From: Tetramitus jugosus
Lineage: Eukaryota; Heterolobosea; Eutetramitea; Acrasida; Vahlkampfiidae
Assembly: GCA_937625935.1 (NCBI GenBank)
Contig: OW569350.1
Span: forward strand, 496,001 to 560,000
Length of the DNA: 64,000 bases
Direction: 5' to 3'
In this document: positions 1-64,000 of the stretch, one piece after another
How the letters are laid out: every line of letters starts with the position of its first letter
Numbering within the stretch: the first letter of the stretch is position 1
Position numbers and translations under genes: made by a program
The notes under the pieces: model-generated
Databases searched by the model: none
Told to the model about the DNA's origin: nothing
The model's input: only the letters and a program-made list of their open reading frames with translations

Positions 1-135
1 TTCAACCGGCTGTTTGAACTCGCACTTCAATTTCACACATGGCGGGCAAAAAATTCCAAGGTGCGCACAAAATCTTCATACTCTCTGAGCGCAAACCAAC
101 TCTCGCAAACGACACACATTACACACATACACAAT

Positions 136-3100
136 ATGTCATCATCCACATTTGAGGTATCGAATGACGATGAGAAATTGACTTATCACAAGTCTAATCT
201 CAAGTCTCACTCTAGAAAGTTCATTCGTTTCGATGAAGAATGTGACGTAGATGCTGGTGTCACCACGACGGCTACTACCACTGATGAGATCTCTTCATCC
301 ACTACCACCACGACTCCACTCTCATTCATCAATAGTCTTTCATCATCCAACAACAATGACAACACTGAAAAACAACAACAACAACAACAATTGATTCAAT
401 ATATTCAAGAGAGCATCATTGGTGACAATGAAATTTTCAAGTCTCCATTCGGTTACAGAAAAGTCACCTATTGTGACTATGTTGCCTCTGGTAGATCTCT
501 CTCATTTATTGAAGAATACATTCAGAGTCAAGTGCTTACACTGTATGCCAACACTCATACCACAACATCCATCACTGGTCATCAATCTACACTGTTTCGA
601 TATGAGAGTAGACAATTGTTGATGAATGCAATGAATGCAAGCAAGAAGGACGTGTTGATTTTCACTGGTAGTGGTGCCACATCAGCCAGCAACAAACTGG
701 TTCACTTGTTGGGATTGTTCAAGAATCAAAATATCAACAACAGTAATAGTAATAACAATAACAATAACAATAACAGTAATAACAAGAATGACAGTAATGA
801 CAGTAATGACAATGATACAGATACACCTGTTGTGTTTGTAGGTCCATTTGAACATCACTCCAATCTACTGCCCTGGAGAGAGTCCAATGCCAAGATTGTC
901 ACCATTCGTGAATCACCAGACAACAATGGACTCATTGACTTGTCTCACTTGAGATCCGAACTCGTCAAACACTCTGCCAACAGCAACAAGAGATTGATGA
1001 TTGGTGCATTCAGTGCTGCATCCAACATTACTGGTGTGTTGCAAGACACGGATACCATTACTGCTCTGTTGCACGTGTATGGTGCATATGCCGTGTGGGA
1101 CTATGCATGTGCTGCACCCTATGTCAAGATTGATATGAATGTCAATAAGCAAATCTATGGTGTGAGTACTCACAAGGATGCCATCTTTTTCTCACCTCAC
1201 AAGTTTGTGGGTGGTCCTGGTACACCTGGTGTCCTACTGGTCAAGAAGCACATGTTTCTCAATGTCAATCATCCGACTCAACCAGGTGGTGACACTGTGT
1301 TCTTTGTCACAGAGCAGGATCATCGATATTTGAAGAAGCCTCACGAGAGAGAAGAAGGTGGTACGCCTGATGTGGTAGGTGCTGTCAGAGCAGGTCTCTG
1401 TTTCCAACTCAAGAGTGCAGTCGGTGAAGAAACGATTGAATCATTGGAGAACGAGTTGTACAAGCGTGCATTTGATTCGTTTTCTCAGAATCAGAATATC
1501 ATCTTGTTGGGTCATGATCATGATGCTGCTGCTGCTGCTGCTGTTTCTCAAGCGACTGATGCTTCTCTCAAGCGATTGCCCATCTTTAGTTTCTTGGTCA
1601 AGCTGAGCGATCATTACTTGTTGCACTACAATTTTGTCAGTACGTTGCTCAATGACTTGTTTGGTGTGCAGTCCAGAGGTGGTTGTGCATGTGCTGGTCC
1701 CTACTCTCTCAAACTGCTCGGTATTCCCTATGACATGGCAAAAAAGATTGAAGATGCACTGTTGAAGGATGATGATCACGAGTTTTTGAGACCTGGGTTC
1801 ACCCGTATCAACTTTAACTACTTTTTCAACAAGGAAACAACAGACTATGTGATTGAAGCTGTCAACTGGGTTGCCACTCATGGATACAAGTTGATGCCAT
1901 ACTATACATTCTATCCTGATACTGGTGAATGGAAGCACAACTTGAACAGAAAGACTGCAAACAATAGAAGATGGATCCACAATGTTGATTACTCGAACGG
2001 TAGTATGCAATACAGAATTCAAGTCAATCAAAGAATTCCAATTGCAAAGTACAAGAAGGAGTATGAAAAGTACATGAAGGATGCCAATGACATTTTGGAT
2101 GCTGCACTGGACGAGTTTGAAGCCAATTCAAAGTTCAGACACCACGAAAGCAAGAGCTCTAGAGAAGACACACCATACAGAGGAGGTGGTTATCAAGTGC
2201 CTGATCAAAAGGGACTGTTGAGCAATCATTATGAAGTGGATCAATTGAGATGGTTCGTCTATCCTAGTGAAGTGATTCACTATTTGAGAGAGGGACACGT
2301 GCTCAAGAATGATCAAATATTTGATAAGCCATGTCCATGGTTGGTTGTCCAATCATCCTCGCATGCTATTGCTTCCACATCATCCAGTCACACCAACAAG
2401 CAACAATTGTCCAATATTGAAACATTGCAAGTTGCAGAGGAACAAATCTCCTCTTCAACTGACATTTACAAGCAAGAAGCATCAAGCACTGCTCAATCAT
2501 CAGATGAGACAACAACTCTGATGAATGGTGATGACGAAGGAGATGCTCTGTTGGGTATTGGTGCTGCTCTCCATGACTCTGAAGACGAAGACGAAGAGCA
2601 AAAGGAGGCAAGAAGACGTGCTAGCATGTGGCCAAAGATTCCAATCAAGAAAATTATGGCACCAGTCAAGAGAGCAGTCATGGAGTTTGGTATGATCAAG
2701 GACGGTGATCGATTGTTGCTTGGTCTCTCTGGTGGCAAGGACTCATTGACACTGTTGCACGTGCTTCACTCTCTGCAAACCAGTAGCAGACTTCCATTCA
2801 ACTTCGAGTTTGGTGCCTGTACAGTTGATCCACAGACTGATGCCTACGATCCAACTCCTCTCATCAACTATTGTAAGCAATTGGGTGTTCCATACTATTT
2901 TGAGAGTCAAAACATTATTGAAACAGCAATGACATGCCAAGCTTCCAGTATCTGCTCATGGTGCAGTCGTATGAAGAGAGGTATCCTGTACAATGTCGCT
3001 AGAAGACATGGATACAATGTGCTCGTACTAGGACAGCACTTGGATGATTGTGCAGAGAGTTTCATCATGTCCATCCTTCACAATGGATATTTGAGAACCA

Positions 3101-3717
3101 TGAAGGCTCACTACACGATTGATGAAGGTGATTTGCGTGTCATTAGACCATTGACCTATGTCAGAGAGAAGGAACTCAAAATGTTTGCACGTGAGCATCT
3201 CTTGCCAGTGATCAATGAGAATTGTCCTGCATGCTTTGAGATGCCAAAGGAGAGAGCACGTGTCAAGACACTTCTCAGCAACCAGGAGCATCTGTTCCCT
3301 GATCTTTATCACAGCTTGGAAACAGCCATGAGACCTCTGATGGACAACACATTGGACAAGATTGTGGGAGCTGATCACAAAAAGTACAAGAGTAATACGA
3401 AGAACAAGTGGCCCGTCCAAAACACTTCCAACGGTGGTGATGGTAACAACACCAATGACGGCACACCAGGTCCGAGTGTCACCAGCAACAACGTTAGAGG
3501 TAGAAAATCAGTTTCAAAGAAGAGAACCAGATGGGCAAACATTTCCTCTGTATCATCAGATCAACAAGCACAACAACAGCAAGAAAACGCTGGCAACACT
3601 GCAACAACAACAACAGATGCCAACGCGAATGACTTGTTGGCCAACATTGACACGGGTGCTCTGGAGAGAGAATTGGAGAGAAGAAGAGCATTGCAACAAC
3701 AAACTCAACAACAGTAA
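136..3717 (+). CDS. cysteine desulfurase / TtcA-like tRNA thiolase fusion protein
   Basis: The predicted protein has 1193 aa and starts at the first in-frame ATG (136), after an A/C-rich leader. Residues ~108-570 are a class V PLP-dependent aminotransferase of the cysteine desulfurase/selenocysteine lyase type. They show SGATSASNK near the cofactor, SPHKFVGG carrying the presumed PLP lysine (~355), and the loop RGGCACAGPY with the candidate persulfide cysteine (~516). An acidic, Ser-rich linker follows. From ~850 there is an N-type ATP pyrophosphatase domain like tRNA 2-thiocytidine synthetase TtcA: PP-loop SGGKDS (~864), CSWC (~938) and a later NCPACFE. TtcA thiolates tRNA cytidine 32 using an Fe-S cluster and sulfur from a desulfurase. 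The fusion therefore suggests that sulfur is generated and used on one polypeptide (inference). The C-terminus is a Gln/Asn-rich low-complexity tail. No mitochondrial presequence is evident. Confidence 0.85.
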   Translation: MSSSTFEVSNDDEKLTYHKSNLKSHSRKFIRFDEECDVDAGVTTTATTTDEISSSTTTTTPLSFINSLSSSNNNDNTEKQQQQQQLIQYIQESIIGDNEIFKSPFGYRKVTYCDYVASGRSLSFIEEYIQSQVLTLYANTHTTTSITGHQSTLFRYESRQLLMNAMNASKKDVLIFTGSGATSASNKLVHLLGLFKNQNINNSNSNNNNNNNNSNNKNDSNDSNDNDTDTPVVFVGPFEHHSNLLPWRESNAKIVTIRESPDNNGLIDLSHLRSELVKHSANSNKRLMIGAFSAASNITGVLQDTDTITALLHVYGAYAVWDYACAAPYVKIDMNVNKQIYGVSTHKDAIFFSPHKFVGGPGTPGVLLVKKHMFLNVNHPTQPGGDTVFFVTEQDHRYLKKPHEREEGGTPDVVGAVRAGLCFQLKSAVGEETIESLENELYKRAFDSFSQNQNIILLGHDHDAAAAAAVSQATDASLKRLPIFSFLVKLSDHYLLHYNFVSTLLNDLFGVQSRGGCACAGPYSLKLLGIPYDMAKKIEDALLKDDDHEFLRPGFTRINFNYFFNKETTDYVIEAVNWVATHGYKLMPYYTFYPDTGEWKHNLNRKTANNRRWIHNVDYSNGSMQYRIQVNQRIPIAKYKKEYEKYMKDANDILDAALDEFEANSKFRHHESKSSREDTPYRGGGYQVPDQKGLLSNHYEVDQLRWFVYPSEVIHYLREGHVLKNDQIFDKPCPWLVVQSSSHAIASTSSSHTNKQQLSNIETLQVAEEQISSSTDIYKQEASSTAQSSDETTTLMNGDDEGDALLGIGAALHDSEDEDEEQKEARRRASMWPKIPIKKIMAPVKRAVMEFGMIKDGDRLLLGLSGGKDSLTLLHVLHSLQTSSRLPFNFEFGACTVDPQTDAYDPTPLINYCKQLGVPYYFESQNIIETAMTCQASSICSWCSRMKRGILYNVARRHGYNVLVLGQHLDDCAESFIMSILHNGYLRTMKAHYTIDEGDLRVIRPLTYVREKELKMFAREHLLPVINENCPACFEMPKERARVKTLLSNQEHLFPDLYHSLETAMRPLMDNTLDKIVGADHKKYKSNTKNKWPVQNTSNGGDGNNTNDGTPGPSVTSNNVRGRKSVSKKRTRWANISSVSSDQQAQQQQENAGNTATTTTDANANDLLANIDTGALERELERRRALQQQTQQQ

Positions 3718-3936
3718 ACTGATACATTCTGAATGTACAGACTTGACTTGCTGAGCGATCCCCCTTGTATATCGAGTATTCCATAATGAGACATCCCGTG
3801 AACCACAATCCGTCGGCTTCCATTTCACACTTGTTTTTCCGCCACTCTCCAATCAAAATCTCTCTCGTGTTGCTCAAAACAAACAAACAGAACAACAACA
3901 ACAAAAACAACAATACAACAACAACAACAATCAACC

Positions 3937-5094
3937 ATGTCAACCACTTCTGCCACTGTCACTCATGTTGTCAATCTCAACTATGAAGACCTCATCAATC
4001 AATCAGCCGTTGATTTGAGTGAGTCCATTGAGAAGGCATTTGGTCCAGATGGTCTCGGTATTCTCACCGTTTCAAACGTTCCTCAATTCTCTGAACTGAG
4101 AGCTGCATTGTTGCCATTGGCCCATCAATTTGCCACTCTACCCAAAGATGTTCAATCATTGTATGAACACTCTGAGAGCAATTATTCATTTGGATGGTCA
4201 CACGGAAAGGAAATGTTCAATGGGAAACGTGATGTTGCAAAGGGTAGTTTCTATGCCAATCCACAGTATGATGTTCCAACGACTGATGCCTCTCTCATTC
4301 AACAATATCCATTCTATTGTTGTGAGAATATTTGGCCAGAGGAGCACGTGCCTCAATTGTCTACTGCATTCAAGCAGTTGGGTCAATTGATTGTCTCTGT
4401 TGGATTGTTGGTTGCCAAGCAGTGTGATCTCTATGTGGAAAAGTTGTACAATCATGACAATCATGACAATCATGTTGATGACAATAGTAACAGCAGTCGT
4501 CAAGAGAGATATGAACGTGGCAAGTTGCACAAGACCATTTCTCAGAGCAAGTGTGCCAAGGGTAGACTACTCTACTATTTCCCTATTGAAAAGGATGCCA
4601 CTGATGATGATAACAACCATAACAACAATAACAATAACAACAACAATAACAATAGTAGTGAAGACAATTGGTGTGGATGGCACTTGGATCACGGTAGTCT
4701 CACTGGTCTCACCAGTGCTCAATTCATGGACGGAACATCTGGTCAACCCATTCAAATGACCGATCCAAACGCTGGTCTCTTTATCAGAAATCGTCACGGT
4801 GATTTGGTGAAGGCAGTGTGGTCACCTGATCAAATTGCATTCCAAATCGGAGAGTCTGCTCAGATTCACTCTGGTGGAAAGTTGGTCGCAACGCCTCACT
4901 GTGTGCGCGGTACGACTCAACCCAATGTCGGCAGAGCCACATTGGCAGTGTTTATGCAACCTCAGTGGGATGTGACCATGGACACACCAGTTGATGTACC
5001 AATCAAGGATGCCGGTATTGCTGCATTGGAGAGTGGAATGGACTTTAATGCATTCACTCAGAAAAAGTTGCAAGAGTACTATGGTGGCATGTAA
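3937..5094 (+). CDS. 2-oxoglutarate/Fe(II)-dependent dioxygenase family protein
   Basis: This 385-aa protein belongs to the isopenicillin-N-synthase-like branch of 2OG/Fe(II) oxygenases. The N-terminal part (LGILTVSNVP, then FATLPKDVQ) matches the DIOX_N region. The double-stranded beta-helix core carries the iron motif WHLDHGSLTGL (HxD) and the distal HCVRGT, where the His completes the metal triad and the Arg would bind 2-oxoglutarate. A poly-Asn insert interrupts the core just before WCGWHLDHG. The substrate cannot be told from sequence; plant and fungal relatives hydroxylate small molecules. The start is the first ATG after a CAACAA-rich leader. The gene lies 219 bp after the preceding stop, on the same strand. 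There is no signal peptide. Confidence 0.8.
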   Translation: MSTTSATVTHVVNLNYEDLINQSAVDLSESIEKAFGPDGLGILTVSNVPQFSELRAALLPLAHQFATLPKDVQSLYEHSESNYSFGWSHGKEMFNGKRDVAKGSFYANPQYDVPTTDASLIQQYPFYCCENIWPEEHVPQLSTAFKQLGQLIVSVGLLVAKQCDLYVEKLYNHDNHDNHVDDNSNSSRQERYERGKLHKTISQSKCAKGRLLYYFPIEKDATDDDNNHNNNNNNNNNNNSSEDNWCGWHLDHGSLTGLTSAQFMDGTSGQPIQMTDPNAGLFIRNRHGDLVKAVWSPDQIAFQIGESAQIHSGGKLVATPHCVRGTTQPNVGRATLAVFMQPQWDVTMDTPVDVPIKDAGIAALESGMDFNAFTQKKLQEYYGGM

Positions 5095-5510
5095 TTTATG
5101 TTCACTACAACAACAACAACAACAACCAAGATTGCTGCAACAATAAACAATGTGTTATAGGTTGTCGACGATTCGTTCTGCCTCGGGACATCTGTTCGGA
5201 GGATCCTCTCCCGATGCATCGATGATCTTTGTATCTTTATGTGAGCTCTTGAAGGAATATTGTAAGCAAACTTTCGTTCGATGCTATTCTTAATGTTTGA
5301 CTCCTGTGCCATGACGCCGATCGCGCAAAATTCAAAAGCAAGCAATTCAAACAAATCAAAAATTCAAACACAAAAGAAGCGAAACGAGAGTGTGAAGAAG
5401 ATCAATCGATTGATACAACTTGTGCATCCATACACCCACACACAATAGTATACATCATATTGTTATTGATCCATCAATCTTGCAGCAACCACTCTATACA
5501 AAAAAACAAC
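5095..5510. other. intergenic region with CAA repeat and 5' leader of the UBR1 gene
   Basis: This 416-bp gap holds a (CAA)n run immediately after the oxygenase stop and an ACACAC/CAAAC-rich stretch that is probably the 5' leader of the next gene. Open frames on the minus strand reflect the CAA repeat only. I see no RNA gene. Confidence 0.5.
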
Positions 5511-5556
5511 ATGGAAGACATGTCAAGTGCATCTCATCAGCACCACCATCACTTTC

Positions 5557-5588
<32 letters not shown>

Positions 5589-8500
5589 AATAATGAAAAC
5601 AACAGTAGAATACCACTGATCAACAATCCTCAACTATTCTCTCTGTTTGAACAAGTGATTCAAAAGGGTGCGAATCCCAGTTCCTTTCAAATCATTATGG
5701 ACTTGGATCAATTTCAAGATCCCAATCACCAGATTCTATGTCAGTTTGTTCAATACTTGTTCAGCACACGTATCATTCCTCACTTGCAACCACCTACCAT
5801 ATCCAACAACAACACTTCTTCTTCTTCTAATAATGAACCACCAAAAAAGAAGAGTAGAGAAGAAGAAAACACTAGTGGTAGTGGTAGCAGTAACAGTACT
5901 CATCACCTTCATAACCGACTCCGATCTCTCTATCAACAATTGTTGCGACTTCAAGACACTCAACAAGAACAAGAGCAACAGCAACGAACAGTCAACGATA
6001 ATCAAACACGTCTCATTCAACAATTGTTGAGCATTCAGAGACAAATTGAAGAGAGAAGAGAGAATAATGAATGGGGAGACGATGATGATGATGACGTTGA
6101 TGATGATGATGAAGAAGCAGAGGAATATGATGAAGAAGAGTTTGATGATGAAGAACATGATGAGTTTGATGGTGATGAAGAAGAATTGGATGAATCATCA
6201 TCATCATCATCATCCATCCATCACGCTCATCACTCTCATCAACCAAAGAAACACGTGGATACACTATTGTCTGCCACTGCTGTCAATCAATGGTTCCCTC
6301 TCATTATCTCCAAGGGTCAAATGGATCAATATGCACTGTACAGTCAACTGTTGAGAGAGAGTAGAGGTGTGTGTGGTGCCACATGGAAACCAGGTCAAAT
6401 CGCATTCAAGTGTCGAACATGTGAAAAGGATCCCACGTGCGCCATTTGTCAATCCTGTTTTTTGAATGGTGATCACGAAGGTCACAACTATAGTCTGATC
6501 AAAACATCGAGTGGCATGTGCGATTGTGGTGATCCGGATTCGTGGGATGTTCATGGCTTTTGCAGGAATCACAAGGGACCGGAGCAGGACCCAACAGAGC
6601 ACTTGCCTCGAGACTATCATCACATTGTTCAATCCTTGTTCACTGGTGTTGTTCGATCATTGTATCACTGGACTGTCTTGTTGCCCAAAATGTGGCCCAT
6701 GAACAGCAAGAGCTACAAGAAGGCCTATCAACAAGCACTGATTCTCCAGTTTCAAACCATTGCCGAGTGCAGTAAGCAATCACCTGCTGTCAAGCGTTAC
6801 TTGTTGTATGCACTGATGGAGAAGGACATTGACAATCGAACACTGTTGGATCTCATTCTCGAACGATACAGTCAGTTGCCACTCTCGGTTGGTCACCACT
6901 TTTATCAACTGTTCTCTGCGTGTATAGCCGACATTGAATTCAAAAAATTCTTTGCCATCGAGTTCACAAAGCATTACAAGAGCACAGTCATGAACTATTA
7001 CTTGGTGAAGAATAGGAGTGACAAATCGCATTTGGCATCCATTACGGTTCAACTGTTCACTGTGCCTCCGATTGCTGATATGCTCGTCAGGGATCACGGA
7101 CTGTTGGACATTCTCATGGACTGCTTGTCCACGATTTGCGACATGCTGCTCATCAAGGACCCTTATCGAGACAGGAAGATGATCAATGTCAATCACCGCA
7201 AATTCCAAAAGCAAGCCACGTGGCACTTTTTCTATGATTTGGGCTATGTGCTCATGCACAATTCCATCTCTAATCAACTGTTGTTCACTCCCAAGAATCT
7301 CTCTGTGCTGCTAAAGTTCCTCTCCTGTTATGAGTATTGTGTCGAAGTGAGAAGAATTGATTCGGATGATGACTCGTGGCAAAACTCGGTCAACTTTGAG
7401 TACAGAATGATGCCCAAGCTGTTCCGATACATTACCAACGGACTCAACAGTCTCAAGAATGAACTGTCAGATGCACAGATGCAATCACAGATATCGGGCA
7501 CCATTACACTGGTCATGAGCTTCTTGAAAGAGTTCTTCCTGGTTGACTCTGTTCAATTCAAGTCCAGTAGCAACCCTCGAGTCAAGCAGCCAATTGTTGA
7601 TTTTAAGACGGTGGACGGTCCAATATCCTTCCACATTCCACTTCACAAGATTTTGTCATGCATCTTGGTGCCCATTGTTCAGAATTGGAACTTTGATCTG
7701 TTGTCTCTGTTCTCACTCAATCAATTGAGTGATCCTGTAGCACTGCAGCTCATGGATCACCCGCTCCGTACCTGTGCAACCATTGCTATGGTGCGAAACA
7801 GACTGTGGCCACGTAACAATATGCACATTGCAGAACAAACTTATTATTACGATAGGGCAGGATGGGCAGACTATGCTCTGTGCCAGGACCTGTTTTTGGA
7901 GCAAGTGTGTGCCTGCTTGGTCGACACGGAGACATTCTTTACGACAACACTGGATCGATACATGCACAAGCAAATGTTTTTGTTGCGCGTACCAAACGAC
8001 ATGGAGAAGGACGTTGAACAGTTGATGAATGTCATGGAATTGGACTATATGCACTTTGTGTTGACTATGTGGTCCGATCGAAGCATGAGTGGACTGTCTC
8101 AGGAGGAAGCATGCCGCAAGTTTATTCTTCACACCCTGTTCAAATCTCAAGTCGCATTCTCAACGTTGCAAGAGAGTGTTCCAAAGCACTTTAGAGTGGG
8201 AATCGATCTGGAGAGTATTGTGAATGATGTTGCTGACTATCATTCACCTCAGCAGGCTCATGACCAGGGCTACTTTACTGTCAAGAAGCAGTTCTGGAGC
8301 GAGTTGGATCCTTATTTCATCAGTTACTCACCGCGCCAGTTGAGCAAAATTGAAGAAAACTATCGAAAGTTGTTCCACAAGGACTTGATCAACAGTCTGC
8401 CTGCACCGGTGAAGCCATTCCCTAGTATGGCCAGGCTCGCAGGTCTCGTTCACTCATCTGCCTTCCACAGACTACTCTTTACGACTCTGTATCGAACTGT

Positions 8501-11345
8501 CACCAATGAAAACACTGCAGAAAGCTTAACCATTGCTGCTCTCCACAGTATCATTCTAATCATGGAAACGATAGACTATGATCTGTTGGACACGAGTCAT
8601 CAGGAAGCACTATTGACTGAGACACCAATTGTTGCTGATCTCTATGATATTGTGTTCCCTAGTGATACCAATCTGTTGACCAACATATTGCAACAGTTCC
8701 ATATCGTTTCTGATGAAACACCGAGAAGCATGCTGTCCTTGCTGTTGAACATGTCGGACAGAAAGGGTGCTAGCAAAGAAATTGAACGATTGGTGAACCG
8801 TGCACTCAAAACGCTGTGCAACTATGATGAGAGATGCAAGTCTGTGATCGATCAACACAATTCTACTGTCGGTCGAGACACATCAGACAAGGAACGTGAG
8901 AAGAAGAAGAAGAGGGCTCAAGCAAGACAAAAGAAGATTATGCAAGCATTCGAGAAGAAGCATAGCACGATCGATGAGAGCATATTTGGTGGTTCAACCT
9001 CACCAAGTGATGACGATGTACAACAGAGTGAGAGTGATAAGAAGTGTGCATTCTGTCATGAGACGATCTCTCCCTCCGGTTTCCGTCACTTTGCCATGAT
9101 CAGTCACATTTGTCTCTCCAATACAGTCTCCCTCGTAGAAGCTCAGAATTTGCATGATGAAGCTGTAGCAGCAGCACAGCAGACATCATCGTCCAGCACA
9201 GATGCACCATTGACACCATCAAGACACAACGTGTCCTCTGCCGACTATCAACAACTAAAGTTGGATGATGATACGCAGTGGTGGCATCAAGACAGTCCTT
9301 ACATTGGAAAGTACAATGAATTGTTCAGTGATATCAAGAAGAGCGCAGGTGTCAAGATGAATTGCTGTTCTCACGTTTGTCACTTTGACTGCTTTGATAG
9401 CTACTTCAAATCGCTCATCTCCTCCAATCGTCAATACAAGGGAGATCGCATTGTTCACTTGGGTAAGAAGGAATTCCTGTGTCCTGTGTGTGGCAGATTG
9501 GCCAATGAACTCTGTCCAATCACCAACCACTCTTCATCTACAACGACGAGTAGCTCGAGTGACAAGAGTAATCATCAGCACACCGTGATGAATGTTGCAG
9601 CACTGTATCAAGAACAAGAACCCAACTTGGGTTTCAACTGGAACAAGACTTCACAGTCGATTGCTGATACCATCCAATCGCATCAACTATTGAATACACC
9701 TGGCTATGATCTGGATGCGAATACCACGAGTAACGAATCGTCCTCTGACTTCTCACTCAAGACAACTCTCAAGAACTTCTTTTCCCATGTGTCCTCGCTC
9801 AAGTTTGGCATCCATCACACACAGATCGATACTCATAGCAGACACATGGACCCATCAATCCTCTCCAACTCGATTGCCTACACAATTGCCGCGCAAGAAA
9901 TATCACAGAGAACAATTGATCCAATGGACCCCAAACTTCTCACTTCGCTCAAATTGAACGAACAAGAACAAATATTGACTCTGTTGGAAGCCACAAGAGC
10001 ATATCACTTGATGAATGATGACACGAGAAAAGCATCTGAAGAGTTGCTTCAAGCAGTGTACAGTTGTCTGTTTGTTGAAGGATCCATTCCGTTGGTGAGT
10101 CACGAGGCCGAACAGCCATCGGACCCAGACTCTGACAATACGGCATCGGTCTCCATTGTACGAAACATTAGAAACATTATTGCTTCCATGAGCTCATCTC
10201 AGAGAACTCAGCAGAAACCAGAGGAGTCCATGATTCCACCGCTCATGTCATGCGACTTATTCACTCTCTTTGTCAAATTGATCATTTTGAAGCCTGATTT
10301 GATACAATGGTCTCAATTCAACGAATTGGTGCAACTGTTCTACTTGGCTCATATCGTTCAATCACTCATTGTGATTGGTTATCGATACAAATCGTTATCA
10401 CAATCATCAAATGGCAGCAATAGTGATGATACAAGTGTTGCATCTGCCATGCAACTCATACTGAAGAATTTGTCTAGCAGTCGACACTTGACACAACCAG
10501 ACCTGAAGCAAATCTCTCTACCAGACATGCGTCACATTGGTGTTCAATCACTCAAATCAGCATGCCTGCCATTTATGAGAAGAATGGGTCTTCTCATGTC
10601 CATTCTGTTCAAGGTTCCTGTGCCAACCGTGGATTCCGATTATGATATTGACTTGCTGAATGAACAGGAGAAGATTGTTTATGAATTTGACAAAATGCGA
10701 AAGTACATGTGCTTGCCAGACACACTCACCATTCTGGATCAATTGTCTCATGTGGACAGTGAATGCTCGATGGCTGCCACCAAATGGCTCACACAACTCT
10801 CTCAATCCATACAGCAAAGTACTGTGCAACAAGATGCAAAGCTACTCAATCTCCTTGTGCCTTCCTATACGACTCGCCCTCGTCAATTCCATTTCGTCGA
10901 ACTGCCAAAGCTCTATCAGACATTGTTCCTCAAGTATCACAATGCCACATGTCCCGATTGTGACCGAAAACTACAGAGACCAGCACTGTGTCTCATTACG
11001 GGCAAATTGATCTGGTGCAGAAATTGCGAGTGTGCATACAACAGAGTTGACCATCACTTGGGCAAATGCACGTCCTGGGCACGGGAACACTTTTGTGGCG
11101 TTGGATTCAATCTGCTCATCAAGTCATCCACAGTCCTCTTGTTGCGAGAGTCCAGGAAATCAGTGTTGCCACCCTTCTATCTGGATCAACATGGTGAAGC
11201 AGATAAGGACTTAGTGAGAGGATGTGCCTTGCATCTGGATCAGGCCCGAATGAACAGCTACATCAAACACTTTGTTCTGAGCGACTGGGATCAAGACACC
11301 ATCCTGTTAGAGAATACTGATGGTATCAGAGCAAATGAGTTGTAA
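5511..11345 (+). CDS. UBR1: UBR1-type E3 ubiquitin ligase (N-recognin)
   Basis: This 1944-aa protein is of UBR1/UBR2 size. The start is ATG 5511 (MEDMSSASH); the frame stays open upstream but without an ATG. After poly-His, poly-Thr, Gln-rich and acidic tracts comes a UBR box (~285-355). It has the Cys/His ligands GVCGATW, FKCRTCEKDPTC, CQSCF, GDHEGH and CDCGDPDSW, which in known N-recognins bind basic N-terminal residues. A long helical region follows. A split RING-H2 is seen at ~1178-1330 (CAFCHE, CCSHVCHFDCFD, CPVCGR), with a low-complexity insert between its halves. The C-terminal domain carries further Cys pairs (CPDCDRK, WCRNCECAYNR) and the GKCTSWAREH region typical of UBR1. It would ubiquitinate Arg/N-degron substrates. 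The ATE1 transferase gene lies about 48 kb away in this window. The stop codon overlaps an AATAAA. Confidence 0.92.
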
Positions 11346-11432
11346 ATAAAGGATGCTTTCAAACATAAACAGAGTTCCTCATCAATTAACAAACAAAAAC
11401 GACTAGTATGCAATAAAATGAATTTAATTGAT

Positions 11433-11887
11433 TTAAGCGACCTTCTTCTTCTGGCCAATATCGAAGTGCTTGCATCTCTTCAAAGCATGTTGATGGACTT
11501 GCTTGCAGTCGTTACATTGGAGCTTGAGCACAATCTTCTTTGTGGTCTTAGCCTTCTTGTGGAAAACAGGCTTGGTTTGACCACCATAACCTTGTTGCTT
11601 TCTGTCGTAACGTCTCTTACCCTGAGCTTGGAGGGAAGCCTTACCAACCTTGTATTGAGTGACCTTGTGCTTCTTGTGGGACTTGCAGTCTCTGTGGGCA
11701 CAGTATGTGTTGATTTGCTTTGGGAAGTTGACCTATCATTTGTGAAAAATCATAATTATGTCAATAAATTTGTTGTTGGTGGGTTGAAAGCATCAAATGG
11801 GAGTTTTTATTGTGCCAAGTCTACAACAATTGTTGTTTTAGCATAATATTTTTCTTCCCGACGCACATATCATTATTAACATACCAT
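11433..11887 (-). CDS. RPL36A: 60S ribosomal protein eL42 (L44/L36A), spliced
   Basis: Read on the minus strand, exon 2 (11732-11433) encodes 99 aa beginning [11 protein letters not shown] and ending DIGQKKKVA. It contains the eL42 signatures [42 protein letters not shown] and a second Cys pair CNDC; the two Cys pairs form the zinc site. The only exon 1 I can support is the ATG itself (11887-11885), followed directly by donor GTATGT. The 152-nt intron (11884-11733) ends in ATAG. The total is 100 aa, close to the usual 104-106. An intron right after the start codon is common in ribosomal protein genes. eL42 sits near the ribosomal E site. The gene converges on UBR1 with 87 bp between the stops. 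Confidence 0.92.
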
Positions 11888-12484
11888 CTTCTGCTATTCG
11901 ATTATGACTTTGATTTTGTTTGTTTCTTTTTGAGAAATTTCGTGAAAAATTGAAGTTGACCAACATTGATTGAGGAATTCGTTGAACTTCAATCTCGGTG
12001 AAAATTTGCCGCACTTATTTTTCGTCACACGAAGAACCACAAGCCACAAGCTTCCATGATGGAACAAAGAGGATCCTTAGATATCCGTCCATTGAAGTCT
12101 TTTGTGGTGGTTTCTACCATTGTTGGCATTCGTTTTGTTTTTCCGTCTTAAGGACTTGCTCCGACTCGAAAATCGTATTCACCGTTTAGAACCTGGAGTT
12201 GTTCCAACCAATAGGTCTTCATTCCTATTTTTACTTTACATCCTGTGACTTTAGGTAATCCTTTGTAAACGGACACGCGTTCTATCTGGTCAGAGGTGAT
12301 TGGCTCTAAAATTGAAGAATTTTCTTTCCCTATGGCGAGCACTCCTTGGCTCAAGTTCCATGTCTAGCAAAGTTCTGGTTTTATCTCATTCAGAGGGACA
12401 ATGAAAGATGAGAACATTGCATGGAATCTAAGCTTGAAAAAACAAGCGAAAAAACAAAAAACAACAGAGCAACACATAATTACG
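11888..12484. other. 597-bp gap with a decayed-looking minus-strand reading frame
   Basis: The gap lies between the divergent eL42 and IRE1 genes and must hold both promoters. One minus-strand frame from ~12410 down to ~12010 reads as ordinary protein apart from two stop codons. It includes a 67-codon open piece at 12148-12354 without an ATG. I recognise no domain. It could be the relic of a gene or a mobile element, or chance. The last ~80 bases before IRE1 are an A-rich leader. Confidence 0.35.
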
Positions 12485-13244
12485 ATGACACAGAACAACA
12501 ACAGTGTTCATAATGGATATCGGTCCATCTCTTTTCGTACATGGCAATCACTTCTTCTCTCGCTTCTCTTGATTCTCACATTGATTGTCACATTATCATT
12601 ATCCTCTCCACCACATCAACAACAATCAAAACTAATTCAACTGTCATCATCATCATCAAAACGACAATCTAGATCATCATCATCATCACCACTCTTACTG
12701 GTCAATACATTGGATGGAAAGCTGCATGCGATTGACACTCTATCCAATCAATTCAAATGGTCCATTCAAACAAGAGGCGGTCCACTATTGACAACCAGTT
12801 TCTCTCAATCCTATATGAAGAATCATCACAACAATGACCAAGACAGTGATATGAACAACACGAATAACAACAATAATCATTTTGATCCTCATTACATGAA
12901 AAATAATAATGATGATGCATTGCCCTACTACGTCATACCATCCATCAATGGAAATCTCTATGTTCATGTATCGGGCACCCCTGGCCTACAGAAAATGCCA
13001 ATCACAGTCAGAGAATTCGTAGACATGTCACCGTTTCATGCCATGGATGGCACACTGTACATTTCAAACAAAAAGTCGCACGTGTTTGTGCTGAATGGTG
13101 AAACTGGACAGATGATGTGCGAGTACAATGATGATTCTTCCTTCTCTAATCATCACAATGGTGGTCATGCCTCATCATCTTATTGTCACAACAACAACAA
13201 CAACAACAACAATAACAATAGGGATAACAACAACAGTAATGATA

Positions 13245-13277
<33 letters not shown>

Positions 13278-16015
13278 GTGATACGGATAGGGATAACAAT
13301 GATGATACCGATAGTTCACATCGATCATCATCACCACTGTTGATATACATGGTACGAGTGGATTATGTGATTCATGCCATGGACTCTGTCACAGGTTCAC
13401 TCAAGTGGAACATTACATTCTCTGATGTCTATCCATCGAAACAAGTAAATTACAATAACAATATGAGAGACGATCGAAAAAGACAAGGGATGAACAACAA
13501 TGACGATAACCATTATTTTGCACAACATCACACTCAAGTACCCATACTGGCATTTTCGACCAATGATGCATCATTGTACATCATGTCAAACAGTGACGAT
13601 GAAGACGTGTTTCATTCTGCGTCACCCCACATGTTTCAGTTTGAATCACAGCCTGTGTCTCTTTATCATCAACAAGTGATGACTCGCTCACTGATGAACA
13701 GTCATCATCACCATCATGATCATCATCATCGAGAAGGAGAACATCACAACAATGGGAACAATGATAACGACAGTGGAAGTGATGATGCATTTTGGAGGGT
13801 CAATATGCCCACATTGGTCAATCAATTGCGCAACAATGAAAATAATGACAATAATCATTCCAAACGCAACAAGAGTCAGAGAGTGTATGTTCAGGCATCC
13901 GAGTTTGAAGATGGGAGCAAACACTTGTACGTGTTTGAATTACCTAGGGACTACAGTTTGCATCATGATGACTCATCTCACGAGGAGCAAGAATCGGACA
14001 GAGATGTCATTCTAAAGAACATGAGTCAGAGGTTGCACGATCATCGTCACTATCAATGGCAACAGAATTCTTCTGGTGATGACTCATCTTCGCATCAACA
14101 GCAACAACAGTTGATTGTAAAGCCAACACTGTCTCCTAGAACGACAGTTCATGATAATGAACATGCAAGTAGTGGTGAAGGGGATGACAATGCTCTAGCG
14201 GTACTAGTACCATCGGATGGTACTGTGACTCTTCCAATGTATCACAAGCAAAATATTCTGGGCGTTCAATCGATTTATGCATTTTCACACACTCAATGCT
14301 TACCAAGGGATCTCATGTACAGATATCGGAGGATAGATTATCGTCCATCTATCGAGTACGATAGGGACGCTTCTGCTTTGGATAGAGATGATGATCATCG
14401 TTTTGAAGATATGGATGTCGACAAAGGTTCAATACCACGGAGGAGAAGTTCTAATTTGCGTGAGGGCAATGACTTACCTCTCATTGTTCTCTCATGTATT
14501 GTTGTTGTTTTGGTTGTATTGCTCATACGATCCAACAGGAGAAGAGAGAGGAGCGTCAATGAGGAGGATGTGGAAGAAGAAACACAAGACAAACAAGAAA
14601 AACCAATCGAGGAAGATGACAACAGCAAAGAGCAAACTTCTACAACTTCTGACTTGAGTGTGACGACTGAAGAGGTATTGCTCGAGTATAATCAGGCGAG
14701 TGAAGTTTCAACAGAAAATACTGTGCCGATCAGCAAAGCTGATACTCCATCTCCAGAGGAAGATGAATATGGATATGTCCGTACAGGAAAATTTTTCATC
14801 AGTAAAATAATACTGGGAAAGGGTAGCAATGGCACAATTGTTTATGAAGGAAAGTTGGACGGAAGAAGGGTTGCCATCAAGAGAATGCTCAGAGAGTTTT
14901 ATGATGAAGCAAACAGAGAAATTGAATTATTAATCGAGTCTGATGAGCATTCCAACGTGGTTCGATATTTTGCCAAAGAAGAAGACTCTACTTTTATTTA
15001 TTTGGCGTTGGAGTATTGTCCATTCACATTGGCCGATTTGATTGAAAATAGTGGCTCTGGCACAGGTGGAGTGAGAGAGAATTTCGACGGCATGAATATT
15101 TTGGTCCAGTTGATTCAATCAGTTGTGCACATACACTCATTAGGAATTGTACACAGGGACTTAAAGCCACAAAATATATTGGTTAGTAGCAATTATCGAG
15201 TAAAATTGAGTGATATGGGACTCGGAAAGCGATTGGATAAGAACAAGAGCTCATTTTGTACCTCGGTTGCAGGCACATTAGGATGGCAAGCACCTGAGCT
15301 GCTCAGAGAGAATGCAAGAACTACGAAGGCAGTGGATATCTTTGCCTTAGGATGCATGGTGTATTATGTGTTATCGAAGGGCCAACATCCTTTTGGTGAT
15401 GGCTTCCAACGTGATAACAATATTTTGAAGAGCAAGTACAATTTAAGCCATCCAAACATATCACTGGAACTTGCCGATCTAATCGAATCCATGATCTGTA
15501 ATGATCCAGGGAAGAGGGTGTCTGCTTCTGCTGCATTACAACATCCATCGTTGTGGAGCGATGAAGTGAAACTGAATTTTTTATGCGATGTCAGCGACCA
15601 GCTAGGAAAAGAAAAACAACAAAGTTTTGTGTATCAGAAACTAGAATCGCTCCCGCTAAAGAAACTGATATTTAGTCCTAATAAGAGTGGAGCCTCACTC
15701 CCCTCAAAGAAGAAGAAGAAGGATGATACTCTTGATTGGAGCAGTTCTTTAGACGACATGGTTTTAAGAAATGTAGAAAAGTTTAGAAGATACGACCATA
15801 CTCAAGTTTGGGACCTTCTGAGATTGATTCGAAATATTAAATCTCATTATCGGGAGTACGAGCAAGAGCTGCAAGATGCGATGAAACCATTACCTGGAGG
15901 AATATTTGTCTATTTCTCTCACCAATTTCCCAACCTATTCTTCCAGGTGTATACAATTGTGAAGCAGAATTGGAGCAAGAAAGATGTTTTTCAGCACTAC
16001 TTCCCGCATAAATAG
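12485..16015 (+). CDS. IRE1: IRE1-like ER stress sensor kinase/endoribonuclease
   Basis: The predicted protein has 1176 aa. I chose ATG 12485 because it puts a hydrophobic signal-anchor (~21-40) near the N-terminus and follows an A-rich leader; an in-frame ATG at 12401 would add 28 aa. The luminal part starts with a PQQ/WD-like strand (LLVNTLDGKLHAID) typical of IRE1 and is inflated by Asn, His and Ser tracts. A transmembrane helix lies at ~663-680. The cytosolic kinase (~768-1050) has GKGSNG, VAIKRM, HRDLKPQNIL, DMG in place of DFG (as in plant IRE1), and an APELL-type APE motif. The C-terminal KEN RNase (~1083-1176) retains the catalytic spacing RNIKSHY and the YFSHQFPNL region. In known systems it splices HAC1/XBP1/bZIP60 mRNA or degrades ER mRNAs. 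The substrate here is unknown. Confidence 0.93.
13188..13277 (+). repeat. AAC/AAT trinucleotide tract (poly-Asn) in IRE1
   Basis: About 90 bp of nearly pure AAC and AAT codons encode a poly-Asn stretch in the luminal domain. It is the longest simple repeat in the gene. The minus strand reads as a Tyr/Cys frame that is an artefact of the repeat. Confidence 0.85.
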
Positions 16016-16023
16016 TCTTCTAT

Positions 16024-18849
16024 TTACCAGATACTTGTCTTTTTATTTTGTGCCTCCTTCTTTTTCTGATCCTCCTTCTCTCTAAGTCTTCTCTTGAGCT
16101 CAGTAAGTTCTTTGATTGGCCTATGAGAGTGGATGTAAGTTTTTTCGAACTCTGAGAGATCATTCGATGTCATCGATGTTTCTGTACATAGGAATTGTAT
16201 TATCTTTACAAACTCTCTGTTGTCGAACAATTTTGCTACAATGACACCCTCAGGCGAATCTTGCTGAGTTGGTGTTGGGGTTCTGATATTGACCATACTT
16301 GAAGGTCGAGAGTCACTCATTCTGCTTTCTGAGTTCAATGGTATGGATTGGTTTTGGTGTTTAGAGATGTAGTCGATCATTAGACCGAAGAATATTCTCT
16401 CCTTTGTTATTTCATAAGGATTGTCTTTAAGTTTGTCCCGGAGCCCATTCAGAAACTCGAGGGTGTTTGGATGAGATGGCGCATTGATGTAGTCTAAAAA
16501 CACCATCAATCTCTTGTAAAATAATACACTCTTGTGGAACCGAGAGTCCTCTATATCGAGTGTCTTACGTGCCATAGTCCACATGTTAGAACTAATTTCT
16601 TTTTGGACCTTGCTGTTAGGTTTGGGAGCTCGGTTTCTCCTTCTCCAGGATACCATTTCCTCCTTTCCCTTTTTGTCAAGTCTACGCTTCTTGACAGGAT
16701 CATCTAAGTGGACTCTGAAACAGGACCACGACTCTGCATGAGCGAGAGCACTATCATACACACTAGTCATATGCTTCTTTGACTTGAATAGTTGCTCTCT
16801 ATTCTGCTCTCTTTCATCCAAACAATCGAGAAGTTCATTTTGTGCTTTTGCTTGAGCAGCAATGAATCTCTTCTTTCCATATTCATACCGTTGAACTGCA
16901 CTGTCTAAGTCTATTGGTTTTTCTTCAATCTTTTCCTTTTTTAGGGAACTGGGCTTGGCTGAGTTGAATCGATTTAGAACTCTCTTAGATGCAGGTCTTG
17001 GTCCCCGAGCACTTCCTAAACTGTTAATTGTTCGGAGTTCTTCAATTCTTTGTATTTCGGGATTGATTCCATTCATTAACTTAGATGTAGAATCGTCATT
17101 CACCACTGTTTTCCGGTTTGGTTTTGGCTTAATTTTGGCGAGATCAGACATCATCTTTTTACACTTCACACTGGCATCCTCACAATTCTTCATTATTTTT
17201 CTTTCAGTATCTGTGATCTCATAATCTTCAATATCGATAATGTTGGGCCCTGAACCTATCTTGTGATGAATTGTGTCTATGATAGAGCTTAGGTAGGTAT
17301 AGCTAGAAGCTGGTTTCTCTTCGAGATATCCTGAGAAGCTAGAATCTTTTCTACTTGGGGACACTATTGTTCCTTGAGTTGAGGAGAATAAAGTCAATGA
17401 ATTCTTCATCTGAAATGGAGGAAACAATTGATCAAAATCCTGTACATCTTCGTCACTATCATATTGAAGAACCGAGTTAAATGTAACTCCTCGCTTCTTC
17501 ACCAACTCCAATTGGCGATTGCTTTGTTGAACTTCTTCGAGAGGAAACTTCATACATTCGTAAGGTCTCTGTGTACCTCTCCTCCTGATAATGTTGAGTA
17601 ATTGAATCCTGGAATCATAATTTCTCATAAAGCTCATCACCTCGAGATCATCAACCTCTTCATCCAAGTAACTCGCGTCTTCTTGCTCCTCTTTAGAATG
17701 ATGCTTTGCGATCAATGAATCCAAAGTGTTAGGCCAAGGTCTTGAAGAACTGGACGAAATGCTTCTTTCCCTACCGACGATTGTCGATCTCCTGGGTTTC
17801 GTCTCCACTACAGAATTTACCTCCGTCAAAAAGGTGTTACTATTGTGCAACATTCTTGGGGAATGATGCTGGTAACTCTCTACTTTCACTTCTTTGACTA
17901 CCTCACTGAAAACCGGCTCGTTCATAAGTTTCAGATATGAAATATCCCTCGATACCACCTCTTTCGCTTTCGTCTCTTTGCCTTGAATTTTGGCCCTATT
18001 CTTCAATGCTTTTGCCTTCCAAGCTTTTACAGGAAATGTGGAACTGTCCTGTTGCTTCTGATGCATTTGTTCTAGAGTTAGTGTTGGTTGATCAGTAGCT
18101 TCCAACTCCAGATGGTTATCATCTCCCATCATTCTATCTTCTTTCGATTCAACCTTTACATCCCTTATGGCTCTAGATGTTTTCCTTTTCAACGGATCCA
18201 TCAACAATTGAAAATTTTCATTTAACTCTTCAGGGTTGGCAAATCTCTCAATCATGTCCTTCTCATATAGAAGATATTTGTTTTGAAAATCTTCATAGCG
18301 TTCTGTTGATGGGAAAACACCCTGCCGATCACCATACACCACCACATAATGGCTAGATTTTGAGTGTTTCAGCTTACTAATATCCTCCGTAAGTTTACTG
18401 CGATAATACTCTGACTGGTACTCGCAAGCTGCTTCATGGATCGATCCCTCCTTCATATAATTTAAGATATCAGAAGTCATTTTAAAGTTAATGTGCTGCG
18501 GAGCTAATTTGTGATGTTTGTTCGGTATCAAATTAGATGAACTCATCCACTTGCTTACAGTTCCTGTCCTCTCAAACATTTCAGATAAGTTGCTGGTGCT
18601 CATTTGACTGAGCTCTGGGATGACATGCTTTAACATGACTGATTGTGCAGGTGGTGGCTGTTGGGGAGTTTCATTCTTATGGTTCTTGAAGGTCGCATCC
18701 ATGAGTGTTCTGCTCTTTGTTCGGGAGATAGGTGTCAACAGAGAAGCTGAGCCTCCACTGCCGTCACCCAATTTTGTCATTCCACTCCCAACAACAGTAG
18801 AAGATCCAGGTTCAGCAACAAAACTTTTCGGCTCTTGGAGTGTATTCAT
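16024..18849 (-). CDS. unrecognised 941-aa hydrophilic protein
   Basis: This is a single uninterrupted frame starting at ATG 18849. I recognise no catalytic domain, signal peptide or membrane segment. The N-terminal third is Ser/Pro-rich and presumably disordered. The C-terminal ~350 residues are charged and helical, with a conserved-looking block (WSCFRVHLDDPVKKRR, then KERIFFGLMIDYISKH) ending in a coiled-coil-like Lys/Glu tail and IW at the C-terminus. Codon use and length support a real gene. It converges on IRE1 with only 8 bp between the stop codons. The helical C-terminus could fit a cytoskeletal or flagellar protein, but that is a guess; sequence alone gives no function. Confidence 0.75.
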   Translation of the reverse strand: MNTLQEPKSFVAEPGSSTVVGSGMTKLGDGSGGSASLLTPISRTKSRTLMDATFKNHKNETPQQPPPAQSVMLKHVIPELSQMSTSNLSEMFERTGTVSKWMSSSNLIPNKHHKLAPQHINFKMTSDILNYMKEGSIHEAACEYQSEYYRSKLTEDISKLKHSKSSHYVVVYGDRQGVFPSTERYEDFQNKYLLYEKDMIERFANPEELNENFQLLMDPLKRKTSRAIRDVKVESKEDRMMGDDNHLELEATDQPTLTLEQMHQKQQDSSTFPVKAWKAKALKNRAKIQGKETKAKEVVSRDISYLKLMNEPVFSEVVKEVKVESYQHHSPRMLHNSNTFLTEVNSVVETKPRRSTIVGRERSISSSSSRPWPNTLDSLIAKHHSKEEQEDASYLDEEVDDLEVMSFMRNYDSRIQLLNIIRRRGTQRPYECMKFPLEEVQQSNRQLELVKKRGVTFNSVLQYDSDEDVQDFDQLFPPFQMKNSLTLFSSTQGTIVSPSRKDSSFSGYLEEKPASSYTYLSSIIDTIHHKIGSGPNIIDIEDYEITDTERKIMKNCEDASVKCKKMMSDLAKIKPKPNRKTVVNDDSTSKLMNGINPEIQRIEELRTINSLGSARGPRPASKRVLNRFNSAKPSSLKKEKIEEKPIDLDSAVQRYEYGKKRFIAAQAKAQNELLDCLDEREQNREQLFKSKKHMTSVYDSALAHAESWSCFRVHLDDPVKKRRLDKKGKEEMVSWRRRNRAPKPNSKVQKEISSNMWTMARKTLDIEDSRFHKSVLFYKRLMVFLDYINAPSHPNTLEFLNGLRDKLKDNPYEITKERIFFGLMIDYISKHQNQSIPLNSESRMSDSRPSSMVNIRTPTPTQQDSPEGVIVAKLFDNREFVKIIQFLCTETSMTSNDLSEFEKTYIHSHRPIKELTELKRRLREKEDQKKKEAQNKKTSIW

Positions 18850-19111
18850 GGAGTTGTAGCCCTTGGGAGGTTATTTGATTCAGCCTTCTGATTTCTGATG
18901 TTCATTCCTCGATTCAGATGGCAAAAAATATTTCGTAAAAAATAATGGCGCCATGTTTTGACGACAACTGTCTGTGGGGGATTTTTATTTCGTTCGTACG
19001 ATGATAATATAAAATAGGTTAATGTGTGAAGCACATTGGTGGAGGAAAGCATCCAATGCAATTTTTGGCCCACCATTGCTTCTTTGTTGTCAAGTGAATC
19101 ACTTTTTGATT

Positions 19112-19781
19112 CTAATATTCAATGATTGGTTCACCAATGTTGGTCACTTTGGGTACTGTTGGCTTCAAATCGAACACCTTTGCCAACACCAACTTGAATA
19201 GCTTTTTGATATTGACACCAGCTGCTGCGCTGGAGAAAATGAGTGGACACTTCATTTTTTCTGCCAATTTACGTGCCTATACAAAGAAGAGAGACATTGT
19301 AAGCAACGACTAAATTCATGTCGAACCAAAAAAGCAAAAAAAAACCCAATAAATGACATACCTGAGCCGTAGTTTCTTCTTGTTCCTCTTGAGTCATCTC
19401 CAAAAACTTGTCATACTTGGTTCCAATGAGGAAAGGAGCAGCCTTCTTGTTGTGTTTTCTTGATTGTATGTACCATTCTTTGATTGAGCTCAGTGTGACC
19501 TTTCTGCTCAAATCAAACATGAAAAATAGGGCCAATGCATCATTACAGACAAGATCCATCATACTCATAAACTGCTTTTGACCACCCAAATCCCAAATCA
19601 TCAAATTAATGTCATAATTCTTCACAGTCAACTGCTTTTCCAAGAAATTGACACCTAGTGTCATGACATAGTCTTCATCGAATTTGCCATTGACGAACTT
19701 GACCATGAGACTCGTTTTACCTACTTGCATGTCACCGAGCATGCCTACTTTGACGACAATGTCCTTTTTACGTTGTGCCAT
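19112..19781 (-). CDS. Spg1/Tem1-family small GTPase, spliced
   Basis: Exon 1 (19781-19362) encodes 140 aa and exon 2 (19276-19112) encodes 54, joined at phase 0 across an 85-nt intron (19361-19277, GTATGT...TATAG). The 194-aa product is a Ras-like GTPase with G1 GDMQVGKTS, a switch I threonine in MTLGVNF, G3 WDLGGQ, G4 GTKYD in place of NKxD, and G5 FSSAAAG. DLGGQ, GTKYD and the MLGDMQVGKTSLM context match the Spg1 (fission yeast)/Tem1 (budding yeast) family, which triggers septation and mitotic exit through Cdc7/Sid-type kinases. The C-terminus ends GEPIIEY with no prenylation cysteine, as in that family. Reading through the intron would give a false hydrophobic tail. Confidence 0.9.
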
Positions 19782-20125
19782 TTTTTGTTGTTGTTTATGT
19801 TGTTATATAATGTACAGAGATGGATAGATTTCTTCTTCGAAAACAAGGTGAGATATCACTTTTGTTCTTTTGTGTTTGTGTTGATGGATGTTTGCTTGTT
19901 TGGTTGTGTGTTGAAAAAGAAGATGATTCTCTCTGATGGCGGCGATGGGAACAGAGAACTGAGAGCCAAAAGCTTTGGACAACCGGAGAAACATTTCTTG
20001 TAAGGGGAAATGACGAATCGAACGTCAAAAACAGGTTCATGAAAAGTGAAGGAAACGCTTCTTTATTTACTGGGATGTTCGTTTCTGAGATTGTATTCTC
20101 GAAAGAACGATCTTTATTGAGAAGA
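19782..20125. other. 344-bp gap upstream of the GTPase gene
   Basis: This gap contains the short TTGTTG-rich leader of the GTPase (minus strand) and presumably the 3' end of the next minus-strand gene. I see no further gene or RNA in it. Confidence 0.5.
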
Positions 20126-20344
20126 TCACTTCTGTTCTCCCTTTCCTCCCTCAATCTTCTTCTCAGTCAAGAAATCCAATCGCTTCTGATCCTTGAGCCA
20201 TTCCTGCTTACCGACGATTCCCTTGTCCTGCTCGTGCGTTCGGTACTCCTCAATTCGGTCTTTCTTGTCGTAGCCCATTCCTTGTCCGTCCTTACCCTTC
20301 TGTTCGAAGCGGTTAACGCCGTTGTATGAGTGTGTCCAATCCAT
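20126..20344 (-). CDS. small charged protein of 72 aa, unknown function
   Basis: The frame runs from ATG 20344 (MDWTHSYNGVNRF) to a TGA stop. Codon choice is strongly biased (AAG, GAG, GGA, TTC), as in the eL42 gene, which argues for a real and well expressed gene. The protein is hydrophilic and highly charged, lacks Cys, and ends in a Lys/Glu/Gly-rich tail. There is no signal peptide or membrane segment. It sits between two other minus-strand genes with independent leaders. I do not recognise the family. Confidence 0.7.
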   Translation of the reverse strand: MDWTHSYNGVNRFEQKGKDGQGMGYDKKDRIEEYRTHEQDKGIVGKQEWLKDQKRLDFLTEKKIEGGKGEQK

Positions 20345-20498
20345 GATTACTAAGTGAGTGTTGTGCTATGGTTTTGGTTGAGTGTTGTTAGGTTGTCTGG
20401 ATCAACTTTGAATTGCAGGCCTTTTATAATAAGATTTCTGTTTATTTTCGTCGCATGATAATTTAGATGTTATAATCAACTGACATGAAGATCAGAGA

Positions 20499-23400
20499 TT
20501 ACAATGACTTAGCGGAGGTGAACACAAGAGCAGCCAAAAGAGGAACGGCAAACAATGCCAATCCTCTCCATGAGTCAAAGCCTGACACTTTCTCATCGAC
20601 AGAACGTGGGTTATTTTGAGTCTTGTTCTTTGAGCTCGAAGCTTGAATAGGAGCAATCGTTGTAGCCACAGCAGGACCTCTATTTCTTTCGAGAATTTCA
20701 TAGTGCTTGTGTGTCTTAATGTTCGAGAGGTTTTCGACTCTTTCAGCACTTCTCAGGAAAAGAGGCTTGGTTCTCTTAATGAGTCTCATTAATTCATCAT
20801 AGGTGATGACTCCCTGTTTGGTCATCACCTTTTCATTCTTGTTCACACATGAGAGATCATTCAACTTGACACACTTGAGAATAAACAAGTGCTCATCCAC
20901 GAGTGTTTCATATCGGTATTGAACACGAATATTTGGCATATTGGTTTTGTGGATATCATTTCCAAGAACTCCAGGGAGATAGTACTTGTCACCCAGCCAA
21001 TAACTCTTGTAGATACGATCCCATCCACACATCAAAACACTATTTCTAGCCATTTCGCACAAGTCAGTATTACTCAATCTCCAGACCTGAGCTCCGATTG
21101 AATACTCCTCAAGCAAAGGATCTCTACATAGATGGAACATAAGCGGATCATCTGTTGAGATGCTGACATTCAGACCTCTGCACAGGAATTGAGGCAGTGG
21201 ATTTCTGCTGTAGTCCAAGAATAAAGAATTATTGGAGAGTGGTGAAACAGCCAGGCCAATCTGATGTAGATAATACAAGTATTGCAAAACTGGAGTTTTT
21301 CTGAGCTCAATACCATGGGAAATGTTATCTGCAACTAGATAACTACTAATCAAGTGAAGTGGGTCACCAGCCTCACCACAATGAGGCCTATATTTGAATG
21401 TATTGAGTCCCTTGCTCATTCTATATTGATTCAAAGTATTCACATTTGCATAGAAGTAGTAGTTGTAGTAGGCATAAGGTGGGTTGTCCAAGGTATTCCA
21501 TTGGTCAGGTGTAGGCAGTCGGGAATGGAATCTAGGCTCAGGCTTAGTTTCATCATCTACAGAATCGAAGCCAATAACTTGCTTCAAGAATGTGTGTAAG
21601 TTAGGATGACTCTTAGGATCTCGAGTCACTTCGAACAAAGGTCTAAACACGTTATCCAACATTTCCTGCACATTCTTAATAATGTTGTTTCCTCTGTGTA
21701 CATAGTAGAGTCTAGGAATTTGAATTAACCATCTGACGTGGTCAGAGTACATCTTGTTGTTCAGTACCCATTCTCCCAACAAATCCCATTCATTAGGATT
21801 CACACCATAAATTGAGACACGAGGCTCTGACATTTGATATCTGCTATCTTCCAAATCCTGGAACGTTTCCTTACAGAGCTCTGCGAAATAACGACCTCCA
21901 ATCATGTTATCAGTCTTCAAAAAGATTTCACGTAATCTAGATTGTCCGAATGGATTATACTTCAGATTAAATTTGTCAAATCTGTGAAGAATAGATTTGT
22001 TTGCATGAACATCCAACGTATCTACAGAGATGTCATAGGCAGTCAAGTTCAAACTCTCAAATGTTTGGGCGAGAGTCAGTTCTTTGCCATCTCTGAAAAT
22101 GACAACTTCGTTTGGACACTCCTTTAACTTGCGCTTAATAAACTTAACGAGTCTCTTTTGAGTCATACTGGCACTCAAGTGAATATGAGTATCAACCTTT
22201 CTCACGTTGTAAAAATCTCTGTGAGGCACTTGTTTTTGTTCATGAGTTTCCAAAGCCTCATTAATATTCTTGTACAATGAATTTTTCAGCTCTAGAGTTT
22301 TCAATCGATTATAGCAATATGATTTTGTGGGCGCATGAAACACAATTTTAGAGATGCGCTTATGATCATCATAAAACTCTTTGAATGAGACCATGGGTGG
22401 GAACAGGCCAAGTTTATTGGCGCCTGAACTTCCACTTCCCTCTTCAGTGTGCGACATGTCATTTTCATCATAGACATAAAAGACTCCCTTTCTCATCTCA
22501 AATGTCTCTCTGGTTCTCAATGGCGAATCATCACTAACGTGGGTATCAAATGGATCAAATGGAGTAGGAGGTTGATGATGTCTTCCCACCTTTCTATGAT
22601 CATACACATGATTTGGTTCATTAAATTCCTTCACATCAGGCAACTCCCACGGATATTGAGTAATGTTTAACAAGTCAGTGTTTGGATCATAGAGAATATA
22701 CTTTTTTCTCATTTGAATGCACTCGTGCAACAAAAGACACAAATCAATCACTTCATTATCAATTTTTTCCTCACCAAACGCACAAATCGATGCCAACAAA
22801 TCATCAGTCTTTTTCTTCTTTGTTTCTTCTTGTCCGCTCAAATGGGTTGTATAGTGATGATGTTGGTGATGATGGTGGTGATGGACTTTGGCGCTCGATT
22901 GTTCCTGCAAGTCCATGACAAATTGCTTCTTTGGTCTTTGTTCAGCAGATGCATCAGATGTCATAGGTTTCTTTGTGGCCGACACTGTTGATGATGATGA
23001 TGATGACGATGATTCATCCATAGCAGTCTTTTCCTGAACAACAGTTGTGCTCTCACTGACCAACAACTGTTGCTCTTCTTCTCTCTCCAGTTTATCAGCT
23101 GTGAGACCACTTGGTGTAGCGACTCCATAGCTGTCAATAGAACTGATGGTACTGGATGGACTCTCCACTTCATTGTCAATGTTTGATGATGATGTTGGTA
23201 CCAAGAGTTGATTCTGTTGTTCCATCAATCGAGCGGCTGTTTCACTCGGAGGTGTCAACACACCCGTCTGTTGTGTCTCATGTGAGAACGTGTACTTGGA
23301 GTGGGGAACTGTGGTGACTCCCTTCTCTGCTGCTGCACTACCAAAGTCTCTGTTACGTTGTCTTGCTGGCACGACCAATTTGTTGCTGTCGGCTGATGGA

Positions 23401-23735
23401 CTCTGACCACTGCTCGTACTACTGTTGCTGCTGCTGATATTATTGTTGTTGTTGCTACCAGTGCTATCTGGAGGAGCAATGATGAATGAATCATCACTTT
23501 CATCATCATCGCTGCTGCCGCTAATGTTGAGTGCATTGAGAGTACTAGCATTCATAGTAGCGGTGGCGGCTGTTGGTGAGGCAGGTGGTTCTTCCATGGT
23601 GTGCATCACATGATCATTTTCTTCTTCTGTTGCTGCATTGGTTGGATAATAGATGGTTCCTTGTTGCTTGCTGCTTGATGTAAGCATGCTGCTTGCATTT
23701 TGGTTGTTGTCCTTGTTGTTGTTTCTTTTAGGCAT
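20499..23735 (-). CDS. AMPD: AMP deaminase with C-terminal membrane segment
   Basis: This 1078-aa protein begins with a ~310-residue disordered region rich in Ser, Asn, Thr and His. The catalytic part follows AMP deaminase order: VDTHIHLSASM (metal-binding HxH), FNLKYNPFG, PHCGEAGDP (catalytic His/Glu), AVSPLSNNSLF, and STDDPLMFH with the paired Asp. The enzyme deaminates AMP to IMP in the purine nucleotide cycle. The last ~25 residues (GLALFAVPLLAALVFTSAKSL) form a hydrophobic helix right at the C-terminus, as in a tail-anchored membrane protein. Animal and yeast enzymes are soluble and plant AMPD is anchored at its N-terminus, so this topology is unusual. The start ATG at 23735 follows a TTGTTG-type leader. 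Confidence 0.92.
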   Translation of the reverse strand: MPKRNNNKDNNQNASSMLTSSSKQQGTIYYPTNAATEEENDHVMHTMEEPPASPTAATATMNASTLNALNISGSSDDDESDDSFIIAPPDSTGSNNNNNISSSNSSTSSGQSPSADSNKLVVPARQRNRDFGSAAAEKGVTTVPHSKYTFSHETQQTGVLTPPSETAARLMEQQNQLLVPTSSSNIDNEVESPSSTISSIDSYGVATPSGLTADKLEREEEQQLLVSESTTVVQEKTAMDESSSSSSSSTVSATKKPMTSDASAEQRPKKQFVMDLQEQSSAKVHHHHHHQHHHYTTHLSGQEETKKKKTDDLLASICAFGEEKIDNEVIDLCLLLHECIQMRKKYILYDPNTDLLNITQYPWELPDVKEFNEPNHVYDHRKVGRHHQPPTPFDPFDTHVSDDSPLRTRETFEMRKGVFYVYDENDMSHTEEGSGSSGANKLGLFPPMVSFKEFYDDHKRISKIVFHAPTKSYCYNRLKTLELKNSLYKNINEALETHEQKQVPHRDFYNVRKVDTHIHLSASMTQKRLVKFIKRKLKECPNEVVIFRDGKELTLAQTFESLNLTAYDISVDTLDVHANKSILHRFDKFNLKYNPFGQSRLREIFLKTDNMIGGRYFAELCKETFQDLEDSRYQMSEPRVSIYGVNPNEWDLLGEWVLNNKMYSDHVRWLIQIPRLYYVHRGNNIIKNVQEMLDNVFRPLFEVTRDPKSHPNLHTFLKQVIGFDSVDDETKPEPRFHSRLPTPDQWNTLDNPPYAYYNYYFYANVNTLNQYRMSKGLNTFKYRPHCGEAGDPLHLISSYLVADNISHGIELRKTPVLQYLYYLHQIGLAVSPLSNNSLFLDYSRNPLPQFLCRGLNVSISTDDPLMFHLCRDPLLEEYSIGAQVWRLSNTDLCEMARNSVLMCGWDRIYKSYWLGDKYYLPGVLGNDIHKTNMPNIRVQYRYETLVDEHLFILKCVKLNDLSCVNKNEKVMTKQGVITYDELMRLIKRTKPLFLRSAERVENLSNIKTHKHYEILERNRGPAVATTIAPIQASSSKNKTQNNPRSVDEKVSGFDSWRGLALFAVPLLAALVFTSAKSL

Positions 23736-24179
23736 GTTATGTTGTTTTTAATTTGTTGTTGGTTTGTTTTTATAAATGGTTGAAAGCTTTCAAAGATAAT
23801 TATCTTTTTGATAGACGATGTCGCAACTCTTCGGGTATTCATCAAACTTTTTTGAGACATAATCTATTTTTACCTTCAACGAACTGGTAGAACTTCATTG
23901 CAGAGGCAACCAAAAGGGAGCGGGGCGAGTTGTCCTTCAGTTTAAGTTGCATTGATATGCTTTGATAATCTGATTCATTCCTTTCCAGGCAAAATATGAA
24001 GTTGGAAGAAGTCAGGGAAGTAAAAAGTTGCCTGAAGGATCCACATAAGCCGGCTGGTCGTCTGTGTGAAACTTTCTTCTTCGTTAGCGGAGATTTGGTA
24101 AGCGGAATATTTTTGAATTGTAAGCCTCTCTTTCGAAGACAACAAAACACCGACACGGCAACAAAAACACAGAGCAACA
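23736..24179. other. 444-bp bidirectional promoter region
   Basis: This lies between the divergently transcribed AMP deaminase and CCDC93 genes. Both ends are A/C-rich leaders on their own strand. Short open frames here have no coding character. I see no RNA gene. Confidence 0.5.
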
Positions 24180-26123
24180 ATGTTTTCGGCATCATCGAAA
24201 GCTTCGCCCAATCAACAGCAACAGTCGTCGTCACACATTGGCGAACAACAACTCCACAACCAATCACATCATCATCAACAACAGGGATCACTCCTTCATG
24301 ATAAGCATGTCAAACTCGAAGGTGTCAAGCAGGAAGACGTGGAACGTTACCATGAAATTATTGACATGTTGTTGGCTGCTGGTTACTACAGAGTCAGAAT
24401 CTCTGCACTCACTCCATTTGATAAAGTGATTGGTGGACTGTGTTGGAGTATCTCCAACAGTAATGTTGATGTAGATGTGGACATTACGTTCGAAGAAGAG
24501 TCTAATATTGGTCAAAAAATTGCTGTTTCTGAACAGATTGTGAATGCATTGGCACGTATGCGGTGTCCTCATAAGATACAGGCCTATCAGATTCAAGGTC
24601 TCGATTTTCAAGAAATTTACAAGGTGATGCAATGGTTGATCAAGACTGTGTTTGAGACTCGTGAGGAGAACAGAGAACGAATCCGAAGATATTCTCATCT
24701 GGTGTTTAGTCGTCGCTATGAACTTCCATCCGATGTGCAAGCAAAGCAAAGATACTTGGAGGCATTGCCATACATGGACACTGTCAAGGGTATCTATAGA
24801 CCAAAGAGAAAGTGTCGCTTGGCAAGAAAGGGAAAATTGAATCGTTGGGCGCATGTGCAGAGTGTCTTGCTCGAGTATGGAAGAGAGTTTGGATCGTTGA
24901 AACAAGATGCCAACAATCAATCAACGAATCAAAAACAGAATGAACTGAGAGCGGAATTGGAGAGACAAATGGGAGGTGGAAAGTCTGGAGAGGATCACTG
25001 GGATCAATTGGATGACGATGTTCATCGAAAGAGAATTGAAGAGTTGAAGAGAGCGATGACGGATGAAAATGCAACGGAGAATGAGAGTGTTTCTACACGT
25101 GGACTGAATATGCTGATTGGTTTGGGCAGTGAGGACATTGAAGAAGAAATTTTGAAGAATGAGGAGCGTAACAAACAATTGTTGGAGAAACAACAAGAGT
25201 ATGGACAGAGTGAAGAAATGATTCACAAGAGAAATAAGGCACAACTCGAAAAACAAATTCAAAATTTGAAGGAACAATTCCAATCCCAAAAAGTTGAACA
25301 CACCACACTCAATGAAAAGCTAACTGGCATGCAGGAGGAACTAACTGGATACAAGCAATATTCTGCTGCTGTCGAGAAGAAGCTTTCTGATATTCAAGCC
25401 AAATTATCAGAGGGTGGCGAAGACTTTGAAGCATTGTCCAAGCTGCAAGAATTGGTTTTGTTGAATGAGAGTTTGAGAAAGCAGGAAGAAGATTTCCGTG
25501 CCAACTGCAAGAAGCAACACACTGAATTGAAGGGTATCTTGGCTAAACTTCAAACCGAAACCGAGGGATCCATTGATCAAAAACTTATACAAACAATGGC
25601 TGCTGATGAGGAAAAGATGGCAAAGATTCGTCAATTGTCAAGCAAGAAGAATTTAGATATTGCCATTCTGCAACGTAAGATCGATGAGATACCTACTCGT
25701 GCTGAATTGTCCCAATACGAAAGAAGATTTTCCGAGTTGTTTGGCACGATTATTGCCAAGTTGGAAGAGAATCGTAAATACTTTGATACTCATAACACTC
25801 TATCAGAGACCGCCAAGTACCTAGATAAGGAGATGAGTCTGTTGAACTCGATCAGTGAAAACTTCCAAAAGGCGCTCACCAGTAAGAACAAGCAGTACAG
25901 AACTTGGATGGTTGAAACTGTGGAAAAGAGTGTGGATGCTGTTGAGAAGACCCGTGATCATGTCGAGAAGAAAACAAACGACAAGAAGGCGGAGCATTCG
26001 ATCGTCAACAAGCAATATTCTCAGCTTGTCACCGAGCAAAGAGCTTTCTTCAGAAACCTTAAGGAGTTACAAGAGGAGATTAAGAAGAATGAGGAGCTCC
26101 AAAAGCAACTCCATACCCATTAG
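24180..26123 (+). CDS. CCDC93: CCDC93 homologue (CCC/Commander complex subunit)
   Basis: This 647-aa protein has a Gln/His-rich N-terminus and then the conserved CCDC93 N-terminal domain (~45-200). Motifs include LLAAGYYRVRISALTPFDKV, VDVDITFEEES, IGQKIAVSEQIV, RCPHKIQAYQIQGLDF and VMQWLIKTVFETREE. The remaining ~400 residues are long coiled coil. In animals CCDC93 pairs with CCDC22 and COMMD proteins in the Commander complex, which works with Retriever and WASH to recycle endosomal cargo. The full domain order is kept, so a Commander-type complex probably exists in this amoeba (inference). The start is ATG 24180, after an ACAGAGCAACA leader. Confidence 0.92.
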   Translation: MFSASSKASPNQQQQSSSHIGEQQLHNQSHHHQQQGSLLHDKHVKLEGVKQEDVERYHEIIDMLLAAGYYRVRISALTPFDKVIGGLCWSISNSNVDVDVDITFEEESNIGQKIAVSEQIVNALARMRCPHKIQAYQIQGLDFQEIYKVMQWLIKTVFETREENRERIRRYSHLVFSRRYELPSDVQAKQRYLEALPYMDTVKGIYRPKRKCRLARKGKLNRWAHVQSVLLEYGREFGSLKQDANNQSTNQKQNELRAELERQMGGGKSGEDHWDQLDDDVHRKRIEELKRAMTDENATENESVSTRGLNMLIGLGSEDIEEEILKNEERNKQLLEKQQEYGQSEEMIHKRNKAQLEKQIQNLKEQFQSQKVEHTTLNEKLTGMQEELTGYKQYSAAVEKKLSDIQAKLSEGGEDFEALSKLQELVLLNESLRKQEEDFRANCKKQHTELKGILAKLQTETEGSIDQKLIQTMAADEEKMAKIRQLSSKKNLDIAILQRKIDEIPTRAELSQYERRFSELFGTIIAKLEENRKYFDTHNTLSETAKYLDKEMSLLNSISENFQKALTSKNKQYRTWMVETVEKSVDAVEKTRDHVEKKTNDKKAEHSIVNKQYSQLVTEQRAFFRNLKELQEEIKKNEELQKQLHTH

Positions 26124-26267
26124 TAACTGTACGATAACTTATGTAAACATTTTTGCTTGATATTTCACTTTCGGAGAAAATATCACTAAGCTGAAATAAT
26201 TGCCGTTACATATTTTTGATCTGAATTCAGAAAACAAACCGAAAAACAAATTGAACTCAATTTATCG

Positions 26268-27695
26268 ATGAATAGTCCTCTCAGAAGATCAACCAGAGAA
26301 AGGAAGCCTCCCATGACATATGATCAGGAGGTTTCAGCCAAATCATCTCAAAGCACAACAACAGCCACACCTCAAAAATCATCGTCGTCGTCAACTGCAC
26401 CTGCTTCTACTACACCTCGTCGAGTGAGGTCATCTCGTCCCGCTCAGGAAACTCCTGAATCGACTCAACAACAACAGCCAATTCATACAAAGAAAAAAGA
26501 ACCCGCCAAAACTTCTGTCGTAGCTCTGAGTCGCGGATCCGCCAGAAAAACAACTTCTCGCACACCCAGTCCGACTTCATCGTCTGACAGTGAGTCGGAA
26601 GAAACATCGAAATTGAGCGCGCAAAAGTCTACGACAAAGTCTGAAGCATCCACGCCCAGTCGACGACCAGCTACCAGACGAGCGATTGCTACTCCAAAGT
26701 CAGCTCCACCTGCGACCAGAGCTACATCCAAAGCTACAAAGACTGACACAGTGACTGAAACAACTGTCAATGACAGTGCTCAAAAGAAATCAAAGAGAAC
26801 CTATTTGCGTTCGATCCCTTCAAGCAATGAACATTCGATCGTAGATGAGTTAAGATTGACTGAATTGAGAGATTTGTGTCGTCGCCTCCACCTCAAAGTT
26901 GCTGGCACAAAGGCTGAGCTGCAGAGTCGACTAATCAATCATTTAAAGCAGAATCCTGAGGATGAGCCACAGATTTCTCTTGTTTTGTACAGTCCTTCAG
27001 CCAAGAGAATTACCTTTGACTCGCATGCTCGAGGAGCCAAGCGATCTATCAGAGAAACTGAAGATCAGAAGAGTATCCCTGTCTCAAGAGAGTTGTTTAA
27101 TGAAAAGAATGCACCAAAGAGCCAGGAGGAAGAAGAGCCAGAGTTTCTTCTATCTGAAAGTGAAGAACAGGAACCTCCACTGAAGAGATATCGTGTCGAT
27201 ACTGCATCACAGGAAGAACAACAACAGGACAACGATACGATGGATGTTGATTTTGAGACTAAAGATACTCAAGTGTCAGAAATGGAAGTGACCCAATTGT
27301 TCATTACACAAGTTGATTCAATCAATGTACCTGTGAATTCCTATGACGACTCTCTGATGGACAATGTGGTTTATGAGAATGACTTTGGTGTGTCGCATTA
27401 TTCTGCAGAAATGCAAGATGATGATCACAATTCTGCCTTCATCCGCGATGCAATATCTCAGGATATATCGCCTGTTGTATCTCAGAGTCGTACTGTTGAA
27501 CATTTTGCTGCTCCTATCTCATCTGTAAGTTCTGCTCAATCTAGTAATGTAAATAACACTCGGCAGTCGATGGTAGATGACTTGGGTGAACAGTATTCGG
27601 CAAAGAGGGGCGACGAATCGTATGTGGAGACTACAGAGTCACAAACTAGAACTAGCAGTAGAAGAGAGAGCAAGTCATGGTGTACAGTCATGTAA
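26268..27695 (+). CDS. SAP-domain protein with C-terminal CaaX (CTVM) motif
   Basis: This 475-aa protein opens with a basic patch (RRSTRERKPP) and a Ser/Thr/Lys-rich region with many TP/SP sites. One SAP motif follows at ~190-225 (LRLTELRDLCRRLHLKVAGTKAELQSRL is its extent), a DNA/chromatin-binding helix pair. The C-terminal half is acidic and disordered. The last four residues are C-T-V-M, a CaaX box whose terminal Met predicts farnesylation, and the preceding residues are basic/polar. A prenylated DNA-binding protein would be expected at the inner nuclear membrane, by analogy with lamins. That localisation is inference; the family is otherwise unrecognised. Confidence 0.75.
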   Translation: MNSPLRRSTRERKPPMTYDQEVSAKSSQSTTTATPQKSSSSSTAPASTTPRRVRSSRPAQETPESTQQQQPIHTKKKEPAKTSVVALSRGSARKTTSRTPSPTSSSDSESEETSKLSAQKSTTKSEASTPSRRPATRRAIATPKSAPPATRATSKATKTDTVTETTVNDSAQKKSKRTYLRSIPSSNEHSIVDELRLTELRDLCRRLHLKVAGTKAELQSRLINHLKQNPEDEPQISLVLYSPSAKRITFDSHARGAKRSIRETEDQKSIPVSRELFNEKNAPKSQEEEEPEFLLSESEEQEPPLKRYRVDTASQEEQQQDNDTMDVDFETKDTQVSEMEVTQLFITQVDSINVPVNSYDDSLMDNVVYENDFGVSHYSAEMQDDDHNSAFIRDAISQDISPVVSQSRTVEHFAAPISSVSSAQSSNVNNTRQSMVDDLGEQYSAKRGDESYVETTESQTRTSSRRESKSWCTVM

Positions 27696-27842
27696 TCTTT
27701 TGGGTACCTTCAGCCAAGGATCAATTTTGTGTGTGAGGAATACTCCACAGGAATTACTTGTCGAGTATCGCTATTGTGCTAGGATGAGCTCCAATAAATG
27801 AGGCGCATTTCTTCATATTCTGTCCAAACTTTTGTACAAGAT

Positions 27843-30800
27843 TCATGGTTTATTAGCAAGCGAAAATGAGTAATCACTATCTCCAGATTCAGAGCTGGTA
27901 GACCAGAATGTTGAACTGAATGATTGGTCGTTTTGAGTGGATGGCGTAGCAAAGAACAATGCATCAGGTTTCTCACTAAGCATGCTGGAATTGGTTGCGT
28001 CAGAAAATAAGTGGGAGGAGAGATCACCATCAGATTCATCAGAAGTTACACTGAACAAAGCAGCGGAGGACATTGCTTCTCCTTCAAATTCTCCTAGGCC
28101 GATCAAGTACTGGGTTGATTTTTGACGGGAGGGTGCAGAGCGAGCTTCAATCATTTTCTTATAGTCGGAGTTACCTTCTCTGGTAGATCGACTACTACGG
28201 CTTGAAAAGGAAGTAGCTTGCTGTTCTGTCATCGAATTAGTTGTATTCAAGCTTGGATCGGAGGATGATGCATGAAGATTACTTGATGAAGTGTCAGTCG
28301 GTAGACCATTGGAGTTGTCCGATGTTTTCACACTTAAACTAGATTGACTTAAGGAGTATATCCATGACGCCACTGATACATCTGAGCTTCTATCTGAGTT
28401 AGAGTTGTCCAAGGAGCTTCTTTCGATAAACTCCTCGTTGGAATGTGATGAGATTTCAGAAATATCGCTCGAAACATTACAAGTGTCGGCAGTTGGTAAG
28501 TCTTCCTTTTTGGCGAGGAACTCCTTGAATTTTGTCCCGATGATTATATCCTGTCGCTTCTTTTGCAACAAGCCGGTAAGGTGAGTTACTTCCTTTAATG
28601 TTTTCGAGATCGTACTGTCACTAATAATACTAGGAGGCTGATTCACAGATGAGTTGAGAGAAGTAGAAAGAGTTGCAGTTGAAGTGTTTTGGTTTCTTTC
28701 TGAGGGAGATGTGTCCTCTTGAAGTGAGTTCATACTCTTTTCTGATATCGAAGAGTTGTTCAAGGTACGGGTTATACTCTCTAGTATTCTGAGTTTATCT
28801 TCGGCTTGATACATGAGTTTCTTCTGATGTTCAAAGTCTTCTTCGATTTTCGTATCTGAGGTCCTGCCAAATGATGAATGACATCTAGAGGACAATTCCT
28901 TATCGACCTTGTGCTCCTTAGTTTTTGGGGGTTCTACAACAAAGGTATAATTGTTGAGTTTTGGTTCTTCAGCAACCTGATTGGTGTTCGTTGCTGAATT
29001 AATTAAAGTGGGACGGGATTTCAGGTCTCTTCTCTCTTGCTTTGAAGGATGAAGCGGAACTTCTGCCATTTCTCTGTGCTTTGGGAATCGCTTCTTGATT
29101 CTTCGATTAGAACTCAATACTATATTAGGCGTTGGTAGTGCTGTCCGGTCAAATACTTCGTTTGATAGATCAGGATGAGCTTCAGTATTCACAGCAATTG
29201 AGTTCTGACCTAGTGTGGTGTTAACCTCTTTATCCTGTTTCGAAGGAATTCCCGGCTGTTTAATAGCTTCGATTTCTTTGTAAGCAACGGCTAACTTACT
29301 TTTTAGTTCTTTAACTTCTTCAAACAATTCTCTTGTTTGGAGATCTACTTCCCTTGTTGTTATTTCCTCCTGCTCCTTTCGAAAATTCTCATGTTTTTTA
29401 ATCCACAAGTTGTTTCTATTTTCGATCGCCTCTAGGAATCTGTATCGATACTGTTCAGAGAGCTTGTTGATTCTTTCTGCTTCCCCTTTGATAATCTCAT
29501 CTTCTTTATGGATGTTGTTCAAGATACTCTCTGAACTATTCGAATTTTCTCTCTTTCTCTCTCGACTATAGAAGTTGGTCATATTTCTCTTTGTTCTTCT
29601 TACATTTTCTTCCTCAAGGGCAATACTTCGGATCAAGTTTATATTTGCTTGCATATCTTTCTGCAAGTTTATTGAATCCAGTTCTTTTCTCTTTTTCACG
29701 TCCATTCCAAAGTTCATATCTTTCATGTGATTGAGATCATAGAGTGTGCAGGAACCGTCAGTACCTACAACAGTCATGATGCTCCATCCTTCATTAGCGT
29801 CAAAGTCAACGATACAGCTTCTCACTCCATGGAGTTCATAAAGTACTCTATTCTCCTGACAGTAAATAAAATAAATGATCCCCGAGTTAGTGAGGGCGGC
29901 AATGTACCGTCCATCTCCAGAGACTCGCAGTTTCACTATGAGGTTTCCATCAGGTAATTCCACGCAATGAATGCACTTTCTCAAATGTAAAGAATAAACT
30001 CTCACGTGTTTGTTGGTTCCCGCAGTTACTAAAAACTGGTCATCTGCTGTTACTTGAAATATCGTCACTTCTTCTGAGTGAAGAGCAATAGAGAATAAGT
30101 ATCGATATGTAAGAGACTCCCATATAAACACTTCGCTATTCACACATGTCAGTATTAACTTTTGAGAAGGAGAAAATTCTGCAAAAGAAAGAGCACTCTT
30201 CTTGGATACTAGAGTTTTCAACTGTTTAAATGTCTGCATGTCCCAGATCAGAACTGAACCTTTTGAACAAGATAAAGAGATAGCAGAAGATTGATTCGTT
30301 GAAAGATTAATAATGATCGATTTGTGTCCTCCTTTTAGTGTACCTACCAGGGTTTGGGAATCTAGGTGATGTTATTGGTCAGTGGGTCTGATGTCAGAAC
30401 AAGTCTAAGAATAAAGGATTACTGTACCAATATCATAGCAATGAATTCTTCGATCTTTTAGAGCTACTAAGACTTCAGAAGGTCTATTTTTTGAAAAGGC
30501 TAAACTAGTTACTCGTGTACCGATCCTCTTGATAAGAGAATACTTGTTCTGTTTTAGTCGAAGGATGAACAAATTCCCTTGACGATCAACAACAGCACAA
30601 TTTTCTCCCTTTTGATCAATGGACACTTTATCAAAGGAGTAATAGAGAGCAGGATGGGTCTTGGCTATTTGGAAGTTCTTCTTCTCATAATTCTTCTGTT
30701 CTTGATGATGAAGATAGGGTGGGATCCCACAACTTGCGTTCAAGCTATTATGAACTGAAAAAATCACCGAATGACAATCGGGACGAGGTCTGGTTGTTGA

Positions 30801-30845
30801 TGACCACAACGATCCTTTAGAAGTCAAATGAATAGTGTAGTTCAT
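27843..30845 (-). CDS. TBC1D31 (WDR67)-like WD40/coiled-coil protein, spliced
   Basis: Exon 1 (30845-30428) starts at the first in-frame ATG (MNYTIHLTS). Exon 2 (30361-27843) joins at phase 1 across a 66-nt intron (30427-30362, GTACAG...CTAG). The product is 978 aa. Residues 1-~330 form a WD40 propeller resembling the start of human TBC1D31: GSLW near the N-terminus, VDRQGNLFILRL, EVLVALKDRRIHCYDI, LVGTLKGGHKS and VLIWDMQTFK. In animals TBC1D31 is a centriolar satellite protein needed for ciliogenesis. Beyond ~370 the protein is coiled coil and then Ser-rich disorder. I cannot find the TBC (Rab-GAP) domain expected after the propeller. Naegleria builds basal bodies de novo, so a centriolar role is attractive but unproven. 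Confidence 0.8.
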
Positions 30846-30925
30846 GGCGTTTGGTGTCGTAGACGCAAATTTTCTTTCCCGGAGAAATTGAACTAACACC
30901 GTTTCTGCCAAAAAACTAGAACAGA
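30846..30925. promoter_or_regulatory. 80-bp bidirectional promoter/leader
   Basis: Only 80 bp separate the divergent ATGs of the WD40 gene (minus) and the SPRY gene (plus). Both 5' leaders and the shared promoter must fit here or extend into the coding regions. No TATA-like element stands out. Confidence 0.5.
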
Positions 30926-33346
30926 ATGACTGCTCACGACTTTACATTGAATATTGATGATGAACACCACAAATTGCAGATTCACATTTCTATTTCCCAT
31001 GAGTTCATCCAAGAGTACAGAAAGAAAACTCTAGAGGATCCCCTGGCTCAACAATACAACATCGAAGAAGACAGAGCTCTCCTTTTCTTTGAAGTATCGA
31101 GGAGTAGGAAGGAACTCGATGATAAGAAGGTGACATCAAACAAAGATCTAGCAAAGATCTATAGGGACTATAGCCGAAAGAATCCAAGGTTTTTCCCCAA
31201 GGTGACCCTTAATGGAGGAGCATTGAAAGAGCAATTATTGAAACTTCAATCAGAAGGAGGTCTTAGATATCAAATTCTGTACACTGATGTTAGTGAAGAA
31301 ATCAATAGATTAAAGAAGGAAGAGGAAGAACGGTCGATAAAGGAGAGCGAGAACAAGTTTGGATTTTCTTACATGAAGCGTCAATCAGTGAATCGAATAG
31401 AGAACCAATTAGATGAGGAAGAACGACAGAATGACAAGATGAAAGAACCTTTCCATCGAGAAGCACAATCATCCTCCCTCGTTCAACTTACTACAACAGG
31501 ACGCAGTTTTAAACCAAAGAGTTTTAGGACCAGAGAGAAGTATCTCTCTTCTGCTTCTCAATATTTTAGGGAATTATTGACTGAAGCTCAGGAAGAAGTC
31601 AATTCTGATGATGGAATGATATTAAAGAAGATAGGAATTAGTGAGTTCGATAAACAATTCAAATTGTACGATATGGGTGAGACATTCCACCCAGATAACA
31701 TTGAACGGTTCATATGGTATTGTGAGAATCCTGACTTTCAGGAGAAGTTTCTCAAAGCGAAGCAGAATCTGGACGAATTAACAACAGAAAACCAGAATAG
31801 TCTTAACAAAGCCATAGACTCTTTGAATCAAAGCAAAAGAAAAAGGTTAAGTGAATTAATGTTGCGAATAGAGTCAGAAAAGCACGAGTTTAGGAAGATA
31901 CTGACCAAGTGTAAGGAATTTGATATTGAAAGATTGCGGATCATGTATGAAGTTCATCTACAGAATGAATATGAGAAGTTAGATCGCTTGATGGAGATCA
32001 GATCGAGAGATATAGATTTATTCTTTGAGAGAGAGATCAATCGAACTTCGGAATTATTCGAACAACAGCAACGATTAAGGATAATTAAAACAGAAAAGGA
32101 ACTGAAAGAATCCACTCTACTACATAATGAAATTTTACCAGAGAACGGATTAGTAACAATGTTGACTTTGTCGGATGTTGTAAGGTCAGACGATTTGAGA
32201 GATACATGTATCAAAATTCTTGGACAAACCTTCTCTCTTCATTATCAAGATAAACATTTAGGATGCCAATTACTTACCTTACAAACCCTTCAACAATTAC
32301 TATCTCAACTTCCGACGGAACAACTTCAAGAACTCGCTGAACAATACGATTACTACTTCCCGAGAGATATTGTTCTCAAGGAAATCGAGTATCGGAAAGG
32401 AATCTTAGTCGCGGAATACAAAGATTGTTCTGTTCCAGAACTCCTTGCAAAAATGACTGCAGCAGAAGGTACGGTGTTCTCTGACTTGTTGGCCAATGAA
32501 ATCATGAATAGAAAGAAAAAGAAACCTTTTGTATCTTTGAATCCGATTCAAATGAGTCCATTTCTCAAAATACATGAGGACGGATTGACAATTGAGCTAC
32601 GTGGACATAAAAGATACTCTTGTGTTCATGCCACTCATTCTAGGAGTTTCGAGGGTTGGGGTAAATGGTACTTCGAGGTTGTGATTGAAGAGTTCGATGA
32701 GTCGTATGGTAGCTCAATCTCCATCGGATGGGACGTTCCTAGAGATTCTTCATGCATGGATGGACCAATAATAGGAATGACACCTGGAGAAAAAAATTTA
32801 TTTGGTTGTGCTTGGCAGAGTGATGGAATTTTGCACTATGAAGGACGTGGTGTATACATCGAAGAGCAATTCAAACAAGGAGATACAGTTAGTTGTTCCC
32901 TAGACCAAGATAAGAAGGTTCTAACTTTTTTCAAGAATGGACATAGGATAACTCTCATAAAGCGAGAACAACAGTAAGTAGTACACTTTTTACATTTTTC
33001 GACAGATATCGCTGACGAAGCAACCCTATTGTTTGACAGTAATAAGAAGTATCAGGAGATTAAAACTTTACCGATAACAGAGGAGTTTTACACATTGGTT
33101 CCTGCAGCTTGTTTGTACTCTGCTCGTAAGAATTCTAAATGCAAGATACGATTTAACTTCTCTGGTAACTTTAACTACCCAGTACCTCAATGGCATGAAT
33201 CCTATGGCAATGAGAGAGTGTACGCCAGACAAATGAAAGCTCTCCAGTTACAAAAGGACAAGCAATCCGATGAATCGAGCTCCCTCTCCCAAAAGAATGC
33301 CTCAGAAGTCTATTCAACGGAGAACTTGGCCCCAAACACTCACTAA
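30926..33346 (+). CDS. SPRY-domain coiled-coil protein, spliced
   Basis: Exon 1 is 30926-32973 and exon 2 is 33040-33346, joined at phase 2 over a 66-nt intron (GTAAGT...GACAG), giving 784 aa. Without splicing the frame stops at a TAA inside the donor site. The middle (~60-520) is charged and largely coiled coil. The C-terminal ~200 residues form a SPRY/B30.2-like domain: GLTIELRGHKRY, GKWYFEVVIEEF, SISIGWDVP, LFGCAWQSDG, GDTVSCSLDQD, FFKNGH, with the last strand (YTLVPAACLYS) in exon 2. SPRY domains bind protein partners, so no enzymatic role is implied. The stop lies 85 bp before the ATG of the next gene. Confidence 0.8.
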
Positions 33347-33431
33347 AAGCTCTTCCAAAAATTGCCAAAAATTGTTTAGGCGGAAAAATCACCACATCGA
33401 TCAAACAACAACAAAAGTAATTTCCACACAC

Positions 33432-35879
33432 ATGTTAAAAGCTCATCATTTTTCCTTGAGGTGCTCATCGCTTAGTCGTCGTTACAGGACACTCTCAAAC
33501 TGCTCTCCATCATCATCTTTGTCAACTCTCACAACTGATCAACTGCATCATGTTCACACTCACAACAATAACAACAATAACAACATTTCTCACAAGTGTC
33601 ATTCTCCCTTTTGTTGTTCACCACCACCATCATTATCATCATCAACAACAATCACTTCTCTTCATCCCACAGCAACGCATCTAAAGAACTTCTTGAGTCA
33701 CACGACACTCAGAAGCTATAACCATTACACGAACAACAACAACAACAATAGTAGTAGTAACAATAACAGTAGTAATAATAATGGTAGTAATAATGGCGGA
33801 GGTGGTGCCACATTTGTCTCTGGATACTACAAGGTATCTGAGAGTGAAATTACAGAATTTATGAAACGGAAACAGCTCATGTACAAGATTGTAGCATCAG
33901 AGATTGTCATCAAGGAATGTCCATTTTGTCACGATACGAAAAACAATGTGTCAAACATGTGGAAACTGTACATTCACAGATATACAGGCGCCTATTTGTG
34001 TCATCGTTGTGGATGCAAGGGATCATGGTACGATTTCAAGAATAAGGTTTCGTTTGGTGATGTTGATCCAGGATCATCATCATCATCATCATCAACAAGT
34101 ACAACAAGCTCAAACAACACAAGTTCAAAACCAATGATGATGAGTCCAATGATTCAGAGAGTCGATGGAATGAGTGCAGCCAATGGAAACGGTAGTAATA
34201 AGAGCAAGATGCCATCGCAGCGAGACATTGAAGTGTTTCAAAAGGATTTCAGCATGATCAAATATCCAGAATTGAACAAGTATATTGCTTCGAGAGGTAT
34301 TCAAAAGGAGACATGCAAGGCGTATTCTGTCGGAGGTGCATACTTTAATTTCTATGTGCAAGGAGAGAATGACACTGCACCAAAGAATGTTCCTCAACTC
34401 TGTGTCACATTTCCAATGTTTAAGCCCATTTATAAGCCAACTACACTGGCTCAGCACATGAGAAATAGGGAGAGTCAGAGAGCAAAGGAACAATCTTCAC
34501 AAGGCGATCATCATGCTTCTGCAGCGAGTAGCAATGCAGCGAGATCATCATTTGCCTACAGTCGTCCCACTCCTGATGATTATCAACTCGTGAGACACAA
34601 GGTGAGAGCGATTGGAGACAAGAGTTTGCAGAGATTGGATCCAACAGGTGGTCAATGGGGCTTGTTTGGTCTGAGCATTGTTCCCGATGATGCAAAATCA
34701 ATTGTACTCACAGAGGGTGAATTCGATGCGATGGCTGTATTCCAGGCTACTGGTATGCCTGCCGTTTCATTGCCTAATGGATGTCGCTCTCTTCCCGTTG
34801 ATATCCTGCCCTTCTTGGAACGATTCGAGAAGATTTATCTGTGGATGGATGATGATATTCCTGGACAGGAAGGTGCAGAACAATTTGCAAACAAGTTAGG
34901 AATTGGACGATGTTACATTGTGCATTCATCGACATCGACTGACCAGTTGGCAAAGATGCCAAAGGATGCCAATGAAGCTCTACTGGCCGGTGTCGATTTG
35001 AAAAAGTGCTTGCAGGAGGCTGCCCCAATTAATCACGAACGAATCATGACTTACACTGCGTTGAAAACCGAGATTTTCCGAGAGTTGTATGAGAGTGGAG
35101 TGGAGACCACTGGAACACCCAGCAAATACTTTCCAAAGTTGAACCGTATTCTCAAGGGTCATCGTAGAGGAGAGCTCACTGTCATCACAGGTCCGACAGG
35201 TATCGGAAAAACTACAATTCTCAGTCAGTTGACACTCGACTATTGTAGTCAGGGAGTGAATACGTTGTGGGGCAGCTTTGAAATTAAGAATCACCGACTT
35301 GCCAAGAAGATGATTTGTCAGTTGGCTGGCAAGGACTTGAGCAAGTTTAGATATGAATTCGATGCCTATTCGGAACAGTTTGGACGTCTGCCACTGTACT
35401 TTATGAGCTTTTATGGTTCCACTGATATTGATCAAGTGCTGGACGCCATGGACTATGCAGTGTATGTTCACGATGTGCAACATATCATTATCGATAATTT
35501 ACAATTCATGATGAGTGGTCAAGGTGCCGGTTATGAGAAGTTTGATATGCAGGATAAGGCGATTGAAAAGCTGCGTATGTTTGCTACTCACAAGAATGTT
35601 CACATCACGATTGTTATTCATCCACGTAAGGTCGAAGATGGTCATGCACTGGGAATCGCCTCAGTCTTTGGTACAGCGAAGGCCACACAAGAAGCCGACA
35701 ACGTCATCATTATCCAAAAGGGCAAAAAGTATCGATACTTGAGCATCAAGAAGAATCGCTTCGATGGCTCGATTGGAGAAATACCGTATCGTTTTGACAG
35801 AGACTCCACCAAGATTTTTGAACTGAGTGATGATCAAGTGAAGGAAGTAGAAGATGGAAAAATTGTACTCGAATACTAA
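33432..35879 (+). CDS. TWNK: Twinkle-type mitochondrial primase-helicase
   Basis: I chose ATG 33432. It begins a Ser/Arg/His-rich, acid-free segment (MLKAHHFSLRCSSLSRRYR) that looks like a mitochondrial presequence. The product is 815 aa. Order: poly-Asn stretch; zinc ribbon (~162-200) with CPFCH and CHRCGCKG; TOPRIM fold with LTEGEFDAM (~426) and WMDDDIPGQ (~470); DnaB/RecA helicase with Walker A GPTGIGKTT (~586), GSFEIKNHRLAKKM, IIIDNLQFM (Walker B) and a C-terminal RFDGSIGEIPYRFD segment. It matches phage T7 gp4 and Twinkle. Animal Twinkle has lost primase zinc ligands, whereas here both Cys pairs and the TOPRIM acidic residues are kept. It should therefore prime as well as unwind mitochondrial DNA (inference). 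Confidence 0.93.
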   Translation: MLKAHHFSLRCSSLSRRYRTLSNCSPSSSLSTLTTDQLHHVHTHNNNNNNNISHKCHSPFCCSPPPSLSSSTTITSLHPTATHLKNFLSHTTLRSYNHYTNNNNNNSSSNNNSSNNNGSNNGGGGATFVSGYYKVSESEITEFMKRKQLMYKIVASEIVIKECPFCHDTKNNVSNMWKLYIHRYTGAYLCHRCGCKGSWYDFKNKVSFGDVDPGSSSSSSSTSTTSSNNTSSKPMMMSPMIQRVDGMSAANGNGSNKSKMPSQRDIEVFQKDFSMIKYPELNKYIASRGIQKETCKAYSVGGAYFNFYVQGENDTAPKNVPQLCVTFPMFKPIYKPTTLAQHMRNRESQRAKEQSSQGDHHASAASSNAARSSFAYSRPTPDDYQLVRHKVRAIGDKSLQRLDPTGGQWGLFGLSIVPDDAKSIVLTEGEFDAMAVFQATGMPAVSLPNGCRSLPVDILPFLERFEKIYLWMDDDIPGQEGAEQFANKLGIGRCYIVHSSTSTDQLAKMPKDANEALLAGVDLKKCLQEAAPINHERIMTYTALKTEIFRELYESGVETTGTPSKYFPKLNRILKGHRRGELTVITGPTGIGKTTILSQLTLDYCSQGVNTLWGSFEIKNHRLAKKMICQLAGKDLSKFRYEFDAYSEQFGRLPLYFMSFYGSTDIDQVLDAMDYAVYVHDVQHIIIDNLQFMMSGQGAGYEKFDMQDKAIEKLRMFATHKNVHITIVIHPRKVEDGHALGIASVFGTAKATQEADNVIIIQKGKKYRYLSIKKNRFDGSIGEIPYRFDRDSTKIFELSDDQVKEVEDGKIVLEY

Positions 35880-35960
35880 GTAGTACGCATCTGAGATGGC
35901 ACATCTGTGAGTTTATTCTTCTAGTTTACATAATAAAACAATTGCTTCTGCGTTTCACAT

Positions 35961-37004
35961 TTAAGGAGTACAAGGAGAGGTAATCATTACAGTGCTCTTT
36001 TCATCATCCAATCTTGCTGTAGGTGTCAAGGTCTCTCTCGTGCTGTGATAATTCGTGTAGAAACTCTGGGAATCATCACTCATGTTGGAGATGGCTCGAT
36101 TGTGTGGAAAATGGGGTTGATGATATGTTCCAGCTTCACTACAGGTACCTCCAGTGGTCACATCATGTTCCTCTTGTTGCAGCCCTTGTGGTACCGTTGT
36201 AATCACTTGTACTTGATCCTGGTCAACGATTGTTCCTAGCCGATCCTGTTCAATGACATATCGAAGTTTTCCCATAATCTTGGACATTCGTCGCTGTGGA
36301 GCTGACCCTGCACCCCACACAGACTTTGCATTCAACAAAGGATGACTTCGAATATAGATGGCAAGAGTGCTCATCATGGGAGAATGGTTCTGTGATGATA
36401 CGGCAGCGTTCATCTCGGCCAACGAAGTTGTCGTCGAAGTGTCATCACGCGTCGAATTGGTAAAGTTGGAGGATAGTTGTATACAGGGAGTGTAGTTCTG
36501 ATCACAGAAGCTACCACCCACTACGACAACATCAAAGAACTGCACAGTAATGAACTCGTCCAACTGAAGCCACTTACTCTTGTGTTGGTAGCAGTACTTT
36601 GCCTCTGAACGACTCGCGTCCACTGTTCTTGTTCTCCGCTTCTTTTGTTTCTTCTTGTTGCAGTGAGAGAGCACCACTTGTTGGAACACTTGTTTCAACT
36701 GTCGGGCAGTCATACCTGCAATGAGTGGAGCTTGGCTAATGTGAGCACTGGACTGTGAAGTTAATTGTCGAAAACTGGGGTGAAACTCAAAGGGTGGTAG
36801 GGTTTGTCGCACTGAACTGTGCGTGGTACCACGGTTGGCCGTGCTCAAATCCGTTCGGAATTCTAAGGAGGTTCCTCCCACTCCGCAGTTGGCTCCTTGT
36901 GGTGGCAACAGAACAAAACTGCACCTGGGAAACGAAGTTACATGGATCGTTTTTTCAAATGAGACATTCTGGACGTAGTTTAGGCCTGTGGAAGCTGAAT
37001 TCAT
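35961..37004 (-). CDS. unrecognised 347-aa protein
   Basis: This is one open frame from ATG 37004. The N-terminal half has blocks that look folded (MTARQLKQVFQQVVLSHC, KWLQLDEFITVQFFDVVVVGG, STLAIYIRSHPLLN). A Lys/Arg-rich stretch (KKKQKKRRTRT) could be a nuclear signal. The C-terminal third is polar and low-complexity. There are no membrane segments. It converges on the primase-helicase gene (82 bp between stops) and lies 171 bp after HslU on the same strand. I do not recognise the family. Confidence 0.65.
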   Translation of the reverse strand: MNSASTGLNYVQNVSFEKTIHVTSFPRCSFVLLPPQGANCGVGGTSLEFRTDLSTANRGTTHSSVRQTLPPFEFHPSFRQLTSQSSAHISQAPLIAGMTARQLKQVFQQVVLSHCNKKKQKKRRTRTVDASRSEAKYCYQHKSKWLQLDEFITVQFFDVVVVGGSFCDQNYTPCIQLSSNFTNSTRDDTSTTTSLAEMNAAVSSQNHSPMMSTLAIYIRSHPLLNAKSVWGAGSAPQRRMSKIMGKLRYVIEQDRLGTIVDQDQVQVITTVPQGLQQEEHDVTTGGTCSEAGTYHQPHFPHNRAISNMSDDSQSFYTNYHSTRETLTPTARLDDEKSTVMITSPCTP

Positions 37005-37175
37005 TTTCAGAATTAGTATTGGTGTTGTACAACTGGTTGGATTTGTTGTTGTTGCTCAGAGAAAGATATGGATCGAAAACTTGTTTTTCGTCAAATATTC
37101 CTTGAGAATCTTTTGTAAACAGGTACAGAAAAGGAAATGTGATCCTCGCCTGAATATTGTTTTATTTGATCCGAC

Positions 37176-38684
37176 TCAGAGAACAAACTTTTGCATGTCA
37201 GTCTTCTTCATTAGTGGTCGGATCGCTTTCGTTACAGTTTCTTTGGTTACCGTAAAGTTGACGGGATCTTTGCCCTTATTCGTCATGTCTGGTGCATCGA
37301 ATGAAACTTGCTCCAGAATCTTCTCGACAACAGTGTGCAATCTACGGGCACCAATATTCTCCAATGTACTATTGATTTCAGCAGCAACGCGAGCAATCTC
37401 TCTGATGGCCTCCTCTTCGAATGTCAAATTCACATTCTCAGTCGATAGGAGAGCAATATTTTGCATCAGGAGATTGTACTGTGGCTCTGTTAACACTCTG
37501 TGGAGATCCTCTTCGGACAATCCACTGAGCTCGACACGAATTGGCAATCTACCTTGAAATTCTGCCAACAAATCACTAGGTTTACAAGAATGGAACGCTC
37601 CCGACGCAATAAACAAGATGTGATCCGTGTTCACATTGCCGTGCTTGGTCGATATGGTTGTTCCTTCAATCAAGGGCAATAAATCTCTCTGTACACCTTC
37701 TGACGATGCGTCACGACCAGTGGTCTTTGCTCCCGAAGAAGAACAAATCTTGTCCACTTCATCAATCACAACAATGCCATCCTGTTCTACAGATTTGATT
37801 GCCTCCATAACAATCGACTCCATGTTCAACATTTTTGATGCTTCATAGTTTTGAAGCACAGGCAGTGCATCCTTGACCTTCATCTTCTTTTTCTTTAGTC
37901 GCTTCTCTCCACCGACCATGGAAAACAATTGTTGCAAATTGACCATTTGCTCTGATCCACCACCCATGGCCATCATCTTCTCTGCTTCTGGAACCATGAC
38001 ATCAATCAGCTTGTCATCCAATGAACCCTCCTTTAGCAATTCTCTGTACTGAGAACGAGTCACTTCTGATGAGTCCTTGCCACACAAGATGTCAATTACA
38101 CTGTTCTCTGCCATGACAGCAGCCTTTTGCTTGTTTTTCTTGGTGTACTTGTGCTTGAGCTGAGAGATGGCCACCTCTAGCAAATCACGAATAATCGAAT
38201 CGACATCTCTGCCGTGGTAACCCACTTCTGTAAACTTTGTCGCCTCCACTTTCAAAAATGGCGCGTCGGACAATTTAGCTAAACGTCGGGCTATTTCAGT
38301 TTTGCCGCATCCCGTTGGTCCGACCATCAAAATGTTCTTTGGAATAATGTCTTGTCGTAATGCGGGATCGACTCGATGTCTGCGCCACCGATTTCTCATG
38401 GCAATGGCAACTGCTCTTTTGGCATCTTTTTGACCAACAATGAAACGATCCAGTTCTTCAACAATTTTAGGTGGGGTAAGTGTGGCATCGAGAGCATTTG
38501 TTTGATCTTCCTCTTGGTGTGGTTGTTCTTCAGTGATTTGTTGCTGTTGCTGTTGTTGTTGTTGACGGTTCAAATGAATGGTGTGAAAAGAGCGAAAGGA
38601 GGATATGCTGTGGTGGTGAGAGCTTCTCTTTTGATAGAGAGATGCAAGATGAGTGGCACTACTCTTCAACCTATGACAGATCAT
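37176..38684 (-). CDS. HSLU: mitochondrial HslU (ClpY) ATPase subunit of HslVU protease
   Basis: The start is ATG 38684 (MICHRLKSSATH); the open frame continues upstream only from a GTG. The product is 502 aa. The first ~60 residues are Ser/His/Arg-rich with few acidic residues, followed by poly-Gln, which fits a mitochondrial presequence. The body is HslU: TPPKIVEELDRFIVGQ at the start of the ATPase, Walker A GPTGCGKTE (~121), the pore-region motif EVGYHGRDVDSIIRDL (~152), the I-domain insert, Walker B IVVIDEVDK (~306), and a C-terminal sensor-2/HslV-contact part with IGARRLHT and a hydrophobic end. The bacterial GYVG pore motif reads GYHG here. HslU unfolds substrates for the HslV peptidase, found in the mitochondria of several protists. 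HslV is not in this window. Confidence 0.93.
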   Translation of the reverse strand: MICHRLKSSATHLASLYQKRSSHHHSISSFRSFHTIHLNRQQQQQQQQQITEEQPHQEEDQTNALDATLTPPKIVEELDRFIVGQKDAKRAVAIAMRNRWRRHRVDPALRQDIIPKNILMVGPTGCGKTEIARRLAKLSDAPFLKVEATKFTEVGYHGRDVDSIIRDLLEVAISQLKHKYTKKNKQKAAVMAENSVIDILCGKDSSEVTRSQYRELLKEGSLDDKLIDVMVPEAEKMMAMGGGSEQMVNLQQLFSMVGGEKRLKKKKMKVKDALPVLQNYEASKMLNMESIVMEAIKSVEQDGIVVIDEVDKICSSSGAKTTGRDASSEGVQRDLLPLIEGTTISTKHGNVNTDHILFIASGAFHSCKPSDLLAEFQGRLPIRVELSGLSEEDLHRVLTEPQYNLLMQNIALLSTENVNLTFEEEAIREIARVAAEINSTLENIGARRLHTVVEKILEQVSFDAPDMTNKGKDPVNFTVTKETVTKAIRPLMKKTDMQKFVL

Positions 38685-38867
38685 TTTTTTGTTGTTGATT
38701 TTGCCGCGGAATCTTTTTTTAATATTATTTTCCACCGTGCAAATTTCTCCCTCTTTTTTTGGTGTCGGATCATTGTTAAATGAAGCTGCACTGCAGGTGA
38801 GTTGAAATCTGCTCTCCGATAATGTTTGAGGTTACCACAACAAATCATTCATCCATTCATTGTTGCT
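38685..38867. promoter_or_regulatory. 183-bp bidirectional promoter between HslU and the F-box gene
   Basis: This short divergent region has a T-rich stretch (A-rich on the HslU strand) next to the HslU start. Both genes must share or interleave promoter elements here. No classical TATA box is obvious. Confidence 0.45.
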
Positions 38868-40943
38868 ATGTTACTCCATCTGATACCATCTGATTTACAC
38901 TCGACCATACTCAGTTTTCTCAATCGAAACGATCTATTATTGAAAGCTTCACTCGTTTGCCGTCGTTGGTACCACTTGACTCAAACTTATGAGTTGTACA
39001 GTGAGCAGCACTTGCACAATGATGGATGGAAACCAGGAGATTGGCTCTATCAATTGGATTCGGAGGTTTTTCAATCCATTGCCCATAAGCTTAAATGTGA
39101 AAAACTAATGCCGGATCATGTGATCTTGTCAAATGCTGCACATGAAGCAGCGACCAGAAAGAAAGCTTCAATGCTTGTTCATTTTCCATTGAATGAAGTA
39201 CAGCATGTTCCATTGATTGTTCGTGCGCAGTTTGAGCTCCCACAGAACATTAATCTGAGTCAGCCAAAATTGGATGTTTTGTTGGTTGTTAGCTTTTTGG
39301 TTTCAACCAATAGCAATACTGGTGGTGACAGTGTTACCAATGATATTGATCAAAAGTCATTGATCACATCTGAGGAATTAAATCAGAATCATGTTGAAGA
39401 GATTAGAAGTGCTGAGTGTAGAACTTTTGTGCTTTCTTTGAATGAATCAGTGGTATCTGTTGTGGATGGAGAAGTTCACTTTCATAGAATCCTGGAACAA
39501 GCGAATGTGTCACGAGATGAGAGCTTTTTATTCGCATTTCTCTTGTATGATTTATATGTAAATATGTTTCACGAACGATTTGATTATAATGTGAAGTTAC
39601 TGAGTGAAGCCGACGTACAGTTGAGCAATGCTTTGAGAATCCACCAAAATTTAGTGAATCCCATGAGATTATTGTGCAAAGTCGTCGAAACTAAACAGTC
39701 ATATCATTTATATCAACGAATTCTTGTGACAGTGCATCACTTGTTGAAGCACGATCAAGATTGGGTTGATGATCTATTGGATTTATCTATCAAGAACAAT
39801 TTTCCTGAGGTGTTCAGCATGTTGTCTGTTGATCAGTCAGAGGACGATATTGAAATGTGCTTGCGAGAGGCAATCAGTTGTAATTCAGAGTTGATTGTGC
39901 TCAGCTTGTTAAGAGATAAGCAAATCTCCATCGCGCACCTGTTTGATACTATTACTAGCGTCGATTACTTCAATGTCTCTACATTCTTCAATATTTTCCA
40001 GACCGTGAAGAGTTTGGTCCGAAAAGATTATTACATTAATTTATGCAGTGTTTTGACTCGCAGGTTTTACCATTTTGAGAACTTTGCACACTTATTGGCT
40101 TGGCTTGATCCGATCAAGTATTTTGATTTCCTATGTTTCTGTATGAAAGTTGGTGTGCCATTCGATTCAAAATTGCAGAACATTCTCTCGCTTCACAATC
40201 CCTTCTTTTGCAGCAATGCAATCACAGAGTTCATAAGAAGTGGTGGAAGTGACGAGAGCTCCCACATACTCACAGATTCAAAACTCTATCCTGATGTATG
40301 TAGAGAGACCGTGTCGTTATGCCTCTCCTCAGAAGATGAAGATGGATACAAAGCATGGATGAATGTCCGCGAGCCGAGAGGTCTCACTGACGTCCAAGCT
40401 AGTGGAGAGGTCAAGAAAATTCGAATTGATATCGAATGTGAAGTTCTCCTCGACCATACTCGAATGTTAACATCGAAGCACATGTCAAAATGGGTGTCCA
40501 AGGTGGTTCAGCATGATATCATGCTCATCTCGTACAACTTAAACAATTGCGAACTCGTGTCTCAAATGCTGAAGAATATGCGATCTCATCTCCATCAAAT
40601 TCTAGAGAAAGGAACAGAAGTTCTTATTGTGTTGTTGCAAACCACCAGTGATAAGGATTGGAAACAAATGAACTCTGAATATATAAACGCATTGCACATA
40701 CAGAAAGAAGCATCATCTCAACATATTCGAGTGTGTGTAATGCATAGCACAGCACGAATTGAAGAAAAGGTGCTTTCCATTGCCAAATGTCTCGCCACAA
40801 CAAGGAATCGTGCCAGACAGAGGCAGTTACAGTCCGTGCCGACTGCGGCAACCAATGCCGCAGACACAAAGTCTAACAAGACCAGAAAGGGAAAAAACAA
40901 TACATCTGGTTCCAAACCCTCCAGAAGACAAAGAAAAACGTAG
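38868..40943 (+). CDS. F-box protein
   Basis: The predicted protein has 691 aa and starts at ATG 38868, the first ATG in a frame that opens further upstream without one. An F-box is visible at ~4-40: LIPSDLHSTILSFLN, LLLKASLVCRRWYHL. F-boxes bind Skp1 and make the protein the substrate receptor of an SCF ubiquitin ligase. The remainder is mostly alpha-helical with repeated DDLLDLSIKNN / REAISCNSELIVLSLL stretches that may be degenerate ankyrin-like or other helical repeats, followed by a ~150-residue globular part. The C-terminus is strongly basic (NKTRKGKNN, SRRQRKT), a possible nuclear or RNA-binding tail. The substrate is unknown. Confidence 0.75.
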   Translation: MLLHLIPSDLHSTILSFLNRNDLLLKASLVCRRWYHLTQTYELYSEQHLHNDGWKPGDWLYQLDSEVFQSIAHKLKCEKLMPDHVILSNAAHEAATRKKASMLVHFPLNEVQHVPLIVRAQFELPQNINLSQPKLDVLLVVSFLVSTNSNTGGDSVTNDIDQKSLITSEELNQNHVEEIRSAECRTFVLSLNESVVSVVDGEVHFHRILEQANVSRDESFLFAFLLYDLYVNMFHERFDYNVKLLSEADVQLSNALRIHQNLVNPMRLLCKVVETKQSYHLYQRILVTVHHLLKHDQDWVDDLLDLSIKNNFPEVFSMLSVDQSEDDIEMCLREAISCNSELIVLSLLRDKQISIAHLFDTITSVDYFNVSTFFNIFQTVKSLVRKDYYINLCSVLTRRFYHFENFAHLLAWLDPIKYFDFLCFCMKVGVPFDSKLQNILSLHNPFFCSNAITEFIRSGGSDESSHILTDSKLYPDVCRETVSLCLSSEDEDGYKAWMNVREPRGLTDVQASGEVKKIRIDIECEVLLDHTRMLTSKHMSKWVSKVVQHDIMLISYNLNNCELVSQMLKNMRSHLHQILEKGTEVLIVLLQTTSDKDWKQMNSEYINALHIQKEASSQHIRVCVMHSTARIEEKVLSIAKCLATTRNRARQRQLQSVPTAATNAADTKSNKTRKGKNNTSGSKPSRRQRKT

Positions 40944-41125
40944 TTCACCTCAACTGCAGTTCCACATCAAGATCCACAAGCACCAACTCCACTTTCAGAC
41001 GTCGTGACAATTTTTTCGGGCGTCATTGTCGAACTTGAACAGCGAACACAAAAAAGTTGTTCTTCAACAAAACCAAACAACAAAGAAAAAACACACGAAA
41101 GCTTTCACTTGTTTTCTTCATCTTG

Positions 41126-43057
41126 ATGACCGATTCTATTGCAAAACATTTGTTGACATGGCAAAATGAAATTCGTCCCGACTTGTTCGACAGTGAAGAC
41201 GGTTGGGTCAAATCTGTTTCCTTCAATCGTGAACAATTCGTTGTAACGATGCGCGTTGACTATGATTTCTCCTTTACTTATCCTATGATTTCCATTCTCG
41301 TTCCGGAGAATTATCCCAATGGTTCATTTAGCGTGGTTTTCTCTGATGGCAGTGACGATGTGAAGGAGTATGGTAAGGGAGGTATTTTACAATTATTAGA
41401 GTGCTTGTTTGTTGATTTGGAGGAGAGAAGAAATCGTGCCATTGATGATGCAGTTGATGGTGATGATGATGATGATGAGATGCCACCGACAACGACACCA
41501 GTGACAGCCATGTCGGCAGATATGGGCGAAGACATTTTTGAAGTCGTGTTGGACGAGGACGAGTACGATGATGATGATGGTGGTGATGGTTCGGCGAGAT
41601 CATTGAGATCTGCTGCCTCTTATTCCAATATTGAACGAGATATACAGCAGTTGGTGGCCATGGAGGGTGTTACAGCCATGCACAGAGGCAGTGGTATCGA
41701 TGAGATTCGAGTTTACTTGTTCTTTGATCCAAGAGTCAAGTTGGAAATTTCAGAGATGGTGGCTTCTGCGTGGGGCATTGATCTAGACAAGTACATTTGT
41801 GTTGCATTGACATTCAGTCAACATTATTTGAATGCGGATGTCATTCCACAGATTGATGCATTCCAGAGTGGATTGAACCCATCAGAGAAAACCAAGACTC
41901 AATACCATGTGCTACTGGATCAAAAGACACAGTTTGGTCTCTATTGGACCGTGCAGGAGAAGCTGCGGAATCACTTTTTCAAAAAGCATTGGCCTTTTTC
42001 AAAGTATCAACAGGAAGTGCAGCAAAAAACAGGAAAGAGTTTCATGTTGGCTGTCATTGAAGAGACCATCCAGATTATCAAGTCCAGCCCTCAATACTGT
42101 ATTATTTGTGAACAAACATTGCCATTCGAGGGCTTAAAGCCAACTGTTTGTGACAGTCCACTGTGCGTGTTCAGTCATGAAGAATATGGATTGGGTGTCG
42201 ATTTGGAGAGTGCCATCAAAAAGTATCCAGAAATTGTCGATATGGCCATTACGATGACCTATGCCGCTTCCAATGCATTCTCGTCTCGCTTCAATCCATT
42301 CAATCCGTTCCCCGTTAGTATCGAAGTCAAGTTGAAGGGACCCAACGGCACAGTCATCACACACAACTTTTTGACTCCTACAGGTGAGAGAGACAACCAA
42401 AAAGTGAGAGCAGTAATGGACAAGATACCCAGTGTTGAAGTGCTGTCTCAGTGGATTGACATTGGCAAACTAAAGGACAATTGTGACAATGTTGATCCAT
42501 TGTTGTACTCGTTGTTGCGTTGGATATTAGCATCGAATCGATCTCACTTGAAGAAACTGGCCAAGCACGAACAAATTACAGAAATGATAACGGAGCATCA
42601 ATACTGTTTAATGAGTTCCCCACCAGCCAGAGAAAAAACCTTCCAGGAATTGAAGAAACAGTACGGTTCCGTGTATGCCTTCCATGGCAGTGCACTTGGC
42701 AACTGGCATTCAATCATGAGACAGGGATTGAAGAATATGAGTGGAACAGATGGTCAAGTGAATGGTGCAGCCTATGGATCAGGTGTCTATCTGGCACCTG
42801 AATCTGGCACATCGTTCAGTTACATGCACTATCTGCCCGCATGGAAGAACAGTGCTCTGTTCCGTGCGGCCAATATCGGATGTATGGCAGTGTGTGAAAT
42901 TATTAAGCATCCATCACTCAAGGGTCAACCCAATCCATACTATGTCATCCCAGATGAGAACTTGATCGCCACACGTTACTTCCTTGTGTTTACCACTCAA
43001 ACAAGTGCTGCAGTGAACGGAGCGACTCTCACGCCACCAAAGCTCGATTGGGCCTAA
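41126..43057 (+). CDS. PARP6/PARP8-type mono-ADP-ribosyltransferase
   Basis: The start is ATG 41126 (MTDSIAKHLLTW); the product is 643 aa. An N-terminal RWD/UBC-like fold (~1-105) includes YPMISILVPENYPNG. An acidic Asp/Glu-rich tract follows. A Cys-rich element (YCIICEQ, VCDSPLCVFS) matches the motif before the catalytic domain in vertebrate PARP6 and PARP8. The PARP fold occupies ~517-643: AFHGSALGNWHSIM (NAD-contacting His), GAAYGSGVYLAPE (Tyr) and AVCEII in the third motif position. The position that carries the polymerase Glu is thus an Ile-type residue, predicting mono-ADP-ribosylation. The stop overlaps an AATAAA. Its function in amoebae is unknown. Confidence 0.88.
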   Translation: MTDSIAKHLLTWQNEIRPDLFDSEDGWVKSVSFNREQFVVTMRVDYDFSFTYPMISILVPENYPNGSFSVVFSDGSDDVKEYGKGGILQLLECLFVDLEERRNRAIDDAVDGDDDDDEMPPTTTPVTAMSADMGEDIFEVVLDEDEYDDDDGGDGSARSLRSAASYSNIERDIQQLVAMEGVTAMHRGSGIDEIRVYLFFDPRVKLEISEMVASAWGIDLDKYICVALTFSQHYLNADVIPQIDAFQSGLNPSEKTKTQYHVLLDQKTQFGLYWTVQEKLRNHFFKKHWPFSKYQQEVQQKTGKSFMLAVIEETIQIIKSSPQYCIICEQTLPFEGLKPTVCDSPLCVFSHEEYGLGVDLESAIKKYPEIVDMAITMTYAASNAFSSRFNPFNPFPVSIEVKLKGPNGTVITHNFLTPTGERDNQKVRAVMDKIPSVEVLSQWIDIGKLKDNCDNVDPLLYSLLRWILASNRSHLKKLAKHEQITEMITEHQYCLMSSPPAREKTFQELKKQYGSVYAFHGSALGNWHSIMRQGLKNMSGTDGQVNGAAYGSGVYLAPESGTSFSYMHYLPAWKNSALFRAANIGCMAVCEIIKHPSLKGQPNPYYVIPDENLIATRYFLVFTTQTSAAVNGATLTPPKLDWA

Positions 43058-43123
43058 TAAATTGTTATTTGAAAATAAGAAGAAAATGCAATATGTGATT
43101 TTGTTTTTTTACTCTTTATTTAC

Positions 43124-43321
43124 TTATTTACAGTACATCCTATATTCGTCCCAGTTGATCTTCCGTCGTTGGTTGAAGGATGATTGTTTTCGAACTGACG
43201 ATATCGAACTGTTGTTCTCTTGTGATTGTGATTTTTGTTGTTGAGAATGGTACTTCTCTTCCATGACATTCAGACTTAGGCCAACTGCACAGGCAGCAGC
43301 AAATTCATACAGCTTGATCAT
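43124..43321 (-). CDS. small 65-aa protein, hydrophobic N-terminus, unknown
   Basis: The frame runs from ATG 43321 (MIKLYEFAAACAVG) to TAA. The first ~20 residues are hydrophobic with a single Lys, like a short signal anchor. The rest is Gln/Ser-rich and then basic and aromatic (RRKINWDEYRMYCK). It converges on the PARP gene with 66 bp between stops. The leader upstream is A-rich like others here. Small size and lack of a recognised family make this a moderate call. Confidence 0.45.
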   Translation of the reverse strand: MIKLYEFAAACAVGLSLNVMEEKYHSQQQKSQSQENNSSISSVRKQSSFNQRRKINWDEYRMYCK

Positions 43322-43641
43322 TTTGTACGTAATTTAGTTTATCTTTGTTCAGAAATATGGTAAGATTCTGGTTTCTTTATGTGGAGGGTTCTTTGCTCTT
43401 TTCTTTGTGTGTATTGTTTGTGAAATATAATCTGTGATGTGAAATGCTTTTAAATCTATCTCAGACCTGGTTACTCCACAATGCAGAAGCTGCACAGCCG
43501 AAGAACTAGTATTTATAGTTTGATCATGCATCTCCGCGCGGGATCGCAGATAAGAATAGCTCCTGAACGATTCAACTAGGAAACTGATGTGGAAATTTTG
43601 TGGTGCAGGAGATTCAAGTGAAGGATAACAAATTTATTGTT
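43322..43641. other. 320-bp gap between two minus-strand genes
   Basis: This holds the upstream region of the 65-aa gene and the 3' region of the ankyrin gene, including a T-rich end. A GC-rich patch (CTCCGCGCGGGATCG) around 43530 stands out from its surroundings. I cannot fold it into a tRNA and recognise no RNA gene. Confidence 0.4.
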
Positions 43642-46600
43642 TCAATCCATGCGGAAGTCCTCATGAAGGTTCAACTTCTTTGTTCGATGTTTTTTGTTTC
43701 GAACTCTCCTTCCTGATTGGTTGTTGTATGACTGCTTGCCTAGTTTGTTCTGACTCATCAGTAGCTTGACAGTTGCCTTATCAGAGGAGGTGTGATACAT
43801 TTTGCCCAAACAGAACTGTTGTAAATTCTTCTTTGCTACTTCAAGAGGTGTGTATCCCTTGCGATTCTTCTTGTGCAGATCTGCCTTCATTTTAAGGAGC
43901 CACTTCACTTCTCTCTTTGAACCTTTTTGACAAGCAATGTGCAGTGGGGTGTCTCCGTTGTCGTTGATGGGCCTGTTCACATCCATCAGCTTCTTCTGCA
44001 CAATATAATTGACCAATTGTTTATCTCTGCGAATCATGAATATTCTAAGACCAGTGTTTGAGAAACGCTTATCAGGAATGTGAAGTTTCATTCCTAAATC
44101 AACATATTGCTGCAAGTCCTCTTCTAGTACAACCTTCGACGAACAAAACAAGTGCATGCATGTTCGTCCATTGGCATCCTTTTGATTTAAGTCACCACCC
44201 AACTCTATCAACATCTGGGCCTTTTCAAATGATGAATTGTTCCAAAAAGCAATGTGAAGTGCAGTTACACCAAGAGGACCTGGTGAATAGTTAATCAGTC
44301 CCTTGATGAATTGATCAATATCATTCTTCATATGCAATTGAGACATTGTTTCTCTGATGAAAGCAAATATTGCGTCAACCGAATCTTCCTGGCCATAATA
44401 GACTGCTGTCATCAGAGGCGTGAAGTTTGCCTTTGTGGTTTCAGACAAGTACATGATCTTTTTGAGTTGTTCAAACTTATCAGAACCACTTGTTGCCTGA
44501 CGCATGACTTGAAATAAGTTCGTATTCCGCCTAGCACATTCGTGCATTATTGTTGTTCCATGTTTGTAGTGTTGGGTAATGATAGAGTGCAAGTTTTCAG
44601 AATCTTTCTCATAGCTCAACAATGACAAGGAGCTCAGGGAAGCAGTGAAGTGTCTGCGTGGATTTCTAGATCTTGAGTTGTAAATATGTGCAACATATGC
44701 TCTTGAGTTTGAGTGCAATGCAACATGGATAGGGGTATATCCGTGATGGTCAAAATGACTCAGACTGGCACCAGAACTCAGTAAGGATGACAAGCCATAA
44801 CTACGTGCTGCATAGTGAGCAGGAGTCTGGTTCATTTTGTCAACAACATCCAACCTTGCTCCTGCTCCTAAAAGGAGATTGGCTATGTGATTTGAGGGTT
44901 TGAGATAGGCAATGTGAATTGGGTATAATCCAGCTCTGGTTGGTGTGTTCACATCAATCAAATCTTTTTGGCCGAGAATGTACTCAACAATCGCGTCTCT
45001 TTTACACCAGATAGCAACATGCAACGGATTCCATCCCTTATATGTTTGATTATTGTGCAATCGCGCCCCATATTTTTCTACTAACAATTTGAATGTGTTC
45101 AAATCACCCCAATCAGCAATCTTATGCAAAAGTGACACTCCTCCCTTCATTTTCAAATTTACGTCCTGACCCTTCTCAAGCATTGAGTGCAACAATTTTT
45201 CATAACTAGGTGCCATAGCATGGTAATACTTACAAAGTCCTCGAGTGAAGACATATGACACGGGCATCATGTCATTAAAATTTAACACGTTCAATGGGGC
45301 TCCATGGTCCATGAGTAGTTTAGCAGTTTCAAAACAGCCATTTTTGGCTGCAATATGCAATGGAGTGTCATTATTTCTGTCTTGCCTGTGCATTAGTTGT
45401 GGCTCTTTTGCAATGATCTTCTTCATTATTTCAACACTAGACAGACATCCACGCCTTGCAAGATAATGTAAGGCGTTGCACGAGGATCTTGGATCGATGC
45501 AATCTATATTGATTTTCTTGTGAGCGAGTAATAGGTTCAATATCGCAACGTTCAACTTGATGCATGCCAACAAAAAAGGCGGAGGGGATTTAGATGATTC
45601 ATGTTTGTTGACATCAACCCCTGCAGTTAATAGGTGCTCCACAATACGAACATCATTACTTCTAATTGCATAGTAAAGAGTACTCTTTTTGGCAACAGAG
45701 AGAACATTGATCTTCTCCTTCATGTGCTGGTGGTCCAGTAATTTGCAAAGAGATCCAACTTTACCTCGTCTGCAAGCCATATGGATAAGAGAGCTCGTTA
45801 ATTTTACCACATTGTTCGCAAGGAGGAAATCTATCATTTTCAACTTGTCATGCAAGACACAAAACTCAATCGGAGTCATGCTTTGTTGCACATAATTAAA
45901 TCTGTGATAATAGAGAAGGTATCGCTCCCTCCTTTTGATAGTATCCCTAAATATGTGTGGTGCTAGTTGGAGTAACTCAGTGGCTAGAGGAATATCTTCG
46001 TCTGATAAGCAATTGAGCAAAAGACTATTAAGGGCATCTGGATTGCCTGCAAGGTGAAAATTTTGAATCGATTTCGAGAGATTTTCCCGGTTCTTTTGCA
46101 AGAACAGCTTGAAATACGCAATAATTTTGGAATATCGGCTCCCAATTGCAATGTCGATCGGTCTGAACTTGTGTTGATCGCGTTGATTCAGGATGTCAGA
46201 ATCCAAGTTTCCGTACGCTTTGATGCTACCTAACCTACGTTTTAGAATTGCGTTTAACACAATTTGTACCATCCTGGCATTCTTGCTTCTAATGGCCTGG
46301 TGAAGTATATTCTGGTTCTGGACTGTGACAATGGAAAAATCAGTTCGACAATCATCCAACAATAGCTTGACAATTTCCTTGTGTTTTTCTGCGAGTGCAA
46401 CGTTTAACGCTGTCCAGTTGTTAACATCACAGGCATTTACATCCAATGCGGAATGGCTTAACAATAAACGGACAACATCCAACTGGTTGTGCTTTGCTGC
46501 AATATGCAGGGCTGTGGCGTGAGTTGTTGTTGTTCGATGAATGATTCCTGATGATTCGGCCAATAGAACTGATACAACCTTTGCATGTCCAAATTTGCAT

Positions 46601-47472
46601 GCCAAGTGAAGGGCAGAATAGGAATGAAATGTCTCCTCGACCATATCAAAACATAGTTTTTTAGCTCTTGATAACGCTGATGATGGACGCGATGCTTGCT
46701 GGACAGTAGACCATGTTTCTCCTTGTTTATCCTCTTCTTTTAACGAGGCATTCGTTGAATCATTATCCAGAAGAATCATTTGAGCGCGACTCATTTTCGA
46801 CGATGTAATCTGTTGCTCGATACGCTTCATTGATAATTCGAATTGGTCCAACAGACTCTCTTCCATCTCATAAACCTTTTTTGCATGATCAATCAAAGCC
46901 TTCACAACACTCCAATGACCGTTCTGAGCTGCTACTAACAATGGACTCATCCTTCTCTCTGCCAAATCATCAACCAACAACTTTGTGCGATTCACATGAT
47001 CGACTACTCGATCAAATGCATCAGCAAACGACTTGTTATCATTCCTATACTTTTTGTTGAGCACCGTTAAACGAAAATGATTGTTCTTAATCTGTTTGAA
47101 CCGATCTCTGGGATTATAGCCTTGATAGAACACGGCTCCACAATCCAACAAGAACTGAACAATGCTCAATCGACCTAGAGCAGCTGCTCTATACAGCAGT
47201 GAGTGACCTTTTCTTGACTTTGCATTGACACTGATAAGCTTCTGAGTGGCACCGTTTTTTTCCGTCGATTCTTGTTCATTCATGTCATCGTCATCGATGT
47301 CCAAGCTTTCACTCTCATGGATGTCAATCTCTTGGGTATCAGCATCGCCACGACTACTCTCATCAGAAACTGAAAGGGAAATGGAAAAGAGCGATTGAGG
47401 CACTAGTAGAAACTGTTTGAACAGTGGAAGATTGTTGGCTTCAATGGCAGAAACTGCATCACTAAAGGTCAT
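43642..47472 (-). CDS. large ankyrin-repeat protein
   Basis: The predicted protein has 1276 aa from ATG 47472 (MTFSDAVSAIEANNL). The frame is open upstream to 47682 but that part overlaps tRNA-Ala and cannot be protein. Nearly the whole chain is ankyrin repeats, over twenty by eye. Clear ones include GHSLLYRAAALGRLSIVQFLLDCGA, TALHIAAKHNQLDVVRLLLSH, DTPLHIAAKNGCFETAKLLMDHGA and DTPLHIACQKGSKREVKWLLKM. A Glu/Asp-rich loop sits at ~60-80 and the C-terminus is basic (GRRVRNKKHRTKK). There is no kinase, death or transmembrane domain. Ankyrin arrays mediate protein binding; the partner is unknown. Confidence 0.88.
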   Translation of the reverse strand: MTFSDAVSAIEANNLPLFKQFLLVPQSLFSISLSVSDESSRGDADTQEIDIHESESLDIDDDDMNEQESTEKNGATQKLISVNAKSRKGHSLLYRAAALGRLSIVQFLLDCGAVFYQGYNPRDRFKQIKNNHFRLTVLNKKYRNDNKSFADAFDRVVDHVNRTKLLVDDLAERRMSPLLVAAQNGHWSVVKALIDHAKKVYEMEESLLDQFELSMKRIEQQITSSKMSRAQMILLDNDSTNASLKEEDKQGETWSTVQQASRPSSALSRAKKLCFDMVEETFHSYSALHLACKFGHAKVVSVLLAESSGIIHRTTTTHATALHIAAKHNQLDVVRLLLSHSALDVNACDVNNWTALNVALAEKHKEIVKLLLDDCRTDFSIVTVQNQNILHQAIRSKNARMVQIVLNAILKRRLGSIKAYGNLDSDILNQRDQHKFRPIDIAIGSRYSKIIAYFKLFLQKNRENLSKSIQNFHLAGNPDALNSLLLNCLSDEDIPLATELLQLAPHIFRDTIKRRERYLLYYHRFNYVQQSMTPIEFCVLHDKLKMIDFLLANNVVKLTSSLIHMACRRGKVGSLCKLLDHQHMKEKINVLSVAKKSTLYYAIRSNDVRIVEHLLTAGVDVNKHESSKSPPPFLLACIKLNVAILNLLLAHKKINIDCIDPRSSCNALHYLARRGCLSSVEIMKKIIAKEPQLMHRQDRNNDTPLHIAAKNGCFETAKLLMDHGAPLNVLNFNDMMPVSYVFTRGLCKYYHAMAPSYEKLLHSMLEKGQDVNLKMKGGVSLLHKIADWGDLNTFKLLVEKYGARLHNNQTYKGWNPLHVAIWCKRDAIVEYILGQKDLIDVNTPTRAGLYPIHIAYLKPSNHIANLLLGAGARLDVVDKMNQTPAHYAARSYGLSSLLSSGASLSHFDHHGYTPIHVALHSNSRAYVAHIYNSRSRNPRRHFTASLSSLSLLSYEKDSENLHSIITQHYKHGTTIMHECARRNTNLFQVMRQATSGSDKFEQLKKIMYLSETTKANFTPLMTAVYYGQEDSVDAIFAFIRETMSQLHMKNDIDQFIKGLINYSPGPLGVTALHIAFWNNSSFEKAQMLIELGGDLNQKDANGRTCMHLFCSSKVVLEEDLQQYVDLGMKLHIPDKRFSNTGLRIFMIRRDKQLVNYIVQKKLMDVNRPINDNGDTPLHIACQKGSKREVKWLLKMKADLHKKNRKGYTPLEVAKKNLQQFCLGKMYHTSSDKATVKLLMSQNKLGKQSYNNQSGRRVRNKKHRTKKLNLHEDFRMD

Positions 47473-47606
47473 GGGCGGTACGTAGCTCGTGATGTTTTTC
47501 TTCTTTCCAGAAACTTGGATATCACGACAACGAACTTCCTTCAAGAGAGTTTGTGAAAGTTCCACTTGTGAAACTTCAAAACCGCACAAATGCAAAACAA
47601 CAAAAG

Positions 47607-47679
47607 TGGAGCCACAGGGAATCGAACCCTGGACCTCATGCATGCAAAGCACGCGCTCTACCAACTGAGCCATGACCCC
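47607..47679 (-). tRNA. tRNA-Ala (anticodon UGC)
   Basis: This is a 73-nt intronless cloverleaf on the minus strand. The acceptor arms are GGGGTCA/TGGCTCC (one G-T and one T-G pair), the D arm contains GGCTCAGTTGGTAGAGC, and the anticodon stem CGTGC/GCATG encloses loop TTTGCAT with anticodon TGC. The T arm is CAGGG TTCGATT CCCTG. The discriminator is A and CCA is not encoded. A TTTT terminator starts one base after the discriminator. A and B boxes are intact. A retroelement is inserted 43 bp upstream of its 5' end. Confidence 0.96.
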
Positions 47680-47708
47680 CATGTCACTCTATTCTATTTT
47701 TAGATATT

Positions 47709-47722
47709 TGAGCGAGAACAGT
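47709..47722 (+). repeat. target-site duplication, left copy (14 bp)
   Basis: TGAGCGAGAACAGT occurs here and again, exactly, at 48999-49012, immediately after an A-run. The two copies bracket the 1.28-kb retroelement. A perfect 14-bp match in this arrangement is the mark of target-primed integration. Confidence 0.9.
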
Positions 47723-47734
47723 AAACGGAATCAC

Positions 47735-48866
47735 ATGTCTGGTGATTTGGTGAAGGAATACTGCAACAGCCGTTATGCAGTGTGGACCACTGCACGGAAA
47801 GTCTCTAGGCCAAGTGACAGAGAGGTGGTCATTACTGGCAACGGTAATGGTGTCTCTCAGTCATCTTTGGCAAGAAAGATAGGAGAGGAGTTTGGTGACT
47901 GGCTCAACCGAGTCCAGGTCATCAAGAGGAAAGGCCAGCAACGCTTTGTTGCATGGGTGACCGCATCTATGAGTTTGTTGAGCTATTCAACAAACAGAGG
48001 AGGATTGGCAACAGCACTGCTGCACCCAAGCGCAGTGTTGATTGCACACGAAAAGTGGTCGTCCATGGCATGAAGACCATGTCAGTGGACGACATCAAGA
48101 AGCTACTGGGACCTGAGAAGGTTGCCAGTGTGCTCAAGAAGCGTGACACTGCTTTCGTGGTCATCACCCACGAGCAGTGCTCAGCGGAGAGAACAAGATA
48201 AAGGCCACGGTCACTCGATACGTCGAGAGACCACATGATCCTCTCAAGGCTGTCAACAAGAGGTTGAAGAAGATGTACGAGGAGCTGCTGACGGTGGTTG
48301 ACGGACTGCGTCGACAGGTCACAGAACTCACCAAGGAATTGGGAAAGACTAAGGGTCAAGGGGGCAACAAACCGGTTCCAATGCCGGAGCAAGAAGTTGC
48401 CCAAGCCACTGCTAGGATGGAGACTACTCCTGAGTTAGTGGAGGCAGAAGAACAGAGGACTGTCGCAACACCACTGTCATCAGTGCCTGTTGTACAGCTC
48501 AGTGCTGAGAACCGGCAAATTCTGGAGCAAGTGAATGCCACTTCTCCAGTGTTCGCCAGAGTGAAAAAGGAAATTGCTGCATTGGCGCTGGCTGCTGCAC
48601 GCAAAAGGTATGGTTTGACTGAGGACGAACCAGTCATTGTGGATGTGGATGATGACTCCGAAAAGGAGATTCAGAGTCCACAACTCAATGAAAACAAGAA
48701 GAGGAGTGCTAGGATCACACTGGGTGATCTGATGAGCAACAAGGCCCAAAACAAGAAAAAAACAACAGATGGCTCTGTGTCCATCGACGGTCCTACTACA
48801 AGGTTACACCCTTTGATGAAGGGCATCAACCAAACCACTCAACAGAGTGATTCTTCCAACCTGTAG
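47735..48866 (+). pseudogene. retroelement ORF1-like gene with two frameshifts
   Basis: The coding region starts at ATG 47735, 12 nt inside the element (MSGDLVKEYCNSRY), and ends at the TAG at 48866. It is readable in three consecutive frames. Frame A covers about 47735-47955. Frame B continues to about 48180 with VVVHGMKTMSVDDIKKLL and TAFVVITHEQ, a spacing that resembles an RRM fold. Frame C covers the rest, with a coiled-coil stretch (LKKMYEELLTVVDGLRRQV) and a disordered charged tail. Each step is -1 (or +2), so two small indels probably destroyed the gene; programmed frameshifting is less likely. RRM-like plus coiled coil resembles ORF1 proteins of non-LTR elements, but I cannot assign a family. 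Confidence 0.65.
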
Positions 48867-48952
48867 GTGCACCGTCGGGGACAACAAGAGAAGAAGAGTG
48901 AATGACGCCCTACGGGGTAACACTCACAAAACAAGTCAATAAATGAGCAATC

Positions 48953-48975
48953 GTGTGCTTGCGCAGCAAGCACAC
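48953..48975 (+). other. 3'-terminal hairpin of the retroelement
   Basis: GTGTGCTTG and CAAGCACAC form a perfect 9-bp stem around the loop CGCAG, ending 12 nt before the A tail. Stem-loops near the 3' end are the recognition site for reverse transcriptase in several LINE families. That role here is inference. Confidence 0.6.
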
Positions 48976-48998
48976 ATGGTTGTATGGAAAAAAAAAAA

Positions 48999-49012
48999 TG
49001 AGCGAGAACAGT
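48999..49012 (+). repeat. target-site duplication, right copy (14 bp)
   Basis: This is an exact copy of 47709-47722, directly after the A tail. It marks the right-hand junction of the insertion. Confidence 0.9.
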
Positions 49013-49319
49013 CATCACAACACATGCACAGCTCTGGAATCACTGTCGCGAATGAGAGGTGCAGCACTGTTGTAGAAAAAAATGGCTGTGAATTGCTAAT
49101 GGGCCTAGAAACGGAAGAGAAGGCCAGCAAAGAGGAGATGTGCAGAGGTTGTATTATTCATATGTCAATGGGATGAAGCAGTAGACGACGTCAATACGAT
49201 GCACACACTCTACCAGCAATCGAAAGACTGCAAACAGTATCAGTAAAAACAACAGCCTAGGTGAACAGAATCAGTAGAACAACTTCAAGATTCTAATCTT
49301 GCAACATTTAACAACTCCT
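49013..49319. other. 307-bp flank right of the retroelement
   Basis: This stretch lies between the insertion and the 3' end of the acetyltransferase gene. An open frame runs from the duplication to about 49176 but shows no recognisable domain. Together with the pre-insertion sequence it would once have been the upstream flank of tRNA-Ala. No RNA gene was seen. Confidence 0.4.
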
Positions 49320-50068
49320 TCAAAGAGTTTTACTATATTCATAAGCTTGCACATTGGATGTCACATTGAGACCAGTGTACACATCAATTGTCTTTTCTTG
49401 CTTGAATCCTAATTTTTCAAAAAATTTGCATGCTGCTTCATTGTCCACCTGAACATGAACATACACTCGCTTGACATCAGGATTGTGCTCTGCAATAAAC
49501 TGAATCTTCTCATACAGCTTTGAAGCAACACCCAATCTTCTGTATTTGCTCAACACGGCAATGCTCACAATTTGAAGAGACTTTGTCGATTCATCAATCT
49601 TACAGCTCATTGATCCCACAGAGATATCATTGTAATATGCTTTGTGTGTGTATAGATACCATATGGATATTTGTTGAAAGTAGTAGTAGCAGAAAAAAAA
49701 ATTTTTGTTCAGAATTGCATTCTCAAATGCTGACAAAATTCCAATTTTCTTATAGTACAAAAAGCAACTAAACAACAGAAAATTTGAAAGCTTTGAACAT
49801 ACCTAACCAGTTGAAATCAGGTCCCCAGCTCAAAACTGAATCATAATACTTGTTGTCTAGAGACAAGAAAGATGCATCTTTGCTTATATTGTCATGACCA
49901 TACACTGCGGTGTTCAAAGTTTTTAATTGTTGAATAATTTTGTCAATGACACCTTGGAAACGGAATCGAAGACCAAATTGTTTTGGTGGCTCAATTTCAG
50001 TTTCCAAGTGATTCAGTAGGTTGGCAGTGTTGACTCTGTTTGATCTTTTGAATGTTCTCCAGTGACAT
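49320..50068 (-). CDS. NAA50: NAA50-like N-acetyltransferase, spliced (5' end uncertain)
   Basis: Exon 2 (49639-49320) and exon 1 (ending at 49803) join at phase 1 across a 163-nt intron (GTATGT...AAAG), restoring WLAYYNDISVG. The GNAT fold is close to NAA50: IIQQLKTLNTAVY, YYDSVL, YNDISVGSMSCKID, LSKYRRLGVASKL (acetyl-CoA loop), VYVHVQVDNEAACKFFEKLGF and a Tyr-containing end. NAA50 acetylates Met-starting N-termini with the NatA complex. The 5' end is problematic. The frame with homology is open upstream but has no ATG before the divergent gene. The best-placed ATG (50068, after an A-rich leader, MSLENIQKIK) is one base out of frame. A sequence error, a real indel or a missed tiny exon would explain this. 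Confidence 0.78.
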
Positions 50069-50157
50069 GTTTTCTTGCTTTTTGTTGCTGTGAAAAATCG
50101 GAGTTTCGCATTTGGGCGCCAAAGAAAGTTCTTCAAAGTCAAGCACAACCTGAGATC

Positions 50158-50502
50158 ATGTCTTCTGCAACGACTACTGATTGTGAACAGACCAAGCATT
50201 CGTCGACTCCAACTTGTTTCGAAGAGGTTTCTCATTGGAACTCTGTTGTTTCTCAACTTGGCAACAAGAATGATGATCCAGAGCTAACTGAGAAGGCACA
50301 ATTCAAGCTGCGATGCTATTTGAACTGGTGTATGGGTCAAAAAGATTTTGAGAATACAAGGATTCAGTTCAAGGCATGTTGCAAGAGTAATCAAGAACAG
50401 ATTGAAGAGAGATTGAACAAGGAATCATGGGGTCAAGATCAACTCCCAGAAGTGTTGTCCCGTGCTCAGCAGTATTTGAACTACCATAACAATAAACAGT
50501 AG
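50158..50502 (+). CDS. 114-aa protein, unknown function
   Basis: The frame starts at ATG 50158 (MSSATTTDCEQ) and ends in TAG. It is a small, mostly helical, polar protein. Its four central cysteines (YLNWCMGQ, KACCKSN and one upstream) are not spaced as a CX9C or zinc motif. The C-terminal part (GQDQLPEVLSRAQQYLNY) looks amphipathic. It is divergent from the acetyltransferase gene (89 bp from that gene's candidate ATG) and converges on the phospholipase D gene with 45 bp between stops. Codon use looks genuine. I do not recognise the family. Confidence 0.65.
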   Translation: MSSATTTDCEQTKHSSTPTCFEEVSHWNSVVSQLGNKNDDPELTEKAQFKLRCYLNWCMGQKDFENTRIQFKACCKSNQEQIEERLNKESWGQDQLPEVLSRAQQYLNYHNNKQ

Positions 50503-50547
50503 AATATTTGGACGCGTGGTTGTTTTTATGCGCAAGTTTACACTAAC

Positions 50548-53500
50548 TTAATAAAATATGTTGTCGTCCAACACTTGAAGTTTGATGTCCTTCTTGTGTG
50601 CTTCTCTCGATAACCATGTCATGGGATGTTCCACCAGCAGACCCTTAATATTCACAAGTTGCTTCTTAGCGTTGTTGTAAAGTTCACATCGTTGATTGAA
50701 ATCCATCATATCTGTTCGTTCGTTGTACGTTTCTACTGATTTCTTCCAATCATTCATTGTCAAGTGTTTAATCGAAGGATAATGGTCAAACACTGACTCG
50801 TACAGCTTTGTATTGTCTCTAGCTCGTTTTTTCCAAATGTTATTAAAGGTATGGTCCGATATTGGATCTTTGATAGCCAATGACGTAGGCTGGTTCAGAA
50901 TGTTTTGCTTCTGCTGATGGAATCGATGAGCAAGAGATGAGGACTCAAAATGCATACCACCAGTAGTTGTCGTGTGGTTTGCAGTGTGTTGAGCTTCATC
51001 ACTATCCTGCTCATTATGACTGTGATTGTCCAATCCTAAATGTTCTCTCCACAAGCGCTTTCTCAGTGATTTTCCAAACTTTCCTACTCTTCTCAGCTTG
51101 TTGTTCATCATTGTCTGAGAGCTATCTGTGTCTTCGACAATGATTGCAAGCTCACTGTCATGACTACCAACCATGGATCTGTCATTGATGTTGGCTGATC
51201 CGATAATTACAGTTTTATCATCCACCAGCAACAGTTTCGAGTGAATATACACTTGATTGAAGTGTGGAATATGTTGGATGAAACCATAGTTACACAGAGA
51301 GAAAAACGCAATGTAGTTATCAATGTTGGCCTGAGGAAAATTTGCTCTCAACGTCTCATAAATGCCATCGATTGTTCTCCTTTCCCACTTGATGACTTGC
51401 TGGATACTGGAATCAAAAGGATCGCCGTCGGGATGAATGGGTATGACCACGTACACCCTAAACACTTCCTCATTCAGAATGGCTCTACTAATACGTTCGG
51501 TTAGAGCTTGCGCAACCAAGTTTTCAACTTCCATACTCTTCGGTGTATGAGAGCAAAAGTATTGATTTTCAATATAGATGTAGTGTTGACTTCGTTTGAT
51601 TGTTTCAATATAGGCAGTGTGAATGCTCTGCTCAGTTCTCATTGAGCCACTCCATGTACTAATTGATCGTATCACCTGTCCTCTGACATTGTGTAAATGA
51701 AGGTTCGGTGGCAAATATAAATGAGCCTTGCTTGCTTTCTCAGGATTGAACGGCAGTAGTTCCAAAACAGAAGAATAATTAATGAAATCATCATCTGAAG
51801 ATGGTACAGACGTAACAGACATGCCGTTGTGATGGTTCCACCGAGAGATAAAGTTTGATGAGAAATCCTTGGCTAGTTTTCCGATGGCCACACAGTGTAC
51901 GTCATGCCAAGGCATGCGAGGATACTTGTCTCGATCAATACCGTCTTTAAATGAATCCAACTTCAAATTAATTTTAACAAATCCGCTAACTGATCCATTG
52001 TAGTAATCACTGCCTGGCCACGTCATCATGTAGTGACAGTTATCGCTAATGTGATGGCTCGGAGTATCATATCGACCCCAAGCTAAATCTAGTCCACCAC
52101 AGAATGCCACCACTTGATCCACAACCACGCATTTCTGATGATGAGTCCATTGATAAGGCGATCCTCTCGGATGCATAATACAACGAACATTAGGATGTAA
52201 ACCAGTGAGAATCTTCTGAATCTTCGAAGCACTCAGATTCATACCGGCAATCGTAGTTTCATGCCACAGTATGATGTAGATTTGAACGCCAGAGCTAGCC
52301 ATTCGACTGAGGATGTTATCTAGACGATATTGATTTGGATTCTTCAGATCTCTATCTCGTCTCAGATACAGATAGGGAGAAACGCACCATCCAGCAATAA
52401 AGATTTGCTCCTTTGCATTTAGCATGGCATGGGCAATTGCAGCAAATGTTTCCTTACCATCCACCAGATGCTGCACAGCTGAATGCCTTCTGACAGGAGC
52501 AAACGAATCAAATCGATTATCTTTTCGCGATATCATGAAAAGCAGCAAACAAAACACCCAATTTTGAACATTGTCCTCCTGTATACACTCATATCGAGAC
52601 CACTTTCTCCCCTTCTTCACAGAAAATACAGTTTTCTTCTCGTATCGAACCTTGTTCAACTTTTCAATATTGACCATTTTCTTACAAGCCTTCTTCTGCT
52701 CATCATAATGATACATAATACCTCCACGTATCTCAACATGGTAGGTCTTGTTCTTGTACTTTAGCAGTCCTGCTTTTTCATAGGGTCTACTGCTACTTAA
52801 GAACTCTTGAATCGGTCTATACATGGGATGAAAGATGTAATCATAAATCCCTAGTCCCTCCACCAGATACTTTTCCTCTGAAGCGAGCAATAAATAGTCT
52901 TGGAAGGAGAGTTCTGTTTTGTTGGAGAACAATGTCCTCAATAATCGACTGATATCATCGGCTGATGGAGGAAGAATAGGTCGTTGTTGTGGTACAGGTG
53001 TCGAACTGGACGTTGTGTTCGATTGATCACTCCAACCTATATTCTCCGCAGCGCTCTCTCCCATGTTTGACTCCTCATCTGGAAAATACCGTTTGATAAA
53101 GTCTCGTTCAATGGGGTGCGGCGTAGGTGAATAATACAATTGAGGAGAGTCCGGTTCCTTCTGACTATCTCTGTTTCGAGATGTTGATATTCGATGCAAA
53201 TAAGTATTACCTAATCTTTTGTTCATCGTGCTTCCACTCGCGTCCAATCCACCTGTCGCAGTGGGAGAAGCAGGAGTCTCGTTGAACACCGTTGTTACTT
53301 TGACCATTCCTCTGGGGAATGGACTCGGAGGTTCCCAATTGCTCAATGGTGGTCGACCAACACCTATTTCATTGTTCAATATCGTTTCATTCGGTTCATG
53401 AGACTCATCCGCACGACGAGTAGTTTGTAATAATTGTGAAGGAACTTCTTCATCATCTCTTACAATAGTCTTCTCCTTTTGTCGTTCCATAACGTTCAAT

Positions 53501-54258
53501 TGATCCATCTCCTCTTCGCCTCGCGTCTTTTGACGATTGTCTAACTCACGGTCCTCCAACCTCAGTATCGACAACGATTGCAGCACCGAAATGTACCGTT
53601 GCATATTCTGTATCGTCAATTTACCCTCTCCGTCCAAATCATAAATTCTAAAGGAGAATTTTGCCTTTTCATAAAAATTACCATGCACAGCAGTGCTCAT
53701 CGCCGTGGCAAACTCTGAAAAGCTAATCAATCCATCAGCGTCCGTATTCACAGCCTTAAATATCACCCGTAACACAAATTCATTCTCAGCCGTAAACACA
53801 AAGTTTCCATTTTGTAAGTGATGCGCAAAAAATAGTTCACGACATTGCAACTCGTTCAAGCACAGCTTACTCGGGTCACTGCACAAGCAAGAAAAATTTT
53901 GTTTCAACAGTTTGAATTCAATGGGATTAAAGTGTGTTCGCGGCAACAAGAGCTGCAAATCATTGTCATGATTATTCTTCTTCAAGAACAAGGTGACACG
54001 ACTCGCTTCAATCATCTCTTCTTGGATGACAGATGGTCTGCGAGACATGACAGTTGATTCTGCACTGTTTCGACTCGTTGTTGTCTGATCTATATCGGAA
54101 GATGAGGTCGATGAGCCAGACGAGGAAGTCGAAGGTGGTGAATTGAGTTGCGATGGTGTTGTAGTTGACGATGAGGTCGGTGTCTGATCATCATGTTTGG
54201 AGGAAGAAGACATGCGTCGACTCATCTTCCTTATACGTTTCTTTGCCTTGTGGTACAT
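50548..54258 (-). CDS. phospholipase D with EF-hands and PH-like domain
   Basis: This 1236-aa protein starts at ATG 54258 (MYHKAKKRIRKM). After a Ser/Thr-rich N-terminus come two EF-hand-like loops: NTDADGLISFSEF (~167, complete calcium ligands) and DLDGEGKLTIQNM (~204). A PH-like domain lies at ~491-585 (AGLLKYKNKTYHVEIRGG to WVFCLLLF). The catalytic region has two HKD motifs, HHQKCVVVD (~704) and HSKLLLVDD with GSANINDRSM (~1005). It should hydrolyse phosphatidylcholine to phosphatidic acid. Animal PLD1/2 have PX-PH and plant PLDs have C2 domains. EF-hands upstream of PH-PLD point to direct calcium control (inference). Confidence 0.9.
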   Translation of the reverse strand: MYHKAKKRIRKMSRRMSSSSKHDDQTPTSSSTTTPSQLNSPPSTSSSGSSTSSSDIDQTTTSRNSAESTVMSRRPSVIQEEMIEASRVTLFLKKNNHDNDLQLLLPRTHFNPIEFKLLKQNFSCLCSDPSKLCLNELQCRELFFAHHLQNGNFVFTAENEFVLRVIFKAVNTDADGLISFSEFATAMSTAVHGNFYEKAKFSFRIYDLDGEGKLTIQNMQRYISVLQSLSILRLEDRELDNRQKTRGEEEMDQLNVMERQKEKTIVRDDEEVPSQLLQTTRRADESHEPNETILNNEIGVGRPPLSNWEPPSPFPRGMVKVTTVFNETPASPTATGGLDASGSTMNKRLGNTYLHRISTSRNRDSQKEPDSPQLYYSPTPHPIERDFIKRYFPDEESNMGESAAENIGWSDQSNTTSSSTPVPQQRPILPPSADDISRLLRTLFSNKTELSFQDYLLLASEEKYLVEGLGIYDYIFHPMYRPIQEFLSSSRPYEKAGLLKYKNKTYHVEIRGGIMYHYDEQKKACKKMVNIEKLNKVRYEKKTVFSVKKGRKWSRYECIQEDNVQNWVFCLLLFMISRKDNRFDSFAPVRRHSAVQHLVDGKETFAAIAHAMLNAKEQIFIAGWCVSPYLYLRRDRDLKNPNQYRLDNILSRMASSGVQIYIILWHETTIAGMNLSASKIQKILTGLHPNVRCIMHPRGSPYQWTHHQKCVVVDQVVAFCGGLDLAWGRYDTPSHHISDNCHYMMTWPGSDYYNGSVSGFVKINLKLDSFKDGIDRDKYPRMPWHDVHCVAIGKLAKDFSSNFISRWNHHNGMSVTSVPSSDDDFINYSSVLELLPFNPEKASKAHLYLPPNLHLHNVRGQVIRSISTWSGSMRTEQSIHTAYIETIKRSQHYIYIENQYFCSHTPKSMEVENLVAQALTERISRAILNEEVFRVYVVIPIHPDGDPFDSSIQQVIKWERRTIDGIYETLRANFPQANIDNYIAFFSLCNYGFIQHIPHFNQVYIHSKLLLVDDKTVIIGSANINDRSMVGSHDSELAIIVEDTDSSQTMMNNKLRRVGKFGKSLRKRLWREHLGLDNHSHNEQDSDEAQHTANHTTTTGGMHFESSSLAHRFHQQKQNILNQPTSLAIKDPISDHTFNNIWKKRARDNTKLYESVFDHYPSIKHLTMNDWKKSVETYNERTDMMDFNQRCELYNNAKKQLVNIKGLLVEHPMTWLSREAHKKDIKLQVLDDNIFY

Positions 54259-54515
54259 GATTGTGTGTGAGTGGTAATGTGGAATGAGAGATTCAGGTAT
54301 CTGAATTCAACAGATAAAGGTACGTAGAGATTGTGTGGTCTTCGCGTTGTTGTGTCATGATCACCTAACATGGAAGAAAAAGGTTGAAAGGTGTGGAAGA
54401 TTATTTTTGTTTTTTGGAGGAGCCAAACTCCCTTCTTTTTACGCAGGTCACAAAAATAAGCGTGGCTGTGGTCAACCCTGGGTTACGTGTGGAATCCCTT
54501 TTTGATTCTGGACTT

Positions 54516-57500
54516 TTATGTCAGTTCAAAGCCTTCTGTGTTCTCGATGGCCTGCAACAACTTTTCACGCATCACCTTCAAATTAGTGTAAGCTGGTAAC
54601 TTCAAAAGATTGACACATGTGGAAGATGTGGGTAATCGGTCGAGTCCTTCCTGTGGTGGTGTGGGTCGAATTGCAATCTTTTGGTCTAAGTCTTGAAAAC
54701 CGAGGAGTGGCGGTCTGGGACTGCTTGTAATAAACTTCAACAATTGCCGCTTCTGAGTTGCATTCATGCTCTCCACCACCTTCCAAAACAGTTGGATTGT
54801 TATGTGTCCGTCATAGAATGGCTCACCATAAACTGTATGCTTTCTCATATCATCGACTGAAAATACATCTCCAGATTCTTCATCTCCACAAATCAGCTTG
54901 TACAACTCGTTCTCATCAAACATTTGAAGCCAAGATTTGTTAATAATCATTGACAATCCCCTCTGGAATGCTTCACTCTGTCTCTTGATCTGCGTATTCA
55001 GTTTAAAGTATGCCATTCTATGGATATACAGATGTTTGTTCTGATTCGTAACTGGAATATTTGCACCATCCTTAATCAAGTTAATGGTTCGACTCTGTCC
55101 GAACTCATCAACAGAAACAGTGAAATTGAGTGACAAATCTTCTGCATCGCCAGAATAATTCTTCAAAAACATCAAATTCTTGTGTAACTCTCTATCTAGC
55201 GATTTCAAGTCATTCAAGTAGTTTGTTTTGCCGAGCAGTTTTGAAAGGAAAAATCTGGCAAAAGGAACATCAACCAAGATCTTTTCATACAGTGCTTTGC
55301 CCGTGATCAAACCCAAAAATTTGAAATGGTCCTCATCATTATTATTGACTAGAGCACTGTTTGGATTGGGATATATGGTCCCATCTTGAGTAAATAGGAA
55401 CAATCCATAGTTTGCTGAAAAAGCAACTTGAGATAGCTGAATGATAAATTCTTTGAACACACCCTGTCCAATACCTGCCTCTAAATGGCCGTCTTCTGAA
55501 ATAAATTGAACTCGTATATCATTCTTTAACTCAACTCCCATATGATTCAACTGACTATAACCATCTTCAAATATGTAATCTCTTCGTACGTTGACTGGTC
55601 GTAGCCAATTCATCCCGTGCATTTCTCTGTCTCGCTCGATGAAGTGATGAAAGACCTTGACTCTTTTGGCAAATGGAATTACATATGGTATCTCATGTAG
55701 TATATTCCAAACTCGTTGATCATCAGAGTTGGTATTTGTTGAGGAAACAGGACGATTCTCCATTGCGCTTCTGAGCGCTTGTGCTCGCTGTACTCGTAGA
55801 GGTCGATACACAATCTCCTCCTCCTCATCGATCTCCATTGGATCTTCACTGCCCATATACTGCGTGGTCAAAGTTGAAAAATCAATATGCACAGTCGAGG
55901 GCATCAAAAAATGTTCATCTCCACAGAACTTTGTTCTCGAATTTCTGCTGTGGATATGAGTGAGTAGTTGAGTTAAAACCTTTCGTAGGGCCTTATCTGA
56001 ACATCCATTCCAGTGCATATCGAAAACAAGATCCTTCAACTGACCAGAAAGTGATATCTAATCTTGTCTTGATAATGGTTTCTCATTGGCGATAAACTCT
56101 TCATCGTCTTGAATAACCAACAATGAATGGTAACAAGTTGCAAATATGTACAACACCTTGTTCAAATTTCCTGATAGTAATTTTCCAGCCGTCCACGATT
56201 GTTTGTTTTCAGATAAATAACGCCAAGACGAAGCGATAAAGTCAGTCCGATAGGCCAGATTATTAATAATATCCACTTTTCTATCCTCATTTCCGATTAA
56301 CACCCAGTACACAGAACATATCTCTTGAAAATGTGCAGATGCGTCTTTCAGTTCAACATGTTTCACATTATCAAATATTCCATTGATCTGAACACTTAAC
56401 TGCTCATCGGCAGACTTTGTCAGCACATTGTTAAAATGAATATACTCTATCACTTTATCATTGCTCATAAGACAAGCAAGAGCTTTAAAATACATGACCG
56501 AAATAGGAGGTGTTCTTGCCAATGATACAATATTGCCAATAATATAAAGTTGGAATGGAAGTGTTGACCTTTCTGCATCTCTCGCCAAAATATCATCCGA
56601 AACTATCAGCTTGTTCGCCATCTCGTTGCTCAAATCGAAAATTGTATCAAAAATCTTGGGATTCGAAGAGAGCCGAGCAATCGACTTTACACGATCAACA
56701 ACTAGCGGAATAGATAAAATATACATGCAAAAATAGGTACCAATATCACGAGCACGTGATATGAGAGTTCTGTCCAATAACAAGGCCGAAATCGGGAGTA
56801 ACTTTGTGTTGTCATTCATTGCAAATATCAACAATTGTCTCAAAATGGGAAACAATTGTGGCATGATGCTCTGGCACACAGAGCAATGAAGTTGTTCCGA
56901 CACGAACAGCGATGGATCCAAAAACATTGTTACTGCCTGAATGAGCAACAATACATTCACATCATTGAAACAATTTTGACTCTGTTGTGCGTAGATGGCA
57001 CGCACAGTCATCAAGCAAAACTTCAAATACTTTTTCACTTGGTAAGAGTTTGCATTGCTTTGTGCATCTTTGTTACCAATTTCGTTCATAAAAACACTGG
57101 TGGCATTTGTTGCGAGAGAAGCCTGATTTCTCAACAACAACCTTGTCATAATGGTCAATCTTTTCAAATCATCTTCATTCTCTTGGTGAGGAGCCCTTGT
57201 GCCATACGTACGATACGAGAATAGGAAGAGTCTCATGAGCTTGGAGCATGTTTCCTTGTTTAGCTTTGCACCTTTCAGAAGCTGATCAAACGCTTTTCCT
57301 TGTTTACTTTGTTCCTGCAACTTGAGAGCGATCCTTCTCCACCATTTCTATACATACATGATTGGATTTTATCAACAGAAAATTGGATTTCATACATTTG
57401 ACATTTGTTAGTGATCGCTTCTCATTTGTGAATTATAAAATGAAAAATTGACAATCAATACCTGAATAAAAATGGCGCTTGATTCTTGCTTCTTTTGAAG

Positions 57501-57620
57501 CTGATGCTTTTCACGCTCTTCTCTTGCTTTTTTCACTAAATCTTCACGAGAAGCTGTTTGTTGACTCGATCCTCGAAGAGTGACTCGTTTCTTTGACGAT
57601 CCTGAAAAGCTAAAGTCCAT
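54516..57620 (-). CDS. UBE3C: UBE3C-type HECT E3 ligase interrupted by an in-frame UAG
   Basis: Exon 1 (57620-57462, MDFSFSGSSKKRV) joins exon 2 at 57347 across a 114-nt intron (GTATTG...TATAG). The N-terminus is UBE3C-like, with an IQ-type helix (AIFIQKWWRRIALK). A long helical region follows. The C-terminal HECT domain shows GVFKEFIIQL, FLGLITGKALYEK, ENELYKLICG and the catalytic-Cys motif SSTCVNLLKLP. UBE3C/Hul5 extends ubiquitin chains at the proteasome. The frame is cut by TAG at 56060-56058, between EKPLSRQD and ISLSGQLKDLVF, and the same frame continues with full homology on both sides. As read, translation stops after 482 aa, without the HECT domain; read through, the chain is ~996 aa. 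Causes could be sequence error, a nonsense allele, readthrough, or a weak 60-nt in-frame intron. Confidence 0.8.
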
Positions 57621-58063
57621 GATGGTGAATGAATTGATTCCGACGACTACCTTACAAAAATTTTGATCTGAGCTTGTTTTTTTGTTGCGAACAAATTTTT
57701 TTGTTGTTTGAAGCTGTGCGAACAAATTCGGCAAGCAAGAAGAGCTCTCCATTTCACATTGGAAATTCCGCGAATTCGATACCGAAAAAGCGCTCTTTCC
57801 TTTGTAGATTGAAGGGGAGCCAAAAAGGCGATGAACCAAACTGAGAAGAAATGTCAGATTATCGTTTCGAACTACAATGGTAATGTTCATTTTATTTCGA
57901 GTAAGTGTGGTGACTCAAAGGTACCATTGATTCGTTAGATTTTTTCTCTTTCAGCCACACAGCAACCTCACAATTTTCAGCTCGAGGCCAGAGAGAGAAC
58001 CGTCCGACTCGGAAGTTCCTTTTCGGACGTGCTTGTCAAATTTCATTCCAAGAAATCTTCTTC
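57621..58063. other. 443-bp gap, possibly holding a tiny spliced plus-strand gene
   Basis: This holds the UBE3C upstream region. On the plus strand there are ATGs near 57851 and 57877, donor-like sites (GTAATG at 57880, GTAAGT at 57901) and a strong acceptor (TTTTTTCTCTTTCAG, ending 57954). A coding-looking 36-codon stretch follows and ends at 58067. I cannot join an ATG to that frame with a canonical intron, so no gene is called. Confidence 0.3.
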
Positions 58064-58963
58064 CTAGTTCAGCAATTCTTTTATGCTAACAGATTGTCTT
58101 GTGCTACCCCTTGAGTCTGCCTCATTCGTGTTGTTAGCACGGCTACTTTTCATGCTAGCTCCCGTCGTCCCTGTCGATGAAGCCCCATAGTGACAAGACA
58201 TGAAAGCCGAAGCTCTTTCCAACTCATCGAACATTTGTTGGTAAACGTCGATGAGGGGTGTCGTCATCGAAGTCGTAGTGATCGTACGACTTGAAACCAC
58301 AGCTTCTGAGCTCGTTTGGGAGTACGAGGATGGTGTTGACGCTGTTTGTCGATGAGACGTGGTGGTGAACTTTTCTTCACTGTTAGTTGAAGAGTTTTGT
58401 TTGTTGTTTTTGTTCTCTTGAGTCCTATTGAGAGGGGAGTAGACAGGTGGTGTTGTAGGACTCGGGGTAGTGTTACATGGAGGAGAGTTGATGTATCGAC
58501 TCGTCATTGGGCTATGATGATTGTTGTTGTTTTGGTTGTTATAGCTGTTGTTGTACAGCCTTTGGTTGATCATTTTGTTGTTCTTCCTGATCATGTTGTT
58601 GTTTGTGGATTGGTGTGGACTCCGAACTGACGTGTTGGGTTGCCATTGTTGCTGTTGCTGTTCTTCTGTTGGTGCATTATTGTTGTAGTTGTTGCTGTTG
58701 TTGGAAGGAGAAGTACTTGTTGAGGTTGTTCTGAGAGACCAGTGAGAAGCAAATCCAATGCCAACTTGTCTCTGGTCAATGACATGAGGAGTCATGTGGT
58801 TAGGACTCCGGCCAGATGAAATCTCTCTCTTGGTCACAGGATCGAACTGCACAGTTTCAAAGCTCCATTCCTGACCGTTTGGCTGTTTGGAGGACATTGA
58901 GGGCCTTCTAGAATTGCTGGTGGAGAACTGGAAGTAATTCTTGATATTCACGTCCGTGGTCAT
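58064..58963 (-). CDS. low-complexity 299-aa protein, unknown
   Basis: The frame runs from ATG 58963 to TAG. Residues ~20-85 look conserved or folded (NGQEWSFETVQFDPVTKREISSGRSPNHM, QRQVGIGFASHWS). The centre is Asn/Gln/Thr/Ser homopolymer. A short helical segment near the end (PLIDVYQQMFDELERASAF) could be a binding helix. There are no membrane segments or known domains. The protein is probably largely disordered. Homopolymer tracts inflate the open frame, but the non-repetitive N-terminus supports a real gene. Confidence 0.6.
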   Translation of the reverse strand: MTTDVNIKNYFQFSTSNSRRPSMSSKQPNGQEWSFETVQFDPVTKREISSGRSPNHMTPHVIDQRQVGIGFASHWSLRTTSTSTSPSNNSNNYNNNAPTEEQQQQQWQPNTSVRSPHQSTNNNMIRKNNKMINQRLYNNSYNNQNNNNHHSPMTSRYINSPPCNTTPSPTTPPVYSPLNRTQENKNNKQNSSTNSEEKFTTTSHRQTASTPSSYSQTSSEAVVSSRTITTTSMTTPLIDVYQQMFDELERASAFMSCHYGASSTGTTGASMKSSRANNTNEADSRGSTRQSVSIKELLN

Positions 58964-59247
58964 ATTGTCTTTGGGTTTGGGTTTGGGATTGTTTTTTATT
59001 TGAGAGGAAAGTTGCTGTTACTGGCACTCTATTGTTGGTGAGAATTTGTCGTTGGGTCTCTTCGTCTTCTTCGTTCTGAGACTTGAATAAGACTTGAATA
59101 GTAAGTTGGATAAGATCTCAATCGAGGAAAAACGATACCTCCCAAAATTCATAAAAGGAATGAGCCCAAGAAAGGGCGTAACTTTGTTTCGCCCGTCCAA
59201 TACCATTAGGAATCCTTTAAAATTGTCACAGTTCCATTCTTGAGAAC

Positions 59248-61176
59248 TTATACCCATATTAGACTCGAGTTGTCAATGTAGAACAAAATTCGGACAGAGG
59301 TGTCACCACAAGTTTTCACAAATGATTGTAGTTGACGAATTGCGTCATCTGTTGGGCGCAGTCCCGATCTTCTCAAGCCATCAATACTTGTGACGCAGTT
59401 GCCATGAAGCAGGTGAATCTTGAGAATGGAGGGTGCGTCTGGTGGGGAGGAAGATTGATCAAACTGAAAGAATTTGTGCTGTTCCAACTTTGGGATCACG
59501 AGATTCGAGGAGACCCATTGATAGGTAACGGGGCATAACAATTCGGATGGGTGATACTCTGCCTTGTATCTCATCTTGGCACAACTATGAATGTAGTATC
59601 CGAGATAGTAATATTTGAAACCTGGAAACTTTTGAGATACAGTCCGTATCAGATCGAGTTCATACAGAGCAGAATATACACCCAAGCTCAAATAGGCATA
59701 GTCTGGGTCATAGAAAAAGTAGACAGAGGACAGACCCTTCTCCAACACGTCCACAACACTCACGCCAATCAGTTGGTCATCCACCCAGTATTGAATGTGA
59801 TAACTTCCATAGCCACACAGAGGCATGTCCTTGTTGAGTCCCTCATTGGTCTCTTGAGATTCAAGCGAGCTTTCGCAGAGGAATCTTGTGTATCCTTTCT
59901 CTGTTTTCTCCTGCGGATCATCCCCGTGAACTGCCACCTGATACCTTACATACAAGTTATACTCAATTGTTCGAAATTTCGAGCTGACAATCTTTGTTCT
60001 CAACTTCCTTGTTGACTTCACTGTTTTCTTACTTTTGGGTACGGTTGATGTTGATGCCGAAGATGAAGCAGTGGGATCATGATTGTCGATTGCAGCAATC
60101 GAATAAACTTCAATATTGACAAATCCGTTCAATGCATACAACTTTGCGCCTTGAATCAAACGATTGTTGTTCAACAGTTCACGCACATCCAGCTTTGACA
60201 CGATCAAGTCGGCCAAATTCTGCGCTGATTTCATATCTACACTCTTTTTGTTCTTTTTTGCATGACCCATGAGCACAACTGCTAAATTACACGAGAATAA
60301 ACAACTATGGTTGTTCGTTTGCCCAACAATGACAACTGATTCCTCTTGCTTCTTATTCTGATTGGCATTATTCTTCTTTCCTGTTGTTTCTCTAAATCGT
60401 ACCAAATCATCATTCGCTGTAGAATAGAAGCACAATAAATCATTCAGAGCACCACCACTGTCAGACTGGACCAACTGCTTCATCACGCGCTTCAACTCAT
60501 TTGACAAATTCGCTTCAATAAGTTGAGTTCTTGTCATTTTATGCGTCGCAGCAACTTGGTGCGTGTCATGTCGATCCATATCATGATCCTCATCATCCAT
60601 CATTGCTTCATCCTCATCATCACTATCATTTTCAGTACTTTTGCTACTCGTATCATAATCACTATCATCATCGCTCATATCATGCTGCTCTTTCTCATTC
60701 AATTGATCATCATCATTATCCACAATTGCATCATGATGATCCACAATCATTGAATCTTCATTCTTCCTACGACTGGAAATCAATGTCGGTACAATTCTTC
60801 TTCTAGAGCTCTTTTTTTGCTTCTTTTTTTTTTCTTCATCATCTCCACCATCATGACTGTAGTTTTGACCGTTGAGCCAATTTTGCATCTTGCGCCAAAC
60901 TTTTTCTTGTCGCTTCGATCGCACAAAATCATGCGAGTTGCAACGAATGGCATACTGAGGACAACAAATCTTGTCATTCACAGGTTGATAGTACCACGAT
61001 CCACACCTTCTCCAATTCTTGTCCAATAGCTCTTGGTAGACACCAACTGATGCATGAAAGAGATACATGCCATTGCATGTGCGTGTGGGTGATTCGGTAA
61101 GGTTGTGTTTATTGTCGCAATAGCCACAACGACTCGAGTATTCGCCTTGATAGTCAGCGACTGGGTAATGAGACAT
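59248..61176 (-). CDS. ATE1: arginyl-tRNA--protein transferase (ATE1)
   Basis: The start is ATG 61176 (MSHYPVADYQG); the product is 642 aa. The N-terminal ATE domain has the CGYC pair (~13), GMYLFHASVGVYQELLDKNWRRCGSW within its first 60 residues, and CCPQYAIRC (~71). These cysteines bind a metal or Fe-S cluster in known ATE1 proteins. A large Lys- and Asp-rich insert (~115-240) replaces the usual linker. The C-terminal GNAT-like catalytic domain carries YHIQYWVDDQLIGVSVVDVL, SVYFFYDPDY, LGVYSALYEL and YYYLGYYIHSCAKM. ATE1 transfers Arg from Arg-tRNA to N-terminal Asp, Glu or oxidised Cys, making N-degrons for UBR1-type ligases such as the one at 5511-11345. The last ~60 residues are a non-conserved extension. 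Confidence 0.92.
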   Translation of the reverse strand: MSHYPVADYQGEYSSRCGYCDNKHNLTESPTRTCNGMYLFHASVGVYQELLDKNWRRCGSWYYQPVNDKICCPQYAIRCNSHDFVRSKRQEKVWRKMQNWLNGQNYSHDGGDDEEKKKKQKKSSRRRIVPTLISSRRKNEDSMIVDHHDAIVDNDDDQLNEKEQHDMSDDDSDYDTSSKSTENDSDDEDEAMMDDEDHDMDRHDTHQVAATHKMTRTQLIEANLSNELKRVMKQLVQSDSGGALNDLLCFYSTANDDLVRFRETTGKKNNANQNKKQEESVVIVGQTNNHSCLFSCNLAVVLMGHAKKNKKSVDMKSAQNLADLIVSKLDVRELLNNNRLIQGAKLYALNGFVNIEVYSIAAIDNHDPTASSSASTSTVPKSKKTVKSTRKLRTKIVSSKFRTIEYNLYVRYQVAVHGDDPQEKTEKGYTRFLCESSLESQETNEGLNKDMPLCGYGSYHIQYWVDDQLIGVSVVDVLEKGLSSVYFFYDPDYAYLSLGVYSALYELDLIRTVSQKFPGFKYYYLGYYIHSCAKMRYKAEYHPSELLCPVTYQWVSSNLVIPKLEQHKFFQFDQSSSPPDAPSILKIHLLHGNCVTSIDGLRRSGLRPTDDAIRQLQSFVKTCGDTSVRILFYIDNSSLIWV

Positions 61177-61552
61177 TTTTTTGTTGCCACGTGATTTTCT
61201 GATCTTGGTGTTTCCGGAAAAATGTGTTTCATCTCTCTTCACAACAGAATGGATAAATACCTGTTGTGCAGTGCCTTGATGCAGACACGTTTGGTTGAGT
61301 CGACGACTCCTTCAATCCTTTTCTCTTCCTCTTTTCCCATCAGACCTTCAAGAAGCCCCTCTGCCGATCTTTTGACGTTTCATGGTTCGATCTCCCCTCC
61401 CACATAAATTGCATCGTCGAACCATAGAGCCACCTTGGCAGTGTGGTGGTTTCATCCTGTTCAGTTTGTTTTTAGTTAATCTGCCACTTTACTTTGGCAT
61501 GATCGCACTCAACTCGATCAACAAATAGTAGTTAGTCGGAGTATTACTAACA
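61177..61552. other. 376-bp gap between ATE1 and tRNA-Asp
   Basis: This contains the ATE1 leader (minus) and upstream DNA of tRNA-Asp. A plus-strand ORF of 52 codons (ATG 61252 to TAA 61407) has no recognisable domain. A 9-bp inverted repeat (61382-61390 with 61417-61425, ATGGTTCGA/TCGAACCAT) is present. No other gene is supported. Confidence 0.4.
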
Positions 61553-61623
61553 TCGGTCATGGTATAGGGGTAGCATTCCAGACTGTCACTCTGGCGACCC
61601 GGGTTCGATTCCCGGTGATCGAG
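61553..61623 (+). tRNA. tRNA-Asp (anticodon GUC)
   Basis: This is a 71-nt intronless cloverleaf. The acceptor is TCGGTCA/TGATCGA, the D arm runs TGGTATAGGGGTAGCA, and the anticodon stem CCAGA/TCTGG has loop CTGTCAC, giving anticodon GTC. The T arm is CCGGG TTCGATT CCCGG. The discriminator G fits tRNA-Asp identity. A TTTT terminator follows within 5 bases. CCA is not encoded. Confidence 0.96.
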
Positions 61624-61804
61624 ACGTTTTGCGGTTCAAGACACTCCGTTTCTTATTCGGAGTTATTCCCGTTGAGAGCCAAAGCAAATTCTTTTTTGGA
61701 CTCTGCACCCCCACCAAAAAGAACACACATTCAAATTCAAACAACAAAACGAATTGGAGCTCTTTGTGTGAATCCCTTGAGAAAACAACAAAAAAAGAAG
61801 TATT

Positions 61805-63340
61805 ATGAGCCAACACAAACACAAACATGACCACAATGGCAAGTGCAGTGGTCATCACCATCACGATGACCATGACCACAATCACTCCCCGAGTGCATCA
61901 CAGGAGACTACTATTACTCTCAGTGAACAAGTTGCTGTTGATAGCACTCACAATCACCACCTTGAAGAAGTGTCATTGGATGTGAATAATAAAATGGATG
62001 AGAATGGATCGTTGATGATGGAAGACGAAGATGAAGATGAATCCTTTTTGCCAAGTCGTGCTGCTTTTACTCGTGCAGAAAAGTCAAACATGATTAAGCT
62101 TTCAATCATGATTGCTATGGTGATTGTTTTGTTCCTTGCTGAGATTATTGTGGGTTATATTGGAAAGTCATTGGCTCTCATTTCTGATTCGTTCCATATG
62201 CTGAGCGATGGCGTGTCTTTGGTTGTCGGTTTAGCAGCAATTATCGTACGTGTTTCTGTTTCGCGCCCAATTATTTTGGCGCTCATTTATTTTTTGTGTA
62301 TCTGTGTACAGTTTTTTGGGTTGGTTGTTGGCCGCAGCAGCTTTGCTAACAAGCATTTTACTTTTTTCATACAACAACAGATTTCAAAGAAGAAGGCAAC
62401 ATCCTCGTTGTCCTATGGCTATGGTCGTGCTGAGCTCTTGGGAGGTCTCATCAATGGTGTCTTTCTGATCAGTGTCGTCTTCTTTATTTACCTCGAAGCC
62501 ATTCAAAGGTTCTTTGAGCCTCAGAAAATTGAAAATCCACTCTTGGTGTTGATTGTTGGTGCATTGGGTATGGCAGTCAACATCATTGGTATGATCATGT
62601 TCTGTGGTCACGCTCACCATCATCATGGTCATGATCACGACCACGGACACGGTCATGGTCACTCCCACGACCATCACGAGCACAATCACGATCACCACGA
62701 CCATGATCATGACCACGATCACGAACAAGGTCACAATCACAGTCACAATCATAGCCATGTTAACTTTAACATGCTCGGCGTGTTTTTGCACGTGTTTGGT
62801 GATTTCTTGGGATCGATTGGTGTGGTTGTCACTGCCGGATTATTGCTCATCTTCAATGTGGACAAGCACAAATGGTTGCTCTACGTGGATCCAGCCATCA
62901 GTGCCATTTTGGCCACCATTATCCTGTTTAGTTCTATTCCGTTGGTAACAAACTGTGCAAAGATTCTGTTGCAAAGAGTACCAAAGAACATTGCTATCCG
63001 TAATCTGAAGACTGAGATTCGTGCTGTTGAGGGAGTACACGATGTCCACGATTTACACATTTGGCAATTTGTCAGCTCAAAGGTCATCTCTTCCATGCAC
63101 GTCAAGGTGTATACAACCAGAGATTTCTATGCCATTGCATCCGATATTCAAGCCATTATGCACAGATATGGTGTGCATTCCACCACAATTCAACCAGAGG
63201 CGATAGTTGAAGGAAAGAGATCCTCATGCGAATTGATTTGCACCGAGAGTTGCTATGAGAATATGTGTTGTCCACCACAGCAAAAGACTGGACCTACCAC
63301 AAGAGCTCAACTTACACTCACTGCCCACCACGAACATTAA
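61805..63340 (+). CDS. CDF/ZnT zinc transporter with His-rich loop, spliced
   Basis: Exons 61805-62245 and 62381-63340 give 466 aa. The 135-nt intron (GTACGT...ACAACAG) is a multiple of three with no stop, so unspliced mRNA would add 45 residues inside the second/third membrane segments, where no CDF protein has them. Features: cytosolic His-rich N-terminus (HKHKHDHNGKCSGHHHHDD); six membrane helices; zinc-site motifs SDSFHMLSDG (TM2) and HVFGDFLGS (TM5); a ~50-residue His/Asp/Gly loop between TM4 and TM5 (from ~62613 to 62760); a C-terminal domain VHDLHIWQF; and a Cys-rich tail (CELICTESCYENMCC). CDF proteins export Zn2+ from the cytosol or load it into vesicles by H+ exchange. The layout is like ZnT1/ZRC1. 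Confidence 0.92.
   Translation: MSQHKHKHDHNGKCSGHHHHDDHDHNHSPSASQETTITLSEQVAVDSTHNHHLEEVSLDVNNKMDENGSLMMEDEDEDESFLPSRAAFTRAEKSNMIKLSIMIAMVIVLFLAEIIVGYIGKSLALISDSFHMLSDGVSLVVGLAAIIVRVSVSRPIILALIYFLCICVQFFGLVVGRSSFANKHFTFFIQQQISKKKATSSLSYGYGRAELLGGLINGVFLISVVFFIYLEAIQRFFEPQKIENPLLVLIVGALGMAVNIIGMIMFCGHAHHHHGHDHDHGHGHGHSHDHHEHNHDHHDHDHDHDHEQGHNHSHNHSHVNFNMLGVFLHVFGDFLGSIGVVVTAGLLLIFNVDKHKWLLYVDPAISAILATIILFSSIPLVTNCAKILLQRVPKNIAIRNLKTEIRAVEGVHDVHDLHIWQFVSSKVISSMHVKVYTTRDFYAIASDIQAIMHRYGVHSTTIQPEAIVEGKRSSCELICTESCYENMCCPPQQKTGPTTRAQLTLTAHHEH
62613..62760 (+). repeat. CAC/GAC-rich tract encoding the zinc transporter His loop
   Basis: Irregular repeats of CAC, CAT, GAC and GGT codons encode alternating His-Asp/His-Gly residues that bind zinc in related transporters. 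The minus strand reads as a false hydrophobic ORF here. Confidence 0.8.
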
Positions 63341-63392
63341 CTCTTGACACCCGAATAAAGTTGTACAAAGATCCTTTCTATTTATTGTATGA

Positions 63393-64000
63393 CTATCCTC
63401 TGTTCACTGATGGACGAGCAAAATTGTAGAAGATCGGTATCAAAATAAGGAATACAACGAAAACGACAACCAGAACCATGATCAACCAGTATGGAATACC
63501 GGTTTCAACCTTTTGTCTCTCCATGGCTGACAAGAAGGACAAAATACCTTGGAAGTCCTCATTGGTTGCAACAATTGTTTTCAGGGTATCAATATTGGTT
63601 GGGTCTCCATTTTCCTTGGCATTATGGAACAGACTGTTCAGAGCAGCAAGTGTTGAAGGTAATAAATATCTGTGATGCAAGAAGCCATCTGTTTCGTCTT
63701 CAGTCTTTTGTCCCTTTTTCTTTGCTTTGTTACGGTTTGTTAAATGAGTGACCATAGTTTCAATCACGTTTGCTTCCAATAACTTGCTAAAGATTGGACC
63801 TGCATTCTTATAAGGCTTGATTAATAATGAGAAATACTTCAATAGGACCATCGCACTGTACCGGAGCTCCCATGCATTTGTGTCTCCCTTCTGACCATTG
63901 ATATCAGCAACCAATGTATCGACGAGTGAGTAGTCCTTCTTCTGATCATCATGCTCTTCCATTGCAATCACTCTCTGAGCCAAGTCCTTGCATTTAATGA
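63393..64000 (-). CDS. helical-repeat protein with C-terminal membrane anchor (5' end outside window)
   Basis: The frame is open from the window edge (no ATG is needed at 63983, where the codon is TTG) to the stop at 63393, so only the C-terminal ~200 aa are seen. The visible part has armadillo/HEAT-like helices (WELRYSAMVLLKYFSLLIKPY, then LPSTLAALNSLFHNAKEN) and a single hydrophobic helix (YWLIMVLVVVFVVFLILIPIF) just before a short basic end (ARPSVNRG). This is a tail-anchored topology with the bulk in the cytosol. I do not recognise the family. It converges on the zinc transporter gene (52 bp between stops). Confidence 0.7.
   Translation of the reverse strand, partial: IKCKDLAQRVIAMEEHDDQKKDYSLVDTLVADINGQKGDTNAWELRYSAMVLLKYFSLLIKPYKNAGPIFSKLLEANVIETMVTHLTNRNKAKKKGQKTEDETDGFLHHRYLLPSTLAALNSLFHNAKENGDPTNIDTLKTIVATNEDFQGILSFLSAMERQKVETGIPYWLIMVLVVVFVVFLILIPIFYNFARPSVNRG

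Follow-up and report, generated by a model that had tools for sequence, protein, structure and literature searches.

An ORF1-only non-LTR retrotransposon family located upstream of tRNA and 5S rRNA genes

The retroelement family described here, family A, is very probably a non-LTR retrotransposon that encodes ORF1 only, is non-autonomous and uses target-primed reverse transcription to insert immediately upstream of Pol III genes. We base this reading on the position and orientation specificity of the copies, their target duplications, A tails and stacking, a constrained ORF1 and the presence of APE-RT relatives in the same genome. One copy lies in the window, the 64-kb stretch of DNA analysed here, which has a GC content of 41.6%.

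The window copy and the family it belongs to

The window copy (L001) occupies 47723..48998 on the plus strand and is recognised as a broken member of family A by its multi-copy DNA matches. The targeted Pol III gene is a tRNA-Ala(UGC) gene on the minus strand (47606..47679), called by ARAGORN and supported by an Rfam RF00005 match of 67 bits in the same stretch. A sequence-only reading had described a 1276-bp insert with an A11 tail between exact 14-bp repeats, separated from the mature 5' end of tRNA-Ala by 43 bp (47680-47722), and both statements are correct. The duplication, TGAGCGAGAACAGT, is exact at both ends, with its gene-proximal copy at 47709..47722 and its distal copy at 48999..49012 (both plus strand). 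The inferred first nick corresponds to the left edge of 47709..47722 and lies 29 bp from nucleotide 1 of the tRNA. Inside the element, all on the plus strand, remains of ORF1 extend over 47735..48866 with no single open frame, the longest piece with an ATG, GTG or TTG start being 48177-48866. They are followed by an AATAAA that resembles a polyadenylation signal (48938..48943), a 3'-terminal hairpin closed by GCAATC/GGTTGT (48947..48983) with ATGG and the A tail directly after it, and the A11 tail itself (48988..48998). The earlier description needs one correction: the window copy is slightly 5'-truncated, since it lacks AAAACGCAGAAAA, the first ~14 bp of most other A copies. The mechanically called ORF of an ankyrin-repeat-like gene (window 43642-47682) crosses the tRNA-Ala gene; the true start of this gene is probably downstream of the tRNA.

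The arrangement in the window is beyond chance, as the element recurs at least 40 times in the same arrangement. A DNA search with 47723-48998 against the host assembly (26.35 Mb, 56 contigs) returned 53 matches, interpreted as 40 copies and a number of smaller pieces; since scoring covered only 40 of 150 first-look candidates, the copy number is at least 40. Selection of the copies relied on sequence similarity and took no account of location. Each of the 40 was inspected, 30 of them (L001-L030) with 1500-bp flanks and 10 (L065-L074) in shorter stretches, and target genes were called by ARAGORN and Rfam on the copy-bearing stretches. In all, 29 of the 40 copies are immediate upstream neighbours of a Pol III gene, at distances of 19-102 bp. 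Their targets are tRNA genes of many isotypes in 23 cases, 5S rRNA genes in four (L011, L017, L023, L070) and tRNA-like genes in two (L029, L069). The extremes of the distance range, 19 bp in L002 and about 100 bp in L071 and L030, belong to copies that are rearranged or have no readable duplication. Another ten copies (L007, L014, L018, L022, L026, L027, L066, L067, L072, L074) lie behind another element, in stacks that lead to a tRNA gene; for L026, L067 and L074 the interval between copy and gene was read in part, and ORF1 or RT matches fall in the rest of it. For the remaining copy, L028, which is 5'-truncated, the sequence read contains no Pol III gene, although it takes in 1500 bp on the 5' side. 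Orientation is uniform: each of the 39 assigned copies points its 5' end toward the 5' end of the gene. The 85-bp zones upstream of 1593 tRNA and 772 5S first-look candidates would cover less than 1% of the assembly even if all candidates were genes, and hence 29 of 40 copies by chance is vanishingly unlikely (about 1e-50 or less). The proposal that the element targets tRNA genes, made from a single copy, thus survives the census of copies and locations: 39 of the 40 adjoin a Pol III gene or belong to a stack behind one, all in the same orientation and with a sharp distance, and the target range extends to 5S rRNA genes.

Some features of the target genes deserve mention in their own right. 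The two tRNA-like targets (L029:2846-2910 and L069:1328-1391) no longer have their original 5' acceptor part, the first ~8 nt being replaced, but retain everything else, the B-box part included; they were perhaps damaged by earlier insertions, or are perhaps minimal Pol III targets. The 5S rRNA genes occur singly or in pairs on many contigs, and no single array was seen among 47 scored of the 772 candidates. Contigs C54 and C56 carry tRNA genes at identical coordinates (941, 12773, 14364, 14438, 44585) and look like near-duplicates, perhaps of an organelle genome.

The same neighbourhood was found beside other elements. For 49 further ORF1-only matches with complete or near-complete N-termini, pre-set windows of 241 bp were placed where a gene was expected. 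A tRNA or 5S gene on the expected strand was found in 32 of them, three of these genes (L107, L118, L123) being already in the tRNA census, and the A-tailed 3' end of another element in 15. One window (L131) held the end of an ORF2 and one (L137) neither gene nor element end within its 241 bp; at least two eligible matches (C44:262135, and C12:4510 within a stack) were left out of this set. Six windows of 321-361 bp beside autonomous-type ORF1 matches gave a gene in four cases and an A-tailed 3' end in two.

ORF1 and the autonomous relatives

An intact ORF1 of 382-388 aa is present in 23 of 30 A copies, and its dN/dS is 0.30. On this point the earlier interpretation has to be amended: family A is ORF1-only and non-autonomous and not an RT-encoding LINE. 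The 5' leader is about 25 nt, and the distance between ORF1 start and Pol III gene is 60-79 bp for 19 of 20 copies measured, the start of L008 having been missed by the search pattern. Pfam gave no domain above its cut-off on ORF1. Structure prediction points to two RRM-like domains followed by a coiled coil, with a mean pLDDT of 53 for the full ORF1p model and 79.5 for a 180-aa N-terminal model. An eIF4E-like fold headed the first, low-confidence Foldseek list but is now less likely, as the better N-terminal model favours tandem RRMs and has eIF4E at rank 46. Rejected was an origin as a processed pseudogene of a host gene, given that ORF1 relatives lie within RT-bearing elements and that the family has at least 40 copies. 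Transcription of the element itself by Pol III was considered in view of the five A copies scanned, which contain no T4 run versus ~1.4 expected (not significant), but was set aside, as B contains one and five ORF2 regions 5-12.

Full-length relatives that encode an APE/RT ORF2 are indeed present in the assembly, as separate elements with a related ORF1. The RVT_1 profile has 73 matches. The best described relative is a ~5.2-kb element (L007/L049/L061) with a broken ORF1 related to that of A and an open ORF2 with APE and RT; its ORF1 starts about 67 bp from a tRNA-Glu gene, and the two-ORF autonomous form can be read from L061 ORF1 and L049 ORF2. In L054 the ORF2 matches RVT_1 with an E-value of 2.4e-25 and Exo_endo_phos_2 with 25.9 bits, just under the cut-off of 27.4, and an L1 endonuclease in the PDB with an E-value of 8e-4. 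A C-terminal CCHC-like motif (zinc finger) was identified in ORF2 by eye only. The RT region scores somewhat better against R2 RTs in the PDB (56-80 bits by entry) than against human L1 ORF2p (49 bits), and a homologue search gave 18 proteins, few of them named, with no close labelled LINE among them. The autonomous elements share the genomic position of family A: at 19 of 30 RT loci a tRNA or 5S gene lies where expected, on the right side and strand (L032, L033, L036, L037, L039-L041, L043, L044, L048-L050, L052-L054, L056-L059; L053 via the L013 stack). No gene was found at the predicted place in five of 14 windows beside RT elements (L031, L047, L051, L055, L060), and the other six loci (L034, L035, L038, L042, L045, L046) are unprobed at the predicted place or lie in stacks. 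A second autonomous group (L040/L149 and L036/L150), with a very distant ORF1 N-terminus (branch 2.06), is likewise found at tRNA genes.

Family A and the autonomous elements also have similar ends. The 5' start AAAACGCAGAAAA is common to A and the L061 autonomous element, and the starts of B and of the other autonomous elements read are A-rich variants. At the 3' end, A, B and those autonomous elements whose ends were seen have a hairpin with CAAC/GTTG, or a near match, as its closing stem, followed by TAT (TGT only in L026) and A(n), with T, A or GG before the A(n); an equivalent hairpin is formed in folds of three other A copies, one B element and three autonomous ends. Judged from its sequence, family A is an ORF1-only satellite of APE-type non-LTR retrotransposons, HAL1-like in kind, which would be mobilised in trans by ORF2p.

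The conservation of ORF1 might be borrowed. Family A could be a recent internal-deletion derivative, and the low dN/dS would then reflect selection on a full-length parent. This is the main rival to a cis-acting ORF1p. TRE5-A.2 is described as such a derivative of TRE5-A.1 (PMC5391098), the ends of A do resemble those of autonomous elements, and ORF1s were read for a minority of the 73 RT matches. We nevertheless consider it unlikely. The DNA search with A found only A copies or pieces and diverged (65-79%) B-like stretches, and the autonomous ORF1 N-termini compared are distant from A, with 33-44% identity at seven loci (three of them short pieces) and a long separate branch in the ORF1 tree for the eighth, L150. 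In this tree A, B, P0004 and P0005 fall on one side, with support of only 47/90. Furthermore, changes common to several A copies have an N:S of 46:55, against a neutral expectation of 2.4-3.2.

Precision of insertion

Nick distances were taken for A copies with a duplication of at least 11 bp, using the gene-proximal duplication edge as the nick. Six copies with no usable duplication (L002, L065, L068, L069, L071, L073) were left out; several of these directly placed copies are rearranged, as is L030. At tRNA genes the nick lies on average 28.5 bp upstream of nucleotide 1 (SD 1.65 bp, n=19, including L029 with an extrapolated gene start), with values of 25-30 and a single 33. The latter is L030 with an exact duplication match and becomes 29 by eye if one mismatch is allowed. 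At 5S genes the nick is 21-24 bp upstream (mean 22.4, SD 1.1, n=5, the fifth value read by eye from L096 and L145). There is no overlap between the two sets (exact Mann-Whitney p=4.7e-5). In one related B element next to a 5S gene, the nick edge, read by eye, is at 32 bp; this is beyond the range of A, and the 5S figure is therefore valid for A only. Measured from the gene to the insertion, the distance is 40-46 bp in 18 of 19 tRNA copies with duplications of at least 11 bp, L020 standing at 52 bp with an ambiguous A run, and 37-40 bp in four 5S copies.

Precursors of tRNAs carry a short leader, those of 5S rRNA do not. The shift of ~6 bp between tRNA and 5S targets is as expected if the distance is measured from the Pol III start, because only the tRNA precursors have a leader. 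This suggests that the ruler is the Pol III start and not the mature gene end or the B box. Over 1319 bp there is no difference between L011, which lies at a 5S gene, and L012, which lies at a tRNA-Leu gene, while their flanks and duplications differ, and thus one element lineage uses both gene classes.

A sequence-specific endonuclease, whose DNA motif happens to occur upstream of the target genes as in R1/Dewa-like elements, might also produce a fixed position. There is a weak base preference at the nick, of at most 0.57 bit per position over 21 sites (0.57 at -1, 0.44 at -4, 0.40 at +3). The target duplications of 11-22 bp, however, have no strong motif in common, and both they and the 20 bp before the nick differ from site to site. 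That 5S genes serve as targets just as tRNA genes of many isotypes do also argues against motif recognition, and we regard this explanation as very improbable. Marginally less credible still is random insertion followed by selection, in which only copies in the harmless space upstream of tRNA genes would have survived. The window is gene-dense, its 64 kb containing 18 ORFs that start with ATG and reach at least 450 aa, and insertions elsewhere would often be harmful, but survival does not explain the small SD of the nick position, the single orientation of all 39 copies or the shift between tRNA and 5S genes. Moreover, L011 and L012, which are identical and hence very recent, each lie at a Pol III gene. 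Duplication of a whole segment with tRNA gene and element, for which nothing speaks beyond the repeated adjacency, is practically dismissed, and is refuted for copies with distinct target duplications: isotypes and flanks differ, and each readable copy is surrounded by a private duplication.

Proposed mechanism and comparison with known elements

Insertion of family A by target-primed reverse transcription could proceed as follows. The element RNA would be bound in cis by its own ORF1p through the predicted RRM-like domains and coiled coil, and ORF2p from an autonomous relative would be recruited via the common 3' hairpin and A tail. The complex might be docked by the Pol III initiation complex (TFIIIB) and not by DNA sequence. 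The endonuclease would then cut the first strand at a constant distance from the Pol III start and the second 11-22 bp further out, leaving the element 5' end facing the gene. Each new arrival would push older copies away from the gene and so build the stacks. Binding of TFIIIB by ORF1p of family A is assumed by analogy with TRE5-A, whose ORF1p is reported to bind TFIIIB (PMC5911963, PMC5391098). The retention of an intact ORF1 in elements that lack ORF2 suggests a cis-acting ORF1p and an ORF2p that acts in trans. A wider reading, which we offer tentatively and think rather doubtful as a whole, would see in A, B and their relatives an old and diversified ORF1-only lineage that is the successful LINE form in this genome. 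ORF1p would act in cis, carry the Pol III docking and be the unit under selection, ORF2p would be hired from any autonomous relative that recognises the common 3' hairpin, and, in view of the short leader, the neighbouring Pol III gene may also supply the promoter. If so, targeting would be needed for expression and not for safety alone.

The behaviour of family A is a close match to that of Dictyostelium TRE5: distance and orientation agree, 5S genes are used as well, and tandems and ORF2-less forms occur in both. The TRE5-like geometry proposed for the window copy is borne out for the family. TRE5 elements are described upstream of tRNA genes at a distance of 40-54 bp and of 5S genes at 37-41 bp, with the 5' end toward the gene, an A tail, element tandems and ORF2-less forms mobilised in trans (PMC5391098, PMC5911963, PMC5633606). 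Family A inserts within the same tRNA range and with the same orientation, and the two-ORF organisation of TRE5, with APE, RT and zinc finger in ORF2, is present here in the relatives and absent from A. There are distinct differences. The module-bearing 5' untranslated region of TRE5-A (A- and B-modules) is lacking in A, the window has a GC content of 41.6%, chromosomal 5S genes on many contigs are used here, and ORF1p is predicted as RRM-RRM-coiled coil. No close full-length parent has so far been found for A, which is part of a diversified lineage of ORF1-only elements. TRE5 RTs are assigned to the L1 clade (PMC5911963); we do not claim TRE5 membership for A because of the better RT match to R2 than to L1 in the PDB and the short leader. 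An origin independent of TRE5 is plausible.

Other non-LTR elements upstream of tRNA genes are NLTR-B of Polysphondylium pallidum (39-64 bp) and NLTR-A of D. purpureum (2-6 bp) (PMC5911963 Table 1); they have an RNase H domain, whereas the one ORF2 scanned here gave only RVT_1 and a sub-threshold endonuclease in Pfam. HAL1 (half-L1) of mammals is non-autonomous, encodes ORF1p only and is L1-derived (PMC5753468). Family A is similar in its coding capacity and in having ends like those of an autonomous element, but differs in its targeting, which the passages on HAL1 in that source do not mention. Ty3, DGLT-A and Tj1 are LTR elements whose insertions also lie upstream of Pol III genes, at 1-33 bp from the gene or from the start site (PMC5911963). 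The zebrafish non-LTR elements Mutsu and Dewa are found at 5S rRNA genes and the tRNA-Leu spacer and are listed as direct recognisers of target DNA (PMC3706591), in contrast to the position-determined use of many tRNA and 5S genes here.

Among the papers listed, titles and opening lines of abstracts contain no report of Pol III-targeted LINEs in Naegleria or Heterolobosea, and two Naegleria genome papers, as far as their consulted sections go, give LINE content only (PMC6125883, PMC6831594). What looks new is the occurrence in a different host and an apparently long-lived ORF1-only lineage. As to the host, an HslU protein encoded in the window has a best match of 75%, with no close named relative among the 120 matches listed. 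The genome carries a radiation of non-LTR elements with TRE5-like distance, orientation and 5S extension; should the host not be a dictyostelid, LINEs have used the Pol III initiation complex as a landing site in at least one more lineage. The conserved ORF1s without ORF2 allow one to ask whether ORF1p alone carries the targeting.

Two further kinds of RT match were seen in the assembly. Weak and mutually similar RVT_1 matches (profile 106-164) at C9:603492, C3:2089, C10:606104, C17:2337 and C48:379851 lie ~2-9 kb from contig ends, which suggests a subtelomeric retroelement family. A second kind covers only profile ~59-205 in open frames of a few hundred aa (C16:366236, C28:223019, C15:386571, C30:32495, C40:276712, C35:278212 and others) and is possibly another retroelement class.
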